In this document: positions 1 to 64,000 of the stretch, piece by piece
Layout of the letters: each line of letters starts with the position of its first letter
Numbering within the stretch: the first letter of the stretch is position 1
Source of the DNA: Blastopirellula retiformator
Lineage (GTDB): Bacteria > Planctomycetota > Planctomycetia > Pirellulales > Pirellulaceae
Length of the DNA stretch: 64,000 bases
Assembly: GCF_007859755.1 (NCBI RefSeq)
Contig: NZ_SJPF01000001.1
Span: forward strand, 1,352,082 to 1,416,081
Direction: 5' to 3'
Position numbers and translations under genes: made by a program
Notes under the pieces: generated by a model
What the model saw: only the letters and a program-made list of their open reading frames with translations
Told to the model about the DNA's origin: nothing
Database searches by the model: none

Positions 1-47
1 CCAGCGAGCGACCCGCTTGAGTCTTTTTTCCAAAAGCGAGTGCAAGG

Positions 48-701
48 ATGCACGCGATAACTCTCTGCCTGGTTTTGGCGACCGCCGCCGCCGATGGTTC
101 GTCGGGACAAATGGTCAATGGTCATGCCGCCGTGACTGCGGTCACTCCGATGCGGATGCCGCATGACGCCCAACCGCTGCGTACCGCCGCGGCCCCGCAA
201 GACTCGTCGCCGCAAAATCTGACGCCGCAAGCCGCACCCTCCGAAGCGGCCGGCGGACCGCTGACGCTGCCCAAGCGTAGAGAAAAGCCGTCGTCGCCGG
301 TTGGTTCGATCTTGCCTAGCGCCGAGTCGAAACAACGGACCGCCACGATCGTCGCCAGCTTGATGTTGGTCGTCGGACTCTTTTTGATCTTCGCGTGGGC
401 AGGGAAGAAGAAACTGCCGACCGCCAACTCGCGGTTGCCGCAGGAAGTGGTGCAGGTGCTGGGCCGCGCGCAACTGCAAGGTCGCCAACAATTGCAATTG
501 GTCCGCGTTGGCAGCCGGCTGCTGCTGCTGTCGGTAACGCCGCATGGCGCCGAGACGCTGACCGAAATCACCGATCCGCTCGAAGTCGAATCGCTGCTGG
601 TTCATCTGCGACAAAATGGAAACGGCAACATGACCGCCAACTTCCAGGAAGTCTTGCAGAAGATGGGCGAAAAGCCGGCTCGTGGTTTCCTGGAGGCTTA
701 G
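48..701 (+). CDS. fliO: FliO-like flagellar biosynthesis protein
   Basis: Accessory protein of the flagellar type III export gate, thought to help FliP assembly in the inner membrane. The 217-residue product has a hydrophobic N-terminal segment (about residues 1-16), a long Pro/Ala-rich linker, one clear membrane helix (about 100-117, [20 protein letters not shown]) and a C-terminal cytoplasmic domain with the FliO-like pattern of [14 protein letters not shown] followed by short beta strands. FliO is poorly conserved, so the call leans on its position 2 bp before fliP. Bases 1-20 could be the end of an upstream gene (a TGA at 18-20), plausibly fliN, but too little is present to say. Confidence 0.8.
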
Positions 702-703
702 TC

Positions 704-1657
704 ATGCTCAACTCGAACAAGCTCCGAACTTTTTCGCTGACGCTGGCCGCCTTGCTGATCTGTACGGCGACCGCATCGGCTCAGTTTTCGACCGCTCAGC
801 TGACGAGTCAGTCGGCCCCGTCGGTCGAGGTTACCGCAGAGTCTTCGCTGGACGCTCCGGTGAGCGAGGAAGCTTCCGACCTGGCCGACTTCGTCAAAGG
901 GGGGCCAGAGCAATGGACCAGCCCCAGCGGCCTGGTCAGCACCATCCAGATCATGGTGCTGCTGACGGTCCTGAGCCTGGCGCCGGCGATCTTGCTGATG
1001 ACGACCGGGTTTATCCGCATCATCGTGGTGCTCGGACTGTTGCGTCAGGCGCTTGGCACCCAGCAGTTGCCTCCTTCGCAGGTCGTCACCGCGATCGCCC
1101 TATTCATGACGATCCTGCTGATGTACCCGACCTGGCAGAAGGTGTACGAAGACAGCGTCGGCCCCTACACGCGGCAAGAGATCAATCCCGAGACGGGGGA
1201 GCAGTACAAGCTGTTCGCCGTCATCGACCCGGTCACCGGCGAACTGGGACCCGACGAAGCGTGGGAGCGAGGAACCAAGCCGATTCGCCACTTCATGAGC
1301 AAGCAGATCGACATCGCCGGCAATAGCGACGACGTCTGGATGTTCTTTGAGTTTCTTCCTGAGTCGACCAAGGAAGAGATTGGCGAGCCGCAGTCGTACG
1401 ATGACGTGCCGCTGCAAGCGCTGATTCCGGCGTTCATCCTCAGCGAACTGAAGACCGCGTTCTTAATTGGTTTTCAGATCTATCTGCCGTTTCTGATTCT
1501 CGACATCGTGGTCGCCAGCGTGACGATCTCGATGGGCATGATGATGTTGCCGCCGGTGATGATCTCGTTGCCGTTCAAGCTGTTGTTATTTGTGCTGGTC
1601 GACGGCTGGACGTTGGTCGTCGGTATGCTGCTGCAAAGTTTCGCCCCCACCATCTGA
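704..1657 (+). CDS. fliP: Flagellar export gate protein FliP
   Basis: Core polytopic subunit of the FliP/FliQ/FliR export gate. A cleavable signal peptide lies at residues 1-27 (ending ATASAQ). The family signatures are intact: an N-terminal helix pair with [18 protein letters not shown], the [11 protein letters not shown] loop, and the C-terminal [17 protein letters not shown] and [15 protein letters not shown] segments. The product is 317 residues, longer than the roughly 245-250 usual for FliP. The extra length is in the N-terminal extension and in the periplasmic loop around [11 protein letters not shown]. The open frame extends upstream into fliO, but the ATG at 704, directly before the signal peptide and 2 bp after the fliO stop, is the sensible start. 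Confidence 0.95.
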
Positions 1658-1680
1658 CGAAGAAGACCGGAGCTGCTCCC

Positions 1681-1956
1681 ATGGACGTTACGACGACCGT
1701 CGACCTGACCCGCGAGGCGATGTTGGTCGCGCTCTGGATCTCGGCGCCTGCCTTGCTGGTCGGCATGCTGGTTGGTCTGGCGATCGGCTTGCTGCAAGCG
1801 CTCACCCAAATTCAAGATCAAACCGTTTCCTTTGTACCCAAACTACTGGCGATGGCGGCCGCGATGCTGCTGGCGCTGCCATGGGTTTTGGAGCGATTGA
1901 TGATTTACACCGAAACCCTGGTCACTCACATCCCCGACCGCATCATGGGCGGGTAA
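1681..1956 (+). CDS. fliQ: Flagellar export gate protein FliQ
   Basis: Small two-helix inner-membrane subunit of the flagellar export gate. The 91-residue length is normal for the family. Two hydrophobic hairpin helices are visible (about residues 15-40 and 52-75) with the FliQ-type sequence GLAIGLLQALTQIQDQTVSFVPK between them. The ATG at 1681 is preceded by GGAG at a good distance, 24 bp after the fliP stop, so it is co-transcribed. Confidence 0.95.
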   Translation: MDVTTTVDLTREAMLVALWISAPALLVGMLVGLAIGLLQALTQIQDQTVSFVPKLLAMAAAMLLALPWVLERLMIYTETLVTHIPDRIMGG

Positions 1957-1967
1957 CGATTTGGCGG

Positions 1968-2063
1968 CATGCTCTTATCGCGTCTTGGCGAGAAGAGCAT
2001 GTCTTCGAGCGTCTCCCAGGACAAAGCCATGCTCATCCGCCGAAGACGTCGCAAGAGCATGGC
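1968..2063. repeat. Pair of hairpins in the fliQ-fliR gap
   Basis: The 147-bp fliQ-fliR spacer breaks an otherwise tight operon and holds two inverted repeats built on the same core. CATGCTCTT at 1968-1976 pairs with AAGAGCATG at 1993-2001. GCCATGCTC at 2026-2034 pairs with GAGCATGGC at 2055-2063. The arms are near copies of each other, so alternative pairings are possible. It may be a remnant of an interspersed palindromic element or an RNA structure tuning fliR expression; the sequence does not decide. Confidence 0.7.
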
Positions 2064-2103
2064 GCCAGAGGAAATGACCGATCTTGGCGGCGACAACGCG
2101 TAA

Positions 2104-2907
2104 ATGGAAAGCTTGCCCCTTCTAGAACCGACGCTCCATCAGCTCTTCATCTTCGTCACGGTGTTGACTCGGGTGAGCGGCATGTTGGCGACTGCGCCGA
2201 TGTTCGGGTCAAGCTACGCTCCGATGAAAATCAAAGCGTTTCTGGCGGTCACGATTTCGATGATGATCACCGGGCTCTTCTGGGGCGAAACGTTCCCCGA
2301 GCCGGAACATTGGATGAGCTACCTGGTGGTGCTCGGCGGCGAGTTGTTCATCGGCATTTCGTTTGGCCTGGGCGTACGGATTTTGTTCGCCGGCGTGCAG
2401 ATCACCGGTCAGATGCTCGGCCAGATCGGCGGCTTGTCGGTTGCCGACGTCTTTAACCCGGCGTTCGACGACAACGTGCCGATGCTGTCGGTGCTGTTCG
2501 ATATGGTCGTGGTGGCGATGTTCTTCTGCCTGGGAGGACATCGGTTTATGATCGGCGCGCTTCTGTCGACCTTTGCCGACGTACCGCCGGGCGTGGGCCT
2601 GGCTTCGCCGGAGGTGGTCGATGTGCTAGTGAAGACCTTGTCGACCAGTTTCATGCTCGGCGTACAGGCCGCCGCGCCGGGAACGGTCGCACTGATGATC
2701 GGCATCCTGGTGATGGGCCTGATCAGTCGCACGCTGCCGCAATTGAATCTGATCGCCGTCGGGTTCAGTATGAACTCGATGCTGCTGATGCTGTTCGTCT
2801 TTCTGACGGTCGGAACGATGGGATGGTTGTTTCAGGATCAATTGGAGCCGACCGTCAACTCGATTCGCGAAATGGTCATCAATCGCCACGCTGTGTTTCC
2901 GAAGTAG
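2104..2907 (+). CDS. fliR: Flagellar export gate protein FliR
   Basis: Third polytopic subunit of the FliP/FliQ/FliR gate. The 267-residue protein has about six hydrophobic helices. FliR-like features include an N-terminal RVSGMLATAPMFG segment, a central GVQITGQMLGQIGGLSVADVFNP stretch spanning two helices, and a C-terminal run of hydrophobic helices. It starts 147 bp after fliQ, beyond a hairpin pair. No strong Shine-Dalgarno is seen before the ATG. Confidence 0.94.
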   Translation: MESLPLLEPTLHQLFIFVTVLTRVSGMLATAPMFGSSYAPMKIKAFLAVTISMMITGLFWGETFPEPEHWMSYLVVLGGELFIGISFGLGVRILFAGVQITGQMLGQIGGLSVADVFNPAFDDNVPMLSVLFDMVVVAMFFCLGGHRFMIGALLSTFADVPPGVGLASPEVVDVLVKTLSTSFMLGVQAAAPGTVALMIGILVMGLISRTLPQLNLIAVGFSMNSMLLMLFVFLTVGTMGWLFQDQLEPTVNSIREMVINRHAVFPK

Positions 2908-2916
2908 AAGTGAAGC

Positions 2917-4026
2917 ATGGCCGAGCAAGATGACGACAAATCAGAAGAACCGACCCAGCACCGCCGCGACGAGGCGCGGAAGCAGGGGCAGATCACCAAG
3001 AGCCAGGATCTGATCTCGGCCGGTATGCTGGTGATCGCGCTCGGCGTGATCATGTTCTTCTCGCAGTCGCTGTTCAACTACTTTGGCGACTTTACCCGCG
3101 ACAAACTGAGCCACGCTCCGCCGCTGCAAGTGAGCTTCCAGTGGGTGATGAATGAAAATGGCTCGGCTCTCTATCGCCTGGCGATGGTGATGGTGCCGAT
3201 CTTGCTGCTGTTGATGGTCGCCGGCGTTGCGCTCAACATGATGCAGACCGGCGTGCTGTTTCTGCCAGAGAAGTTGACGTTTGATTTTCAGCGGGTCAAT
3301 CCGCTCTCCGGTTTCAAACGCTTGTTCGCACTGGCCAACTTCGTCCGCTTCGGTTTCGGCATTCTGAAGGTGTTGATCGTTTCGACAGTCGCCGCCATCA
3401 GCATTTATTTTGATATGCCAACCATTTTGGGGTTGGCGGAACTGTCGCCCGGCGAGATCGCCAGCTTTCTGTTGATGACCGCTTTTTGGACGTCGATGAA
3501 GATCGGCGCCGTGCTGCTGATCCTGGCGCTTGCCGACTATGCCTTCCAATGGTGGAAGCATGAGCAAGACCTGAAGATGACCAAGCAGGAAGTTCGTGAA
3601 GAGATGAAGTCGTTGCAAGGCGACCCGCAGTTGATTGCCCGGCGTCGTCAGGTCGCGCGGCAATTGGCGATGAGCCGAATGGGCAGCGACGTGCCTCAGG
3701 CCGACTTCGTGGTGACCAACCCGACCGAACTGGCGATCGCCCTGAAGTACGACCCGTACAAAATGGCGGCCCCAGTCGTGTTGGCCAAAGGCGCCGGCCT
3801 GGTCGCCCAGCGGATCCGCCGCATCGCGCTGGAAAATGACGTGCCGATTGTCGAACGGAAAGAATTGGCCCGCGCTCTGTACCGCGACGCCGAGGTGAAC
3901 CAGGCGATCCCCGCCGAGCAATACGCGGCGGTCGCCGAAGTCTTGAAGTACGTCTACGAACTGAAGGGCAAGACCCTGCCGACGTTGGATGACTTGAAAG
4001 AGCATGACCAGCGGAAGGCGGCGTAG
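2917..4026 (+). CDS. flhB: Flagellar export switch protein FlhB
   Basis: Inner-membrane protein that controls substrate specificity of flagellar export through self-cleavage in its cytoplasmic domain. The N-terminus shows the family hallmark (KSEEPTQHRRDEARKQGQI), followed by four membrane helices (about residues 33-53, 86-112, 140-165, 182-210), then a charged linker and the cytoplasmic domain. The cleavage loop reads N268-P269-T270-E271 rather than the canonical NPTH. It begins 9 bp after fliR and is the last recognisable export gene of the operon. Length (369) is normal. Confidence 0.95.
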   Translation: MAEQDDDKSEEPTQHRRDEARKQGQITKSQDLISAGMLVIALGVIMFFSQSLFNYFGDFTRDKLSHAPPLQVSFQWVMNENGSALYRLAMVMVPILLLLMVAGVALNMMQTGVLFLPEKLTFDFQRVNPLSGFKRLFALANFVRFGFGILKVLIVSTVAAISIYFDMPTILGLAELSPGEIASFLLMTAFWTSMKIGAVLLILALADYAFQWWKHEQDLKMTKQEVREEMKSLQGDPQLIARRRQVARQLAMSRMGSDVPQADFVVTNPTELAIALKYDPYKMAAPVVLAKGAGLVAQRIRRIALENDVPIVERKELARALYRDAEVNQAIPAEQYAAVAEVLKYVYELKGKTLPTLDDLKEHDQRKAA

Positions 4027-4122
4027 CGAAGCGCGAACCGGCGAAGGGGCGCGGATGTCTCGCGGGAGTAGCGGCTCTGCCGCGGTCCATTCTTCGCGAC
4101 TTGTTTTCGCCCAACGCGCCCG

Positions 4123-4767
4123 ATGCTTTATTACCCCAAGATTCCCGGCAGCAAGCACGCGCCGCTCGAACGCTGCATCGCCTTCGAGAAGTACGACGGC
4201 ACGAATCTCCATTGGGATTGGGACCGCGACTTTGGCTGGCATGCCTTTGGCACGCGTCGAGACTCCTTCAATCTGACCGAGGACGGAATCGCCCAGTTTG
4301 CCGAGCGACACGTGCACTTGCGGGAGTGCGTACCGGTCTTTCTGCAGACGTTGGCCGAACCGCTGGAGCGGATCTTCCGCGATCACGTCGACTATCGCGG
4401 CGAGCAAAGCCTGCAGGCCTTCACCGAGTTCTTTGGCCCCAACTCGTTCGCTGGCCTGCATCAGGTGGACGATCCGAAGCAGCTGCGGCTGTTTGACGTC
4501 TCGGCCGAATCAATCGGCATGTTGGGGCCGGGGCGGTTTGTAGCGGATTTCGGGACGCTGCCGATTGCCCGCGTTGTTTATCAGGGAAGGTTGACGGGCA
4601 AATTTGCCGAAGATGTCCGGGAAGGAAAGTACCACGTCGACGAAGGAGTGGTCTGCAAGGGGGGAGAAGGTGGGGCCGATCTCTGGATGGTCAAAATCAA
4701 GACCTATGCTTACCTACAGAGATTGAAGCAAGCGCTGGCCGACCGCTGGGAAGACTATTGGGAATGA
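4123..4767 (+). CDS. RNA ligase family (nucleotidyltransferase) protein
   Basis: A 214-residue protein with the motifs of the covalent nucleotidyltransferase/RNA ligase fold. Motif I is EKYDGTN, with Lys23 as the predicted AMP-accepting lysine. A motif III-like FTEFFGP follows in the middle, motif IV is EGVVCKGG, and motif V has the K-x-K pattern MVKIKTYAYL near the end. These residues suggest ATP-dependent ligation or repair of RNA ends. No separate C-terminal domain is present, so it is a minimal catalytic core. It follows flhB by about 100 bp on the same strand, and the next gene is 333 bp away behind a hairpin, so it may be read from the flagellar transcript. Substrate is unknown. Confidence 0.8.
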   Translation: MLYYPKIPGSKHAPLERCIAFEKYDGTNLHWDWDRDFGWHAFGTRRDSFNLTEDGIAQFAERHVHLRECVPVFLQTLAEPLERIFRDHVDYRGEQSLQAFTEFFGPNSFAGLHQVDDPKQLRLFDVSAESIGMLGPGRFVADFGTLPIARVVYQGRLTGKFAEDVREGKYHVDEGVVCKGGEGGADLWMVKIKTYAYLQRLKQALADRWEDYWE

Positions 4768-4925
4768 GCCATTTCTGATGTCGCAGCCGGGTAATGCGTC
4801 AGGCGAAAATTCATTGCGTCGCGATAGCCGGGGTAGGCGGAAATCAGATCCGCTGGGCGTCGTTTATGCGGCGCCACGTTTCCCTACCAGATACTCTCGC
4901 CGAATGTTCCCACCGCTAGCAACAT

Positions 4926-4951
4926 CCGCCGAGAATCGGCGGTATTTTCTT
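4926..4951 (+). terminator. Rho-independent terminator
   Basis: CCGCCGA, a 3-base loop and TCGGCGG form a tight 7-bp stem followed by TATTTTCTT. It sits in the 333-bp gap between the RNA-ligase-like gene and the glycosidase gene and would end the flagellar-side transcript. The rest of the gap shows no coding signal. Confidence 0.7.
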
Positions 4952-5100
4952 CAATACGGAATGAGATTCGCATGTTAGGATTTCGCGAATCGTCAAAGCA
5001 GCCGCATGTCGCCGAGGACTCGTTGGTCCGCTCGGTTTAAGCGCATGTTTCGCGCCATTTGTAGGCAGCTGCGACGATCAGGACAGAGGAATCAAGGGAT

Positions 5101-7845
5101 ATGCCGGAAGCGGAATGGGATCGGTTAGCCGCAGAGTCAGAACGCGAAAGCAACGAAAATTGGAAGCGTTGGGGGCCCTATCTCTCGGAACGTCAGTGGG
5201 GAACCGTTCGCGAAAGCGCTGCGGAAGAGGATCCGTGGCTCAATTTCACCTATGAGCAGGCGATCTGGCGAACCTACCGCTGGGGGGAAGATGGCCTCAT
5301 GGGGATCTGCGATCGCCAGTGCCGCCTTTGCTTTGGCTTGGCTCTCTGGAACGGGCAAGATCGGATCCTCAAAGAGCGGCTGTTTGGTCTGACCGGTCCG
5401 GAAGGGAATCATGGCGAAGACGTCAAAGAGGCGTACTACTATCTCGACTCGACCCCGACCCACTCGTACCTGAAGGGGCTCTACAAGTATCCCCAGGCCG
5501 AGTACCCGTATCAGCGGCTGCGCGACGAGAACGCCGGCCGCGATCGGTCGCAGCCCGAGTTCGAGCTGACCGACACCGGCCTGTTCGACGAAGGCCGCTA
5601 TTTCGACGTTCAGGTTGAGTACGCCAAAGCGTCGGCCGAAGACATTTTGATTCGGGTCACCGTTTCTAACCGCGGCCCGGAGCCGGCCCCACTGCACATC
5701 TTGCCGACTTGGTGGTTCCGCAACACATGGGCATGGGGACCGACGCTGGAGAAGCCCGAGAAAAAGCCGTGCATGTCGCAGACCGGCGAAGACGAACTGC
5801 TGGCCAAGCACGAGACTCTGGGCGAGATGCAGATCTACGCCGACGCCGGACCGGACGGCGAGTCGCCGGAGTGGATGTTTACCGAAAACGAAACGAACTC
5901 GTGGCGGTTTGAAGATCCCAACAGCGGTCGCCCGTCCTGCAAAGATGCCTTTCATCTGGCGGTGGTCGAAGGGATGGACGGCGTCGTCAATCCGACCAAC
6001 TCCGGCACCAAAGCGGCCGCCCATTATCAATGCGTCATTCCGGCCGGCGAGTCGGTCCAGTTCCGGATGCGCATGTCGGCCAAAGAACAATCGCCGGTCA
6101 CCCCCTTTGGCGCCGGATTTGAAGACGCCTTTGAGCAGCGCATTGAAGAAGCGGATCGCTTCGCCAAATCGCTGGTCGGACCAGGGCTCTCGAAAGACGA
6201 AGAAATGGTCCTCCGTCAGGCGAACGCCGGCCTGTTGTGGACCAAGCAATTTTACCACTACGTGATTCCGCGTTGGCTCGAAAACTCAAGCGGCGGCAAG
6301 CAGCGTCGCAAGAGTGATCAACAGCCGGGCGCCCCCAGCAAGCGGAACGCCGACTGGGGCCACTTGTACAATAAGAACATCATCTCGATGCCCGACAAGT
6401 GGGAATATCCCTGGTACGCGGCATGGGACTCGGCGTTTCACTTCATTCCGTTCGCCAAGCTGGATCCTTACTTCGCCAAAGAGCAGGCGATCCTCTTCTT
6501 GCGCGAATGGTACATGCATCCCAACGGACAGCTGCCGGCGTACGAGTGGAACTTCAGCGACGTGAATCCGCCGGTTCACGCGTGGGCCTGCTGGCGAATC
6601 TATCAAATGACCGCTTACAACGGCGATGGCGACCGGGTCTTTCTAGAGCGCGTTTTCCAAAAGCTGTTGCTCAACTTTACCTGGTGGGTCAATCGCAAAG
6701 ACATTCGGGGCAAGCATGTCTTTAGCGGCGGATTCCTGGGACTGGACAACGTCGGCATCTTCGATCGGTCGAAGCCTTTGCCGACCGGTGGACACCTAGA
6801 GCAAGCGGACGGCACGGCCTGGATGGCCTACTTCTGCAGCAGCATGCTGTCGATCGCGTTCGAGCTGGCCGAAGACAATCCGGCGTACGAAGACATGGCG
6901 TCGAAGTTCTTCGAGCATTACGTTTCGATCGCCGAAGCGATGAACTCGCTCGATGGAACTGGCCTGTGGGATGAAGAGGATGGGTTCTACTACGACCATC
7001 TGCATATCGACGGCCGCAGCATCCCGCTCAAGATTCGCTCAATCGTCGGCTTGATTCCGCTGCTGACGGTCGACGTGATCGAAGACCAGACGATGGAGCG
7101 GTTGCCGGCGTTTTGCAAACGGATGGACTGGTTCCTCAAGTTCCGGCCGGAACTAAGCAAGTTCATGACGTACATGGAGTCCGATACGCAAGAGGATGGC
7201 GTCGGACGCAAACTGCTGGCGATCCCGACCAAGGAACGCCTGCTGCGGATGCTCCGTTACTTGTTGGATGAGGATGAGTTCCTCTCGCCTTACGGCATTC
7301 GCTCGCTGTCGAAGTTCCACTTGGAACATCCGTTCGAGTACGAGCTGAACGGCGAACGCCTCTGCGTCCAGTATCAACCAGCCGAGTCCGACAGCTGGCT
7401 CTTTGGCGGCAACTCGAACTGGCGCGGTCCGATCTGGTTCCCACTCAACTACCTGTTGATCGAAGCGCTCGAACGTTACTACAAGTTCTACGGCAAGTCG
7501 CTGCGGGTCGAATGCCCGGCGCGCTCGGGCCAATACATGGACTTGCAGGAAGTGGCGGACGAGATTCGCAAACGCCTCTCGACGCTGTTCCTGGCCAATA
7601 CCGAAGGAGCCCGACCCAGCTATTGCCGCAGCGATCGGCTGATCAACGATCCCCACTGGCGCGAACTGGTCTTGTTCTACGAGTACTTTGACGCCGAAAC
7701 CGGCAAAGGCTTGGGCGCGAGTCATCAAACTGGCTGGACCGCATTGATCGCCCCGATCTTGGGAACGCTGGCCGAACATCGCAGCGCCGCCACGCCGAAA
7801 CCACCCAAGCGGAAACAAGCGACCGCATCAAGCGAATCGGTCTAA
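5101..7845 (+). CDS. MGH1/GH63-type glycoside hydrolase
   Basis: A 914-residue cytoplasmic protein of the mannosyl-oligosaccharide glucosidase-like (GH63, MGH1) group. It opens with WGPYLSERQWGTVRE and TYRWGEDGLMG, typical of bacterial members, then a beta-rich N-terminal half with ILPTWWFRNTW. From about residue 370 an (alpha/alpha)-barrel half follows, with MPDKWEYPWYAAWDSAFH, EWNFSDVNPPVHAWA and a late GNSNWRGPIWFPLNYLLIEAL segment that are hallmarks of the fold. No signal peptide is seen. The likely role is hydrolysis of glucosides or alpha-linked disaccharides (related proteins act on glucosylglycerate or mannosylglycerate), but the exact substrate cannot be read here. A 3-bp gap links it to the next small gene. 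Confidence 0.9.
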   Translation: MPEAEWDRLAAESERESNENWKRWGPYLSERQWGTVRESAAEEDPWLNFTYEQAIWRTYRWGEDGLMGICDRQCRLCFGLALWNGQDRILKERLFGLTGPEGNHGEDVKEAYYYLDSTPTHSYLKGLYKYPQAEYPYQRLRDENAGRDRSQPEFELTDTGLFDEGRYFDVQVEYAKASAEDILIRVTVSNRGPEPAPLHILPTWWFRNTWAWGPTLEKPEKKPCMSQTGEDELLAKHETLGEMQIYADAGPDGESPEWMFTENETNSWRFEDPNSGRPSCKDAFHLAVVEGMDGVVNPTNSGTKAAAHYQCVIPAGESVQFRMRMSAKEQSPVTPFGAGFEDAFEQRIEEADRFAKSLVGPGLSKDEEMVLRQANAGLLWTKQFYHYVIPRWLENSSGGKQRRKSDQQPGAPSKRNADWGHLYNKNIISMPDKWEYPWYAAWDSAFHFIPFAKLDPYFAKEQAILFLREWYMHPNGQLPAYEWNFSDVNPPVHAWACWRIYQMTAYNGDGDRVFLERVFQKLLLNFTWWVNRKDIRGKHVFSGGFLGLDNVGIFDRSKPLPTGGHLEQADGTAWMAYFCSSMLSIAFELAEDNPAYEDMASKFFEHYVSIAEAMNSLDGTGLWDEEDGFYYDHLHIDGRSIPLKIRSIVGLIPLLTVDVIEDQTMERLPAFCKRMDWFLKFRPELSKFMTYMESDTQEDGVGRKLLAIPTKERLLRMLRYLLDEDEFLSPYGIRSLSKFHLEHPFEYELNGERLCVQYQPAESDSWLFGGNSNWRGPIWFPLNYLLIEALERYYKFYGKSLRVECPARSGQYMDLQEVADEIRKRLSTLFLANTEGARPSYCRSDRLINDPHWRELVLFYEYFDAETGKGLGASHQTGWTALIAPILGTLAEHRSAATPKPPKRKQATASSESV

Positions 7846-7848
7846 GCA

Positions 7849-8232
7849 ATGAACGATTGGCTCGACTATCGCTATCCGCGCGGAGGGATCGCTTTCACCG
7901 CGGGCATTTTCATGCTCGCGGGGGCAGTGCTTTTTGTCGTCGGCGACACGTGGTTTACGAAGTACGTCTGTCCCTTCTTTCTTCCTCTGGGAATGGGACT
8001 CTGGCTGAAGCACGCGTGGGCTCGCTGGACGGCATTCACGCTGCTTGCGGCGACATCGGTGTTGGCGGTCGTTGTGCTACTGTTCGACTTTACGACGGTT
8101 CGCACGCTGAAATTGGTGACGTCGTTGTTTATGCTCTACGAATTGTGGGAGTGGAACGTCTATCCCGAGTCGGAGCAATTCGGCTTCCGCATGCCGGATG
8201 ACGAGGACGACGTCGCCCTTAACGAAGAGTAG
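7849..8232 (+). CDS. Small membrane protein, unknown function
   Basis: A 127-residue protein with about four hydrophobic segments (residues roughly 18-34, 40-50, 58-80, 86-98) and an acidic tail ending DDEDDVALNEE. The ATG lies 3 bp after the glycosidase stop, which suggests translational coupling. I do not recognise the family. It could be an uncharacterised inner-membrane protein serving the same pathway as the glycosidase, but nothing in the sequence shows that. Confidence 0.75.
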   Translation: MNDWLDYRYPRGGIAFTAGIFMLAGAVLFVVGDTWFTKYVCPFFLPLGMGLWLKHAWARWTAFTLLAATSVLAVVVLLFDFTTVRTLKLVTSLFMLYELWEWNVYPESEQFGFRMPDDEDDVALNEE

Positions 8233-8245
8233 GTCAGACTGCTAT

Positions 8246-8407
8246 TAGAGCGGTTTTCTTCAATCTTTATCGTTCTGGCTGGTTGCGGCCGCGCTGGTCG
8301 GCGTTGACCTGCATCGACGAATCTTGAGGATTCGCCTGCTTCGGTCGCCTTGACCAGCTTGCCTCACCAACGCCAGAAACGCTACAGCTATCAGAAAAAC
8401 GCGCTAA
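8246..8407. repeat. Interspersed element, TAGAGCG family, copy 1
   Basis: About 160 bp with imperfect terminal inverted repeats, TAGAGCGGTTTTCT at the left and, on the other strand, TAGCGCGTTTTTCT at the right. The core (ATCGACGAATCTTGAGGATT and surroundings) recurs at 12378-12486 and, inverted, at 57836-57996. A terminal fragment is at 16875-16912. There is no reading frame of interest, so it looks like a non-autonomous mobile element. Its right end supplies the stop codon of the adjacent SRPBCC remnant. Confidence 0.85.
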
Positions 8408-8652
8408 CTCTCGGCGTTTAGCTCCGCCGTCAGTCGATCGAGGTTTTTCTCTAGCCCATCACCCGCGAAGCTGCGGACGCTAGCGCAAGTCGCCGCGTCG
8501 TTAAACGCCATGACCCAATGCAACTGGCATCCGTCTTCGGCAGGCGTCAAGGTGATCGTTGTTTGAAAGTACGGGTAGCTCAGGTGGTCGAACAGGATTC
8601 GCGACGGTTCGTCGATTTCGAGGAAACGACTCTCGTTCTGATAGTTTCGATC
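8405..8652 (-). pseudogene. 5'-truncated SRPBCC/AHSA1-domain gene remnant
   Basis: Reading the minus strand gives about 82 residues ending in TAG at 8405-8407. They match the C-terminal half of Activator of Hsp90 ATPase-like (SRPBCC) proteins: NESRFLEIDEPSRILFDHL, then FQTTITLTPAEDGCQLHW, then MAFNDAATCASV and a final GLEKNLDRLTAEL helix. No start codon or N-terminal half exists; homology stops at about 8652, next to a palindromic repeat at 8655. The gene has therefore lost its 5' half. Bases 8690-8750 between the palindrome and the sulfatase stop show nothing. Confidence 0.75.
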
Positions 8653-8654
8653 GT

Positions 8655-8689
8655 GTGTGCCACTGCTGGACGAGCCAGCAGGGGCACAC
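8655..8689. repeat. Palindromic repeat GTGTGCCACTGCTGG, copy 1
   Basis: GTGTGCCACTGCTGG (8655-8669) and CCAGCAGGGGCACAC (8675-8689) form a 15-bp stem with one mismatch and a 5-base loop. A near-identical perfect palindrome lies at 44499-44535. It marks the broken end of the SRPBCC remnant. Confidence 0.8.
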
Positions 8690-8750
8690 GAAATGGAAGT
8701 CCCTTACCCCCGTTTGATCTTCGCGTCGCGTTCGGCGATCAACGCGTCGA

Positions 8751-10280
8751 CTAGTTACCGCCAGGGGACGGTTGCGACAGTTTCTCCAGCGCTTCGCCGA
8801 CCGTAAAGCTGGCCGGTTCTTGACGCGGCGGGAAGTCGACGAAGGTTTCCATTAGGTTGCCGACAAGTGCCTGGGAGGGAACCAGGACGAAGGCTCGGCG
8901 ATACCACCAGTCGTTGTACCCGATCCCGTCTTGCGCCTTCTCAAACGGATCAACCTTCAGGTCGAAGATGAGCGGAGCGCGAAGCGTGGTGAAAGGATTC
9001 CGCCAGACGTCCAGGCCAGTCGCTTCCTGGATCATGAAGTGTGCCTTCCAGCGATCGTAGCGCAGCGCCAGCAGGTCGCCATCGTCCGAAAAGTAGAAGA
9101 ACTCCTTGCGAGCCGAAGGACCTTTGCCGGCCAGATACTCGCCTTGGTCGTAGCCGTCGAGGTGGACCTTGAAGGTTTTGTCCCCCGCCTTATGACCCTG
9201 CAGCAGTTTCTCTTTGATGTCGGCGTCGCCGGCGGCGGCCGCGAGCGTCGGAAACCAGTCTTCGGCCGAGAAGATGTCGGTGAAGATGCTGCCTGGTTCG
9301 ACGGTACCTGGCCAGCGGATCAGGGCTGGCACGCGCCAACCGCCGTCCCAGTTGGTGTTCTTTTCGCCGCGGAACGGCGTCATCCCGGCATCGGGCCACA
9401 AGCAGACCATCGGTCCGTTGTCGGTGGTGTAGACGACGATCGTGTTTTCGGTCAGGCCGGCGTCATCCAGATAGTCAAGCAACTGACCAATGATCTTGTC
9501 GTGATAGACTATGCCGTCGGCGTAAAAGCCGAGGCCTGTCTTGCCGGCGTCTTCCGGTTTGACGTGAGTAAAGTTGTGCATGTGGGTCGTGTTGAACCAG
9601 ACAAAGAACGGCTTGTCGGCCACTTTCGCGCGATCGATGAAGTCGGTCGTCGCGGCGAGGACCTCTTCGTCGATCGTTTCCATCCGCTTCTTGGTCAGCG
9701 GGCCGGTGTCTTCGATCTTGCCATCGGCCGACGACTTGATCACGCCGCGAGGGCCGAACTTCTTTTTGAATTCAGGATTCGTCGGGTAGTCAGGGTTTTC
9801 GGGCTCTTCTTCGGCGTTCAGGTGATAGAGGTTGCCCAGGAACTCGTCGAAGCCGTGATTGGTCGGCAGAAACTCGTCTCTATCGCCCAGGTGATTCTTG
9901 CCGAACTGGCCAGTGACGTAGCCCATCGGCTTCAGCATTTCGGCGAGCGTCGGATCTTCTTTTTGCAGGCCAAGATCGGCGCCTGGCAGACCGACTTTCG
10001 ATAGCCCCGTGCGGAACGGCAACTGGCCGGTGATAAAGGCCGAGCGTCCAGCGGTGCAGCTTTGCTGGGCGTAGTAGGACATGAACTTGCCCCCTTTTTT
10101 CGCCAGTCGATCGATGTTGGGAGTTGAGTAGCCCATCATTCCTTGATGATAGGTGCTGATGTTCCACATCCCGACATCGTCTCCCATGATGAAGAGGATG
10201 TTCGGCTTGTCGGCGGCGTATGCGCTTGCCGTAATGAGCAAGGCGATACAAAGAGATGCGAGGCGAAGTCGCCGGATCAT
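8751..10280 (-). CDS. Secreted sulfatase (CTAGR-type active site)
   Basis: A 509-residue alkaline-phosphatase-superfamily sulfatase, expected to cleave sulfate esters after export. Signal peptide at residues 1-22 (ending ASAYA). Metal-binding NILFIMGDDVG follows, then the formylglycine motif C75-T-A-G-R, a variant of the usual C-x-P-x-R in which Ala replaces Pro. The GQFGKNHLGD and YTTDNGP segments complete the sulfatase core. GGGAG lies 6 bases before the ATG. Natural substrate cannot be read from sequence. It converges with nothing downstream except repeats and is divergent from the next sulfatase gene. Confidence 0.93.
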   Translation of the reverse strand: MIRRLRLASLCIALLITASAYAADKPNILFIMGDDVGMWNISTYHQGMMGYSTPNIDRLAKKGGKFMSYYAQQSCTAGRSAFITGQLPFRTGLSKVGLPGADLGLQKEDPTLAEMLKPMGYVTGQFGKNHLGDRDEFLPTNHGFDEFLGNLYHLNAEEEPENPDYPTNPEFKKKFGPRGVIKSSADGKIEDTGPLTKKRMETIDEEVLAATTDFIDRAKVADKPFFVWFNTTHMHNFTHVKPEDAGKTGLGFYADGIVYHDKIIGQLLDYLDDAGLTENTIVVYTTDNGPMVCLWPDAGMTPFRGEKNTNWDGGWRVPALIRWPGTVEPGSIFTDIFSAEDWFPTLAAAAGDADIKEKLLQGHKAGDKTFKVHLDGYDQGEYLAGKGPSARKEFFYFSDDGDLLALRYDRWKAHFMIQEATGLDVWRNPFTTLRAPLIFDLKVDPFEKAQDGIGYNDWWYRRAFVLVPSQALVGNLMETFVDFPPRQEPASFTVGEALEKLSQPSPGGN

Positions 10281-10606
10281 GACTTTCTCCCGGGTGAAGG
10301 CGATGAAGCGAAGCGTGATTTGGGCCGAGATGGACCGCTTGTTGATATCTTACGATTAGCGAAACGGCGAAAGCCACGAGAAAATGGCAAATTTTGTTGA
10401 CACTTCAAGTGGCGAGTGAGGTAGGTGCGTCGCAACGATGAGAGCGAGGTGGGGTGATGACAACTCGCGACGGGGCGTTAGCGAAAAGAAACACGTCGCC
10501 TGGAGAATCGCGAAGTCATCGTTACATGCTTATTCGTATTGATGAAGCGTCGCGCTGTGGTATGAGCGATCGCAGTCCCGAGGCAAGTGACGCTTTACGG
10601 ACCTAG
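10281..10606. other. Non-coding gap between two divergent sulfatase genes
   Basis: Upstream region of both sulfatase genes, together with the repeat that follows it. I see no convincing reading frame and no clear hairpin. It must hold the promoter of the minus-strand sulfatase, but no confident -10/-35 pair could be chosen. Confidence 0.4.
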
Positions 10607-10755
10607 CTGCCTGTTGAAAAATGCCATCGTGGCATTTTCCAACCTCGCCAGGCTCGGAGCATAGCTCTTCGCGGCTCGCAAAATAACGACTTACGTCGTT
10701 ATTTTGGGATCGCATCCGTGCGATCACGCAGTCCGTCGAGAAGATCAACGGACTG
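10607..10755. repeat. 149-bp MITE-like element, copy A
   Basis: Full-length copy of a 149-bp element also at 28570-28718, 45352-45466 (internal deletion) and 49478-49626 (inverted). Ends are CTGCCTGTTGA and, on the other strand, CAGTCCGTTGA. CTAG stands immediately outside both ends (10603-10606 and 10756-10759), as expected for a 4-bp target duplication. Two internal hairpins are visible: AAAATGCCA/TGGCATTTT near the left end and AAAATAACGAC/GTCGTTATTTT in the middle. Reading frames across it are by-products of the repeat. Confidence 0.92.
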
Positions 10756-10927
10756 CTAGCAGATGCAAAATGTATGTCGCGCTCAGTGTGCGAGTCGCCG
10801 ACGCAACTCAAAGCGACCCATTCTCGCGGCTTCTAGCGGAATCGGGCAAAATTTGACCCGCACTCTCTCTTCAGCGACAATCGAAGCCTCTCCTGCCCAG
10901 CATCTTCCTCTGACTTGGATATGCAAA

Positions 10928-12349
10928 ATGCCTGTTTCGTTTGCTCGTTTGCTTCTCGTGGCGTTCTTTGCCGGACTCACTGTTTCTTCCGCCGCGGCCG
11001 CCAAGCCGAACTTCGTCATTATTAACATCGACGACCTGGGTTATGCCGATATCGAGCCGTTTGGCTCCGAAATCAATCGGACCCCCAACCTCAACGCGAT
11101 GGCGGACGAGGGGATGAAGTTGACCTGTTTTTACGCGGCGCCGGTTTGCTCGCCATCGCGGGCGTCGCTGATGACCGGCTCTTATCCGAAGCGGAGTCTG
11201 TCTATTCCGCACGTTCTCTTTCCGGCGTATGCCGAGGGACTCAGTCCCGACGAAGTGACGATCGCCGAGCTGATGAAAGAGCAGGGGTATGCGACCGGAA
11301 TCATCGGCAAGTGGCACCTAGGCGATCAGCCGGAGTACCTGCCGACGAAGCAAGGATTTGATTACTACTATGGCCTCCCTTACTCCAATGATATGGGCCC
11401 GGCCAAAGATGGCGTGAAGAGCAATTACGGCGCTCCGCTGCCCAAGACCAAAGGAAAAGGACAACCGCCGCTTCCGCTAATGCGGAACGAAACCGTGCTG
11501 CAGCGCGTGTTGGCGAAGGACCAGGCCGAACTGGTCGCCAACTACACGCATGAAGCGATCAAATTTATCCGCGATCATCAGGAGGAGCCGTTCTTCCTTT
11601 ACCTGCCGCACTCGGCGGTTCACTTTCCGCTCTACCCGGGCGACGCGTTCCGCGGCAAGAACGAGCATGGGCTCTACAGCGACTGGGTCGAGGAAGTCGA
11701 CTGGAGCGTCGGGCAGGTGCTGCAGACGCTGAAAGATCTCGGCCTGGATCAGCGCACGCTGGTGATCTTTACCTCGGACAATGGCGGATCGCTACATCAC
11801 GGAGCGGTGAACAAGCCGCTGCGAGCGGGCAAAGGAACAACCTTTGAAGGTGGGATGCGGGTGCCGACGATCGTCCGCTGGCCTGGTAAAGTGCCGGCCG
11901 GTAGCAGCAGCGACGAAGTGGTCGGCATGATCGACGTGTTGCCGACGCTGGTTCGTTTGGCCGGCGGACAGGCGCCGACCGACCGCAAGCTGGACGGCGG
12001 CGACATCGGCGCGATTCTGGCTGGCGAGAAAGACGCCAAGAGCCCGCACGACGCCTACTACTTCTATCGCGGTTTTAAACTGCAAGCGGTTCGTAGCGGT
12101 CCGTGGAAGCTGCTGCTGAAGCAGGGACAACTCTACAACCTGAAAGAAGACATCAGCGAGTCGAAGAACGTCGCCGCCGAACATGCCGACATCGTCGAAC
12201 GCTTGCAAAAGCTGGCGACGGCGATGGACAGCGATCTGGGCGTACAGAAGATCGGCCCTGGATGTCGTCCGCTCGGCAAGGTGAAGGACCCGCAACCGCT
12301 GATCGACTACGACGGCACGATCCGAGCGGGGTTTGAACCGCAGAAGTAG
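10928..12349 (+). CDS. Secreted sulfatase (CSPSR-type)
   Basis: A 473-residue exported sulfatase. The ATG at 10928 precedes a good signal peptide (MPVSFARLLLVAFFAGLTVS, cleaved after about SSAAAA). The frame is open further upstream but that part runs into the repeat. Core motifs: FVIINIDDLGYADIEPFG with metal-binding aspartates, canonical formylglycine motif C74-S-P-S-R-A, GIIGKWHLGDQPEYLP, and FTSDNGGSLHHG. This is the arylsulfatase type common in planctomycetes for degrading sulfated polysaccharides. Followed by repeat copies rather than a clear terminator. Confidence 0.94.
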   Translation: MPVSFARLLLVAFFAGLTVSSAAAAKPNFVIINIDDLGYADIEPFGSEINRTPNLNAMADEGMKLTCFYAAPVCSPSRASLMTGSYPKRSLSIPHVLFPAYAEGLSPDEVTIAELMKEQGYATGIIGKWHLGDQPEYLPTKQGFDYYYGLPYSNDMGPAKDGVKSNYGAPLPKTKGKGQPPLPLMRNETVLQRVLAKDQAELVANYTHEAIKFIRDHQEEPFFLYLPHSAVHFPLYPGDAFRGKNEHGLYSDWVEEVDWSVGQVLQTLKDLGLDQRTLVIFTSDNGGSLHHGAVNKPLRAGKGTTFEGGMRVPTIVRWPGKVPAGSSSDEVVGMIDVLPTLVRLAGGQAPTDRKLDGGDIGAILAGEKDAKSPHDAYYFYRGFKLQAVRSGPWKLLLKQGQLYNLKEDISESKNVAAEHADIVERLQKLATAMDSDLGVQKIGPGCRPLGKVKDPQPLIDYDGTIRAGFEPQK

Positions 12350-12377
12350 GGAAGAAAAGCGGAAAGCGCAGTCACAC

Positions 12378-12486
12378 TAGAGCTGTTTTCTTCAATCTTT
12401 ATCGTTCTGGCTGGTCGGCGTTGACCTGCATCGACGAATCTTGAGGATTCGCCTGCTTCGGTCGCCTTGACCAGCTTGCCTCACTA
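12378..12486. repeat. Interspersed element, TAGAGCG family, copy 2 (shortened)
   Basis: Same orientation and core as copy 1 at 8246-8407. It lacks about 15 bp after the GTTCTGGCTGG segment and the right terminal repeat, stopping near CTTGCCTCACTA. The left end reads CTAGAGCTG. A deletion derivative of the family. Confidence 0.8.
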
Positions 12487-12576
12487 ATGTGCGCTGCGCA
12501 TCCTTTCAGCTTTTCATTTGCTGTCGCGGCCGCGGAGCATTCGACCAGCGTCTCTGTGAGTTTCCAACCGCACTGC

Positions 12577-12598
12577 CTCGGCTCGCGCCTCGGGTTAG
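12577..12598. repeat. Solo terminal repeat of the CCCGAGG element family
   Basis: CTCGGCTCGCGCCTCGGGTTAG matches one end of the elements at 19017-19150 and 19599-19735. The opposite end is not found nearby, so this is a half element. It lies in the 280-bp gap between the sulfatase and esterase stop codons, which otherwise holds only copy 2 of the TAGAGCG family. Confidence 0.7.
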
Positions 12599-12629
12599 TG
12601 TTGATTGGGAACTCGTCTCCGCTCTCTGT

Positions 12630-14972
12630 TTACTTGTCCGACGTATCAACCTTCGCCCAAAACGGGTGTTGGCGGTCGGCTCGGGTGCGGACATCTTCCA
12701 GCATCACTTCGGCCGTCGGCTTTAGGTCGCGGTCGTAGCTGCGGCGGTCGATGTTGATGGTGGCCCGCTTGTCGAAGTCAACCATCTCGGGCGTGAAGTA
12801 GACGGTGGCGCCGCCAGACTTGGATTGCACCGAGACGCCGTTGGTGGCGAGAATCTTCGCTTCGATGTCGGTCGTGGTCGCCCGGGATTGCGGCCACTCG
12901 GCCGGCAAGACTTGGCCCCGCTGCGGCAGGTCGCGAACTTCGACCCAATAGAAGAAGTTGTCCCAAGGGCGCATCGTCGCCAGTTCAAACTCTTTTGGCA
13001 TAAAGTCACGGACGTGCAGGTCCATCCAAGTGAACATCTCCTGGATCTCTTCCTGGAAGTGCTCGTGGCCGCGGCCGAGGTACTCGACCACGGTGACGTC
13101 CATGTTGTTCTTCTGCAGATAGCGATCCCAGTCGCGGGCGTTCTTTTCCAGCTTGTTGCCGTCGTATTGGCCATGAACGAAGTACATCGGTACGAACCGG
13201 GCGTTTTCCCAGTAGCGAGATACGTACTTGTCGGCCGACGCGACGATCGGCAGTACGCCGGTCCATAGATCGGGATGAGCCAGACCGATGTCCCAAGCCG
13301 CGTCGCCCCCCATCGAGTGCCCGGTCAGAAAAACGCGATCGGTATCGATCGAGAACTGACGCATGGCGCCGCGCAGCGAGTAGAGAACCGCCGCGTGCTC
13401 TTGGGCCGAGTATTGGTAGTTGAACTGGTGCTCTTCGCGCCAGACCGGGGCGATCACGATGTAGCCATGGCGAGTTGCCTGGCCCATTCGCATGCCAAAG
13501 TTCTTGTTGTACGAGCCGGCCCACCAATCGATTTGCTGCTCGGGCGTTGAGCCGCCGTTGAGAGTCACGATGGTCGGGTAGCGTCGATAAGGATCGTAGT
13601 CGGGAGGAAGTTGCACGTAGTATTGAAAGTCTTTGTAGCCAGGAATACCGGGCGTCGTCATCAGTTTGTAGCCGGGGATCTCCGATTCGCTAAACGCCTC
13701 GGCGTCGCTGAGCGGCGGCTTCATGTTCAGGATGATCTTGGCCAGGTAGTCGGGCGTGCCGGCTTCCTGCGACTTCAGTTGATTGAGGATGCCCGCCTTG
13801 TCGACGTCGAGCCGGTTCGAGACGTACTGCTGCACCAGGCTACGAACGTCATAAGCGCTGATCGCGACCGCTAGGTTCTGCGTACCGTTGTTGGAACCCA
13901 AGATCCAGCCGCTGATTGCCAGGGCGATTTTTTCTTCGGCCAGCAGGGCATCGTCGTCCGCCAGACGCATGAAGTCGGTCAGGCGGTTGATGGTGTTGAT
14001 CGAGCAGTCGCGGCTGATCTCGGCCACCGCAGCGTCGACCTTCGGTTTGAGCGCGGGATCGTTGAACTCGGCGGCGAATTTCTCCAGCAAGTCGACCGCA
14101 CGAGCGCGACGCTGCGAGATCGTGTCGTACTCGGTCAGCATCTGCCGCACCTTTAGCAGCGTTTCGCCGGCCACGCCTTCGTCCGGAAAACGAGAGAGCA
14201 TCTGATAGGCCAGCGTATGTTGTCCCGAGGATTGGCGGAGATCGATCTCTTGAATCAAGTTTTGCGAAGCGAGTTGTCGTAGCCCGCTGATTTGTTTCTT
14301 CAGGTCAGAGAGCTGAGGGAAGTCGCGGATGACTTCGGCCAGTTCCAGGGCGGCGTCTTGGTAGCGTTCGGCCTGTAGGTACAGGCGAACAATTTTCAGC
14401 CGCTGATCGGGGTCTTTGGAATCAAGCTGCTGCCGCAAGATTTTGCTGAGCGTTTCGCGGGGGATGCTGCTGGTTCGCATGCGCATATCCCAGATGTAGG
14501 CGTTCTCGGCTTGTAGACCTTCCACCTTCGTGTAGCGGGGGGTGATTTCGGTGATTCCTTGAATCACGTCGATGTTGCCGCGTACCGTTTCCATGGTGTA
14601 GATGCGACGTCCCCATTGATCAAACGGCGTGATGCGAATGCTGTTGCCGATGATCAGGACGTGATTGCCGGACTGCGGAAGTCGTTGATCAATGTGGATA
14701 CGTTCTTGCAGCGCCGGGGGAGAAGGTTGGACGTCTTTGACCAGATAGCTGGGAACGTAGACTCGGCGGAGATCGTCATCGGCCAGGACGATCAGCTGCA
14801 GCGCGACCTCACCGCCCGAGTTGTTGTTGGTCAGGCCTTCGCCAATCGAAGAGATCTTGCCGAGCTTCCCTTCGATCGTCATGCCGTTCTTGAGCGTCAG
14901 CACGTCGGCGGAAACGGACGAAGCGAGCAGCGCAGTCAAGAGCAGGGCGGGAAGCGAAAACCGGTTCATCAT
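12630..14972 (-). CDS. Secreted esterase/PHB-depolymerase-like alpha/beta hydrolase
   Basis: A 780-residue exported protein. The start chosen is the double ATG at 14967-14972, which opens a signal peptide ending SSVSA; the frame is open to 15266 but that part looks non-coding. About 500 residues of N-terminal region, with a beta-rich start (DVLTLKNGMTIEGKLG) and helical TPR-like stretches, precede the hydrolase domain. That domain has LPPDYDPYRRYPTIVTLNGG, the nucleophile elbow GHSMGGDAA (Ser553) and a late GRGHEHFQEE carrying a candidate catalytic His. The domain resembles esterase/PHB depolymerase or prolyl-oligopeptidase-type enzymes. Substrate unknown. It is convergent with the sulfatase to its left. 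Confidence 0.82.
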   Translation of the reverse strand: MMNRFSLPALLLTALLASSVSADVLTLKNGMTIEGKLGKISSIGEGLTNNNSGGEVALQLIVLADDDLRRVYVPSYLVKDVQPSPPALQERIHIDQRLPQSGNHVLIIGNSIRITPFDQWGRRIYTMETVRGNIDVIQGITEITPRYTKVEGLQAENAYIWDMRMRTSSIPRETLSKILRQQLDSKDPDQRLKIVRLYLQAERYQDAALELAEVIRDFPQLSDLKKQISGLRQLASQNLIQEIDLRQSSGQHTLAYQMLSRFPDEGVAGETLLKVRQMLTEYDTISQRRARAVDLLEKFAAEFNDPALKPKVDAAVAEISRDCSINTINRLTDFMRLADDDALLAEEKIALAISGWILGSNNGTQNLAVAISAYDVRSLVQQYVSNRLDVDKAGILNQLKSQEAGTPDYLAKIILNMKPPLSDAEAFSESEIPGYKLMTTPGIPGYKDFQYYVQLPPDYDPYRRYPTIVTLNGGSTPEQQIDWWAGSYNKNFGMRMGQATRHGYIVIAPVWREEHQFNYQYSAQEHAAVLYSLRGAMRQFSIDTDRVFLTGHSMGGDAAWDIGLAHPDLWTGVLPIVASADKYVSRYWENARFVPMYFVHGQYDGNKLEKNARDWDRYLQKNNMDVTVVEYLGRGHEHFQEEIQEMFTWMDLHVRDFMPKEFELATMRPWDNFFYWVEVRDLPQRGQVLPAEWPQSRATTTDIEAKILATNGVSVQSKSGGATVYFTPEMVDFDKRATINIDRRSYDRDLKPTAEVMLEDVRTRADRQHPFWAKVDTSDK

Positions 14973-15184
14973 GCGATCTGTCGACTGGGGGGGAAAGAAG
15001 GAGAGAGGACGGGGAATTGTATCTCTCTGCGGCGCCGCAGGTAGACGGCGGACTCTTTCCATTGTCAATGAGATGGCATTGCGGTCAACAAAATCGCCAG
15101 AAACGGCAGAAACCGAACGCGGGGGAAGGAGGAAGCTGGCTAGGCTTCCCCCGAAATGGCCCGTGCGCCGGCTGACGCTGGCCG

Positions 15185-15496
15185 CTAGTTGGCGCTGAAG
15201 GTGATCGACGAAGCGGGATCGCGCGTGATCGGATCGGCCATGAATCGCTGGTAGCAATCGCGGCAAAGTTGGAAGTTGCGTTCCAGCTGATCTTCGTGCA
15301 GCGTTGGATCGTCGAGGCTCTGAACTTTTTCGAGCGCGTCGGAGATTGTCGCCAAGTGATCGTGGTCGGTATCCTCTCGATCGTACTCGTCAAGTTGCGG
15401 TTCGATCTCGAGAAAGGCGGTCAAGCGAACGATGAAACAGGGATCGGTCGCTTTGTCAAAAACTTGCTGACAGCAGTGGCAAGTATATTGACTCAT
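15185..15496 (-). CDS. Small conserved protein with paired Cys motifs
   Basis: A 103-residue cytoplasmic protein. An N-terminal YTCHCCQQVF and a C-terminal LCRDCYQRFM each give a C-x2-C pair, which together look like a split zinc ribbon. The middle is acidic and His-rich (EYDREDTDHDHLATI). I do not recognise a named family. It lies between the ferredoxin gene and the esterase gene, all on the minus strand, with its own spacing. Confidence 0.7.
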   Translation of the reverse strand: MSQYTCHCCQQVFDKATDPCFIVRLTAFLEIEPQLDEYDREDTDHDHLATISDALEKVQSLDDPTLHEDQLERNFQLCRDCYQRFMADPITRDPASSITFSAN

Positions 15497-15635
15497 ACAG
15501 CGTTCCCTTCGTGCGAGGAGGAGGAGGGCGTTACGGCGACATCATGTCAGCGGTTCACTTTATCGTAACGTCGCTTTTGCGAGCGGAGCAATACGAGTTG
15601 ACTGAAAATTGGTGGTCGCCTAACGCCCAATAAAA

Positions 15636-15663
15636 AAGCCGCAACGCGATTGCGCTACGGCTT
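15636..15663 (-). terminator. Rho-independent terminator of the ferredoxin gene
   Basis: On the minus strand AAGCCGTAGCGCAATCGCG folds onto TTGCGGCTT, giving a hairpin with a few unpaired bases, followed directly by a run of T (TTTTTTATT). It lies about 60 bases past the ferredoxin stop. Confidence 0.7.
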
Positions 15664-15724
15664 CTACTTTGGCTTGATGGCGCTGGTCGCCTTGCGGCAG
15701 CGACCTTACCAAGCGGCGGTGACC

Positions 15725-16003
15725 TTAGTTGTCGGCCAGCGGCTCTTTCTTTTCGGTGATCGATTCGCACTGCGGCGCCATCTCGGCGTTCAGTTCGACA
15801 AAGCCTTGCCATTCTTCCGGCACGTTGTCTTCGTGGAAGATCGCTTCGACCGGGCACTCCGGAACGCACGCTTCGCAATCAATGCATTCTTCCGGGTGGA
15901 TGTAGAGGATCTTGTCTCCCTCATAGAAACATTCCACCGGGCAAACGACCACACAATCGGTGTACTTGCACCCAAAGCAGGGTTGGCAAACTACGTGAGT
16001 CAT
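15725..16003 (-). CDS. fdxA: 7Fe-type ferredoxin (FdxA family)
   Basis: A 92-residue electron carrier. The start at 16003 gives the normal N-terminus [17 protein letters not shown]. Cluster ligands follow the Azotobacter FdI pattern: C-x2-C-x4-C-x3-C-P in [14 protein letters not shown] and C-x2-C-x2-C-x3-C-P in [12 protein letters not shown], with an extra Cys6 in this protein. The C-terminal tail ending TEKKEPL is also characteristic of the 3Fe-4S/4Fe-4S family. Monocistronic, with a terminator just downstream. It could donate electrons to the sulfite reductase encoded at 26625, but that is inference. Confidence 0.92.
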
Positions 16004-16137
16004 CGCTTTTCGTTTTCTCCTCGCGAATGCGTCGCTAAATGTTGACGGCGGCCCCGCCCGCAATCTGGAGCCAAAATAATCACTATTGGAGTGAATCCAC
16101 GGGAGGTATTTTCGCCGAAAGTCTTATTACAGAACCG

Positions 16138-16165
16138 CTTTACCGTAAGTTATCCCTGCTATAAT
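16138..16165 (+). promoter_or_regulatory. Candidate promoter of the sigma-factor gene
   Basis: CTTTAC (16138-16143), a 16-base spacer and a perfect TATAAT (16160-16165), about 130 bases before the GTG start. The region is AT-richer than its surroundings. No operator is evident. Confidence 0.45.
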
Positions 16166-16295
16166 GGACTGTCAAGATAGACTGCCGCTATCAAATATTC
16201 AGGGCAATCTTGCCTCAGGAGGGGGCTGCAAATAGAATCCGCCAGGGCGGAGTTTCTTCCATCCGGCCGACTTTCCTAATCCTTGCGAGGCCAAA

Positions 16296-16877
16296 GTGGC
16301 CCTAACCGAAACGGATCGCAATCTGCTCGACAGCTGTCTGACCGGGGAGCCGTGCGCTTGGGAAGCGCTGGTTGACCGGTTTGTGGGGCTGGTTGTGCAT
16401 GTCGTCGACCACACCGCTCGAAGCAAGGGGGTCGAGATCACGCCCGAGGATCGTGAGGATCTGGCGGCCGACGTTTTCGCCCGGCTGGTACGCAAAGATT
16501 TTCGAATCTTGCGAGATTTTCGCCGAAAATGTTCGCTGGCGACTTACCTGACGGTGATCGCGCGGCGGATCACGATTCGCCAATTGCATCGCCGCATCCG
16601 CGAACGTTCGCTCCACTTCGCTCTTAATGGCGAGCCAAAATCGCCGGTCACGTGGACCGTCGAGCAGCGGATCGAAGACCGCGATCAGATCGAAGCCTGG
16701 CTCGGCAGCCTTTCCGGTCTGGAGGCCGAAGTGGTTCGCCGTTTCCATCTCGACGGGCTCTCGTACGAAGAGATCAGCCGGCAGTTGGGGATTCCGGTCA
16801 ATTCGATCGGTCCGACCCTCTCACGGGCCCGGCTCAAAATTCGCCGCAGCAACTCGGCTGACTCTGTTTTCAAGTAG
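16296..16877 (+). CDS. ECF-like sigma-70 family sigma factor
   Basis: A 193-residue two-domain sigma factor starting at GTG. Region 2 spans about residues 20-95, including LAADVFARLVRKDFRILRDF and CSLATYLTVIARRI. Region 4 spans about 135-185, with LSGLEAEVVRRFHLDGLSYE and EISRQLGIPVNSIGPTLSRA forming the helix-turn-helix. There is no region 1 or 3. No anti-sigma gene sits next to it, and an element end abuts its stop codon (TAG at 16875-16877). Regulon unknown. Confidence 0.9.
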   Translation: MALTETDRNLLDSCLTGEPCAWEALVDRFVGLVVHVVDHTARSKGVEITPEDREDLAADVFARLVRKDFRILRDFRRKCSLATYLTVIARRITIRQLHRRIRERSLHFALNGEPKSPVTWTVEQRIEDRDQIEAWLGSLSGLEAEVVRRFHLDGLSYEEISRQLGIPVNSIGPTLSRARLKIRRSNSADSVFK

Positions 16878-16912
16878 AGCGTTTTTCTGATAGCTGTAGC
16901 GTTTCTGGTGTA
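16875..16912. repeat. Terminal fragment of the TAGAGCG element family
   Basis: TAGAGCGTTTTTCTGATAGC and the following GTAGCGTTTCT match the terminal bases of the copy at 57836-57996. Only the end is present. Its first three bases are the TAG stop of the sigma-factor gene, the same arrangement as at 57836. Confidence 0.75.
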
Positions 16913-17100
16913 GGCGGCGATTCCGACGCTGCGGGCGTACTCTTCCTTCCAGGCCGCTTTGGGCGGCGCGGCCGGTTTTTCGGCAGGAGGCGGATCTTGA
17001 GCGCGAACCTGCTGCCGGCCAAAAGTGACGAGCAGGGCGAAGATCAGCGTCGGTAGGCGTCGTGGCGTCGGCCGCAGACCAATCAGGGTGTCGAGAATCC
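16913..17100 (-). pseudogene. Possible remnant of a secreted-protein gene
   Basis: The minus strand encodes a signal-peptide-like stretch (RRLPTLIFALLVTFG, then QQVRAQDPPPAEKPAAPP) followed by KAAWKEEYARSVGIAAYT, where the coding character ends at the element fragment at 16912. There is no ATG at a fitting place. It may be the 5' part of a gene cut off by the repeat insertion. The rest of the gap to ilvD shows nothing. Confidence 0.35.
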
Positions 17101-17315
17101 CGTTATTATTTCCTCGTTTTGAGCCTTGGGGAATTATGGGTCGCAGGAAAAGGGGCAAACCATGAGAAATCGCTACAACCGGACGGTCTGGCCCCGCGGC
17201 GGCGACTTCGCGACCGGGATTTCCGGCTTTCTAGGCAGCCGGACAAAAGCCAGCTAAAATGCGTAATTCTTTCTACCCCCCGTTACCCCCCGCAAGTGAA
17301 CTGAAGGAGCGTTTG

Positions 17316-18998
17316 ATGTCCGCCCCGCTCAACAAGTACAGCAGCCGCGTTACCCAGCCGAAAAGCCAGGGCGCGTCGCAAGCCATGCTTTACGGAACCG
17401 GCATGACCGAAGCCGACATGGACAAAGCGCAGGTTGGCATCGCCAGCGTCTGGTACGAGGGGAACACCTGCAATATGCACCTTAGCCAACTGTCGGAAGA
17501 GGTGAAAAAGGGGGTGGTTGCGGCCGACATGGTCGGCATGCGGTTCAACACGATCGGGGTGAGCGACGGGATCTCGATGGGGACCGAGGGGATGAGTTTC
17601 TCGCTGCAATCCCGCGACCTGATCGCCGACTCGATCGAAACGATCATGGGCGGCCAGTGGTACGACGGTCTGATCGCACTGCCTGGTTGCGACAAGAACA
17701 TGCCCGGCTGTTTGATTGCGATGGGACGACTGAATCGTCCGGCGATCATGGTCTACGGCGGCACGATCAAACCGGGACACAACGCCAAGGGGGAAAAGCT
17801 TGATATCGTTTCGGCGTTCCAGTGCTACGGCCAGTTCCTGTCGCAGTCGATTACCGAAGAAGAGCGGAAAGAAATCGTACGTAAGGCTTGCCCTGGCGCC
17901 GGCGCCTGCGGCGGCATGTACACCGCCAACACGATGGCGACCGCGATCGAAGCGCTCGGAATGACGCTTCCCTATAGCAGCAGCATCCCGGCCGAAGACC
18001 CGGCCAAGCAAGAGGAATGCATCGCCGCCGGCAAGGCGATTCGTTACCTGCTGGAAAAAGACATCAAGCCGCGCGACATCATGACCCGCGATGCGTTTGA
18101 AAACGCGATGGTGATGGTGATGGCGCTGGGCGGCTCGACTAACGCGGTGTTGCACTTGATCGCGATGGCTCGTGCGGTCGACGTCGACCTGACGATCGAC
18201 GACTTCCAGAAGGTGAGCGATCGCGTCCCGTTTCTGGCTGACCTGAAACCGAGCGGCAAGTTCGTGCAGGAAGACCTCCACTCGATCGGCGGCACGCCGG
18301 GCGTGATGAAGTACCTGATGGCGGAAGGATTCCTGAAGGGGGACTGCTTGACCGTCACCGGCAAAACGCTGGCCGAAAACATCGCCGATCTACCAGGTTT
18401 GAAAGAAGGTCAGACGATCGTGCATTCGCTCTCCGATCCGATCAAGCCGTCGGGGCACATTCAGATCTTGAAGGGAACGCTGGCTCCGGAAGGCGCCGTC
18501 GCCAAAATCACCGGCAAGGAAGGGCTCCGCTTCCAAGGTCCGGCCAACGTCTTCGACAGCGAAGAAGACATGTTGCACGCTCTGGAAGGCAAGAAGATCA
18601 ACAAGGGGGACGTCGTCATCATTCGGTACGAAGGCCCCAAGGGTGGCCCTGGCATGCCTGAGATGCTGACGCCAACCTCGGCGATCATGGGCGCTGGTTT
18701 GGGTAGCGACGTGGCGCTGCTGACCGACGGTCGATTCTCGGGCGGTTCGCACGGATTCATTGTCGGTCACATCACGCCGGAAGCCCAAGAAGGAGGCCCG
18801 GTTGGGTTGGTGCAAAATGGCGACATCGTGACGATCGACGCCGACGGCAACTCGATTGACGTCGACGTCTCGGTTGAAAAAATGGCGAAGCGCAAGGCCG
18901 CTTGGACCGCTCCGGCGTACAAGGCGACGCGCGGCACGCTCTACAAGTATATCAAGAACGTGAAGAGCGCCTCGGAAGGCTGCGTCACCGACGAGTAG
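17316..18998 (+). CDS. ilvD: Dihydroxy-acid dehydratase IlvD
   Basis: Cytoplasmic Fe-S enzyme of valine, leucine and isoleucine synthesis that dehydrates 2,3-dihydroxy-3-methylbutanoate and its homologue. The 560-residue product has the family signatures GNTCNMHL (cluster Cys), [11 protein letters not shown] (second cluster Cys), [16 protein letters not shown] (third) and the C-terminal [12 protein letters not shown]. The ATG at 17316 is preceded by AAGGAG at good spacing; the frame is open 57 bases upstream but without a ribosome site. No other ilv gene is adjacent. Confidence 0.97.
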
Positions 18999-19016
18999 TC
19001 GACGCAGCTCTAACAA

Positions 19017-19150
19017 CTAACCCGAGGCGCGAGCCGAGGGAAAGCGGCCGGAAATCCGCATTCGTGGCGCCTGGGGTTTCCGGCCGCAATCGATTGGGCG
19101 TCCCTTTCTTGACATCCACCCACATTCCATCGGCTTGCGCCTCGGGTTAG
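19017..19150. repeat. MITE-like element with CTAACCCGAGG ends, copy 1
   Basis: 134 bp between CTAACCCGAGGCGCGAGCCG on the left and, on the other strand, CTAACCCGAGGCGCAAGCCG on the right. The terminal repeats extend about 25 bp with two mismatches. Inside, GCGGCCGGAAA and TTTCCGGCCGC form a second perfect inverted repeat. Its right end lies 22 bp before the ATG of the DUF486 gene. Confidence 0.85.
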
Positions 19151-19172
19151 TGCTGAAAGGCAATTGTTGAAC

Positions 19173-19577
19173 ATGTGGACGATCATCCTGCTGATTCTGT
19201 CGAACATCTTCATGACGTTCGCCTGGTATGGGCACCTGAAATTCAAGAGCAGCGCCCTGTGGGTGGTGATCCTGGCGAGTTGGGGGATCGCCTTTTTTGA
19301 GTACTGCCTGCAAGTGCCGGCCAATCGTTGGGGGCATGAGCGGTTCAGCGCGGCACAGCTGAAGATCATGCAGGAGGTGATCACGCTAGTCGTCTTTTGC
19401 GTCTTCGCGGTCACGTTTCTACGCGAGCCGCTGAAATGGAACTACATTGTCGGCTTTGTGATGATCTTGCTGGCGGTGGTTTTCGTATTCGGGTTTGACC
19501 GGCCGACCAAGGGAAGCGAAGAGGGGGAGCCTGGCGTCGAGCAGGTAATCGAAGAGGAGCCACCGGTGGATGGATAG
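19173..19577 (+). CDS. DUF486/DMT-family small membrane protein
   Basis: A 134-residue inner-membrane protein with about four helices (residues roughly 1-18, 27-45, 68-86, 93-110). The pattern MTFAWYGHLKF, FEYCLQVPANRWGH and LREPLKWNYIVGFVMILLAV is that of DUF486, related to the small drug/metabolite transporters. An acidic tail follows. ATG at 19173 is used; a TTG three codons earlier is possible. The gene lies precisely between two inverted-repeat elements, whose right and left borders are 22 bp before the start and 21 bp after the stop. Confidence 0.88.
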   Translation: MWTIILLILSNIFMTFAWYGHLKFKSSALWVVILASWGIAFFEYCLQVPANRWGHERFSAAQLKIMQEVITLVVFCVFAVTFLREPLKWNYIVGFVMILLAVVFVFGFDRPTKGSEEGEPGVEQVIEEEPPVDG

Positions 19578-19598
19578 CGAAGAACGGTCGAGGGATCG

Positions 19599-19735
19599 TA
19601 GCCCGAGGCGGCGCGAGCCGAGGGAATGCGGTTGCCAACCCTCACTGATCATCGGCTTACCGCTTCCGGCCGCACGGCATACCTCATCCTTCGCGTAAGT
19701 CGCTACCGCTCTCTCTCGGCTGGCGCCTCGGGCTA
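19599..19735. repeat. MITE-like element with TAGCCCGAGG ends, copy 2
   Basis: Ends TAGCCCGAGGCGGCGCGAGC on the left and, on the other strand, TAGCCCGAGGCGCCAGCCGA on the right, related to the element at 19017-19150. The interior is only loosely similar. It lies just past the DUF486 stop codon. Confidence 0.8.
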
Positions 19736-19762
19736 CGATTGGTGATACTCTGGATCCATAAG

Positions 19763-19795
19763 AAAAGAGGATGACCAGTCTGGTCATCCTCTTTT
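19763..19795. terminator. Strong bidirectional terminator
   Basis: AAAAGAGGATGACCAG, a 1-base loop and CTGGTCATCCTCTTTT give a 16-bp stem with A and T runs on both sides. It separates the DUF486 gene from the convergent VIT/vWA gene and can serve both. Confidence 0.9.
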
Positions 19796-19834
19796 CGTTT
19801 GCCGCTTCCGTACCGGCCCCTCTGGGGTCAGCGC

Positions 19835-22228
19835 CTACTTAATTAGGTAGTACTGACCTCGCAGGTTGCATAGCAACTGTTCTCCTTGTCGCTGTTGGGC
19901 GAGTAAGGCGTTCTGCTGTTTGTTGTTCGCGGCGACCAGCGAGAAATACTCCTTGCTGAATCGCTCGACCGTCTTGATCTTGCTCTTGTCCTTTTCGGGA
20001 TCGATGTCGCCGGCGCTTTCGGCGATCCAGACCTTGTTTCGCAGGAAGAGCGTATCGTTGCCGACGTTGCGAACGTTGGACGCGACCACCGTGACGTCAT
20101 TTTCGACATCTCGGTAGACGGCGTTGCCCGCATAGGCGTTCGCCGTCGCTTGAGGCGTTGCGGCAGGCATCGCTGGGCCACGTCCGCCGCCGCCAAATCC
20201 ACCACCGACTCCAGCGGCGTAGCCGTCCGTTCCCTTTTGCAGCGCTCCCAATCCGCTACTGTTGGCGCGATCCGCCTTTTGATAGGCGCCCTTTTGCGAC
20301 CGCTGGGCGAACCCAGAACGTCCCGACGATTCCGCCAGCTTGCGGGTTTCGGCTTCCGCCAATTCAAAGCTTTGCATCCCGCCGCGGCGGGCATCGGCCA
20401 GATCACTAACCGTTGCGTTTTCGTCAGCCAGGAACGACGTGTACGGCGTGATGATCCCATGCTTGGTCGAGAGCGAGACCAACTCCTTGATCAGCTCGTC
20501 GTTCTTGCCATTGAGATCGATCTCATCAATGATTTCGCCGATTCGCCGCATCGCCCATAGCTTTTCGACAAACGCATACGTTTGGTCGTCGCTCTCTTTG
20601 ACGAACTTGGCCGGGAAGGCGACCTTTTGCTTCTTATCGCCCACCGTTCCGACGATGGTGATCTTGGCGTCGCCATGTTTGCGATAGCGACCGGCGATGA
20701 TCAGTTGCTCGCCGGCGAACAGGTCGTGCGCCTCTTTCGGTTGCAGGCGATTGACGAAGTTGCCGCCGCCATGCTCTAGGTCGTACTTGATTGCGACGTT
20801 GGTCATCACCGGGGCGCTGATCTTGTTGTAAAGCCGGGCGACATGCGCTTCGATATCTTCGTTGGGGCGAACGTACTCGCTTTGACCGAAGCACTCGCGC
20901 GACAGCCGATCGAGCAAGCGGCTGTTGACGTCATAGCCGACGCCGAAGCTGATCACCCGGGCCCGGACGTCGTTCCGCTTTTTGGCGCCATCAACGATCT
21001 TGGCCTCGTTTTGCTCGCCATGGGTCGGCAAACCGTCGGTCAAGAAGAGGACGTAGCTGGGACGCGAGGCATCCTTGAGCATGCCCATCGCTTTGGAGAG
21101 TGCGCCATCGATATTGGTGCTGCCGCCGGCATAAAGATTGTCGACGAAATCGATCGCTGACTTGCGCGATTTGTCGTCTAGCTTTTGCAGTTCCGGCTGG
21201 AATGACTCGACATCGCTGTCGTAGGCGATGATGTTGAAGGTATCGCCTTCATTGAGGTTGTTCAGGACGAACTTCGCCGCCTCTTTTGCCTGCTCGATCT
21301 TTTCGCCGCTCATACTGCCCGAGCGATCGACCACAAAGATCACCGACTTCTTCGTTTTTTCGTCTCCCTCTTGTTCGATCGGCGGACTGGCGAGCAAGAG
21401 GAAATAGCCATCCTCGTCTCCCTCGGGACGATAGGTGAGTACGCTGGCGCTGAGGTCGGTCTTGGCTGTGTCGAAGAAGAGCCGGAAGTCGTCGGTCGGA
21501 ACGCAATCGGTTTCTTCGATCGTCACGACCGCTCGATTCTTCCCTTTTCGTTTCACGTCGACTTCGTGCGTCGGACTGTAGACGCTCTTTAGCTTCTCGG
21601 TCGTGTTGACCGTCAGCCGCATCCGCAGCTTTTCGAGCGGCTTGTCCGTGAACCGAGCGGTCGAGAGTGGGAAGAGGAAGTCCGTTAAGCGGTTATCCTT
21701 CCGCAGCAATTGACTATAGGTGATCGTCACTTTCCGCGTGGCGCCGGCCGGTACGGGAAAGACGCTGGTCTGGAACATCCCGGTCCCAACCCATTCGAGC
21801 AGCGCTGGATCTTGATTCTTGCGCACGATCTCTTCGTAAATCTGTCGCGCCTTGTCTTTCGGCAGTAGCTTGGCGGGGTACTCTTTGCCGTCAACCAACA
21901 GGGTCAAGCTGTCGATCGCGCCGTCGTACGGCAGCGGGAAGAGAAACGAAACCTGCAGTTGGCGACTGCATGTATTCTCGAACGTTTGCGAAACCTGCAC
22001 CTTGGCGATCTGGTCTTCGATGTTCGCGTCGACCTCCAGGCTCTTGATCTTGTACGACTCCGGAATCGGCTGCGGCGAAGGACGCGGGATCGGCCGCGGA
22101 AGCGGAATCGGGCGAATCGGATCGTGAATGATCACGACCGTTTGCGCAGAAGCGTTTAGCGCTCCACTCAGCAGGGCGATCATTAGAGCCAACGGCCCCC
22201 AAAGGGCGAGGCGTTTGAGACGAGACAT
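19835..22228 (-). CDS. Secreted VIT and von Willebrand A domain protein
   Basis: A 797-residue exported protein related to inter-alpha-trypsin inhibitor heavy chains. ATG at 22228 with AGGAG upstream and a signal peptide ending NASAQ. A Pro-rich stretch (about 38-55) leads into the VIT domain (about 58-190, with VSQTFENTCSRQLQVSFLFP). The vWA domain has an intact metal site, D301-R-S-G-S, plus the GGSTNIDGAL and FLTDGLPTHGE segments. Past about residue 590 it has a Gly/Ala-rich region and a C-terminal DVTVVASNVRNVG segment. Role is likely adhesion or protein binding at the envelope; partners unknown. Flanked by a shared terminator. Confidence 0.9.
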   Translation of the reverse strand: MSRLKRLALWGPLALMIALLSGALNASAQTVVIIHDPIRPIPLPRPIPRPSPQPIPESYKIKSLEVDANIEDQIAKVQVSQTFENTCSRQLQVSFLFPLPYDGAIDSLTLLVDGKEYPAKLLPKDKARQIYEEIVRKNQDPALLEWVGTGMFQTSVFPVPAGATRKVTITYSQLLRKDNRLTDFLFPLSTARFTDKPLEKLRMRLTVNTTEKLKSVYSPTHEVDVKRKGKNRAVVTIEETDCVPTDDFRLFFDTAKTDLSASVLTYRPEGDEDGYFLLLASPPIEQEGDEKTKKSVIFVVDRSGSMSGEKIEQAKEAAKFVLNNLNEGDTFNIIAYDSDVESFQPELQKLDDKSRKSAIDFVDNLYAGGSTNIDGALSKAMGMLKDASRPSYVLFLTDGLPTHGEQNEAKIVDGAKKRNDVRARVISFGVGYDVNSRLLDRLSRECFGQSEYVRPNEDIEAHVARLYNKISAPVMTNVAIKYDLEHGGGNFVNRLQPKEAHDLFAGEQLIIAGRYRKHGDAKITIVGTVGDKKQKVAFPAKFVKESDDQTYAFVEKLWAMRRIGEIIDEIDLNGKNDELIKELVSLSTKHGIITPYTSFLADENATVSDLADARRGGMQSFELAEAETRKLAESSGRSGFAQRSQKGAYQKADRANSSGLGALQKGTDGYAAGVGGGFGGGGRGPAMPAATPQATANAYAGNAVYRDVENDVTVVASNVRNVGNDTLFLRNKVWIAESAGDIDPEKDKSKIKTVERFSKEYFSLVAANNKQQNALLAQQRQGEQLLCNLRGQYYLIK

Positions 22229-22583
22229 GGCGGTGCTCCTAACGTCGAGATAGCGGGCTTTGTAACTTAGACGATGCCGAGGGAGCAACGGTTTTGGGAA
22301 GAAGCGAAAAGATTTTGGGCGCAATTGCGTGGGTTTGCGGGGCTAGCGTCACGAATCGTTCTATAACGTGCGGAATCAGCGGCAGATACTGGCGTTTGCG
22401 AACGCGTAATCTATAATCCTGCTTAAGCCGTTGCCCCCATGAATGAGTATCAAAAGGGAGCGGCTTCAGCTTGCCGAACGTGACGATTTTCCTTCTTCTC
22501 TGTCGTTTCTCCTGGCAAGTTCGTTTTCCCTCCTTCCGCAAATTCACCGAGCACCCTCGCCCCTTTTCTGGGAGTCCTACCGA

Positions 22584-25526
22584 ATGTGTCGTCTCGCGTC
22601 ATGCTTTGTCCTTTTGTGTTTTGCATCGGTCGCTTGCGCGCAAACGCCGATGTGGATCTGGAAATCCAACAGTGCGGCCGACAATGAAACGGTCTATGTC
22701 CGCAAAGAGGTCCAACTAACCGGTCCGGTCAAACAGGCGACGTTGTACGCCACCGCCGATAACCACATTAGCGCGACCTTCAACGGCAAGCCGGTCATTC
22801 AGCACGATGACTGGGCGACCTGGGGCAAGGCGAACGTCACCAAGCTGATTCGCGACGATCGTGCGTTGATCGCCGCCGCCGGCAAGAACGATTCTGGCGT
22901 CGCGGCGATGCTGCTGAAGCTGGAAGTCGAATACAAAGATGGCAAGAAGCAGACCTTCGTCAGCGACGACAGCTGGAGCGTCTCGACCAAATCGGCGCCT
23001 GGTTGGGATCGTGCCGGCTTCAAAGCCGATTGGAAAAACGCCTACGTACTTGGCAAGCTCGGCATGCAGCCGTGGGGCAATGTGAACGTGGCCGCCGTCG
23101 CCGCCGCTCCCGGAGAAGCGACCCCGGTCGACAACATCAAGACGCTGGAGGGCTTCACCGTCGAACGCCTTTACTCGGTGCCGCTGGGCCAAGAGGGATC
23201 GTGGGTCAGCATGACCGCAGACCCGCAAGGTCGCTTGATCTGCTCGGATCAATATGGCGGGCTCTTCCGCGTCACGCCTGGCAAAGACGCCGCCACGACC
23301 AAGATTGAACAGCTAGACGTGGCGATCGGCGCCGCTCAAGGCTTGCTATGCGCTTACGACGCGCTCTACGTTTCGGTCAACGGCGGCGCCGCGCAGGGCT
23401 CCGGTTTTTACAAGGTGACCGACACCAACGGCGATGATCAGTACGACAAGGTTGAACTGCTGAAGAAGTTCAATGGCGGCGGCGAACATGGTCCGCACGC
23501 GATTCGCCTGGGGCCGGATGGCAAGCTCTATGTCATCGCCGGCAACCATACGAACATTCCGCAAGGCGGCGAAGTGGGAGCCCCGCACAAGAACTGGGCC
23601 GAAGATCTGCTGCTGCCGCGCAATCCCGACGGCAACGGCCACGCGACCGGCCGCATGGCGCCCGCCGGTTGGATTGCCCGGACTGATAGGGACGGAAAAG
23701 AATGGGAGCTGATTTGCGCCGGTTTCCGTAACCCGTACGACATCGCCTTCAACGCCGACGGCGAGTTGTTCACTTACGACGCCGACATGGAGTGGGACAC
23801 CGGATCGCCCTGGTATCGCCCGACTCGGGTTAATCACGCCGTTTCGGCCGCTGAATATGGATGGCGATATGGTACCGGCAAATGGCCCGATTACTACGTC
23901 GACAGCGTCGGAGCGGTCGTCGACATCGGCCTCGGTTCGCCGACCGGTATCGAGATGGGCCTGGGCGCCAAGTTTCCGGCCAAGTACCAAAACGCGCTGT
24001 ACATCAACGACTGGACCTATGGCGTGATCTACGCGGTGCAGATGACTCCGCAAGGCGCTACCTACACGGCCAACTTCGAGAAGTTCATCACCGGTCGACC
24101 GCTGCCGGTCACCGACATCGTCGTCAATCCGAAAGATGGCGCCCTCTACTTCACGATCGGCGGACGTCGTACGCAATCGGGCTTGTACCGTGTGACCTAC
24201 GACGGTCCGGAATCGACCGCGCCGGTCGCCACGACCGAAGGGGAAGAAGGTCGCGAGGCTCGCGCCTTACGTCGTGAACTGGAAAAGCTCCACACGACCC
24301 AACCGGACGGCGCCCTCGGCAAGATCTGGCCGAGCCTGGCCAGCAACGATCGGGCGATTCGCTACGCGGCCCGCGTCGCGCTCGAAAACCAGGACCTCGC
24401 CGCTTGGAAGGACAAAGCCCTGGCCGAGACCAACGCCAACGCCACCATCCAGGCCTTGGCCGCCCTGTGCCGCACCGGCGACAAGGTGGATCAAACGGCT
24501 GTCTTGGAGAAGTTGAACACGCTGCCGTACGACCGGATGAGTGAAGAGCAGATTCTAGACGCCTTGCGCGTTTACCAGCTCGCTTACATCCGCCTGGGCG
24601 GCAAGCAGAATGACGCGGCCAACGAAGCGGTCATCGCGGTCCTTGATCCCCGCTTCCCGGGAGACAGCGAAAAGCTGAACCGCGAGTTGTTCAACTTGCT
24701 GGTCTACCTGGAAGCCCCGGGCATCGTTGAGAAGGGGATGAAGCAACTGTTCGCAGGGCAAACCCAGCAAGAGCAGATGTTCTACGCCTTTGTGCTGCGG
24801 AATGCCGAGAAGGGTTGGACCATGGATCAGCGGAAGGCTTACTTCAGCTGGATGAACCTAGCCCAGACCAAGTACCGCGGCGGCAATAGCTTCAAGAAGT
24901 TCGTGATGCAGATTCGCGATAACGCCTCCGAGAAACTGGCCAAGGCTGACTTGGCCGAACTGAAGGAGATCATGGATGGCGGCCAGATTGAAGAGGTTGC
25001 TAATCTCGAAACGACGCGCCAGTTCGTCCACAACTGGCAGGTCGATGATCTTGTCGGCATGTTGCCGCAGGTCGAATCGGGACGCAGCTTCGAGAAAGGC
25101 CGCGTCGCCTTTGAAGCCGCCCAGTGCGCCAAGTGCCATCGCTTCGCGGGGCAGGGGGGCGGAACTGGTCCGGACCTGACCGGCGTCGGCAATCGCTTTG
25201 CTCCGCTCTATGTGTTGGAGGCGATGATCCTGCCGTCGAAGGTTGTTTCGGATCAATACGTCAACACGATCTTCCAGACCGATACCGGCGACATCCTGGT
25301 CGGCCGGATCATCAGCGAAACCGACGACGAGTACCAGGTCCGTAGCGGCCCGTTCGCCAAAGAGCTGACCGTGCTGAAGAAAGACGAAATCGACGGCATG
25401 AAGCACTCGCCGCAATCGGAAATGCCCAGCGGCTTGCTCAACACGCTGACCCAGGAAGAGATCCTCGACCTGATCGCCTACCTCCGCAGCGCTGGCAACG
25501 AAAACGACGCCGCCTTTAAAAAGTAA
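22584..25526 (+). CDS. PVC-type beta-propeller dehydrogenase with C-terminal cytochrome c
   Basis: A 980-residue exported multidomain protein. Signal peptide at residues 1-19 (ending SVACA), then a beta-sandwich lectin-like domain (about 25-160), a six-bladed glucose/sorbosone-dehydrogenase-like propeller (about 190-545, with NGGGEHGPHAIRLGPDGKLY), an alpha-helical HEAT-like region, and a C-terminal haem domain with C848-A-K-C-H and downstream MPSGLLNTLTQEEI containing the likely axial Met. This architecture is characteristic of planctomycetes and verrucomicrobia and is thought to oxidise sugars in the periplasm. The frame is open upstream to 22443, but the signal peptide fixes the start at 22584. 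Confidence 0.92.
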   Translation: MCRLASCFVLLCFASVACAQTPMWIWKSNSAADNETVYVRKEVQLTGPVKQATLYATADNHISATFNGKPVIQHDDWATWGKANVTKLIRDDRALIAAAGKNDSGVAAMLLKLEVEYKDGKKQTFVSDDSWSVSTKSAPGWDRAGFKADWKNAYVLGKLGMQPWGNVNVAAVAAAPGEATPVDNIKTLEGFTVERLYSVPLGQEGSWVSMTADPQGRLICSDQYGGLFRVTPGKDAATTKIEQLDVAIGAAQGLLCAYDALYVSVNGGAAQGSGFYKVTDTNGDDQYDKVELLKKFNGGGEHGPHAIRLGPDGKLYVIAGNHTNIPQGGEVGAPHKNWAEDLLLPRNPDGNGHATGRMAPAGWIARTDRDGKEWELICAGFRNPYDIAFNADGELFTYDADMEWDTGSPWYRPTRVNHAVSAAEYGWRYGTGKWPDYYVDSVGAVVDIGLGSPTGIEMGLGAKFPAKYQNALYINDWTYGVIYAVQMTPQGATYTANFEKFITGRPLPVTDIVVNPKDGALYFTIGGRRTQSGLYRVTYDGPESTAPVATTEGEEGREARALRRELEKLHTTQPDGALGKIWPSLASNDRAIRYAARVALENQDLAAWKDKALAETNANATIQALAALCRTGDKVDQTAVLEKLNTLPYDRMSEEQILDALRVYQLAYIRLGGKQNDAANEAVIAVLDPRFPGDSEKLNRELFNLLVYLEAPGIVEKGMKQLFAGQTQQEQMFYAFVLRNAEKGWTMDQRKAYFSWMNLAQTKYRGGNSFKKFVMQIRDNASEKLAKADLAELKEIMDGGQIEEVANLETTRQFVHNWQVDDLVGMLPQVESGRSFEKGRVAFEAAQCAKCHRFAGQGGGTGPDLTGVGNRFAPLYVLEAMILPSKVVSDQYVNTIFQTDTGDILVGRIISETDDEYQVRSGPFAKELTVLKKDEIDGMKHSPQSEMPSGLLNTLTQEEILDLIAYLRSAGNENDAAFKK

Positions 25527-25527
25527 A

Positions 25528-25550
25528 GGTAGGGCAGGCCGTGCCTGCCG
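25528..25550. repeat. GTAGGGCAGGCCGTGCCTGCCG repeat, solo arm
   Basis: Twenty-three bases matching the arms of the inverted pair at 42839-42903. The unit is itself palindromic (GGCAGGC..GCCTGCC type). It starts 2 bp after the stop of the cytochrome c protein. Confidence 0.7.
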
Positions 25551-25567
25551 CGATAGCGCCAATCATC

Positions 25568-25601
25568 AAAATGGGCTGCCAAATCTGGCAGCCCATTTTT
25601 T
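25568..25601. terminator. Bidirectional rho-independent terminator
   Basis: AAAATGGGCTGCCA, a short loop and TGGCAGCCCATTTTTT form a 14-bp stem. It lies between convergent genes, the cytochrome c protein on the plus strand and the LysR regulator on the minus strand. Confidence 0.9.
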
Positions 25602-25626
25602 ATGCGTTAGACCAGGGGTGCCGTTT

Positions 25627-26505
25627 TTACTGATCGCGCAAAACGTCATTGAACGCCCTGGCTGCAGGACCGGCAAATCGATCCTGCGCCTGCACCAAGT
25701 GCAACGGCCGCGGAATTTTCAGGTCCGCCAGGCGAATCGCCTTCAGCTCGCCGGAGGTCAACTCCGCTTCGACCGACAACCGCGACACGATCGCCAGTCC
25801 GACGCCAGCGGCGACCACATGCTTGATCGCTTCGGTGCTGCTAAGGGTCATTAGCTCTTTCACTTCGACGCCGCACAGCGAGATCGCCTGCTCTTGGACG
25901 GCCCGGGTGCCGGATCCTGATTCTCGCAGTACAAAGCTCTGCCCGCTTAGGTCGGTCGCTTTCACTTTCCGCTTCTTCACCAGCGGATGCGAGGCCGCAG
26001 CGACGACCACCAACTCATCTTCGGCGAAGCTTGTCGAAGTAAGGCCCGCTTCTTCCACAAACCCTTCGGTCAGGCCCAGGTCAACGCGATAGTCGAGCAC
26101 CTGCTGATGGACGAAGGCGGTGTTGCCGACCGAGACATGGACGCGAATCTGAGGATGCTGCTGATGGAAGCGGGCCAAAACCTGCGGCAATAGATACCCG
26201 GCGATTGTGGTGCTGGCGCCGACGAACAGCTCGCCGCGGCTCACTTCTCGCAATTGGGCGACCGCCTGTTCCGCTTCCGCTTCGAGCGTGAAGATTTTTC
26301 GGGCATATTCGCTCAGCAGTTTGCCGACCGTCGTCAGTCGCAGTCCCTTGCCGGTGCGGTCGAACAATTGCTCGCCCAACGCTGCTTCAAACTCTTTCAG
26401 CTGTTTCGACGCCGCAGGCTGACTGATCAGTAATTGCTCGGCGCCCAGGCTGACGCTGCCGGTTTCGGCGATGGCGTGAAAGATCGCCAAGTGGTGCAAA
26501 TTCAT
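25627..26505 (-). CDS. LysR-family transcriptional regulator
   Basis: A 292-residue regulator. Winged helix-turn-helix at residues 1-60 (MNLHHLAIFHAIAETGSVSL, then QLLISQPAASKQLKEFEAAL), followed by a two-lobed periplasmic-binding-type effector domain (about 90-290). It is transcribed divergently from the sulfite reductase gene across 119 bp of AT-rich DNA containing TTATG three times (26521, 26539, 26552). LysR genes usually control the divergent neighbour, so a CysB-like or Cbl-like role in sulfur assimilation is likely, but the inducer cannot be inferred. Confidence 0.92.
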   Translation of the reverse strand: MNLHHLAIFHAIAETGSVSLGAEQLLISQPAASKQLKEFEAALGEQLFDRTGKGLRLTTVGKLLSEYARKIFTLEAEAEQAVAQLREVSRGELFVGASTTIAGYLLPQVLARFHQQHPQIRVHVSVGNTAFVHQQVLDYRVDLGLTEGFVEEAGLTSTSFAEDELVVVAAASHPLVKKRKVKATDLSGQSFVLRESGSGTRAVQEQAISLCGVEVKELMTLSSTEAIKHVVAAGVGLAIVSRLSVEAELTSGELKAIRLADLKIPRPLHLVQAQDRFAGPAARAFNDVLRDQ

Positions 26506-26624
26506 GGATATAGACTCAGGTTATGCGTTTAATGAATTTTATGTCTTTGATTTATGTGGGGCAAGTCTCGATATTTGCAAACGTGGAAAGCAACTTCTCT
26601 TGGTGACCCGGAAAGAGCAAATCG

Positions 26625-28352
26625 ATGAGCCAGACGACTCTCAGCAAAATCGAACTTCTCAAGCAAGGCAGCCGCCAGCTGCGGGGGACGCTAGCGGAGG
26701 AATTGCAGAACGAGCGTCCCGACTTTTCGGGCGACGCGATTCAGATGCTCAAGTACCACGGCAGCTATCAGCAGGACGACCGCGACGTCCGCAAGCAGAA
26801 GAACGCCGATGGTACGAAAAAGCAGAAAGCTTACTCGTGCCTGATCCGGACCGTAGTTCCCGGCGGAAAGGTGACGGCCGAGCAGTTTCTGGCCGAGCTC
26901 GATTTGTGCGATCGCCTGGGGAACGGCACGTTGCGGATTACCACCCGGCAAGGCTTTCAGCTGCACGGCGTGCTCAAGAGCGACCTGAAGGAGACGATCC
27001 GCACGATCAACCAGATCAAACTTTCGACCTACGCCGCTTGCGGCGACGTCAGCCGCAATGTGATGTGCTGCCCGGTGCCGTACAAAAACAACCCGGTTCG
27101 TGAGCAGATGCAAGGGGTCGCGCGGCAGATCTCCGTCCACTTCCGGCCGCAGTCCTCCTCTTACTACGAACTCTGGCTGACCGACGAAGAAGGAAACAAG
27201 GAAAATCACGCCGAGTTCCAACCGGTCGCCGAGCCTATCTATGGAGAGCGGTATTTGCCGCGGAAGTTCAAGTTTGGCGTCGCCGAGCCGACCGACAACT
27301 GCATCGACGTCTACACGCAGGACGTCGGTCTGCTGGCGATTATCGAAGCGGACCAGGTGGTCGGCTACAACGTGATCGTCGGCGGCGGGATGGGCAATAC
27401 CCCCTCGGCCGACAAGACCTTTCCGCGCCTTGGCGACGAGCTGACGTTCGCCACTCCCGAAAACGTGATCGCCGTTTGCGAAGCGATCGTCAAAGTGCAA
27501 CGCGACTTTGGCAATCGCGACGATCGCAAGCGAGCCCGGCTGAAGTACGTGCTGCATGATTGGGGCGTCGCCAAGTTCAAAGCGAAGGTCGAAGAGTACT
27601 ACGGCGAACCGCTACCGGAACCGCGACACGCGCCCGTGACTGGCATCGACGATCATCTCGGCTGGCATGTCCAGGGAGACGGTAAGCTGTTCTACGGAAT
27701 CAACATCGAGAACGGCCGCGTCGCCGATGTCGACCAAGTGCGAATCAAAAGCGGTCTGCGAGCGATCCTCCAGCGGTACGGAATGGAGACTCGCCTGACG
27801 CCGCTGCAGTCGGTGATCTTGTGCGACGTCGATCCGAAAGACCGCCGCGACATCGAAACGCTGCTGCAGGAGTACGGGATGAAATCGGTCGACGAGCTGT
27901 CGCTCGCCCGGCGGTTTGCCGTCGCTTGCCCCGCGCTGCCGACCTGTGGTCTGGCGATTACCGAGTCAGAGCGGGTCATGCCGCAGCTGATTGATCAGCT
28001 TGAGCCGGTGCTGGCCGAGCATGGACTCGCCGAGTCGCAGATTTCGATTCGGATGACCGGGTGCCCCAATGGGTGTGCCCGGCCGTATATGGCGGACATC
28101 GGCCTGGTCGGCAAGTCGGTCGGCAAATACACAATCTACCTGGGGGGGAATCCGCAAGGAACGCGAATCGGCTTCGTCTATCAAGAGGCGACGCCACTGG
28201 CAGAGATTCCGGCCCAGCTGTCGCCGCTGTTGGCTCGTTACACGGCGGAAAAAGAGGGCGAAGAGGGATTCGGCGACTACTGCGCCCGCATTGGACGCGA
28301 TGCATTGTTGGCCAAGGTTGGCCAGTCGGAAGCGGTCACACTTCAAAACTAA
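26625..28352 (+). CDS. sir: Assimilatory sulfite reductase, sirohaem/4Fe-4S hemoprotein
   Basis: A 575-residue cytoplasmic enzyme reducing sulfite to sulfide. The N-terminal half shows LKYHGSYQQDDRDVR, NGTLRITTRQGFQLHGVL and YAACGDVSRNVMCCPVP, the SiR/NiR repeat type closest to plant and CysI sulfite reductases. The four cluster cysteines are C435 and C441 (CPALPTC) and C480 and C484 (TGCPNGCARPYMAD). The electron donor is probably ferredoxin or a flavoprotein encoded elsewhere, as no cysJ-like gene is adjacent. Good ribosome site GGAAAGAG before the ATG. A nitrite reductase is the alternative, but the CPALPTCGLAITESER motif favours sulfite. Confidence 0.9.
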   Translation: MSQTTLSKIELLKQGSRQLRGTLAEELQNERPDFSGDAIQMLKYHGSYQQDDRDVRKQKNADGTKKQKAYSCLIRTVVPGGKVTAEQFLAELDLCDRLGNGTLRITTRQGFQLHGVLKSDLKETIRTINQIKLSTYAACGDVSRNVMCCPVPYKNNPVREQMQGVARQISVHFRPQSSSYYELWLTDEEGNKENHAEFQPVAEPIYGERYLPRKFKFGVAEPTDNCIDVYTQDVGLLAIIEADQVVGYNVIVGGGMGNTPSADKTFPRLGDELTFATPENVIAVCEAIVKVQRDFGNRDDRKRARLKYVLHDWGVAKFKAKVEEYYGEPLPEPRHAPVTGIDDHLGWHVQGDGKLFYGINIENGRVADVDQVRIKSGLRAILQRYGMETRLTPLQSVILCDVDPKDRRDIETLLQEYGMKSVDELSLARRFAVACPALPTCGLAITESERVMPQLIDQLEPVLAEHGLAESQISIRMTGCPNGCARPYMADIGLVGKSVGKYTIYLGGNPQGTRIGFVYQEATPLAEIPAQLSPLLARYTAEKEGEEGFGDYCARIGRDALLAKVGQSEAVTLQN

Positions 28353-28371
28353 GATCAGGGAATGGATAACG

Positions 28372-28569
28372 ATGAAACGCTATTACTCGCTTTGGAAATC
28401 GACCTGGTGGTTGTGGATGCTGATCATCGGCGGCGCCTTTTATCTGTCGACGCTCAGTAACGTTCTGATGTGCGTCAGCTTGGTCTACCTACCAATTTGC
28501 GTCGTCATCTTTTTATGGTTCGGCTTGGTGCGTTACGACGATCAGGGGAATCCGCTCGACATCGTCTAA
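28372..28569 (+). CDS. Small membrane protein downstream of sulfite reductase
   Basis: A 65-residue protein with two hydrophobic helices (about residues 11-27 and 29-50) and a polar C-terminus VRYDDQGNPLDIV. It starts 19 bp after the sulfite reductase stop, so it belongs to the same transcript. The TAA stop is part of the CTAA target repeat of the element that follows. No known family recognised. Confidence 0.7.
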   Translation: MKRYYSLWKSTWWLWMLIIGGAFYLSTLSNVLMCVSLVYLPICVVIFLWFGLVRYDDQGNPLDIV

Positions 28570-28718
28570 CAGCCTGTTGAAAAATGCCATCGTGGCATTT
28601 TCCAACCTCGCCAGGCTCAGAGCATAGCTCTTCGCGGCTCTCAAAATAACGACTTACGTCGTTATTTTGGGATCGCATCCGTGCGATCACGCAGTCCATC
28701 GAGGAAATCAACGGACTG
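28570..28718. repeat. 149-bp MITE-like element, copy B
   Basis: Full-length copy, same orientation as copy A and nearly identical. CTAA flanks both ends (28566-28569 and 28719-28722). The left CTAA contains the TAA stop of the small membrane protein. Its hairpins could act as terminator of the sulfite reductase transcript. Confidence 0.92.
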
Positions 28719-28805
28719 CTAAGCATACGTCGTTGTAATCGGCGTGTTGCGCGTTCTGTATGAACCCGCAGCGCGAAAGCTTGAGAAGCCTGCCGGCGTC
28801 TTCTT

Positions 28806-29363
28806 TTATTGGCCAAGTACCGGCGGCGGCAATACGAAGCCTCCATCGGGTAGCGTCTCGGGACGCATTACCGGGGGCAGTAGTTGCGGTTGATTTTGCG
28901 GCGTCACGTTGACGGCCGGATCGACCTGCGTGGCGAGCGGCGTGACGTAACCGGCCTGGGCGTTGGAGCGAAGTTGCTCGGCGCGGCTCCGCAGTTCTTC
29001 CGGCGGCACGATCCGCCGCGGTTCCATCGCGAAGTCGAGATCCCGAGTGTCCCGAATTTCCCACGGCCAGAGGTTCTCGCTAAAGAACTCGATCACCGGG
29101 TACTCATACCAGGGGGGCTTGAAGGTGTGCAGCTGCGACACCGACTCGTAGCCATGTTTCTCGAGCCGGATCTCGCGCGTGCCATAATGGACGTAATTGG
29201 CCGAGACCGGCGTCACGCCGATTTCCTGATCGTCGACGTACACCACCGCCCCCGGAGGGCTGGTGCGGATATTCATCCGGCGACGTACGCAACCGGTGCT
29301 GGCGCAGGCGATTAGCAGCGTCAGCAGCAGAAAGTTACGAAAATGGAAAGTCCGACGGTTCAT
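28806..29363 (-). CDS. PEGA-domain lipoprotein
   Basis: A 185-residue envelope lipoprotein. N-terminal signal with lipobox ending ASTGC (acylated Cys about residue 25). A PEGA domain follows at about residues 28-95: MNIRTSPPGAVVYVDDQEIG, then TPVSANYVHYGTREIRLEKH, matching the PEGA pattern of short beta strands. The tail is Pro/Gln-rich. PEGA domains are thought to bind surface layers or peptidoglycan-associated proteins. Alone on its strand between sulfite reductase and the phosphatase. Confidence 0.88.
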   Translation of the reverse strand: MNRRTFHFRNFLLLTLLIACASTGCVRRRMNIRTSPPGAVVYVDDQEIGVTPVSANYVHYGTREIRLEKHGYESVSQLHTFKPPWYEYPVIEFFSENLWPWEIRDTRDLDFAMEPRRIVPPEELRSRAEQLRSNAQAGYVTPLATQVDPAVNVTPQNQPQLLPPVMRPETLPDGGFVLPPPVLGQ

Positions 29364-29579
29364 GCCGATGGGCCGATTCCGATCTAAATTAGGTTGAAGC
29401 GGGGGCGAAGTTTAGCAATCTGCTGCGGCAGCGGCTAGACGAAAACGGGAATCGAAGTTAAATCTTTTCGTCGTAAGTACTTGTTGACGCAAAAATTCCG
29501 CTTTAATATCGCAGGTTTCCGTAAATAATAGGTAGGGCCGCTTTCTGGCGGAAATTGTTGGACCGGAGAAGAGCGACGC

Positions 29580-30929
29580 ATGTCGGTTGAGTCCCATACG
29601 TGGCATAACACGATTCAGATCGCTGCGCTCAGCGATGTGGGGATGCGCCGTAGCAACAACCAGGACCACTACGGCGTCATTCTCTCGGCCAATTGGGACG
29701 AATGGCGAAAGCGGGGGCACCTGTTTGTCGTCGCCGACGGCATGGGAGCCCACGCCGCTGGCGAACTGGCGAGCGAAATCGCGGTTGACCGCGTCGGCCA
29801 TCTCTATCGCAAGTACATCGAAAAAACGCCTCCCGATGCGCTCGTCACCGCCGTCGAAGAAGCCAATGCGATCATCAATCGCAAAGGAGAAGAGAACTCG
29901 GCGTTCCACAAAATGGGGACGACCTGTAGTTCGCTGTTGATCTTGCCGCAAGGTGCGATCGTCTCGCATGTGGGGGATAGTCGCGTCTATCGGCTGCGGG
30001 GCGATAAGCTCGAGCAACTCTCGTTCGACCATTCGATGGCCTGGGAAATTCGGGCTGCGACCGCGGGGCTCGACGCCGCCGACGTGTACGACGCGATTCC
30101 CAAGAACGTCATCACTCGTTCGCTTGGCCCAGGGCCGACGGTCGAAGTCGATCTGGAAGGTCCCTTCCCGCTGCAGGTGGGCGATACGTTCTTCGTCTGC
30201 AGCGACGGAGCGACCGGCCCCTTGCGTAACGACGAAATCGCCATCATTCTGAAAACGCTGGATCCGGCGCACGCCGTCCAACTGATGGTCGACTTGGCGA
30301 ACCTGCGCGGGGGGCCTGATAACATTACCGTTATCGTGGTGAAGATCACCGGCGAGGCGATCACCCAAGATCCCACCCACAGCGAACCGCTGATCATGGA
30401 AGAGACTCGCCCGGCGAATCCTCCTTCCCGCCAGAAGCTGCGAAACCCGCCCTGGACCGTTTGGGCGCTGCTATTGCTGTTTGGGTTTGCGACGGTGTCG
30501 CTGGCCTACATGCAGCGTCCCTTCGAGGCGGTCATCGCCGGGCTGGCGGCGTTTGCGGCCTTCGTATTTGGGGCGGTCTATATGTATTCAGGCCCGGTTG
30601 AAGATGAGCCGATCAAGGCGACTCCCAAGCGCCGGCTTGGTCGCGGACCGTATGAGGAAACCCCCTGCAACACGACCGAGAACGTCGCTCGCAACCTGGC
30701 GGCGACCGTGGTCGAACTCCGCGAGGCGTCGGAAACCAACCAATGGAAGCTCGACTGGGATCGGGTCAACCAACTGCGCAGTCAGGCCCAGCTCGAGCTA
30801 GCAGCGGGCGACTACTTTAACGCCACGCGGCTCTTTTTGATCTGCATCGGGGCGATGATGGCACAGATTCGGATGCAGAGCAAAAAGAAGAACCCGCTGG
30901 AAGATGAGTCGAAGGTCGACTTGATTTAG
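29580..30929 (+). CDS. PP2C-family serine/threonine phosphatase with membrane segments
   Basis: A 449-residue protein. The PPM/PP2C phosphatase domain spans about residues 10-260 with metal-binding motifs SDVGMRRSNNQD, VVADGMGAHAAGE, VGDSRVYRLRGD, CSDGATGPL and GGPDNITVIVV. Two hydrophobic segments (about 288-305 and 315-335) anchor it in the membrane, and a helical cytoplasmic tail follows. It probably reverses Hanks-type kinase phosphorylation, common in planctomycetes, but no kinase gene is adjacent. Separated by 114 bp from the downstream permease gene on the same strand. Confidence 0.92.
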   Translation: MSVESHTWHNTIQIAALSDVGMRRSNNQDHYGVILSANWDEWRKRGHLFVVADGMGAHAAGELASEIAVDRVGHLYRKYIEKTPPDALVTAVEEANAIINRKGEENSAFHKMGTTCSSLLILPQGAIVSHVGDSRVYRLRGDKLEQLSFDHSMAWEIRAATAGLDAADVYDAIPKNVITRSLGPGPTVEVDLEGPFPLQVGDTFFVCSDGATGPLRNDEIAIILKTLDPAHAVQLMVDLANLRGGPDNITVIVVKITGEAITQDPTHSEPLIMEETRPANPPSRQKLRNPPWTVWALLLLFGFATVSLAYMQRPFEAVIAGLAAFAAFVFGAVYMYSGPVEDEPIKATPKRRLGRGPYEETPCNTTENVARNLAATVVELREASETNQWKLDWDRVNQLRSQAQLELAAGDYFNATRLFLICIGAMMAQIRMQSKKKNPLEDESKVDLI

Positions 30930-31043
30930 GTCGCGGCTCTACCGGTTTGGGGCGTTCGCTTGCTGGGAACGAAACTGTCGTTCCGTCGTCTGCGGGAACT
31001 TGCTAGAGTTCGCACGAATTCGCCCGTTTCTTTTCGACCCGCA

Positions 31044-32213
31044 ATGCGAATCATTACCCGCTACATCTTGTGGGAGATCCTCAAGATCTTCTTTTTGGCG
31101 CTCGGCGCGCTGACGTTGCTGATCGTTTTGGTCGGCGTCGTGCAACAAGCGCTGCGCGAAGGTCTGGGCCCTGGTCCGATCGCCCGGATCATTCCGTACA
31201 TGATTCCCGATGCGCTTCGGTTTTCGATTCCCGGCACTATCCTGTTCGCCTCCTGCAGCGTTTACGGGCGGCTGTCGTCCGGCAACGAACTGGCCGCGCT
31301 AAAGGCCTCCGGCGTCTCTCCGCTAGTAGCGCTGTGGCCCGCCTACGCGGTCGCCCTGGTACTGTCGATCGTTTGCGTTTGGCTGAACGATGTTGGCGTC
31401 TCCTGGGGCAGCCAAGGGGTGCGTCGGGTGCTGGTGCAATCGTTCGAGGAAATCGCCTATGGCATGCTCCGCACGCACAAGTCGTTTAGCAACGAGAAGC
31501 TCTCAATCCTGGTCCGCGAAGTCGACGGCCGGCGGCTCATGCGTCCGCAAATTGTCGCCGCGGCGACTCCTACTTCGCCGCAACTGTTGATCTCGGCCGC
31601 CGAAGCGGAACTGCATAGCGACGAGAATAACCAGTTGATTATTTCGCTGATTGACAGCCGGATCGAAAGCGACGGATCAAGCCAAGGGGTCTTCGAGCAT
31701 CCTGGCCAACTCGACCATATCATCTCGCTCAATGACGAGCTTTCGGCCGAAAGTCGTAGTCCGTCGAAGATCGCATCGTCCCGTATCGCCACCGTGCTGG
31801 GGGAAGAGCGTGAACTGGTCAAGAGCCTGGAGGAGGCGGACGTCGCTTGGAACAGTTTCTCGCAGTTGGCGACCTTGGACGACGAGCAAAGGGCCCCCCG
31901 GATTGATGCGTCCTTCGTCGATTGGCAGATCAATCGTCTGCGGACCGAGCCTTGGCGGCGATGGGCGAACGGCTTCAGCTGTTTGTTCTTTGTGCTGCTG
32001 GGCGTGCCGCTAGCGATCAAGCAGCGGAACCCTGATTTTGTGACCAGCTTTTTTATGGCGTTTCTGCCGGTCTTGCTTGTCTTCTACCCGCTGCTAGCGT
32101 TCGCCGTCGATCGAGCGAAAGATGGGGCGCTGCCGCCTCAGGCGGTGTGGATCGGCAACCTGGCCCTGTTGGCGGTCAGTCTCTACTACCTGCGGAAGGT
32201 CTGGCGCTACTAG
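31044..32213 (+). CDS. LptF/LptG-family permease
   Basis: A 389-residue YjgP/YjgQ-type inner-membrane protein of the lipopolysaccharide export ABC complex LptB2FG. The ATG at 31044 gives the typical N-terminus MRIITRYILWEILKIFFLA. Three N-terminal helices (about 15-37, 60-80, 97-115), a large periplasmic beta domain (about 125-305), and three C-terminal helices (about 312-385) match the family. It carries the GNELAALKASGVSP segment seen in LptF/G. Only one of the two paralogues is here; F or G cannot be decided. Confidence 0.88.
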   Translation: MRIITRYILWEILKIFFLALGALTLLIVLVGVVQQALREGLGPGPIARIIPYMIPDALRFSIPGTILFASCSVYGRLSSGNELAALKASGVSPLVALWPAYAVALVLSIVCVWLNDVGVSWGSQGVRRVLVQSFEEIAYGMLRTHKSFSNEKLSILVREVDGRRLMRPQIVAAATPTSPQLLISAAEAELHSDENNQLIISLIDSRIESDGSSQGVFEHPGQLDHIISLNDELSAESRSPSKIASSRIATVLGEERELVKSLEEADVAWNSFSQLATLDDEQRAPRIDASFVDWQINRLRTEPWRRWANGFSCLFFVLLGVPLAIKQRNPDFVTSFFMAFLPVLLVFYPLLAFAVDRAKDGALPPQAVWIGNLALLAVSLYYLRKVWRY

Positions 32214-32343
32214 CGGCAAGTCGCCCGGTTCGGCTTGAATCGTCACGGCGAAGCTTGCTACACTCTCCAGGCGATCGCCGGTCGCGGCGAGACGATGGAT
32301 GTCTCGCCCAAGGTGGCGATCGGTTGCGACAAGGAGGTCGCTT

Positions 32344-33999
32344 GTGTTTACCCGACGCCCGATTCGGGACAAGATGCTGATTGGCGCGGTGTTGCTGACC
32401 GCCATTGTGCTGGGTCTGGCCGCCACGGCCGTCTGGTGCAGTTACAGCTACCGCGGCTTGGCGCGCAGCGTCAGCGTACGCGCCAGCGAACTGCCGCTCG
32501 CCATCGACTTCAGCCTGGCGGTGACCGATCTGCGTCACATGCTGGGGCAATCTCGCGAAATCAATCACGACGGCTTTCCGTCGTCGTTCGATCCTTCGCC
32601 CGAACCAAAAGAAAACGATGCGGTCTCTGGCTTTGATCCCTCGCTGCAGCGCGAGGAGTTCGCCGCTCGGTTGATGCATGTCGAACGTTCGCTGCAGGTC
32701 TACAAGCAGCAACTGGAATCGAACGACGCGCTTGCCAACGACATGAGCGACTATTCGTACGAGCGCGAGACGATTCGCAAGATCGACGAATTGATCGCCA
32801 AGATTCAAAGCGAAGCCAACAACGGCGACTGGGTGTTGGGACTGGTCGACAAGACGATGTTAAAACGGGACCTCGACAGCCTGCACACGCTGGCGATGGA
32901 GTTGCCGAGCTATCTGATTCAGCGGATGCAGCGTCTGAAAGACGAAGCCCATAGCCAATATCGAGCCGGGATCGTGATCTCCGTTTCCGCCACGCTGGCC
33001 GGCGTCACGTCGCTCGGCGTCTTCATGTGGCTCTGTTGGGTTTGGATCTTCTGCCCGCTCGGGGTCTTGATGAAGGGCTCGCGGATGGTCGCCAGCGGCA
33101 ACTTTTCGCACCGCATTCACTTGAACACGCACGACGAGATGAGCATCCTGGCCGAAGCGATGAACGCCATGACGCAGCGGTTTGAAGAGATTCGCCGCAA
33201 TCTTGATGGCCAGGTCCAAGAGCGAACCAAGCAAGTGGTCCGCAGCGAGCAACTCGCCAGCGTCGGCTTTCTGGCCGCCGGCGTCGCTCACGAAATCAAC
33301 AATCCGCTCGCTTCGATCGCCTTCTGCGCCGAGTCGCTGCAAAGTCGCTTGGCCGAAGCGCTGCCCGCCGAAGAGGCGGAGCAAGCGGTCTGCAGCGTCG
33401 ACGACGTCGAACTGCTGCGGAACTACCTGGGCATGATCCAGGACGAAGCGTTCCGCTGCAAGGAAATCACCGAACGGTTGCTCGACTACTCGCGTCTGGG
33501 AGATGTCGAAAAGGCCGACACCGACCTGGGCGAGCTTGTCCGCAATGTGATCGACATGGTCAGCCATCTCGGCAAGTACCGCGAAAAGAAGGTCAACTTC
33601 AATTCACGCGACGCGGCGATCGCTCCGGTCAATCCGCAAGAGATGAAGCAGGTCATGCTGAACCTGATCACCAACGCATTGGACAGCTTAGACCCCGGCG
33701 GCGAGGTCAACGTCGAACTGAGATCGCTGGACGACGATCAGATTATCGTCACGGTACGAGACAATGGTTGCGGCATGACCGAAGAAGTGAAGAAACACTT
33801 GTTTGAACCCTTCTTCACTCGCCGCCGTAACGGACAGGGTACCGGGCTAGGTTTATCCATCACGTATCGCATCATCGCCGATCACGGCGGGCAAATCGAC
33901 GCGCACAGCGAAGGACCGGGGTGCGGGTCGGAATTCCGAATTACATTGCCCGCTAGCACGCCAGGGAAGGAGCAACACCATCGCTACCAAGCAGCCTAG
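32344..33999 (+). CDS. Membrane sensor histidine kinase
   Basis: A 551-residue two-component kinase. The GTG at 32344 has a strong AAGGAGG six bases upstream, so it is preferred to earlier starts. TM1 about residues 12-32, a periplasmic helical domain, TM2 about 208-236, then HAMP (about 237-290). The HisKA box is GVAHEINNPL with His316. ATPase domain: N box LNLITNALDSL, G1 DNGCGMTE, F box FEPFFT, G2 GTGLGLSI. The C-terminus overlaps or abuts the sigma-54 response regulator gene, which forms the cognate pair. Signal sensed is unknown. Confidence 0.94.
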   Translation: MFTRRPIRDKMLIGAVLLTAIVLGLAATAVWCSYSYRGLARSVSVRASELPLAIDFSLAVTDLRHMLGQSREINHDGFPSSFDPSPEPKENDAVSGFDPSLQREEFAARLMHVERSLQVYKQQLESNDALANDMSDYSYERETIRKIDELIAKIQSEANNGDWVLGLVDKTMLKRDLDSLHTLAMELPSYLIQRMQRLKDEAHSQYRAGIVISVSATLAGVTSLGVFMWLCWVWIFCPLGVLMKGSRMVASGNFSHRIHLNTHDEMSILAEAMNAMTQRFEEIRRNLDGQVQERTKQVVRSEQLASVGFLAAGVAHEINNPLASIAFCAESLQSRLAEALPAEEAEQAVCSVDDVELLRNYLGMIQDEAFRCKEITERLLDYSRLGDVEKADTDLGELVRNVIDMVSHLGKYREKKVNFNSRDAAIAPVNPQEMKQVMLNLITNALDSLDPGGEVNVELRSLDDDQIIVTVRDNGCGMTEEVKKHLFEPFFTRRRNGQGTGLGLSITYRIIADHGGQIDAHSEGPGCGSEFRITLPASTPGKEQHHRYQAA

Positions 34000-34003
34000 T
34001 CGG

Positions 34004-35392
34004 TTGAAGATCCTCTTCGCCGACGACGAGAAGTCGTTGCAAAAACTGATGAGTCTCGAACTGCCCCGTTTGGGACATGAAGTTACCGTCTGCCCCGACG
34101 GTTTGACTGCCGTTGCTGCGCTCGAGCGCAATACGTACGACTGCATTCTGGTCGACCTTGATATGCCGGGACTGAACGGCATCCAGGTGATCGGCAAAGC
34201 GAAAGAACTTTCGCCCGAGACCGAGGCGATCGTCCTGACCGGCAAGTCGTCGACCGAATCGGCGATCTCGGCGTTGCGGTTCGGTGCGTTCGATTACTTG
34301 ACCAAGCCTTGCCGTTTGGTCGAACTGCAGACGCTGCTCGATCGGGTCGCTGACAAGCGGGAATTGACCCGCAAGTATCGCGCGGTCAAAACGCGGTTGG
34401 AAAAGCTGGAAGGTAAGTCGAACCTGATCGGCGATTCGACCAGCATGCAGCAGGTGGGACGCTTGATCTCGAAAGTGGCGCCGACCAATTCGACCGTGCT
34501 GATCCGGGGCGAAACCGGTACCGGTAAAGAACTGGTCGCCCGCGCTCTGCATGATCAAAGTCACCGCGTCGAGATGCCGTTCGTCGCCGTCAATTGCGGC
34601 GCTCTGCCAGAGAACCTGATCGAAAGCGAACTGTTCGGGCATCGCAAAGGCTCTTTTACCGGAGCTGAGGATACGCGTATCGGCTTGTTCGAGGTCGCCA
34701 ACGGCGGCACGCTCTTTTTGGACGAAATCGGCGAACTGCCGAAGTCGCTGCAGGCGAAACTGCTGCGGGTGCTGGAGACCGGCGAGATCCGCCGCGTCGG
34801 CGATAACGACTCGATGAAGATCGACGTCCGCATCGTTTGCGCCACGCACCGCGACGTTGAACAAATGGTGGCCGAAGGGGACTTCCGCGAAGACTTGATG
34901 TTCCGCATCAATACGTTCGAGATCCATCTGCCGCCGCTCCGCGAACGGACCGAAGACATTCCGCTGTTGGCCGAACACCTCTGCCGTCGCTTCTGGCCGA
35001 ATGTGCCAATGACGCAGACGATCTTTTCGACTGACGCGATTCGCGCCCTGAAGTCGCACGATTGGCCGGGCAACGTGCGTGAACTGGCCAACGTTGTCGA
35101 ACATGCGACGATCTTGTGCGAAGAGCCGCCGATTGAGCCTGATCATTTGCCTCGTCGCTTTGGGCGATCCAGCGGCGACGGCGCTATTGGCGCCGGAGGC
35201 GCTGCCGCTGGCAAGCCGGTGTTGAAAGCGATCGGGCCGTTATCGCTACGTGAACTGGAAATGCAGGCGATCTACCAGGCGCTCGAACGTCACGAAGGAA
35301 ACAAACCGCAAGCGGCCGAAGAATTGGGCGTGAGCCTGAAGACGCTTTACAACAAGCTCAACCAGGCGTCGAGCATGGACAAATCGGCCTGA
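34004..35392 (+). CDS. NtrC-type sigma-54-dependent response regulator
   Basis: A 462-residue activator. Receiver domain (about 1-115) with acidic pocket FADDE and phospho-acceptor Asp51 in LVDLDMPG. AAA+ domain (about 140-370): Walker A GETGTGKE, GAFTGA-loop variant GSFTGAED, Walker B GGTLFLDEIGEL, RTEDIPLLAEHL. C-terminal Fis-type helix-turn-helix (NKPQAAEELGVSLKTLYNKL). The annotated TTG at 34004 has no ribosome site; an in-frame AUC at 33980 lies 7 bases after AAGGAG, overlapping the kinase gene, and may be the true start. Partner of the upstream kinase. Confidence 0.93.
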   Translation: MKILFADDEKSLQKLMSLELPRLGHEVTVCPDGLTAVAALERNTYDCILVDLDMPGLNGIQVIGKAKELSPETEAIVLTGKSSTESAISALRFGAFDYLTKPCRLVELQTLLDRVADKRELTRKYRAVKTRLEKLEGKSNLIGDSTSMQQVGRLISKVAPTNSTVLIRGETGTGKELVARALHDQSHRVEMPFVAVNCGALPENLIESELFGHRKGSFTGAEDTRIGLFEVANGGTLFLDEIGELPKSLQAKLLRVLETGEIRRVGDNDSMKIDVRIVCATHRDVEQMVAEGDFREDLMFRINTFEIHLPPLRERTEDIPLLAEHLCRRFWPNVPMTQTIFSTDAIRALKSHDWPGNVRELANVVEHATILCEEPPIEPDHLPRRFGRSSGDGAIGAGGAAAGKPVLKAIGPLSLRELEMQAIYQALERHEGNKPQAAEELGVSLKTLYNKLNQASSMDKSA

Positions 35393-35419
35393 AGCGATTG
35401 AGCTTCGTCAAAATCAGAA

Positions 35420-35453
35420 AACGCCGCATGCTAAACGCCGAGCATGCGGCGTT
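35420..35453 (+). terminator. Terminator of the kinase/regulator operon
   Basis: AACGCCGCATGCT (35420-35432) pairs perfectly with AGCATGCGGCGTT (35441-35453), followed by CTTGAT. The T-run is weak, so termination may be partial. Confidence 0.65.
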
Positions 35454-35551
35454 CTTGATGGATCGTGCAAAATTCTCGCAGGGGACGTTGCGGAGCGTTA
35501 GGATGACGAGAAATGAAACTTGTCTCCTCACGAAACGATAAGGTCTACGAC

Positions 35552-36142
35552 ATGCGCGTTTGCCGAGCTACCCAATTCGTTCTGGCGGCGTTTCTGGTTC
35601 TGGCGACGCTCACCCCTGTCTATGCTCAGGGCTTTGGCGATGCCCGCCGCTATAACGGCTACATCGATGCGGAACCACTCTTGATCGTGATCCCAGACTC
35701 GCGCGACTGCGCATTGGCCTACAACGCTGAGAGCGATGATTGGGATAAGGTCGAGTTCTCTACGCCATTGCCTGGGGAGGGTTCGCCGGTGGCAATCGGC
35801 GGAGATGTCGCCGTGTTCGTCCATGAGGGCGTCGCCTATGGATACAGCGTGGAGACTAGCCGGTGGGCGTCGATTAAATTGGACGACCCCAAGACGCCTG
35901 GAATCCCGGTTATTGGCGGTAAACTAGCGGCGGTGATCCATGGAGATTTCGTTTACGGATTTGGCGCTAAACATGGCGTTTGGGCGAAAGCGAAGCTGTC
36001 CAGCGGCAGCAAGGCGAAGCCAATAATCGGCAGCACCTTGATCAAGGTCATCGACGGAAACGTGATGCTGGTCTTCGGCGAAGCCAGCAAACGCTTTAGC
36101 GGCGTTGACCTGACCAACGGCGAAATGGTTAAGCTTCGGTAG
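35552..36142 (+). CDS. Secreted protein of unknown function, beta-propeller-like repeats
   Basis: A 196-residue exported protein. The ATG at 35552 opens a clean signal peptide (RVCRATQFVLAAFLVLATLT, ending VYAQ) and has AAGG upstream; an ATG 39 bases earlier is possible. The mature part contains three or so similar units with a Y/F-G-x-x-x-x-x-x-W pattern (LAYNAESDDW, YGYSVETSRW, YGFGAKHGVW), which suggests Kelch-like blades. No family recognised. Confidence 0.7.
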   Translation: MRVCRATQFVLAAFLVLATLTPVYAQGFGDARRYNGYIDAEPLLIVIPDSRDCALAYNAESDDWDKVEFSTPLPGEGSPVAIGGDVAVFVHEGVAYGYSVETSRWASIKLDDPKTPGIPVIGGKLAAVIHGDFVYGFGAKHGVWAKAKLSSGSKAKPIIGSTLIKVIDGNVMLVFGEASKRFSGVDLTNGEMVKLR

Positions 36143-36153
36143 CGGCCAAGCGC

Positions 36154-36774
36154 CTAACTCATCTTCCGCACGACCCCGACCACGACGCCGCGGACCTTGG
36201 CGTTTTTCACATAAATGGGGGACATCGACGAATTGGCGGGCTGCAAACGGATGCGGTTCTTTTCTGGGAACCAGTATTTGAGGGTCGCCTCGCCATCTTC
36301 GGTCTCGGCGACGACGATTTGGCCGGTTTGGGCGCTGGTTTGTTTGCGGACGACGACGTAATCGCCATCTTCGATGTGAGCCTCGATCATCGAGTCCCCT
36401 TTGACGGCCAGCACAAACTGGTCGTGCCGGGCGAACATGTCGCGGAAATCGATCAGCTCTTTTTGCTCGATCGCTTCGTGCAGTACGCCGGCGGCGATCT
36501 GGCCGACCAGTGGCAAACCGACTTCATCCGCTTCGTCGCAGGTTAGCTGAATGGCTCGCGACATGTTGGGCTGGCGGGAGATCAACCCTTTTTTCTCGAG
36601 CGCCTTCAGGTGGCACATCACGCCATTGGGTGAGCTGATTTTAAACTCGTCCCCAATCTCGCGGACCGTCGGACCATAGCCCCGCGAGACGATCTTGTCG
36701 CGGATAAAGGAGAAAACGGCACGTTGACGTTGGGTCAGTTGATCGAGTGCGCTGGTCGAGTTGGAAGAGGCCAT
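36154..36774 (-). CDS. lexA: LexA repressor
   Basis: SOS-response repressor of 206 residues; ATG at 36774 chosen over one nine codons upstream because it matches usual LexA length. N-terminal winged helix-turn-helix (about 10-72, with GPTVREIGDEFKISSPNGVM). The self-cleavage site is Ala95-Gly96 (IAAGVL) and the catalytic dyad is Ser128 (KGDSMIEAHI) and Lys166 (ATLKYWF). Complete and expected to be functional. Its own promoter with two TGTACA boxes lies directly upstream, consistent with autorepression. Confidence 0.96.
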   Translation of the reverse strand: MASSNSTSALDQLTQRQRAVFSFIRDKIVSRGYGPTVREIGDEFKISSPNGVMCHLKALEKKGLISRQPNMSRAIQLTCDEADEVGLPLVGQIAAGVLHEAIEQKELIDFRDMFARHDQFVLAVKGDSMIEAHIEDGDYVVVRKQTSAQTGQIVVAETEDGEATLKYWFPEKNRIRLQPANSSMSPIYVKNAKVRGVVVGVVRKMS

Positions 36775-36814
36775 TAGACCGGTCTCCAGGGGTGAGTTCA
36801 CTTACCTTCCAGTA

Positions 36815-36856
36815 AGCATAATATACGGCTGTACATAGGTCAATAGCGTTTGTACA
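36815..36856 (-). promoter_or_regulatory. lexA promoter with two TGTACA boxes
   Basis: On the minus strand TTGACC (36838-36843) is followed, after exactly 17 bases, by TATGCT (36815-36820), a good sigma-70-type promoter about 35 bases before the lexA start. TGTACA palindromes lie in the spacer (36830-36835) and just upstream of the -35 (36851-36856), 21 bp or two helical turns apart. They are candidate LexA operators. Confidence 0.6.
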
Positions 36857-37021
36857 CCGTTGTCCTCGGCAAATGTCAATAAAGTATCCCCCCCGGTTTT
36901 TGCTATTTAGTCGATTGTGAACTAGGGTTCCAATACAACCAACTTCCTTCGCTTTAAGATCCTGGTGGTTCCTGGGACACGAATAAACCAGGGTCAATAG
37001 CTTATCCGGGAACCCAGTCAC

Positions 37022-37213
37022 ATGTCTCACTTGATCCACTTCCTGCTCTCCGAAGAGGGGCCTACCGCAGTAGAGTATGCGGTAATGCTCGCGATGATCC
37101 TGGTCGTCTGCATTGCGGCGATCGGCATCATGGGACAACAAGTCGGCGCCGGCTATCAGCACGCGACTGACGAGTTTGCACGCACGTTTCCCTCTTCGAT
37201 TACTTCGCCATAG
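37022..37213 (+). CDS. Flp-type IVb pilin
   Basis: A 63-residue Flp/Fap pilin subunit. Short leader MSHLIHFLLSEEG, then the processing region EEGPTAVEYAVML, with the conserved Glu and Tyr adjacent after the cleavage Gly, and a hydrophobic helix to about residue 40. Flp pilins are cut by a TadV-type peptidase and assembled by the Tad machinery, none of which is encoded here. GGGAA lies 9 bases before the ATG. Orphan pilin gene divergent from lexA. The next 220 bp hold nothing recognisable. Confidence 0.88.
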   Translation: MSHLIHFLLSEEGPTAVEYAVMLAMILVVCIAAIGIMGQQVGAGYQHATDEFARTFPSSITSP

Positions 37214-37433
37214 CTTTCGATCGCTCGCTTACCACTACGACGATGATCTGGCCGCCGTCCCATTGGGCCGGCGGTTTTTTGGTGGGATTGTGCCGATTTC
37301 CGGGCGGCGAAAACGAGTCGATTCTGCGTCGCAGCCAACGACTGGCCAGCGGCAGGTGCTACATTTTGGGGAAGTCCGCCAGTCGGGCGTCGACCTGTTC
37401 CCGTTCTCCCCTCCGCTTGTTTGGAGTCTCGCC

Positions 37434-37817
37434 ATGATCAAGACCATGCTTCCGCTGTTTGTTCTCGTTACGCTGATGAGCGGCGTCGCCCTTTCGCAGG
37501 GCAACGAGAAAGAACGTTACGTTGTGATCCCGGTCGACGACAAGCCGTTCGCCGTTGAACAGAGCAACTATGTTCGCTTGACCGGCGAAGCGATTTCTGG
37601 ATCACGGATCAAAATGGAAATCAAAGGCCCGGCCGAAGTCGACATGATTTCGTTCGTTAAAAAGGTCAAAGGCGAAGACCTGCTGCTGGGTATGCAGATC
37701 AAACAGTACGACCTGAAGCTGACCGGCAAAGGCAAAGTGACCGCCACCATCACCTCTATCTTCCCCGACTCGACTTCGGAGCCGAAGGTGACGAAGTACG
37801 AGTTTGAGGTGAAGTAG
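37434..37817 (+). CDS. Small secreted protein, unknown function
   Basis: A 127-residue exported protein with a signal peptide (MIKTMLPLFVLVTLMSGVAL, ending SQG). The mature part is beta-rich (RYVVIPVDDKPFAVEQSN, VRLTGEAISGSRIKMEIKGP, then regularly spaced Lys/Thr strands). No motif that would name it. It is convergent with the PstS-like gene, 9 bp apart with no clear terminator. Confidence 0.72.
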   Translation: MIKTMLPLFVLVTLMSGVALSQGNEKERYVVIPVDDKPFAVEQSNYVRLTGEAISGSRIKMEIKGPAEVDMISFVKKVKGEDLLLGMQIKQYDLKLTGKGKVTATITSIFPDSTSEPKVTKYEFEVK

Positions 37818-37826
37818 CCCCTCGGG

Positions 37827-38798
37827 CTATTTCTGGGGACGCGGGCAGACGGAATAACGACCGCTTTGTGCCCGCGATTCTGCCAACGGTGCGAATCCCT
37901 CGCGAACCAAGCCGCTTTGTCCCTCTTGGCTATAGACGAAGCGGATAAACTCGGCCAACAGCGGATCGAGCTTTTCGCCACTCGGCACAATGTAGATCAG
38001 TCGTAGCTTTTGCGTCAGCGGATAGCGGTCGAGGTTCTCGATCGTTGGGGGGATCGTCGTTTCGCCGACTTGGATCGGCACGGCCCGCACCGCTGGAGTT
38101 TGATAGCCGATGCCAGTATATCCACAGCCATTGGCGTCGCCGGCGATTGCTTGCAACAGCGACTGACTGCCCGGCATCTCGATAATCGTTGATTTGAAAT
38201 CTCCGCCAAGCAGTGCGGTCGTTTTCAGCTGGCCGTAAACTTGGCTGGCGCTGTTGCGTCCGTACAGGCGAATCGGCTGGTTCGCCATGGGGGCAGTTGG
38301 CGGCAGCAGTTGACTCCACGTGGTGATGTCGTGCTGGTCCGCTTTCTTCGTACTAGAGAAAATGGCGTCGACCTGTTTCATGTTCAAGCAGGCAATGGGA
38401 TTGTCGCGATGCACAAAGATCGCCGTCATGTTCGCCCCGATGGCTATTTCAACCGGCGGCCCGCCGAGCTTCGCTTGTAGCTTGAACCGTTCCGATTCGC
38501 GAAGCGCCTGGGTCGACATCCCCAAGTCGGCGCCGCCGCTCAGCAGACCACCGACTGCGGTGGAAGCTCCTTTCTGGCGGATTTGAACATCGACGTTGGG
38601 GTAGATCTTCGTAAAGCCGTCGGCCCAGCGGTGAACGATGTTGTTCATCGTATCGGAGCCGATCAGGCGTAGCGTGCCCGAGAGCGAGTCGACCGGGTGA
38701 TAGTGCGGAAGATCCGGATCGATGGCGATTGGCTCGGCCCAGGCGAGCCCGGTCGCTATAAACGAACAGAGGAGCGTCAACGGAATCTGTCTGCACAT
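37827..38798 (-). CDS. PstS-like phosphate/anion-binding protein
   Basis: A 323-residue periplasmic solute-binding protein. ATG at 38798 with GGAG 8 bases upstream; signal peptide ending GLAWA. Substrate-binding signature GSDTMNNIVHRWADGF, GASTAVGGLLSGGADLGMS, and the ADLGMS/GRNSASQVY segments typical of PstS-type proteins. No pstC, pstA, pstB or phoU gene is nearby, so it may act alone in sensing, or serve a transporter encoded elsewhere. Confidence 0.85.
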   Translation of the reverse strand: MCRQIPLTLLCSFIATGLAWAEPIAIDPDLPHYHPVDSLSGTLRLIGSDTMNNIVHRWADGFTKIYPNVDVQIRQKGASTAVGGLLSGGADLGMSTQALRESERFKLQAKLGGPPVEIAIGANMTAIFVHRDNPIACLNMKQVDAIFSSTKKADQHDITTWSQLLPPTAPMANQPIRLYGRNSASQVYGQLKTTALLGGDFKSTIIEMPGSQSLLQAIAGDANGCGYTGIGYQTPAVRAVPIQVGETTIPPTIENLDRYPLTQKLRLIYIVPSGEKLDPLLAEFIRFVYSQEGQSGLVREGFAPLAESRAQSGRYSVCPRPQK

Positions 38799-38904
38799 CA
38801 ATCCAACTCCACGTTAGGACGAAGTCAATTATTCCCGATCAGCGTTAAGTTTTGTGGAAGAGCATTGCCGAGACGCAAAAAAACTGCGGCGCTAGGCGAC
38901 GGTT

Positions 38905-39630
38905 TTACGACGCAACGTTAAAGGTGATCACCGTCCCACAGAACTCACATAGGACGAAGCAAAAGTCCATGTAGGCTCCTTGGTATTCGTACCAAAACTC
39001 TTCTTCCCCGTTCACCGGAATCGGCGGGATCATGGCGATTGGCTGAAAGGCGGTCGTTAGATTGTGTTGATCGCACGCAGGATTGCGGCAAACGATCGGC
39101 CCAGAGTTATCAACGTGCCTGAGCCCGCCTCCGCATGAAATCAGGTGATTGATGTCGAGATCGTCCAGGATTTGATTGTCTTCGGCGTTTGGTTGGAAGT
39201 AACCGTCACTGCGGAGAAACCCCAGGATTCGGGCTTCTTCATAGGCCAGCGGAACCAAATCGAGCGGCATCGATGGGAGTTGTTCGACCTGCAGGCACTG
39301 GTAGTCCGGTTCGTCTGCCTGCTCATCGCCGATCCAGAGAATGCGGATCTCGTTGTCGGAAACAATTCCATACTGCATCGCCCCTCCGCCGCTGCCGTAT
39401 TTGAACGGATAGTAGAGCGGGAGCCGCTTTAGCGTCGGCTCGGCGACGAATGGAATCGCTTCGTCGGTCAAAGCGAGCGACGCCAACAACTGGACCGGCA
39501 CATCCGAGCCAGCGGGGCAGAGTCCATGATAGGGCAGAGAACCGCCAAACTGATGTCGCCCCGAAGCGGATGGCACAAGTCGAAAAGGGCGACGATTGGC
39601 GGCGGAGATGACCGATAGCGACTGCGACAT
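38905..39630 (-). CDS. Conserved protein with C-terminal zinc-binding motif
   Basis: A 241-residue cytoplasmic protein. N-terminal part unrecognised (YYPFKYGSGGGAMQYGIVSD, then EIRILWIGDEQ). The C-terminus holds CRNPACDQH and CFVLCEFCGTV, a set of Cys/His spaced like a zinc ribbon. No membrane segment. Located alone between the nagB terminator and the PstS-like gene; function unknown. Confidence 0.72.
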   Translation of the reverse strand: MSQSLSVISAANRRPFRLVPSASGRHQFGGSLPYHGLCPAGSDVPVQLLASLALTDEAIPFVAEPTLKRLPLYYPFKYGSGGGAMQYGIVSDNEIRILWIGDEQADEPDYQCLQVEQLPSMPLDLVPLAYEEARILGFLRSDGYFQPNAEDNQILDDLDINHLISCGGGLRHVDNSGPIVCRNPACDQHNLTTAFQPIAMIPPIPVNGEEEFWYEYQGAYMDFCFVLCEFCGTVITFNVAS

Positions 39631-39697
39631 CTGCGTTCCTTAAATGTAATAAACCGATCGCCTACCATCCTACCAATTCGAAGCACATCGCAGGCAC

Positions 39698-39728
39698 AAA
39701 AAGAGCCGCAGTCCAAAGACCGCGGCTC
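39698..39728 (-). terminator. Terminator of the NagB/PIG-L fusion gene
   Basis: On the minus strand GAGCCGC, a 12-base loop and GCGGCTC (39703-39728) are followed by TTTTT. It lies 48 bases after the stop. Confidence 0.8.
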
Positions 39729-39775
39729 GAAGCAAATTGTCGATCAAAAAAGCAGCCAGCTCTTATCCGCTTTCC

Positions 39776-41677
39776 TTACAGCGGTATCCCATTCCAGCGG
39801 ACGAACGCCTCGATCGCAAAGTACTCGGGCAGGCCGATCTGGTTGTAGCTGTCGGCGGTTCCCTTGTTGCGGTCTTCGGCGCGTTGCCAGAACTCACGAG
39901 GGTCGCTGCCCGGGAAGAGGGCGCGGTCTTTTTGGCTTTCGTGCATGAAGATCGCGTGCCGTTTCAGGTTGATGTCGCCCGGGCTGAGCGGAACGGCGAT
40001 TTCGATCTCGTGCAGCGGGTACTCTTGCCAGGCGCCGCGGTAGAGCAGCGCGTCGGGACGCGAGCCCGTTTCTTCTTCGATCCGCTTCAGGGCGCGGAAG
40101 ATCGCCATCGCACAAACGCGATGCGTGCCGTGCGGGTCCGACAGGTCGCCGGCGATGTAAACCTGGTCAGGCTGCTCCTGCATCAGCAGGTTGTAGATGA
40201 TGTCGACATCTTCCTGGCCGAGTGGGTTCTTCGAGACGGTACCGGTCTGATAGAACGGCAGGTCCAGGAAGTGCAAATGCTCTTCTTTGCAGCCCACCTT
40301 CAAGGCGCCAGCTTTCGCTTCGCTGCGACGAATTAGCCCTTTGATGTTCATCACCGACAAGATGTCGGGTTCGCCAGGCTTCTTCGAGGCGAGCGAGCCG
40401 GCCACTTCCTGCTCGACTTCTAGCGAACGCTGCCCGTCGATGCCGAACATCCGGTTGTACTCGCTGACGAAGTCGGCGTACCGCTGGGCGTCATGATCAA
40501 AGACGGCGATGTTGCCGCTGGTCATGTAGGCGATGTGGACCTCGTGACCATCTTCAACCAGGCGGATGAGCGTCCCGCCCATGCTGATCACGTCGTCGTC
40601 CGGGTGCGGGCTAAAGCAGATCGTCTTCTTTCGCTCTTTACCGGCCGGGTGATATTCGATCGTCTCTTGCATCCACTTGAAGACGCGGTGGGCGAGCGAG
40701 CCGGCCGGGCCATGATGACGCAGCAACTGGTGCAGGTTGAACTTGCGGAAGTCGTCGTCATCCAACTTCAGCAGCGCCTTGCCGGTCTGTTGGCAGAGCC
40801 AGATCACCGCTTTCTTGATCAGCGATTCGGTCCAGTCAACGCTTCCTTGGGCCCAAGGGGTCTTGATGTCGGTCAGTTTGCTGGCGGCCGCTTCGTCGAT
40901 CAGGACCTGCGCGTCGGGGTGATCTTGCAAGAAGCTGGCCGGAATACGGTCAGACGGCGTCGCTTCGACCGTTTCGCGAATGACGGTCGATTTGCCTTCG
41001 CCCAAGGCGAGCAGCAAGATCCGGCGGGCGTCCATGATCGTAGCGATCCCCATCGTGATCGCGCTGGTCGGGACGTTTTCTTCCTGGAAGAAATCGCTGG
41101 CGGCCGACTTACGCGTGACCGGGTCGAGCGTGCACAGCCGAGTGCGGCTGTTGCGGATCGAAAACGGTTCGTTGAAACCGATGTGGCCGTTGCCGCCAAT
41201 GCCGAGCAGCATCAGGTCGATGCCGCCAGCTTCTTCGATCTTCCGTTCGTACTCGCGGCAATAGTTGTCGATCTCGTTGTGCGGAACGTTGCCGTCGGGA
41301 ATGTGGATGTTCTCGGCCGGAACGTTGACGTGGTTGAAGAGCGTCTCGTACATCGTCCGGTGGTAGCTTTGCATCTGCGTCGGGCAGATGCCGTAGTACT
41401 CGTCCAGATTGAAGGTGATGACGTTCGAGAAATCGAGGCCTTCCTCCTGGTGCATGCGGATCAGCTCGCGATAGACGCCGGTCGGCGTCGACCCGGTCGG
41501 CAAACCGAGGACCGCCTTCTGGCCGTACGAATTGCGTTCGCGAATCACCGCGGCGACTATCTGAGCGACGTGGCGAGCCAGTTCTTCGCTGGTGTGAAAG
41601 GTAAAAGTGGGGATGCGCACGCCGCGGACGGGGGCCGCGGTCGGCAACGAGGCGCTGTTGGTCATGGTTTGAATCAT
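39776..41677 (-). CDS. nagB: Glucosamine-6-phosphate deaminase / PIG-L deacetylase fusion
   Basis: A 633-residue two-domain protein. The N-terminal half (about 30-280) is a NagB-type isomerase/deaminase: GLPTGSTPTGVYREL, FNLDEYYGI with the catalytic Asp, GIGGNGHIGFNEP with catalytic His and Glu. The C-terminal half (about 345-630) is a PIG-L/LmbE deacetylase with the metal motif PHPDDDV starting at His358 and a second DPHGTHRVCA. Together they could deacetylate N-acetylglucosamine-type sugars and then convert GlcN6P to fructose-6-phosphate. Similar fusions are known from Bacteroidetes and planctomycetes. The 285-bp upstream leader holds no recognisable element. Confidence 0.92.
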   Translation of the reverse strand: MIQTMTNSASLPTAAPVRGVRIPTFTFHTSEELARHVAQIVAAVIRERNSYGQKAVLGLPTGSTPTGVYRELIRMHQEEGLDFSNVITFNLDEYYGICPTQMQSYHRTMYETLFNHVNVPAENIHIPDGNVPHNEIDNYCREYERKIEEAGGIDLMLLGIGGNGHIGFNEPFSIRNSRTRLCTLDPVTRKSAASDFFQEENVPTSAITMGIATIMDARRILLLALGEGKSTVIRETVEATPSDRIPASFLQDHPDAQVLIDEAAASKLTDIKTPWAQGSVDWTESLIKKAVIWLCQQTGKALLKLDDDDFRKFNLHQLLRHHGPAGSLAHRVFKWMQETIEYHPAGKERKKTICFSPHPDDDVISMGGTLIRLVEDGHEVHIAYMTSGNIAVFDHDAQRYADFVSEYNRMFGIDGQRSLEVEQEVAGSLASKKPGEPDILSVMNIKGLIRRSEAKAGALKVGCKEEHLHFLDLPFYQTGTVSKNPLGQEDVDIIYNLLMQEQPDQVYIAGDLSDPHGTHRVCAMAIFRALKRIEEETGSRPDALLYRGAWQEYPLHEIEIAVPLSPGDINLKRHAIFMHESQKDRALFPGSDPREFWQRAEDRNKGTADSYNQIGLPEYFAIEAFVRWNGIPL

Positions 41678-41962
41678 AGAATTCCGGTTCAGGGCATCGA
41701 GCAGTTACCGAACCATTGAGTATGCATGGTGGGGAATAATGGCTCCAGCCGCACCTTTGCGCCCTCCACGCGTCTCTGTGCCGAGGGGCAATAACTGCGG
41801 GAAAACTAAGGTTCCGCCGCGGAAAAAAGTGGGACGATTTACCGCATAGAGCCGAAAATTTCATTCGCTCGAATCTCTATCGTACGCGAAACGAAACGTC
41901 GTTTTGCGCAGGTTGGATCTAAATTGAGGGGCGAGCCGGGCGTCGCCAAAAAGCCCAGTAGT

Positions 41963-42700
41963 TCATGCAACCGCTTGAAACAGCTGCCAAGCGAACCCTT
42001 CTGCCAGCGTCGGCACGGCGGCAAATTCCAAATGGAGAATCCGCCGATGGCGGTTGCTGCCCGGCGTCGACTCACCGCTGGCGTGCGACAGCAGGGGACG
42101 CATCGCCAGTACGTCGCCGCGATGACAACCGATAAGGTGGGGCGTACCGCTGGCGGCCGCTTTGCCAGTCTTGTGAGAGCCGGGCAGCACCTGCAGGGCG
42201 CCATTCTCGGCGTCGACATCGTCCAGGTGGATCCGCAAGGTGAGCATTTGCTCTAGCAGCTCCAGCGGCGCTTCGACATGCGGAACGCCGGCCTTGAAGG
42301 TTGGCTTGGCGTACTGCTGACTGGGGCCGACATGCTCGCGGACCGCGATCGTAAGATCTTTATGCCACGGCAGCGACCAGGTTTTCTCCGGCGGCTTGTC
42401 GAAGTAGAGAACGCGGACCAAGCCGCAGTCACGGCCCAGAACCTCTAGTAGCATGTCGACGAGCGCTGGTTTGCGCCACACGTGTGCGACGTCGGGATAG
42501 ACCGACAGCACGTTGCGGGCGGCATAGGCGGCGCCGGCACGCGTGCGGATTGATTCGCCATCGCGCTGGGACGCTTCGATCGCGGCCGTGAGATCGGCGG
42601 TTATTTGGTCGAGCTCAGCCAGATCGAAAGGAGAAGGAAGGAGGACGAAGCCATCGTGGTCAAGTTTTATAGACGCAGAGGACATAGGAGAAACATCCAT
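41963..42700 (-). CDS. Phytanoyl-CoA dioxygenase (PhyH) family protein
   Basis: A 245-residue Fe(II)/2-oxoglutarate-dependent oxygenase-like protein. The iron-binding facial triad can be placed: His and Asp in PWHKDLTI and the distal His in PLLSHASGES, followed by an Arg (NRHRRILHLEF) for 2-oxoglutarate. Two starts are possible (42700 or 42685). Substrate unknown; PhyH homologues modify lipids, sterols or small molecules. It precedes nagB on the same strand by 285 bp. Confidence 0.88.
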   Translation of the reverse strand: MDVSPMSSASIKLDHDGFVLLPSPFDLAELDQITADLTAAIEASQRDGESIRTRAGAAYAARNVLSVYPDVAHVWRKPALVDMLLEVLGRDCGLVRVLYFDKPPEKTWSLPWHKDLTIAVREHVGPSQQYAKPTFKAGVPHVEAPLELLEQMLTLRIHLDDVDAENGALQVLPGSHKTGKAAASGTPHLIGCHRGDVLAMRPLLSHASGESTPGSNRHRRILHLEFAAVPTLAEGFAWQLFQAVA

Positions 42701-42838
42701 ATTGTCATGGTGGCGTAGCCGCCATTCATCGTTGCCTCAGGGCAAGGCGTGGGAACGCGCACACAAACAAAAACGTCGAATGCCGGAACAACTCTCCCGC
42801 ATGCGACGTTCGGATTTCGTCTCTGATTGGTACTCTTT

Positions 42839-42903
42839 CGTAGGACAGGCCGTGCCTGCCGAATGGATACGCCCGCGATCCGGCAGGCACGGCCTGCCCT
42901 ACG
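42839..42903. repeat. Inverted pair of the GTAGGGCAGGCC repeat
   Basis: CGTAGGACAGGCCGTGCCTG..CCG (42839-42861) and its near-perfect inverse ending CCCTACG (42881-42903) with a 19-base spacer. A solo arm lies at 25528-25550. It occupies the intergenic region ahead of the PhyH gene and behind the purB stop, where it could also act as a terminator. Confidence 0.85.
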
Positions 42904-42916
42904 ATTGTTGGATCAA

Positions 42917-44344
42917 CTACACCCGCAGCTCTTCTTTTTCGGCCAAACGATATTCAAACCTATGCTGGATCGGGGCGACGACGTCTTCCAGGAACTCGTC
43001 AACTTGCTCCGGCGAACGGCCGACGTATTGCGACGGCTCGAGCACCTTTTCCATGTCGATCTCCGGGAAGGCGGGGTCGGCCTGGAGACGTTCGAGCAGG
43101 TCGTTTGGCTTGCCTTCCATCTTGACCACCTTGCCCGCAGCGATCGAATGTTCGCGGATCTTCTCGTGCAGATCTTGGCGATCGCCGCCTGCCGAAACGG
43201 CCGCCATCAAGATGTTTTCAGTCGCCATGAACGGCAGCTCTTCGCCTAAATGCTTGCCGACCATCGCTGGGTAAACGACCATGCCGCTGGCGACATTCTC
43301 GAGAATGATCAAGATCGCGTCGATCGCCAGGAAGGCTTGCGGCAGCGTCAGACGGCGGTTGGCGCTGTCGTCGAGCGTCCGCTCCATCCACTGCGTCGCC
43401 AGGGTGTTGGCGCCGCTCGACTGCAGGCTCATCACAAAGCGAGCCAAGGCGCAGATTCGTTCGCTCCGCATCGGGTTTCGTTTGTACGGCATCGCCGACG
43501 AACCGATCTGCTTCTCTTCAAACGGCTCTTCCACTTCCTTGCGGTGCGACAAGATGCGGAGGTCGGTCGCGATCTTGTGAGTCGACTGGGCGATGCCGCT
43601 GAGGGCGTCGAGGATCTGCGAGTCGATCTTGCGCGAGTAAGTTTGCCCGGTGACGGCGTAGGTGGCCTCGAAGCCCATCTTCTCGGCGACGCGTTGTTCT
43701 AGCTGACGGACCTTGTCGTGGTCGCCATCAAACAGCGTCAGGAAGCTGGCCTGGGTGCCGGTCGTTCCTTTGCAGCTGCGAGCCTTCAGCGTCGCCAGGC
43801 GATGCTCTAGTTCTTCCAGGTCCATCACCAAGTCGTAGTTCCACAAACAGGCACGCCGGCCGATCGTGGTGGGCTGCGCCGGTTGCAAGTGGGTAAAGCC
43901 AAGGCAGGGGAGCGCGCGGTATTCTTTGGAGAAGTCGGCCAGTTTCAAGATCACCGCGGCCAGACGCTTTTCGATCAGGTGCAGCGCGTCGCGCAGCAGG
44001 ATCAGGTCGGCGTTGTCGGTGACGAAGCAACTGGTCGCGCCGAGGTGAATGATTCCCTTGGCCTGCGGGCAGATGTCGCCGTACGCGTGGACATGCGCCA
44101 TCACGTCATGCCGCAGCGCTTTCTCATGCTTGGCGGCGTTGGCGAAGTCGATGTTATCGACGTTGGCGCGCAGTTCGTCGAGCTGGGCGTCGGCGATCGG
44201 CAGGCCCAACTCTTGTTCCGCTTCGGCCAGGGCGATCCAGAGTTTGCGCCAGGTCGAGAACTTGCGCTGGGCGCCCCAGATTCGGCTCATCTCTTTCGAG
44301 GCGTAGCGAGAAATCAGCGGGTTTTCGTACTGGTCATGCGACAT
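42917..44344 (-). CDS. purB: Adenylosuccinate lyase PurB
   Basis: Purine-synthesis enzyme that releases fumarate from SAICAR and from adenylosuccinate. The 475-residue product starts [16 protein letters not shown]; a GTG four codons upstream is less likely. Family signatures: [12 protein letters not shown], the fumarase-superfamily motif [21 protein letters not shown], and [12 protein letters not shown]. It resembles the longer eukaryote-like PurB group. Not in an operon with other pur genes. Confidence 0.96.
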
Positions 44345-44498
44345 CGGCGTTTCCACAAGCGAAAGCGGGGGCAGGGAAGCAAAACCTGCATTTTAGCGAG
44401 ATTGGGCCCGCTTGGTCAGGCGCCTGGGGGAAGAGCGAAGCGGCACGCGGGGGACGCGGGAAGAATGCGGATTTCACGGTCCCAGGAAAATCGAGTCG

Positions 44499-44535
44499 CG
44501 TGTGGCACTGCTGGCTTGTCCAGCAGTGCCACACG
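44499..44535. repeat. Perfect palindromic repeat CGTGTGGCACTGCTGG, copy 2
   Basis: CGTGTGGCACTGCTGG and CCAGCAGTGCCACACG form a perfect 16-bp stem around CTTGT. Related to 8655-8689. It lies 10 bases downstream of the stop of the minus-strand gene at 44545 and may help terminate it. Confidence 0.85.
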
Positions 44536-44544
44536 GAAACAGGG

Positions 44545-45213
44545 CTACAAATCAAGCGCCTTGGTGCTGGGATCCAGGTCAAAGGGGCGTGCAGGTTGTG
44601 GTTGAGGCCGCACGACAGGCGCTGGATCAACGGGAGCGGCCCGGAGCGGAATGACTCGTGGGATGATAGTCGTCGTGGTTCGCTCGACGCGGTTGGTGAT
44701 CAGCGGCGTCGTGTAGTAATAGCTGCGGCGGCCGATTAGCGGCTGGTAGTAGTCCATCGGCGGCGTGGCGGCGAAGTCGGCTTGTTGGCCAAAGTAAGGA
44801 TCAACGGTGTCGTAACCGAACAGGTCGTAATAGAGTTTGTCGTATGACTTCTGCACATTCTGCCAGGCGATGCGGATCACGTACGGACGAGGCTCGGGAA
44901 TACGGCTGTCAAGTTCGCGCTCCAGTTCCTTGTAGGCGGCCGAGACGTTGCTGAAGCGGCGCTGTAGATAATACGGATTGGCGTTACGGCCGGCGTCTTG
45001 GCGATATTGCTCCATCTTGTTGGCCAGCTCGTTGGCGGCCGAGGCGAGTTGCGGCTGATCGGCAGTGGTTAGCTCTGACCCGAGCTTGGCGGCCGACTGC
45101 TGCAGCATGTTGGCGTCGGGCGTCACCCGGTAGAGATCGGGGAAGAGACTTTGGGCGTGGGCCGTACCGCTGACAAGCAGCGCGGCCAGCAGCGAAAGGA
45201 TGGCGGTTTTCAT
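44545..45213 (-). CDS. Secreted helical protein, paralogue of 45467-46141
   Basis: A 222-residue exported protein: signal peptide MKTAILSLLAALLVSGTAHA, then a helical region (about 30-140) and a Pro/Tyr-rich tail with YYYTTPLI. The segment IAWQNVQKSYDKLYYDLFG matches the neighbour's TWADVERAFDRVYYDLYS in spacing (W-x2-V-x3-aromatic-D-x2-YYDL), so the two are likely paralogues. Function unknown. A terminator and a MITE lie between them. Confidence 0.78.
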   Translation of the reverse strand: MKTAILSLLAALLVSGTAHAQSLFPDLYRVTPDANMLQQSAAKLGSELTTADQPQLASAANELANKMEQYRQDAGRNANPYYLQRRFSNVSAAYKELERELDSRIPEPRPYVIRIAWQNVQKSYDKLYYDLFGYDTVDPYFGQQADFAATPPMDYYQPLIGRRSYYYTTPLITNRVERTTTTIIPRVIPLRAAPVDPAPVVRPQPQPARPFDLDPSTKALDL

Positions 45214-45283
45214 CGGTTTCGTCTCCCAGAAAAGGTTTCCCCTATCGGATTGATTCTAGAGGGAAGGTTTCGCCGAAGGCAAT

Positions 45284-45317
45284 AAAAAAGCCGACGCACC
45301 CGGGGAGGAGGTCGGCC
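45284..45317 (-). terminator. Rho-independent terminator
   Basis: On the minus strand GCCGAC (45311-45316 complement), a loop and GTCGGC (45290-45295 complement), followed by TTTTTTATT. It ends the transcript of the gene at 45467-46141 after the MITE. Confidence 0.7.
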
Positions 45318-45351
45318 TTTCGTAGGTTAACGTTCGTCGCACTGCGACTAT

Positions 45352-45466
45352 TTGTCGGTTGAAAAATGCCATCGTGGCATTTTTCAACCTCGCCAGGCTC
45401 AGAGCGTAGCTCTTCGCGGCTCGCATCCGTGCGATCACGCAGTCCGTCGAAAAGATCAACGGACTG
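45352..45466. repeat. MITE-like element, copy C (34-bp internal deletion)
   Basis: Same family as copies A, B and D but 115 bp, because the central hairpin (AAAATAACGAC/GTCGTTATTTT) and a few neighbouring bases are missing. The deletion lies between two TCGCA direct repeats. CTAT flanks both ends (45348-45351, 45467-45470). The match continues to CTATTTGT on both sides because the left terminal bases TTGTCG differ from the family. The right CTAT holds the stop codon of the adjoining gene. Confidence 0.88.
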
Positions 45467-46141
45467 CTATTTGTGAAAGCCGCCCTTGTTGAAGTGGTTG
45501 TTCCACTTCCGGCTGGGGTTGGAGAAGACCTTCTTGGTCTGGATCGTCACCGGACCCAGCTTGATCGTGCCGCCGATGTGCGGTTGGTTGATCGGGAACT
45601 TGTGGTTCGGCTTTTGAATCGGGAATTTATTCACGTTGTGGGGGAATCCGCCCACCTTGTGCCCATGCCCGTGATGATCATCGAAATGTCCACCGATCTG
45701 GCAGGTGTAGCTGATGAACCCGCAGTGACGCGAGTAGAGGTCGTAGTAGACGCGGTCGAAGGCGCGTTCGACATCGGCCCAGGTTTGCTGCACCAACCAA
45801 TCGTTGCGAACGTGGCAGGCATGGATCAGCAACGTTTGCACATGTCGCAATTCGCGAGCGGTCTCCTGGAAGTCGGCTCGCAGGTGCGAGAGCGAACCGC
45901 CATGCGCCGCCGTTTCGGCGAAGTGAGCGGCCGCTTCATCCAGGTGATGCGCCTTGTCGTCGAGGTGCGAAAATCCGGTGCGGTGATGGATCAACTGGTG
46001 CAAGCGATGGGTCGCTTGATGCAGGTAGTAGGTGTCGCTTTGAATGCGACCGCCAAACTGCCAATGGCCCGCCTGGGCCAGTTGCGGAGCGGCGATCAGG
46101 ATGGCGGCGACAAGCGAAAACAGAGCGATTTGGCGTTTCAT
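45467..46141 (-). CDS. Secreted His-rich helical protein, paralogue of 44545-45213
   Basis: A 224-residue exported protein. ATG at 46141 opens a signal peptide (MKRQIALFSLVAAILIAAPQ, ending AQA) with GGGGGAAA upstream. Long helices (about 35-150) contain many histidines; TWADVERAFDRVYYDLYS is shared with its neighbour. The tail (about 165-224) is His/Lys/Pro-rich, HDDHHGHGHKVGG type. The TAG stop lies inside the 4-bp duplication of MITE copy C. Histidine clusters suggest metal binding; function unknown. Confidence 0.78.
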   Translation of the reverse strand: MKRQIALFSLVAAILIAAPQLAQAGHWQFGGRIQSDTYYLHQATHRLHQLIHHRTGFSHLDDKAHHLDEAAAHFAETAAHGGSLSHLRADFQETARELRHVQTLLIHACHVRNDWLVQQTWADVERAFDRVYYDLYSRHCGFISYTCQIGGHFDDHHGHGHKVGGFPHNVNKFPIQKPNHKFPINQPHIGGTIKLGPVTIQTKKVFSNPSRKWNNHFNKGGFHK

Positions 46142-46435
46142 GGTTATTTCCCCCGGCGTTGGCGTCTCGATAATCCAGAGCGGCGACTGTGCCGCTTGGC
46201 GTCGAAAGGGAGTAATGGCATCGCTGGCGCCAGAATGTGCCAGCGGCTGGAGGATATTGACGCAAGTCCTTTGTGGGTAAGGGATTGGTGGTTTTGAATA
46301 TTTTTCAGAGAAACCGGACTCGGCAAGATCGAGGGGCAATCTGGCCCGAAATGCTATCGATTTGACAACAAAATTCTCAGGGCGAGACAGTCAGCTGGGT
46401 TGCGGGCCGGAATGTTGTGTGGGGGAAGGGCGCGC
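46142..46435. other. Non-coding gap upstream of the His-rich protein
   Basis: About 290 bp containing the promoter region of the minus-strand gene at 45467-46141. Short overlapping frames exist but none has a ribosome site or family look. Nothing else is recognised. Confidence 0.4.
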
Positions 46436-46470
46436 AAAAAAAGGCCGAGCGAAATTCGCTCGGCCTTTTG
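46436..46470 (-). terminator. Terminator of the broken DUF1559 gene
   Basis: AAGGCCGAGCGAA and TTCGCTCGGCCTT form a 12- to 13-bp stem; on the minus strand it is followed by TTTTTTT. It lies about 30 bases past the stop at 46498. Confidence 0.88.
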
Positions 46471-46497
46471 AGATGGAAAGCGGGACAGGTTGCCGGA

Positions 46498-47130
46498 TTA
46501 CGACTCTGACGAGACCGGCGCCAGGGCGGTCGGAGCCTTGCCTCTGTTGGCACGGGGCGCTTTGAAGCCCGCCGGAGACGAGAACTGGCCATCGGCCGAG
46601 GTGGTGAAACCACCGCCGCCGCCGTAATCGGTGTTGTTGTCGAACTTGCCGGCGCTGCCCGATCCGGCCCAACCGCCAAACAAGCCGTAAACGTTGTCGC
46701 CATTGTTGGCGACGGTCAAGTCACGACTGGCGACTTCGCCGATTAGCAGCGTGTTGGAGGTGCCATCGGTGAAGGAGTGAAAGCCGGTGATCTCGTTGTA
46801 CATAAAGGCGCCATTGTCGCACTTCCAGCCGTAGTAGCTGGTGCAGCGACCCGAGTCGGCGTTGTTGGACGAGGCCGATTCGTTGAGGGCGCCGTTAATG
46901 CCAACGTAGTTGTGGTACTGGTGATTGCGGGGATTGTAGCCGAAGACGTTGTTGCTGTTCTTCGGTTTGACGTTCGACGGGCAATTGAACGCACTGATGA
47001 CGACGCCATTCAGAATGTTCGAGTTGACCGTGGCGTCGGTGCTCTTGAAGCTCTGCGTCCAGTCGAACTGATCGATGAGTGCGGTCTGTTCGATGTACGG
47101 CAAGGTCGAGAGCTTCCAGTTGACCAGTCG
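46498..47130 (-). pseudogene. DUF1559 gene, 5' end lost to an IS fragment
   Basis: About 210 codons of the C-terminal part of a DUF1559 protein: VNWKLSTLPYIEQTALIDQF, AFNCPSN, GANPRNHQYHNYVG-like region, and TDGTSNTLLIGEVASRD. The N-terminal prepilin-like helix and the first part are absent. Upstream the reading passes into the transposase fragment, with a junction near 47130. The stop and terminator are intact. It is the third DUF1559 in this cluster. Whether any product is made is doubtful. Confidence 0.82.
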
Positions 47131-47493
47131 CTCCGGCTAGCGTTTCGTTGATGCGTCGCCATGTGCCGTCGTCTCGCCAGCGGGCGAAGTAGTCGTAGAC
47201 CGTGCTCTTCGGCAGCAGATCGTGCGGCAACATGTCCCACTGGCACCCGGAGCGACATTGATAGAAAATCGTATTCACAACTTCCCGCATGTCGACCGAG
47301 CGAGGTCGGCCTCCCTTCTTGCTTTGCCGATACCGGGGGATCAACCCTTCGATCAACTCCCATTGTTCATTCGTTAAATCACTCGGGTATCGCTTTCGGA
47401 CTTCGTCGGACATCGCAGGCTCCAAGAGTTTGGCGAGCCGCAAAGTGTGACGAAAATCGGAGTTTCAAGAAATGGCAGTTTCCGGATAGGCTC
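47131..47493 (-). mobile_element. IS5-family insertion sequence fragment
   Basis: Left end of an IS5-type element. The terminal bases on the minus strand read GAGCCTATCCGGAAACTGCC. A transposase start codon lies at 47411-47413, and about 93 N-terminal codons follow (MSDEVRKRYPSDLTNEQWEL, GGRPRSVDMREVVNTIFYQC, SGCQWDMLPHDLLPKSTVYD), the DUF4096 domain of IS5-family transposases. The catalytic part and the other end are gone. The IS end abuts CTAA, which contains the TAA stop of the lipoprotein gene. Disabled. Confidence 0.9.
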
Positions 47494-47910
47494 TTAGTTC
47501 CCTGAGGTTGAGATCGCCAGTTCGATCGTGTTGTACCCCGACGTGATGTCGACTTGTTGGATCTCTTCGTAGTACTGATCGGGGAAGGGAAGTTTCCGCT
47601 TGGCGCTGCGGGATGTCGGCACCGCTTCCGGCGGAACCAGTTTGACGACGCAGGGGCCAAGTCGGACGCCGTTGCGCGTCAGCGAGTAAATCGCCTCGAA
47701 TTGGCCGGAGTCGTCGGTCGTGGCGGTACTGCCGCGAACCCCTTTCTCTACGGGGTCAAACTCAAGGTTGATGCCGGCGCGAGCCGGTTTTCCGTCGATA
47801 TGCAGGGTACCGGTCACGGTTCCCAGGCTCGATTGGTTGCTGGGGCTGCAGCCGACTGCCGCCAACAGCGCCAGCAGGAGGCCCAGCGAAGATAACTTAG
47901 AAAAGTGCAT
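47494..47910 (-). CDS. Small lipoprotein paired with DUF1559 (module 1)
   Basis: A 138-residue lipoprotein with lipobox LLAAVGC (acylated Cys about 21). The mature part is a compact beta domain resembling carboxypeptidase-regulatory or transthyretin-like folds: GTVTGTLHIDGKPARAGI, then EFDPVEKGVRGS, ATTDDSGQFEAIYS, and PDQYYEEIQQVDITSGYNT. It is a clear paralogue of 49788-50210. It lies 84 bp downstream of a complete DUF1559 gene. Its stop codon directly meets the IS5 fragment. Confidence 0.85.
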   Translation of the reverse strand: MHFSKLSSLGLLLALLAAVGCSPSNQSSLGTVTGTLHIDGKPARAGINLEFDPVEKGVRGSTATTDDSGQFEAIYSLTRNGVRLGPCVVKLVPPEAVPTSRSAKRKLPFPDQYYEEIQQVDITSGYNTIELAISTSGN

Positions 47911-47994
47911 TAGCGTTTACTCGTTCGTGGAGGCTGAACCTGCGCCGCCCCGGTGCGGCGCAGAGGAAACTAGACGAGATCAAGTCGCCGGCGA

Positions 47995-48933
47995 CTACGG
48001 CAGGTTCACGACCGCGCCGTCATCCCGAATGCCCAGTAGTTGGTAAACGCCCATGCCGCTGGCGCTGGCATAGATCTGGCTGTGAAGGCCGTCGCCGCCA
48101 AACCAACCATTGGCGAGTCCATTCTTGTCAAATTCGATGTCTTCCGAAATGAACTGCACCGAACCGTCGCAGAAAGCGAAGAACGCGCCGCCCGGGTGCT
48201 GGCTGGTGAAGCCCCAGTGCGCGGTGTGGTTGATCGGGAACGAGACGCAACGCGACAGCGTGTTCTGGCGTTCCAGATAATCGTTACCTGGCGTGCCGGC
48301 CCAGAAAGCCCAACCGCGCGGGCCCGAATCATAACCGCCCGCCTTGGCCGAAACCTCGCCCAGGGCGAAGGTATTCGAGAGGCCGTCAGTGATGGCCGAG
48401 AAGTTCATCCCTTCGTAGTTGATCGCACCGGTGTTGGCCGCCTTGTCTTGATCCCAACCGGCCTGGCCGTAACCGCGGCTGGCGGCGTAGCTGATCACGC
48501 CATATTCGACGTTGTCGTGCGTGTAGGTTTCCGGAGCGACCGTCGAGGGGCAGCGGAGGCTGTTGATCACCGTTCCCAGAGCCAGCGTCGCGTTGGCGTC
48601 GGGCGTGCCGCTGACCGCTTGCGGGAAAGTGTAGCCGGTCACGCCGGCGGCGTCGGCTAGGTTGTTTTGTTCCAGGTACGGCAGCAATTGGGCGGCCCAA
48701 CCCCAGAACGTGTTGTTCCGGCGGTAGGAAGGCATTTCTAGGTAGGTGTCGTGATAGGTGTGCGTCGCCAGGACGGCTTGCTTCAGATTGTTACGGCACG
48801 ACATGCGCCGCGCCGCCTCGCGGGCTTGTTGGACGGCAGGCAAGAGCAATGCGATCAAGACGCCGATGATGGCGATCACGACCAAGAGTTCAACAAGAGT
48901 GAAGCCGCGTTGACTTCGAATAGAATGAGTCAT
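47995..48933 (-). CDS. DUF1559 prepilin-like protein (module 1)
   Basis: A 312-residue planctomycete-specific secreted protein. Start at 48933 gives MTHSIRSQRGFTLVELLVV, a type IV prepilin-like signal with methylation helix, followed by LLPAVQQAREAARRMSCRNN. The C-terminal region has TDGLSNTFALGEVSA and FAFCDGSVQFISEDI typical of DUF1559/SBP_bac_10. Likely surface pseudopilin. Followed by its lipoprotein partner. Confidence 0.93.
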   Translation of the reverse strand: MTHSIRSQRGFTLVELLVVIAIIGVLIALLLPAVQQAREAARRMSCRNNLKQAVLATHTYHDTYLEMPSYRRNNTFWGWAAQLLPYLEQNNLADAAGVTGYTFPQAVSGTPDANATLALGTVINSLRCPSTVAPETYTHDNVEYGVISYAASRGYGQAGWDQDKAANTGAINYEGMNFSAITDGLSNTFALGEVSAKAGGYDSGPRGWAFWAGTPGNDYLERQNTLSRCVSFPINHTAHWGFTSQHPGGAFFAFCDGSVQFISEDIEFDKNGLANGWFGGDGLHSQIYASASGMGVYQLLGIRDDGAVVNLP

Positions 48934-49477
48934 GGGTGGCAGTTCTCCAAAGGAACGAGCGGATGAAAAAATAGGAGATGGATGGTCCGTAGACTGAAGT
49001 GCCGCTTCTCTGTCCACGTTGTTGCTGCCCAAGTCATGGCGCTCTTGTGCGTGTCGCTCCGCTATGAGGAGTGGGATAACTCATATCGCGTCATGATTGA
49101 TTGCGTGATTGCTAATCCACTTTTCGTACCAGTCACGAACTTTTCTAAATGAAACAGGAAAAAATCCTGCATCCAGGGGGCGTGGTTGTGTTGGTTGGGG
49201 CTGGCGAGTTGTATCAATTCCTCGCCTTCCTGGAGTATTTGATATTCCGACCTTTGGGCGTCCTCGACTGGAGGCAAATTCTGTGCACAGTAAATAGGCG
49301 GTGGGCGCCTGTTTTTTCGTCAAGACGCGAGAAACCCGCCATTCGGCGCGCAAGGATGCGATGAATTAGCGCGCACAAGGGAGGAAGGGCTTGGTGGATG
49401 GTGTGCGGGCACAGACTGGAAGTCAGATGGCGTTGAACAAGGGAGCGTGGTGCATTACTGCAAGAAATGTCTCCTAA
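48934..49477. other. AT-richer non-coding gap
   Basis: About 540 bp upstream of the DUF1559 gene at 47995-48933. It should hold that gene's promoter. Short frames on both strands look unlike proteins. A small hairpin CAGGA..TCCTG lies near 49153-49167. Base composition is noticeably less GC-rich than the genes around it, as in 51246-51663. Confidence 0.45.
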
Positions 49478-49626
49478 CAGTCCGTTGATTTTCTCGACGG
49501 ACTGCGTGATCGCACGGATGCGATCCCAAAATAACGACGTAAGTCGTTATTTTGCGAGCCGCGAAGAGCTATGCTCTGAGCCTGGCGAGGTTGAAAAATG
49601 CCACGATGGCATTTTTCAACAGGCAG
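49478..49626. repeat. 149-bp MITE-like element, copy D (inverted)
   Basis: Full-length copy in the opposite orientation to A-C. Ends CAGTCCGTTGA and, on the other strand, CTGCCTGTTGA. CTAA stands outside both ends (49474-49477 and 49627-49630). The hairpins AAAAATGCCA/TGGCATTTTT and AAAATAACGAC/GTCGTTATTTT are intact. Confidence 0.92.
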
Positions 49627-49787
49627 CTAATGGGGGTGGTTTAGATCCCGCGCTGAATCGCTTCGGCCAGCGAAGGGGTTTGATTCCCTACGAAGCCCTG
49701 CCGAAGCGATCAAGTCGGAGGATGTGGAACGAACGAAGTCGTCCACCAAATGGTGAGAGAAAGTGTGTTAGAATCCGCACGAGAGCC

Positions 49788-50210
49788 CTAGTTTTCGGCC
49801 TTGGAAATCTTCAGTTCCAAGGTGGTGTGGCCCCCGTGGACGTTCACCTGTTGGATCTCTTCATAGTACTTTTCGGGGTAGGGAAGCTTGGGTTTACCGC
49901 TACCGGTCTTAGGAACGACCAGCGGCGGTTCCAACTTGATGACGCACGCGCCAGTGCGGACGCCGTTGCGTGATGCGGAGTAGACCGCTTCAAAAAAGCC
50001 CGACTCGTCGGTCGTCGCGATACTGCCGCGGACTCCTTTTTCGAGCGGGTCGAAAACAAGTTTGACTCCCGCAGGCGACGTTTGGCCGTCAATCATCAAC
50101 GTGCCGGTGACGCTACCGAACTCCACGTCTTCTTTCTTGCCGCATCCTCCGATCGCTGACAGCGATAGAAGGAGAAGCAGCCCCGATACTCTAGCTGCGT
50201 ACATATGCAT
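49788..50210 (-). CDS. Small lipoprotein paired with DUF1559 (module 2)
   Basis: A 140-residue lipoprotein; lipobox AIGGC (acylated Cys about residue 23). It shares the beta-domain pattern of 47494-47910 throughout: GSVTGTLMIDGQTSPAGVKL, VFDPLEKGVRGSIATTDESG, and PEKYYEEIQQVNVHGGHTT. Located 78 bp after a DUF1559 gene on the same strand, as in module 1. Two start codons two codons apart are possible. Confidence 0.86.
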   Translation of the reverse strand: MHMYAARVSGLLLLLSLSAIGGCGKKEDVEFGSVTGTLMIDGQTSPAGVKLVFDPLEKGVRGSIATTDESGFFEAVYSASRNGVRTGACVIKLEPPLVVPKTGSGKPKLPYPEKYYEEIQQVNVHGGHTTLELKISKAEN

Positions 50211-50288
50211 ATCGTCCTTGAGCCACGGACGCCCATCGCGCCGCGGCTGGAAATAGAGGGAATAAGAGAAACGCCAAAGGGGCGGCGA

Positions 50289-51245
50289 CTATGGCAGCGA
50301 AACCACCGCGCCGTCGTCTCGGATGCCGAGCAGCTGGTAGACGCCCATGCCGTCGGCTTTGGTGTAGATGTCGGCGTGGAGTGCGTCTCCACCAAACCAG
50401 CCATTGGCGGCGCCATTGTTGTCGAAGTCGATGTTCTCCGAAATGAACTGCACCGATCCGTCGCAGAACACGAAGTAGGCGCCCTCAGTGTGTGCGCTGG
50501 CGAAGTTGAAGTAGTCGGTCAGGTTCAGCGGATACGAAACGTTCCGCGAGATCGACGCCTGGCGGGCAATGTAGGCGGTATCTTGACCAGCGGTCGGTTC
50601 GGGCATCGCAGCCCAATAGCTCCAGCCGCGAGGACCATCTTTCCAGCCTTGGTACCGCGCCGAGGCTTCGCCGACGGCGAACGTGTTGGAAAGTCCGTCC
50701 AAGATGTCCGAGAACCCAAGGCCGTCGATGTTGATGGCGCCGGTGTTGGCCGCTTTGTCGCGTGGCCAGCCAGCTTGACCATAGCCGCGACTGGCGGCAT
50801 AGCTGCAGACCCCGTATTCAAGACCATCGGCCGCCTCGTAGACTTCGGGGGCGGTTGACGAAGGACAGAGGTAGCCGGTGATGACGGTACCTATCGCTTC
50901 TTGCGCTGCGGTACCTGCGGTGCCGTCGGAGACCTGCGCCAGCGAATAGTCGTTGATGCCGATCGTGTCGTAGACGTTGTCTTGTTCCAGGAACGGCAGC
51001 AGGGCCGCACTCCAAGCCCAGTAGACGTCATCCTGATACGCCGGCATTTTGCCGAACGTGTCATGATGGTTGTGCAGGGCCAAGCCGATTTGCTTGAGGT
51101 TGTTGCGGCATTGAGTGCGACGGGCCGCTTCGCGAGCTTGTTGCACGGCCGGCAAGAGCAACGCGATCAAGACGCCGATGATGGCGATGACGACAAGTAA
51201 CTCCACAAGCGTGAAGCCGGATCGGGAAGAAGGATTCGAACGCAT
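50289..51245 (-). CDS. DUF1559 prepilin-like protein (module 2)
   Basis: A 318-residue paralogue of 47995-48933. N-terminus MRSNPSSRSGFTLVELLVVI followed by IALLLPAVQQAREAARRTQC. Further shared blocks: SYAASRGYGQAGW, DGLSNTFAVGEASARYQG, FVFCDGSVQFISENIDF and a C-terminal GMGVYQLLGIRDDGAVVSLP. The near-identical C-termini of the two copies indicate a recent duplication of the DUF1559+lipoprotein module. Confidence 0.94.
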   Translation of the reverse strand: MRSNPSSRSGFTLVELLVVIAIIGVLIALLLPAVQQAREAARRTQCRNNLKQIGLALHNHHDTFGKMPAYQDDVYWAWSAALLPFLEQDNVYDTIGINDYSLAQVSDGTAGTAAQEAIGTVITGYLCPSSTAPEVYEAADGLEYGVCSYAASRGYGQAGWPRDKAANTGAINIDGLGFSDILDGLSNTFAVGEASARYQGWKDGPRGWSYWAAMPEPTAGQDTAYIARQASISRNVSYPLNLTDYFNFASAHTEGAYFVFCDGSVQFISENIDFDNNGAANGWFGGDALHADIYTKADGMGVYQLLGIRDDGAVVSLP

Positions 51246-51663
51246 GAACTTGGAAACCTCAGAAGACCAAAAAATGAAAACGGAACGTTAAGTCAAAACG
51301 AAACCGCGCATAGGAGATATTTCACACAAGGTGCATGTTTTGTGCCGGAAGTGAGAAAGCGGAGACGAATCGATGGAAAACGCTACTTCGGAGGGATGGA
51401 AAGTTGAAAGCGGGATGTTTTGGTGAAAAACTCTCTCATTCGAATTGTTTTTACACGTAAGTGGCGGGACCACCTGCTCAAAACAAGAGGGGATCGTGCG
51501 CACTTCCGGTGCAAGTCGCTGCCCACAATTTGATCGGGCCGTAGCGGGCGAAAAGGAGGGGCGCGAAAGCAGAGAAAAATCAGCGCGCAGAGCTGCCTGA
51601 TGTGGTCCGAGTCTGTTATTGAGATCCGCGCGTCTTACGACGGCGCCAAAGCGCGAATCACGA
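51246..51663. other. Non-coding gap between DUF1559 module and fabH
   Basis: About 420 bp upstream of the DUF1559 gene at 50289 and downstream of the fabH stop, both on the minus strand. Less GC-rich over 51290-51460. No reading frame with a ribosome site, no terminator with a T-run, and no recognisable riboswitch. Confidence 0.4.
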
Positions 51664-52713
51664 CTACCACCGCATCAGCGAGGTGCCCCAAGAGAGTCCG
51701 GCGCCAAAACCGGCGAGCAGCACCAGATCGCCCCGTTGGATGCGACCGGCCTGGTACGCTTCGTCCAGCACCAGCGGAACGCTGCCGGCCGACGTGTTGC
51801 CGTAGCGATCGAGATTGATCACGACCTTCTCACGATCGAAGCCGAGATTCTCGCAGGCCGCGTCAATGATCCGCACGTTCGCCTGATGCAGCAAGACCAG
51901 CGAGACTTCGTCGGCGGTGACGCCGGAGTGAGTCAGCACATCTTGAATGCTGTCGGCGATCACGCGAACCGCCCATTTGAAGACGCTGCGGCCATCCATG
52001 TGCAGGTAGGCGTGTCCATCGGCCAGGCTTTGGTCGTCAAGTCGCTTCAGCGAGCCGCCGCCAGGGACGCACAGCAGTTCGCCACCTTCCCCTTCGCTGC
52101 CGAGGGTGTAGGAGAGAAAGCCTTGTTCTTCGGACCCAGCGCCCAGGATGACCGCTCCAGCGCCGTCGCCGAACAAGGGATAAGTCTTCCGGTCATCCGG
52201 ATTGGCGATTCGCGACAACAGATCGGCCCCAACCACCAAGGCTCGCCGACTGGCGCCGGTCCGCACAAACTGGGCGGCGGTGATCATCGCATACATAAAG
52301 CCGGCGCACGCGGCGCTGACGTCCATCGCCGCACAGCGAATTCCAAGGCGATCTTGCAGTAGACAGGCGGTCGACGGGGTCGGCATATCTGGCGTGAACG
52401 TGCCAACGACGATCAGATCGATTTCGCCGACGTCGATTCCCGCATTTTCGATCGCCGCCAACGCGGCCGCTTGCGCCATGTGGCTGGTCGCCATCTCCGG
52501 CGGCGCATGACGTCGCTCGCGAATTCCGGTCCGTTGAACGATCCACTCCGGATCACACCCCAGCGAAGAGAGGTCTTCGTTCTTGACGACGTTCTCAGGG
52601 ACAAAGCTGCCGACGCCCAAGACCTGTACGCCAAGCAGTTGCCGCAAGGGACTGCGATTCGAAAGTTGTGAAGCAGACTGCCCATGAGCGGCAGTCGAAC
52701 TAGCCGACGGCAT
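51664..52713 (-). CDS. fabH: 3-oxoacyl-ACP synthase III FabH
   Basis: Initiates fatty acid synthesis by condensing acetyl-CoA (or another acyl-CoA) with malonyl-ACP. The 349-residue product starts at 52713; it has a roughly 25-residue N-terminal extension over typical FabH. Catalytic triad Cys136 (SAACAGFM), His276 (LLHQANVRI), Asn306 (YGNTSAGSVP). Also WIVQRTGIRERR near the N-terminus and GFGAGLSWG at the C-terminus. Divergent from pyrB. A single-gene locus without other fab genes. Confidence 0.95.
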   Translation of the reverse strand: MPSASSTAAHGQSASQLSNRSPLRQLLGVQVLGVGSFVPENVVKNEDLSSLGCDPEWIVQRTGIRERRHAPPEMATSHMAQAAALAAIENAGIDVGEIDLIVVGTFTPDMPTPSTACLLQDRLGIRCAAMDVSAACAGFMYAMITAAQFVRTGASRRALVVGADLLSRIANPDDRKTYPLFGDGAGAVILGAGSEEQGFLSYTLGSEGEGGELLCVPGGGSLKRLDDQSLADGHAYLHMDGRSVFKWAVRVIADSIQDVLTHSGVTADEVSLVLLHQANVRIIDAACENLGFDREKVVINLDRYGNTSAGSVPLVLDEAYQAGRIQRGDLVLLAGFGAGLSWGTSLMRW

Positions 52714-52872
52714 GAACGGGGAATTCCTGGGGTAGCAGACTTTTTGGCGCGAATAGCCAGTATAACAAGCTTTGATCCATTTTCCCACTTGCGTCCGTCT
52801 GGTTGCTGGAGCGGGTAATTCCACCTAAAATCTCACGCCAGCAATTGCCAGGCATCCCTGTAATCGGACGTC

Positions 52873-53832
52873 ATGATCGAACTTCCCCCGGAATTGGAGT
52901 CGCCCCCGGTCCCCTGGACCCGGCGGCACCTGCTTGACCTCGAAAGCCTGACCGCTGACGAGATCACCACCGCCCTCGACGTCGCCCAACGTTTTAAAGA
53001 GGCGACGAAAGACTGTAAGGTTAAATTGCCAGCGTTAGCGGGCGTCACGTCGGTGAATCTGTTCTTTGAAGATTCTACCCGCACACGGACCAGCTTTAGT
53101 TTGGCGGCCCGCCGTTTGGGGGCCGATAGCGTCGAATTTTCGGCTTCCAGCAGTAGCGTCTCGAAGGGCGAAACGCTGCTGGACACCGCCAAGACGATTG
53201 AGTCGATGAAGATCGACGCGATGGTGATTCGGCATCGCTCGCCGGGCGCCCCGCAGATGTTGGCGAAGAATCTCGACTGCTCGGTGATCAACGCCGGCGA
53301 TGGACCGCACGAACACCCAACCCAGGGTCTGCTCGACATTCTGACGATTCGGCAGCATCGCGGCTCGATCACCGGGCTGACGGTCGCGCTGGTCGGCGAC
53401 ATCGCGCATAGCCGCACGGCCCGCTCCAACATCTGGGGACTGAAAAAGCTGGGCGCCCATGTGATCGTCTGCGGCCCGTCGACGCTTGTCTCGAAGCAAT
53501 GGGAGAAGTTGGGCGTTGAGGTTTCGCACAACCTGGACGACATCGTCGCTCGCTGCGATGTGCTAAATCTGCTGCGGATCCAATTCGAGCGGCAATATAC
53601 GCGGCCGTTTCCTTCGGTCCGCGAATACGCACTGCTGTACGCGATGAATCGCGAGCGGATGTGCCGCGCGAAAGACGACATCCTGATCATGGCGCCCGGC
53701 CCGATCAATCGCGGAGTCGAAGTGACGCCGGACGTGGCGGATGGTTCGCAGTCGGTCATTCTGCATCAAGTGAATAACGGTTTGGCGGTGCGAATGGCCG
53801 CGTTGTATCTGGTCACCAAAGCGTCGCGGTAG
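52873..53832 (+). CDS. pyrB: Aspartate carbamoyltransferase catalytic subunit
   Basis: Second step of pyrimidine synthesis: carbamoyl phosphate plus aspartate to carbamoyl aspartate. The 319-residue protein carries the carbamoyl-phosphate loop S68-T-R-T-R-T-S-F, the [15 protein letters not shown] motif, and LRIQFERQY and [11 protein letters not shown] in the aspartate domain. The gene is 8 bp before a dihydroorotase-like gene, an arrangement seen in class A/B ATCases that need a (pseudo)dihydroorotase partner for assembly. No pyrI regulatory subunit is present. Confidence 0.96.
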
Positions 53833-53840
53833 AAAAGAAC

Positions 53841-55109
53841 ATGTCGACCATCTTGCTGAAAAACGGCCGCTTGATCGATCCGAGTCAACAGATCGATCGC
53901 GTGACCAGCGTGTTATTGAAGGATGGCGTTGTGGCGTCGATTGACGCCGGCGACGCATCGGCCGACCACGAGATTGACGTCACCGGCAAAATTATCGCGC
54001 CGGGGCTGATCGACATGCACGTGCAACTGCGCGAGCCGGGCTGGGAAGAAGACGAGGCGATCGCCAGCGGCGCCGCTTCGGCCATCGCCGGTGGTTTCAC
54101 GTCGATCGCCTGTCTACCCAATACCGAACCGCCGCTCGATACGCCGGCTGGCATCGAGTATGTCCGGCATCAGGCCAACCGTGCCGACAAGTGCAACGTC
54201 TATGTGATCGCCTGCGTCAGCAGCGGCCGCAAAGGAGAACAACTCTCCGAGATTGGCACGCTGGTCGAAGCGGGCGCCGTCGGCTTTAGCGACGCTTCAA
54301 AGCCGATTAGCAATCCAGAACTGTTGCGGCGGGCGCTCGAATATACCCAGATGTTCGACAAGCCGGTCCTCAATCGGCCGGAACTTGTCGAACTGACGCA
54401 CAACGGCGTGATGCACGATGGGATGGTTTCGCTGGTCCTCGGCCTGGCGCCGTTGCCGGTCGAAGCGGAAGAGGTGATGGCGGCCCGCGATATTTGCTTG
54501 GCGGAAGCGACCGGCGGCCGGCTGCATCTGATGAGCGTCTCGTGCAGCGGGACCATCGAGATCCTCCGCCGGGCGAAGGTCCGCGACGTTGGCGTCACCG
54601 CCGAGATTCATCCCTGCAACTTCTCGCTGACCGACGAGGCGCTCCGCTCTTTCAATCCCAACTGCAAAGTCAATCCGCCGCTCCGCTCGGCCGATCATCT
54701 CGAGGCCTGCATTGCGGCGCTGGCGGACGGCACGATCGACGTCATCTCCAGCGGTCACGCGCCGCGGGCATCGGAAAAGAAGATGCACGAGATGACCGAT
54801 GCGCCGTTTGGGATGGTCTCGCTGGAGACGACGCTCGGGCTCACCTCGACCAAGTTAGTGCAGCCGGGACATTTGACCTGGAGCCAGGCGATCGAAAAGC
54901 TGAGCACGACGCCGGCCCGCATTCTCGGTATTCCAAAAGGAACGCTGGCCGTTGGCGCCGACGCCGACGTGACGGTGATCGATCCCGAGTTGAACTGGAC
55001 CGTCGATCCGGCCAACTACCTCTCCCGCAGCTCGAACTGCCCGCTGTCTGGCTGGGAACTGACCGGCAAAGCGGTCCATGTGATCGTCGGCGGCGTGGTC
55101 AAAATGTAG
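53841..55109 (+). CDS. pyrC: Dihydroorotase-like protein with degenerate metal site
   Basis: A 422-residue amidohydrolase-fold protein of the type I dihydroorotase group, 8 bp behind pyrB. Overall match is good (LIDMHVQLREPGWEED, CLPNTEPPLD, VNPPLRS, DAPFGMVSLETTLGL). Key metal-site residues are altered compared with active enzymes: the H-x-H pair is His60-Val-Gln62, the His in the HCED-like motif is Arg179 (LNRPE), the HVS-like His is Ser232, and the TDHAPH Asp is Gly305. It may therefore be a catalytically weak or inactive partner of PyrB, as with PyrC' of Pseudomonas. A planctomycete-specific active variant is the alternative. Confidence 0.88.
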   Translation: MSTILLKNGRLIDPSQQIDRVTSVLLKDGVVASIDAGDASADHEIDVTGKIIAPGLIDMHVQLREPGWEEDEAIASGAASAIAGGFTSIACLPNTEPPLDTPAGIEYVRHQANRADKCNVYVIACVSSGRKGEQLSEIGTLVEAGAVGFSDASKPISNPELLRRALEYTQMFDKPVLNRPELVELTHNGVMHDGMVSLVLGLAPLPVEAEEVMAARDICLAEATGGRLHLMSVSCSGTIEILRRAKVRDVGVTAEIHPCNFSLTDEALRSFNPNCKVNPPLRSADHLEACIAALADGTIDVISSGHAPRASEKKMHEMTDAPFGMVSLETTLGLTSTKLVQPGHLTWSQAIEKLSTTPARILGIPKGTLAVGADADVTVIDPELNWTVDPANYLSRSSNCPLSGWELTGKAVHVIVGGVVKM

Positions 55110-55174
55110 AGCTTCTTCCTGGCTCAGGAAGAAGGGCAGGGGAAGATCGAGGAAGACGTACAGCGGCAGAAGAT

Positions 55175-55296
55175 GTAGGTTGGATGCAGCGGAGGGCTGG
55201 CCCAACAGACGGCTTGCAAGCAAAAAGGTGGGTTACGCAAGCGGGACGACCTTCTTCCAGTGGCGAACCAATTGACGCTTGGTCCACCCACCCTAC
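55175..55296. repeat. Possible MITE-like element with GTAGGKTGGRTG ends
   Basis: About 120 bp between GTAGGTTGGATG on the left and, on the other strand, GTAGGGTGGGTG on the right, 10 of 12 matching. It contains GTGGGTTACGCAAGC, a sequence often met in interspersed elements. A single copy in this window, between the pyrC-like and NYN genes. Confidence 0.5.
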
Positions 55297-55340
55297 AAGT
55301 TCTTCCATTTACGGCGATCTAGTCTCGTACGAAACCGACC

Positions 55341-56084
55341 ATGCCTCTCATCATCGACGGCTACAACCTGCTCTACGCGGCCGGCGTGGTTAGTTCGCTC
55401 GATGGCAGCGGTTCGTTCGAGCAGGACCGTCTGGCGCTGTTAGAGCTGATCCGCTCGGTCGTCGATTCTGAGGAGATTCGTCAAACGGTGGTCGTCTTTG
55501 ACTCGGCCAAAGCGCCTCCGGGGCTGCCGCGGACGGTGCGGTACCATGACATCGTCGTCCACTTCGCCTCGGAGTACGCCGACGCTGACGAAATGATCGA
55601 GTTCTTGATCGAACGGCATGCGGCGCCCCGTCGGCTGACGGTCGTTTCGAGCGATCATCGCGTGCAAAGGGCGGCTCGCCGCCGGAAGGCGACGGCGATC
55701 GACAGCGCCCATTGGGTCAGTCTGATGCGTCGCAAACGCCACGCCCAAGACAAAGCGGCCCAGATCCCGACCAAACCGCTGGCGCCCCCGTCCGATTCGG
55801 AAGTCTCCCGTTGGATGCGGGAGTTCTCCGACGTTGACGTCGATCAGATCGCCAAAGAGCTGAAGCCGCTGAAGCGATCAACGCCGCCGCCAGCCAAGCC
55901 GGCAGATCCCGCGCCCAGCGAAGAGACGTCGAAGAAGCCGACCCCGGACAATCCCTTCCCCGACGAGTTTGAAGACGAAATCCGCCAGCTCGGCAGTCAG
56001 CTAGGTGGTTCGATCTTTCCGTCCGACTATCTCGACGAGATCGCCCGCGAGTTTTGGGACGACGGGGAAGACCCGCCCAAGTAG
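55341..56084 (+). CDS. NYN-domain (YacP/Rae1-like) putative ribonuclease
   Basis: A 247-residue cytoplasmic protein. The NYN (PIN-like) nuclease domain spans about residues 1-135: LIIDGYNLLYA, VVVFDSAKAPPG, ASEYADADEMIEFLIE and VVSSDHRVQRAARRR place the expected acidic residues. Related to YacP/Rae1, which cleaves mRNA on the ribosome. The C-terminal half is a Pro/Lys/Asp-rich, probably disordered tail with SRWMREFSDVD and a terminal SDYLDEIAREFW helix. Confidence 0.88.
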   Translation: MPLIIDGYNLLYAAGVVSSLDGSGSFEQDRLALLELIRSVVDSEEIRQTVVVFDSAKAPPGLPRTVRYHDIVVHFASEYADADEMIEFLIERHAAPRRLTVVSSDHRVQRAARRRKATAIDSAHWVSLMRRKRHAQDKAAQIPTKPLAPPSDSEVSRWMREFSDVDVDQIAKELKPLKRSTPPPAKPADPAPSEETSKKPTPDNPFPDEFEDEIRQLGSQLGGSIFPSDYLDEIAREFWDDGEDPPK

Positions 56085-56390
56085 GCATTGGATCTTCTAG
56101 GCAACAGCCAAGGGGTGTCATTGCGCCCCTTAGATTGCGGAGGTTCTGCCCAAAAACCGACCCCATAGGTTCCATTCTGGGCCCGATCTAGCGGGTTTTG
56201 CTTCTTCTCTGCCGATTTCTTGCGGCGTAATCGGGCGCGATCCCCTGATCCATAAGATCCGGACTAACCGGTATATCTACGCAAACCGCTTCTTTTTCCT
56301 AGGTGTTGCATTTTAGCCACATGTTACTCCGATCCCATACTTTGTAAGCGACACGTTCCTTCCCTCTCGAGTCTGTTGGAGATCCTACTC
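56085..56390. other. Non-coding gap with weak hairpin
   Basis: AAGGGG..GCCCCTT at about 56109-56132 forms a short stem that could terminate the NYN gene. The remaining sequence up to the H1-like gene is probably promoter and leader; an AT-richer stretch at 56280-56340 would fit. No coding signal. Confidence 0.45.
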
Positions 56391-56870
56391 GTGGCCAAAG
56401 CCCAAACCAGCAAATCGACCCCGCGTAAGACCGCTGCGAAAAAGACCACCCCTGCGAAGAAGACGACTACGAAGCGTAGCCCCAAGGCGGCCGCTCCCAA
56501 GAAGCGAGCCACCAAAGCTGCCGCCGCCAAGGAAGAAACGGTCGCCAAAAAGCCGGCTGGCGAAAAAGAAGTGACGATCGATCGCCGCCGCAAGGAAGAG
56601 CCGGTACAGATCGAACGCCGTGCGAAGGTTGCCCGTCGTCGTCAGATCGACCCGACCACCTGCGAACGGGACTACGACAACGACGAAATCGAATTCATGC
56701 AAGCTCTGGACGCCTACAAGCGAACCAGCGGCCGAATGTTCCCGACCTGCAGTGAAGTGCTGGAAGTGCTGAAGGGTCTGGGCTACCAAAAGAACATCGG
56801 CGGCGGCGAAATGCCGGTCGTCGAAGAAGAAACGGAAGAAGCTTCCCTGGTGGCGGAAGCGGGCCAATAG
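56391..56870 (+). CDS. Lysine/alanine-rich histone-H1-like protein
   Basis: A 159-residue protein. GTG at 56391 has GGAG nine bases upstream and gives the start [18 protein letters not shown]. Residues 1-60 are Lys/Ala/Thr-rich with repeated AAKK/KKTT-type units, like the C-terminal tail of histone H1 or bacterial Hc1/Hc2 proteins, so DNA binding is likely. Residues 85-140 form a compact domain ([20 protein letters not shown], then [20 protein letters not shown]) that looks like a small winged-helix-type fold. Strong terminator follows. Likely nucleoid or chromatin protein; not a classical HU. Confidence 0.85.
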
Positions 56871-56904
56871 TCGCCTGCCGCCGCTATCACTGCTTGCTAC
56901 CACG

Positions 56905-56939
56905 AAACAGGAAGGCCGTCCCCTCGGTCTTCCTGTTTT
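56905..56939 (+). terminator. Terminator of the H1-like gene
   Basis: AAACAGGAAG and CTTCCTGTTT form a stem that extends partly into GCCG/CGGT, followed by TGTTTCTT. It lies 35 bases after the stop. Confidence 0.85.
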
Positions 56940-57091
56940 GTTTCTTGAGCGATTCTCTCTTGTCGTGACAAAAAAATCTCTCTACTCTCCCCACGCGCGA
57001 AGAGTCCTTCCTGCGCCGGCATGTCGTCGGCTCCCCGTGATTGGGGCGAAGACTCGATAGATCAAACAAAACTAGTACGAGGGCTCGCAAC

Positions 57092-57838
57092 GTGAGCGAA
57101 CCATCAAAAAAATCGGCGATCACTCCCACGTGGCTCTTTGGCGGCGGCCTGCTGTTGGCGATCGCTTGTAGCGGTTGCCAGATGGCCTCCAGCAGTTCCA
57201 ACGTCGCCGGCGTGCGGGCGGTGCAAAGTGGACAACCGATGGTCGCGGTCAATCATTTCCAGCAGGCGCTGGCCAATGATCCGACCAACGCCGACGCTCT
57301 CTACAACATGGCCGCCACCTATCACGAGATGGCCAAGGTCAACAATGACCCGGCGATGATGAAGCAAGCGGAGGAACTTTATAACCGTTGTCTTGATCAA
57401 AACGGCGATCATGCGGAGTGTTATCGCGGACTCGCCGTGCTGCTGATCGATATGAAACAGCCTGATAGCGCCTACACGTTGATGGAAGGCTGGGCACAGC
57501 GCAGTCCAAACTCGGCCGATCCCAAGGTGGAACTGGCGCGTCTGTATCAAGAATTCGGCGATGACCAAACGGCGCTAGCTCAACTGAACCAGGCGGTGGC
57601 GATCGACGCCAACAATGCTCGGGCGTGGGCCGCGCTTGGCAACATGCGAGAAAAGTCCGGCGACTACAGCCAGGCTTTGGCCAACTATCAGCGCTCGCTG
57701 GCGCTGAATAACTTCCAAGACGGCGTCAGTACCCGGGTGGCGACGCTCGTTCGCCAAGGGGTCCAAGCCGACACGCCGCTATCGCCAACCGGCGACACCC
57801 GCATCGTGCAGAATCCGAACACGACGCAGCGGTACTAG
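57092..57838 (+). CDS. TPR-repeat lipoprotein
   Basis: A 248-residue envelope protein. GTG at 57092 with GAGGG upstream. Signal with lipobox ending ACSGC (acylated Cys about residue 30). Residues 45-225 carry five or so tetratricopeptide repeats (e.g. MVAVNHFQQALANDPTNADA, LYNMAATYHEMAKV, NNARAWAALGNMREKSGDYS). TPR lipoproteins scaffold envelope complexes such as pilus or outer-membrane assembly systems; partner unknown. The TAG stop coincides with the end of an interspersed element. Confidence 0.9.
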   Translation: MSEPSKKSAITPTWLFGGGLLLAIACSGCQMASSSSNVAGVRAVQSGQPMVAVNHFQQALANDPTNADALYNMAATYHEMAKVNNDPAMMKQAEELYNRCLDQNGDHAECYRGLAVLLIDMKQPDSAYTLMEGWAQRSPNSADPKVELARLYQEFGDDQTALAQLNQAVAIDANNARAWAALGNMREKSGDYSQALANYQRSLALNNFQDGVSTRVATLVRQGVQADTPLSPTGDTRIVQNPNTTQRY

Positions 57839-57996
57839 AGCGTTTTTCTGATAGCAGTAGCGTTTCTAGCGTTAGTGAGGCAAGCTGGTCAAGGCGACCG
57901 AAGCAGGCGAATCCTCAAGATTCGTCGATGCAGGTCAACGCCGACCAGCGCGGTCGCAACCAGCCAGAACGATACAGATGGAAGAAAACCGCTCTA
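57836..57996. repeat. Interspersed element, TAGAGCG family, copy 3 (inverted)
   Basis: About 160 bp, inverse of copy 1, with ends TAGAGCGTTTTTCT and, on the other strand, TAGAGCGGTTTTCT. The best-preserved terminal repeats of the family (13 of 14 match). The left TAG is the stop of the TPR lipoprotein. The following 155 bp hold two GC-rich hairpins (CCGATAGC-type stem at 58009-58030 and GGCGC..GCGCC stems nearby) and no gene. Confidence 0.88.
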
Positions 57997-58151
57997 AGAG
58001 TGGGTTAGCCGCGATAGCTCTCGCTATCGGGGCGGCGCAGCCGCTGGGCGCATCGGCGCCCGACTGGCTGCAAAGAGGATTTTTCAATGCCGATTGACTG
58101 AACGATCTCCGCGAGTGTGCAAATCGCGGATTGATGCTTCCTGCTAACCGA

Positions 58152-58877
58152 CTATCCTGCCGGGGTCAGCTTCCAGACGCCGTACGGATTGTGGAATAGA
58201 TGATCCGGCTCGAACATCGTGCACGCTTGATGTTCGATCTTATACCGCGGCGCTTCGGCCTTCACGCTGAAGGTCTGACCGTTTTCGAGTTCTGGACTGT
58301 CGAACAGCAGATAGCGGAGGAAGGCGTCGATTAGCTCGGCGGCGGTTTGCGGCTGGATCTCGGCCTGAACGACGCAATCGGGATATCCCAGGTTGTGCAT
58401 GCCGCAAGAGTAAAAGATGTCGCCTGAGCCGATGTAGGTCACGTAGGCTCGAAAGAGCGTGGGGAGGTCGCCCTTCTCGCTCCACTCTTCCCACTTCTTG
58501 GCGGGGTGGGCGATGCCGGTCGACTCGATCTTGATCGCGATCCCGCCGCATTTCAGCAGCGCGGCGGCGGCCAGCATCATCTTCTTGGCGGTCTCTTCCG
58601 ATCCCCCCTTGGTGATCAGATAAACGCACGAGCTATGTCGGTCGATCTCGGTGAAGGTCGCCTCGTCGAGCCAACTGCGACCGGCGATGGCGAACGCCTT
58701 GCCGAGATTGGGGTTGGGCTCTTCAAACTGAACCGTGACCGCTTCGCGGGTCTCCTTGTTCATCATCGCGACGCCGGCGTAGAGATAGTCGCCGTCTGGC
58801 TTGCCGACCGACATCACCAGGTCATTGCGGGTCTTCCAGGCGCCTGGTACGCAAACGACCAGTTCGGGAGACGTCAT
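58152..58877 (-). CDS. DUF4261 domain protein
   Basis: A 241-residue cytoplasmic protein. ATG at 58877 with GGGAG seven bases upstream; an earlier start 12 codons upstream is less likely. It resembles DUF4261 proteins through AAAALLKCGGIAIKIESTG and AHPAKKWEEW, and a FYSCGMHNLGYPDC segment. Function of the family is not established. It precedes nothing on its strand for 150 bp. Confidence 0.72.
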   Translation of the reverse strand: MTSPELVVCVPGAWKTRNDLVMSVGKPDGDYLYAGVAMMNKETREAVTVQFEEPNPNLGKAFAIAGRSWLDEATFTEIDRHSSCVYLITKGGSEETAKKMMLAAAALLKCGGIAIKIESTGIAHPAKKWEEWSEKGDLPTLFRAYVTYIGSGDIFYSCGMHNLGYPDCVVQAEIQPQTAAELIDAFLRYLLFDSPELENGQTFSVKAEAPRYKIEHQACTMFEPDHLFHNPYGVWKLTPAG

Positions 58878-58942
58878 CGAAAATCTCCCTTCCATGGAGA
58901 AAAGTGTCGCCAATCAGTGACGATCTAATACGCAGTGGCGAG

Positions 58943-59557
58943 CTAGAATGCAGCCCGTTTGTCGAAACCCTGCTTGTCGAGACCAAGCCGCGAACTCGCC
59001 AACAGCGACCGGAACTTGGAAGCGGGACGTCGGCGGGCTTTGCTTTGGGCGCCGGCCAAATGGGTCACATCAAAGTGGAGCGACTGATCGTCGTCGCCAT
59101 GAATGACGTCAATCAATCGATCGCCTTTCCGCACCAATTGCTGAGCGCCGTCGGGGGAAGTTCCCTGGGTAATGCTGAAATAGGCCAGCAGGTCGTTTTC
59201 GTCCGACAGGTGCGTGATGCGGTAGGGGGCGTCAAGCGACCCGTCACCGGTGGCGAGCAAGCCTTCCAGCATCGATCGAAAGAGGAACCGTTCGAGTTCA
59301 GCCTCGCCGTAGCAACCCATTTCGTTGGCGGCGACGCCAGCGAAGAAGTGGGCGGCGGGACTGGCTACCCATGCAAACGGCATTTCGGTCGTCCGCCAGT
59401 AGGTTTCGCGAAAATCGCCGCGCTGACAAGCCGCTTCTAACTCGAAAACGAAACCGCCTTGCGGATCAAAATCGGGTTCCGCGGCTACCTCGGCCTGTAG
59501 CTGGGCGAAACCCTGGCTATTTGGCGCCTCGAGATAGTTGCGATAAACGTCCGACAT
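58943..59557 (-). CDS. Conserved protein of unknown function
   Basis: A 204-residue soluble protein beginning MSDVYRNYLEAPNSQGFAQL. An N-terminal alpha-helical region includes FRETYWRTTEMPFAWVASPA and AAHFFAGVAANEMGCYGEAE, possibly a TPR-like pair. The second half is beta-rich (PYRITHLSDENDLLAYFSI, DRLIDVIHGDDDQSLHFDVT). No family can be named with confidence. It lies 65 bp upstream of the DUF4261 gene on the same strand. Confidence 0.72.
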   Translation of the reverse strand: MSDVYRNYLEAPNSQGFAQLQAEVAAEPDFDPQGGFVFELEAACQRGDFRETYWRTTEMPFAWVASPAAHFFAGVAANEMGCYGEAELERFLFRSMLEGLLATGDGSLDAPYRITHLSDENDLLAYFSITQGTSPDGAQQLVRKGDRLIDVIHGDDDQSLHFDVTHLAGAQSKARRRPASKFRSLLASSRLGLDKQGFDKRAAF

Positions 59558-59858
59558 TCAAAGCCTCACCAAGGGGGCGACAAGACGGATGTGCGAGTCA
59601 CTTATTCGCTTCATCAGAAGCTCTCGACATCACGCGTGCGTCTCGTCTTTAAAGAGCCGCGTACTCAGTTAACTCTTTTAGACTAACGAGCGCTCTTTCG
59701 AAAGGCAATAACTTTCGCGCGCGCAGCGCTGCAATTTTTCGTCGAAGCGCAGCGCTGCGGTAGCGCACCATGGTCGTAGATGGTAACGCAGCGGCGCTTG
59801 CAACGCGCTGCGCGAAGTTGTTTGGCGCGCTGCCGATCGTTGTGGTCAAGAAACAACA
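59558..59858. other. Non-coding gap with clustered GCGC palindromes
   Basis: Between 59715 and 59830 the DNA is crowded with GCGC-type words. GCGCAGCGCTGC occurs at 59721-59732 and 59747-59758, each containing the perfect palindrome GCAGCGCTGC, followed by GCAGCGGCGC and GCGCTGCGCG. A weak minus-strand frame across it is composed of this repeat and is not a credible gene. Confidence 0.5.
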
Positions 59859-59889
59859 AAGGCCGCGAAGAGGAACTCGTCGCGACCTT
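59859..59889 (-). terminator. Terminator of the YjfB-like gene
   Basis: On the minus strand AAGGTCGCGA, an 11-base loop and TCGCGGCCTT (one G-T pair) are followed by TGTTGTTT. It lies 50 bases downstream of the stop at 59939. Confidence 0.7.
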
Positions 59890-59938
59890 GCTTAAGATCA
59901 AAGTTTGGTCGTCAGGCGACCAATTCTTGGCATGGCGA

Positions 59939-60139
59939 TTAACCAAAGGCGTCGAAGGATCCCCCTTTGCCCGCCTCTTTGCCGATACGTCCCGCTGATT
60001 CGATCAACGAAACGACCGCTTCGCCTTGTTGTTCGACGGCATCCAGGCCTTTTTTCGCGACCGCGTAGCCGATTTGCGACTTCGTTTGGGCATCTTTCGC
60101 CGCCAAAACGCTCGCAACCGCTGGATCTAAACCTGTCAT
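59939..60139 (-). CDS. YjfB-like putative motility protein
   Basis: A 66-residue protein; ATG at 60139 with AAGGGG 7 bases upstream. The helical pattern ASVLAAKDAQTKSQIGYAVA, then KKGLDAVEQQGEAVVSLIES, resembles the short YjfB/putative-motility family (PF14070) found with flagellated bacteria. The GS-rich end GKGGSFDAFG is unlike the family. Located far from the flagellar operon at the left of the window. Role unknown. Confidence 0.7.
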   Translation of the reverse strand: MTGLDPAVASVLAAKDAQTKSQIGYAVAKKGLDAVEQQGEAVVSLIESAGRIGKEAGKGGSFDAFG

Positions 60140-60304
60140 CGCTACCCCTTCTGAAAACAACATCGCTTATTTCGGGTATCGGTTGGTCAGAAGCGGAAAC
60201 TTGGGCGAAAACCAGGCGTTCCCCTGGTGCGGATTGGCGCGATCTTGACGACAAACCACTCGCGTCGTGCGTTTCGCAGCGGCTTGGGTGATCGCCAGCG
60301 AGCG

Positions 60305-60826
60305 TTAATCCAACCGGATCTTCAGTCCCATTTCCGTTTTCATGTGTAGCAGGGCTTCGGCGTTTCCCTTGGCGTCGTCGACCGGGTGATGCGTATGTTT
60401 CGTCTTGCGCAGACGCTTGAAATTAACGAAACAGTCCTTTTGCATCCCTTTGTAGAGCGATCCCAGGTTGCTCGAACTGTGCCCGAACGGATTTTTCCCC
60501 ACCAAGTGGTGGAAATACCAGTTCACAAACTGCCAATCAAAGCCATTGTTGTCCGAGATGAACATCGGCTGGCCGTTTGTCGTCTCGCCGATCCAGGCCG
60601 CCAGGCGTTGCATTTCGGTCTCGGCGGTCGGAAAGGCGAGAGTTTCCTCTCGCGAGAAGCCGCTGACCGCCAATGCCTGAGGGATCCACTTGTCTGAGAT
60701 CGGGCGCAGCTGCGAATAGAAGGTTTGCTCAAGGCCTGGCTTCACCAGCACGGCGCCCAGACAGACCATCGAGTAGTCGCCGGGGATCGGACCATCCGCC
60801 TCGACGTCAATCATGTAGTAGCTCAT
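60305..60826 (-). CDS. DEDDh 3'-5' exonuclease (RNase-like)
   Basis: A 173-residue exonuclease-fold protein. ExoI motif DVEADGPIPGD near the N-terminus, ExoII-type FISDNNGFDWQF at about residues 88-99, and ExoIII HHPVDDAKGNAEAL with the H-x4-D signature. The layout matches short exoribonucleases of the Rv2179c type that trim RNA 3' ends. Complete catalytic set. Upstream of the third sulfatase on the opposite strand. Confidence 0.88.
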   Translation of the reverse strand: MSYYMIDVEADGPIPGDYSMVCLGAVLVKPGLEQTFYSQLRPISDKWIPQALAVSGFSREETLAFPTAETEMQRLAAWIGETTNGQPMFISDNNGFDWQFVNWYFHHLVGKNPFGHSSSNLGSLYKGMQKDCFVNFKRLRKTKHTHHPVDDAKGNAEALLHMKTEMGLKIRLD

Positions 60827-61026
60827 CGAATTCTCTTTCTCACTTTTCTCTTTCTTATTTGTTCAATCGCCTATTGGAGCGATGACGCCGATGGTCGGCA
60901 ACTTGGTTCGCGCCCGCAGCGACTCGGTATAGGAAAAAAAGTGTCGGTCGGCATCGATTTCTTCTACAATAGGGGGCTCTAAGCAACTGTTTCATCTCGC
61001 CAAAATCCTTCCTGCCGAGAAGCCCC

Positions 61027-62523
61027 ATGCCCCAACTTCGTCCGTTTCTGCTCGCACTGTTCGCCCTCTGTCTGTTGCCAGGCGTCAGTTCCGCCGCCGA
61101 ACTGGCCCGTTCGCAGCCCAACATCATCCTGATCATGACCGACGATCAGGGATACGCGCCGGTCGGGCGTCATGGGCATCCTTGGATCGAAACGCCCAAC
61201 ATGGACAAGTTGTACGACCAGTCGGTCCGGTTTACCCGGATGCTGGTCGCGCCAACCTGCTCGCCGACGCGCTCGGCCTTGATGACCGGTCGACATCCAA
61301 TGCGAAACGGCATCACCCACACGATCCTAGAGCGGGAACGGATGACCCTGGACGCGGTCACCTTGCCGCAGACGCTCAAGAAAGTGGGCTACACGACCGG
61401 CATCTTCGGCAAGTGGCACCTGGGAGACGAAGACGAATACCAGCCGCACCACCGCGGCTTCGACGAGGCGTTCATTCATGGCGCCGGCGGCATCGGTCAG
61501 GCGTACGACTGCAGCTGCGCCGACGCACCCGGCAATAAGTATTTTGACCCGGCCCTTCGCCACAACGGCAAGTTCGTCAAAACCGACGGTTACTGCACGG
61601 ATCTCTTTTTCACCGCCGCGCTCGGCTGGATCAAAGAGCAGAAGGACCGGGACGCCCCGTTTTTCGCCTACATCGTGACTAACGCCCCGCACTCGCCGTT
61701 TATCGCTCCCGAGAAAAACGCCGAGCGATTTACCAAGCTTGGTTTTGACAAGAACGCCGCCGGCTTCTACGGCATGATCGAAAACATCGACGAGAACCTT
61801 GGCCGCGTAATGCAGAAGCTGGATCAATGGCGGCTGGCCGATGATACGGTCGTTATCTTCATGTCGGATAACGGCATGTCGGGGGGCGTCTCCGGCAAGG
61901 GGGGCAAACCGCTCGGCAAGTCGGCTGAGGGCGAAGATCTGTACGCCTACAACGCCGGCATGAAGGGGCTGAAGGGATCGAGCGACGAAGGGGGCGTCCG
62001 CGTGCCGTTCTTCGTTCACTGGAAGGGGAAGATCGAGCCGAACCGGGACGTCGACCGCATCGCCGGGCACATCGACGTTTTCCCCACAATCGCCGATCTG
62101 GCCGGAGCGCCGCTGCCGGAAGGTCAGGTCGAAGGACGCAGCCTACTGCCGCTGGTCGAAAACGCAGAAGCCGATTGGAAAGATCGCTATCTGTTTACGC
62201 ATCAAGGTCGCTGGCCGACCGGCGCCGAGCCGAACAAGTACCAGTGGGAAAAGTTCGCCGTCCGCAACCAGAAGTATCGCCTGGTCGGCGAAAATCAGCT
62301 GTTTGACATGGAAGCCGATCCTGGGCAGAAGACCAACGTGATCGACGGGCATCCTGACGTCGCCGCCGCGATGAAGACCGCCTACGACGCCTGGTGGAAG
62401 GGGACGCGACCGATGATGGTCAACGAAACCGCCAAAATGTCGCCCACCAAGCCGTTCTGGCAGGCTTACTATGCCCAGGAAAAAGCAGAGGGAATCCCGG
62501 CGTGGGTTCCGCCGCAACTGTAA
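61027..62523 (+). CDS. Secreted sulfatase (CSPTR-type)
   Basis: A 498-residue exported sulfatase. Signal peptide at residues 1-23 (ending SSAAE). Metal-binding NIILIMTDDQGYAPVG, formylglycine motif C78-S-P-T-R-S, GIFGKWHLGDEDEYQP, and SDNGMSGG. Sequence type differs from the other two sulfatases in the window, so a different substrate is likely. TACAAT at 60965-60970 might be its -10 box. It converges with the LRR protein gene. Confidence 0.94.
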   Translation: MPQLRPFLLALFALCLLPGVSSAAELARSQPNIILIMTDDQGYAPVGRHGHPWIETPNMDKLYDQSVRFTRMLVAPTCSPTRSALMTGRHPMRNGITHTILERERMTLDAVTLPQTLKKVGYTTGIFGKWHLGDEDEYQPHHRGFDEAFIHGAGGIGQAYDCSCADAPGNKYFDPALRHNGKFVKTDGYCTDLFFTAALGWIKEQKDRDAPFFAYIVTNAPHSPFIAPEKNAERFTKLGFDKNAAGFYGMIENIDENLGRVMQKLDQWRLADDTVVIFMSDNGMSGGVSGKGGKPLGKSAEGEDLYAYNAGMKGLKGSSDEGGVRVPFFVHWKGKIEPNRDVDRIAGHIDVFPTIADLAGAPLPEGQVEGRSLLPLVENAEADWKDRYLFTHQGRWPTGAEPNKYQWEKFAVRNQKYRLVGENQLFDMEADPGQKTNVIDGHPDVAAAMKTAYDAWWKGTRPMMVNETAKMSPTKPFWQAYYAQEKAEGIPAWVPPQL

Positions 62524-62613
62524 TTGGAGCATTGCGGGTTCACAAGCAGGCCAGGTTCGTCGTCGGTTGAGCGCATCTGGCTCGGGCGGCGTTACTCTCG
62601 CTTGGGAGTCGCA

Positions 62614-63864
62614 CTAGAACATCGCCGTCTCTTTGCCGCTTCCGTTGACCAACGTGATCTTGCACTTTGGCAGCGCCCCCTTCAGTCGCTTGGCGCCTTC
62701 CTGCGTCACTTGCGGGCCGAGGGTAACTTCGCGCAGCGTCTTGATCTTCGCCAGATCGTCGATCCCAGCGTCCGTGATCGCCGCCGATCCCGCGCTCAGA
62801 TGGGTCAATTTCGACAGCTTGGCCAGTTCGGCCAATGACGCATCGTCAAAGCCTTCCCCAATGGCGAGCGACTTTAGGGAACTGGCCGTTGCAATCGCGG
62901 AGAAGTCCTGGATGCCGCGGACTTTCAGCAGCGACAACTGCGTTAAGTTGGTCAGCTTGTCCATCGCTGGCCAGGCCTCCAGCGGCGGTTCGCATTTCAT
63001 CAAGCCGATATCGAGCGCTTCGAGCGTCTCGGCCGTCGCGAGCGCTTCCACCAACTGGGGCGAGACGCGGACGCCGTCAAACGAAGCTAACTCGCCATGG
63101 TCGATCGCCAGCCGCTCTAGGTTGGTCATCTTGTGCAGCGGCGGCGCCACGTCGGTCGGCGTCTTGGACGACGTGATTCGTAGCGTCTGCAAGTGCGCAA
63201 GTTCGCCAATCGCTTGCCAGGCTCCGGCGTCGGCCCAGCGGGTTTGATACAGGAACAACTCGCGGACCGCAGCCATGTCGGCGATCGCAGCGACGATCTC
63301 CGACGTCATCTCGGCGTCGATCAGCGTCAGTTTTTTCAGGCTGCTGCTGTGCGCCAACGGCGCCAGATGCTCGGCCGTGATTTCGCCCCCGACCAGGGCC
63401 AGGTGACTCAGGCGTTGCGCTTTGGCGATCGCCGCGTAACCGTCGACCGTCAGCGAAGTGCTGTCGAGATCGAGCTCTTCGATCGCCGATCGCCCGATCG
63501 CGGCGGCGTCTTCATCGCCAATCCCCTTGCCGTAGGCGTTCAGGCAAACAGGCGAGTCGAAACTGATGACGCGGCTGACCAACCCGGGCCGCGGTTGATT
63601 CAAAAAGAGCGTCACTTCGTCGAGTTCGGCATACGCGTTGGGACCCAATAGGCCCTCCGTCCAGTGAGGCTCCGCCGGCAAGCCCGGCTCTTCCTCTAGT
63701 TCCGACCTCAACGTCAACGCTCCTCCGCTGGCTTGCAACTCGCTCCGGACGCTTTCAAACCGAACGGAACGGAGTCGGTAGTAGCTGACGTAGGCCAGGA
63801 CGACGGCGAATAGAGTCACCACGGCCATCAGGGCCAGCAGCGAGAAGCGGAAGATGCGTTTCAT
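62614..63864 (-). CDS. Membrane-anchored leucine-rich-repeat protein
   Basis: A 416-residue protein. An N-terminal signal anchor (about residues 7-27, LLALMAVVTLFAVVLAYVSY) is followed by a short loop and about ten irregular leucine-rich repeats from residue 125 to the end (e.g. LSHLALVGGEITAEHLAPLA, LKKLTLIDAEMTSEIVAAIA, LTHLSAGSAAITDAGIDDLA). LRRs mediate protein binding; the partner is not suggested by context. Convergent with the sulfatase with about 90 bp between. Confidence 0.87.
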   Translation of the reverse strand: MKRIFRFSLLALMAVVTLFAVVLAYVSYYRLRSVRFESVRSELQASGGALTLRSELEEEPGLPAEPHWTEGLLGPNAYAELDEVTLFLNQPRPGLVSRVISFDSPVCLNAYGKGIGDEDAAAIGRSAIEELDLDSTSLTVDGYAAIAKAQRLSHLALVGGEITAEHLAPLAHSSSLKKLTLIDAEMTSEIVAAIADMAAVRELFLYQTRWADAGAWQAIGELAHLQTLRITSSKTPTDVAPPLHKMTNLERLAIDHGELASFDGVRVSPQLVEALATAETLEALDIGLMKCEPPLEAWPAMDKLTNLTQLSLLKVRGIQDFSAIATASSLKSLAIGEGFDDASLAELAKLSKLTHLSAGSAAITDAGIDDLAKIKTLREVTLGPQVTQEGAKRLKGALPKCKITLVNGSGKETAMF

Positions 63865-63964
63865 AGGAGACGAGCAGGTCGGGGCCGATTGTCAGAAAAG
63901 CGAGCTTGATTGTACCTCCCCCCGTAGGCCATGGCGAATGACAAAGCAAATTGGGCAAGAGTCA

Positions 63965-64000
63965 AAAAAGGCCGCCGAGTTCGCCCCGGCTGCCTTTGGG
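63965..64000 (-). terminator. Terminator of a gene beyond the right edge
   Basis: On the minus strand AAAGGCAGCCGG, a short loop and CTCGGCGGCC form an imperfect stem followed by TTTTTTGAC. It would belong to a minus-strand gene starting outside this window. Confidence 0.5.

Follow-up and report, generated by a model that had tools for sequence, protein, structure and literature searches.

The ERIC elements of enterobacteria are strongly folded, DDE transposases leave terminal inverted repeats and target duplications, and a 4-bp duplication of the YTAR type is a mark of the IS5 group. In excerpts of published accounts, ERIC is credited with 711 copies in Photorhabdus luminescens, and the transcripts of Correia elements are described as processed by RNase III, with effects on neighbours (both PMC10969869). 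Excerpts likewise give duplications of 7-13 bp for the IS4 subgroups with a complete YREK motif and of 4 for IS701 (PMC2266710), and tabulate ISPse1, an element of the IS1182 family from Paracoccus, with a 4-bp direct repeat (PMC3281130). Here we describe a 149-bp repeat of the planctomycete Blastopirellula retiformator. It is a MITE family, ordinary in kind; its uncommon traits are a fold preserved through paired changes in the genomes of an order and an excess of copies at stop codons. Its insertions are of the YTAR type and, judging from sequence comparison, we consider it likely that the copies are moved in trans by an IS1182-like DDE transposase. Within the part of the hits that was covered, a literature search on MITEs in planctomycetes or Blastopirellula, and on IS1182 with a MITE or target duplication, returned no title on this element.

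The stretch of DNA that was analysed, referred to below as the window, is 64,000 nucleotides long and holds four copies. Their positions, and the parts of the first copy, are as follows.

10607..10755, + strand: MITE copy 1, 149 bp; 159.7 bits with covariance model R1
10603..10606, no strand: left target duplication of copy 1, CTAG
10756..10759, no strand: right target duplication of copy 1, CTAG
10613..10643, + strand: hairpin H1 of copy 1 (GTTGAAAAATGCC..GGCATTTTCCAAC); insertion site of an IS4-family element in other copies
10647..10675, + strand: hairpin H2 region of copy 1, imperfect there and placed by alignment to L112
10678..10707, + strand: hairpin H3 of copy 1 (CAAAATAACGAC..GTCGTTATTTTG)
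10708..10725, + strand: hairpin H4 of copy 1 (GATCGCATCCGTGCGATC)
10729..10755, + strand: hairpin H5 of copy 1; the right terminal repeat is its end
28570..28718, + strand: MITE copy 2, 149 bp; left duplication CTAA at 28566-28569
45352..45466, + strand: MITE copy 3, 115 bp, with duplication CTAT; hairpin H3 deleted
49478..49626, - strand: MITE copy 4, 149 bp; duplication CTAA on the + strand

The initial annotation had placed four copies at 10607-10755, 28570-28718, 45352-45466 and, inverted, 49478-49626, and all of these are confirmed, as are the length of exactly 149 bp in three of them (copies 1, 2 and 4) and the identical four bases on both sides of each copy (CTAG, CTAA, CTAT and CTAA, copy 4 being read on the + strand). 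Copy 3 measures only 115 bp because one internal hairpin, H3, has been deleted. The ends CWGCCTGTTGA and CAGTCCGTTGA, which had been given for all the copies, hold for three of the four, but the left end of the copy at 45352 is TTGTCGGTTGA. Divergent sulfatase genes (8751-10280 and 10763-12349) lie on either side of copy 1, and the second of these open reading frames (ORFs) begins three bases past its right duplication. Elsewhere in the window, DUF1559 genes with prepilin-type N-termini are found at 47995-49032 and 50289-51245, parts of which match dozens of places in the congener G002; upstream of copy 3, at about 45285-45333, the block AAAAAGCCGACGCACCCGGGGAGGAGGTCGGCCTTTCGTAGGTTAACG is the same in G002, amid sequence that has diverged.

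The family is dispersed throughout the genome (6,196,617 bases in 10 contigs were searched): 292 places match the 31-base GTTGAAAAATGCCATCGTGGCATTTTCCAAC with at most three mismatches, and the control search with the reversed pattern gave none. In 400 contiguous kb (C2:500001-900000, taken as 20 contiguous stretches that were not chosen for copies), 27 copies score at least 82 bits with the covariance model, one split copy being counted once; from this we would extrapolate to about 420 copies per genome, or ~1 percent of the genome. A total of 161 raw pattern hits in the window and fetched stretches yielded 80 distinct copies read with both ends, after 79 hits to the opposite strand of the first hairpin, which is palindromic, and two copies without a recognised right end were set aside. 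These 80 are a non-random sample (30 loci are best matches, 20 stretches were mostly chosen near CAGNCNGTTGA places and 20 are contiguous), among which 70 copies are 149 bp long and seven 115 bp. Exact 4-bp duplications flank 56 of the 80, most commonly CTAG (19), CTAA (12) and TTAG (11), as against a mean of 14.3 and a maximum of 27 in 1000 shuffles of the pairing; 24 copies have no exact duplication, and at least three of the four bases agree in 72. Among the seventy copies of 149 bp, the median distance from the consensus is 3 mismatches and the largest is 10, and this low divergence suggests a recent burst of copies in the B. retiformator genome. The earlier reading was right in taking the family for mobile and non-autonomous, with YTAR-type duplications of 4 bp: at 149 bp the element is too short to code for a transposase, 11-bp terminal inverted repeats bound three of the four window copies, the target is duplicated, and the copies are many and dispersed, one of them at a site that is empty elsewhere.

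This site is that of copy 2, which is empty in all three congeners: its flanks match G001, G002 and G003, with no element match between them. In G002 an element is present at the place that matches copy 3, so the family was probably active also before those species parted. In Blastopirellula marina DSM 3645, a locus with a transposase fragment (L092) is identical over 3336 bp to L175 of the congener G001. Across the order, model R1 finds matches in 34 of 296 genomes at E<=1e-5, as the outcome of a search with strict filters in which 10 candidates were scored per genome and only matches at that threshold were kept. One subfamily, that of G037 (L227, L230-L233), has the same hairpins with H1 and H5 changed together and ends of about CAGCCTGGGGAA / CAGGCCGGGGAA; for these GGGGA-type ends (CAGCCTGGGGAA) no mover was found.

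The interior of the element consists of five hairpins in a row (H1-H5). Copy 1 folds far better than shuffled sequences on both strands (z -6.3 and -6.5), as do copies from G037 (z -10.8) and G039 (z -7.4). Among 33 aligned copies from seven genomes, 149 cells are double-changed against 46.1 after shuffling, and the covariation score is 0.216, where slid structures reach no more than 0.075; with one copy from each of 12 genomes, five of them not used in building the model, the corresponding values are 42 against 12.1 and 0.205 against at most 0.087. Both structures come from the single member L112, an advantage for the unslid version in the number of paired cells, and kinship inflates the shuffle controls. 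When pairs are counted instead of cells, 22 show double change in the 33 copies against 15.1 shuffled (1/500) and 19 in the 12 genomes against 8.7 (0/500). The number of further standard pair types did not exceed that of shuffles in either set (288/500 reached it for the 33 copies and 102/500 for the 12 genomes). The alignments exclude copies without both ends by pattern, as well as L114 and L234, which have both ends and were removed by a filter (GGCTC or GCTCACAAA); the alignment of hairpin H4 is poor for the G045 and second G037 rows. Stems thus change in pairs between genera, so that, as far as these alignments tell, the fold itself is kept. Its upkeep could concern RNA in 3' untranslated regions or single-stranded DNA during transposition, or could stem from palindrome-correcting mutation. 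Paired changes may also arise from replication copying one arm off the other; because such template switching yields them too, selection on the fold is not proved by them and is one possible cause. No Rfam family exceeds its gathering score in the window, and the sole match in five sources is RNase P at L112:1852-2294, outside the element.

As YTAR carries TAA or TAG, insertion at a gene's own stop codon would leave the protein unchanged. Of the 80 copies, 67 have a YTAR tetranucleotide next to one or both ends and 900 bp or more of flank in each direction, and these we compared with 1110 control YTAR sites. The tetranucleotide forms the stop codon of a frame that is open over at least 100 codons in 34 of the 67 copies and in 281 of the 1110 controls (P 2e-5), a comparison in which ORFs stand for genes, controls come only from C2:500001-900000 and unlike duplications give two chances. 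With frame thresholds of 80, 150 and 200 codons, the counts are 38, 26 and 22 of 67 against 375, 152 and 108 of 1110. Only 18 of the 67 copies, as against 635 of the 1110 control sites, fall within an ORF of at least 120 codons of the joined site, and outside ORFs the duplication is a stop codon in 28 of 49 copies and 125 of 475 controls (P 2e-5). Stop-codon positions are therefore over-represented, by insertion preference, by survival, or by both. Copy 2 of the window is a case in point: its left CTAA (28566-28569) holds the stop codon of ORF 28069-28569, and in G001 and G002 the aligned frame of that ORF ends nearby without the element.

Paired changes in every hairpin across genera, the spread of R1 matches through the order and the excess at stop codons speak for a structured RNA, or 3' untranslated-region module, that is chiefly selected and rides on mobile ends, and so is more than a parasite. 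We nevertheless regard this as unlikely, as the family seems to have expanded recently in this genome, none of the three congeners has window copy 2, the element has no Rfam match, and template switching is an alternative source of the paired changes; in addition, a terminator scan of window positions 26000-32000, whose rules look for a T run following the stem, marked no terminator in copy 2. It is a tentative and rather doubtful extension of that idea that IS1182-like ends have carried a five-hairpin RNA module through the order, and that the stop codon within YTAR brings it to the 3' ends of genes with the protein unharmed, where it would serve as a mobile, ready-made 3' untranslated region. 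Far less probable still is the reading as a REP-like repeat with a tyrosine (RAYT) transposase as mover, since terminal inverted repeats and 4-bp target duplications such as DDE transposases leave are present here, even though the family is palindromic, often extragenic and present in hundreds of copies. Planctomycetes are among the phyla named with REPs in an excerpt of one account, but REPs are described there as small palindromes of 20-40 bp (PMC3733652); against the single short palindrome without target duplication that is typical of REP/RAYT systems, we find duplications and five hairpins. A MITE moved by a DDE transposase remains our preferred reading, and the question is then which family supplies the mover.

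An IS with the MITE's own ends would seem the natural candidate, and the initial annotation had proposed a search for one; here this approach misleads. The genome does contain a 1709-bp unit with MITE ends and CTAA or CTAG duplications, inside which lies the IS4-family transposase P0001 (217 bits with the NCBIfam model IS4_1, cut-off 115; YREK motif YSYRWTVEIFFRFYK, identified by eye). Since copy 1 matches this unit at 28/28 and 126/134 bases, the MITE could be taken for its deletion derivative, made of positions 1-28 and 1576-1709 joined at a 13-bp repeat, with the IS4-family element as parent. We rejected this parent after reading the junctions and now consider it hardly credible. The IS4-family element is 1551 bp long with its own ends, CAAT[AC]C[CT]GTTCGGCACG, and sits in hairpin H1 between 9-bp repeats, CC[AC]TCGTGG, within the 7-13 bp of IS4 subgroups; 149 + 1551 + 9 makes 1709. 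Of nine P0001 places in this genome, seven have both IS4 ends in H1, one (L109) has one end, and one (L104) lies elsewhere. The seven are found in both orientations (L102, L103, L105 and L107 one way, L106, L108 and L110 the opposite way), with 9-bp repeats that, read by eye, are exact in six and have a single difference in one; at L105 the MITE is cut short on its right side. The element also exists without any MITE, at L104 and at the congener locus L169 with the repeat GGACGGGGG, and at the congener locus L173, where that motif adjoins it on one side and no exact repeat is present. Moreover, G037, G039 and G045 have a MITE-like element and no P0001 match at E<=0.001. With its own ends and 9-bp repeats inside H1, the IS4-family element is an intruder and the MITE its landing site, not its offspring; a unit with perfect MITE ends that holds an intruder instead of the parent is a trap for searches of this kind. 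At L104, L169 and L173 the intruder lies beside GGGGACGGGGG motifs next to A-rich runs, apparently a second target that is used repeatedly.

Other transposases were considered and set aside. ISAs1 (P0003) occurs near CAGCC-type ends and was rejected on its own ends, CACGGCGATTGCGCCA; an ISAs1-family IS with these ends is multi-copy, at about ten loci of this genome such as L032-L040. The IS1182-type P0004 (333.9 bits) is close to a MITE at L047, where the only such ends in the locus are those of that MITE, and P0005 scores as IS1380.

The initial annotation had attributed the family to an IS5-type transposase. This came near, as the duplications of the MITE are CTAN/YTAR and 4 bp long and as IS5_4 is the second-best NCBIfam model for the seven scanned transposases of the group of P0002, whose ISs have these ends and target duplications (92-124 bits, below the cut-off of 140). 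Yet the IS1182 model (NF033551) is best in all seven (163-218 bits, below its cut-off of 270), above every IS5 model, and all IS5 models stay under their cut-offs. The one true IS5-family transposase examined in this genome, L031, scores 213.7 bits with IS5_3 (cut-off 110) and was likewise rejected, as its locus has no CAGYCYGTTGA-type end at up to one mismatch. A mover from the IS5 group in the strict sense is therefore improbable. With IS1182 first, IS5_4 second and both under their curated cut-offs, the group of the putative mover is, by these models, IS1182-like and related to IS5.

P0002 itself lies at C1:769726-770961 of this genome and exceeds the Pfam cut-offs for DUF772, DDE_Tnp_1 and DDE_Tnp_1_6. 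Its IS copy (C1:769726-771001), the one such copy found in this genome, ends on the right with CTAG followed by CAGCCCGTTGAACTATTGGG at C1:771001 and is truncated on the left, where it adjoins an IS3-family transposase frame (L195:195-1307, 244.5 bits, cut-off 160). The search for transposase families in this genome covered PF01609 and PF13751, and another family could share the ends. Relatives of P0002 at E<=1e-40 were found in 29 of 296 genomes of the order, our own included, with at most six candidates scored per genome, so that absence is a soft result. Facing ends were recognised by pattern in 15 of 30 fetched loci of these relatives, two of the 15 being from one genome, and the other 15, our own copy included, are without them. 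The ends are CAGCCCGTTGA or near it and lie 1406-1540 bp apart, with one at 1069. Their YTAR-type duplications are exact in 11 of the 15 (CTAG, CTAA, TTAG, ATAG) and one base off in four, whereas shuffling the right-hand duplications gave 5.0 exact on average and at least 11 in 11 of 10000 shuffles; the end pattern itself required YTAR with at most two mismatches, so YTAR is partly chosen, for which the shuffle allows.

The MITE has inserted at YTAR-type tetranucleotides, which were duplicated, and the putative mover that would act on it in trans is the DDE transposase of an IS that shares its ends (CAGCCCGTTGA) and its type of target. The MITE and these ISs share only their terminal 15-20 bases, and the five-hairpin interior has no kinship to the IS1182-like IS; the identity of the mover, which we consider probable, thus rests on ends, target and co-occurrence. 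The MITE and P0002-like proteins occur together in eight genomes, a mild excess over the 3.3 expected (P about 0.01, with no correction for kinship and assuming the same 296 genomes in both order searches), and no P0002-like match (E<=1e-40, at most six candidates per genome) was found in 26 of the 34 MITE-bearing genomes.

The family adds to the planctomycetes a high-copy, structured MITE with a probable mover, whose fold is preserved from genus to genus as the copies move, and whose stop-codon sites exceed availability. This makes it testable whether bacterial MITEs persist as makers of safe 3' ends. Among known systems, the putative mover is like the IS1182 family in its 4-bp duplication and its best NCBIfam model, although at 1406-1540 bp (one shortened, 1069) it differs in length from ISPse1, at 1653 bp. 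With the IS5 group of the IS5 family it has the 4-bp YTAR duplication in common, but IS5 models score below IS1182 and below cut-off; the IS4 family is represented by an intruder that lies inside the MITE and is not its mover. By description only, the MITE may be likened to the Correia elements of Neisseria, which are also high-copy MITEs, in another host, and to ERIC, also a MITE of similar size with hundreds of copies in some genomes, from which the planctomycete element differs in its 4-bp YTAR-type duplication and its five hairpins in a row.
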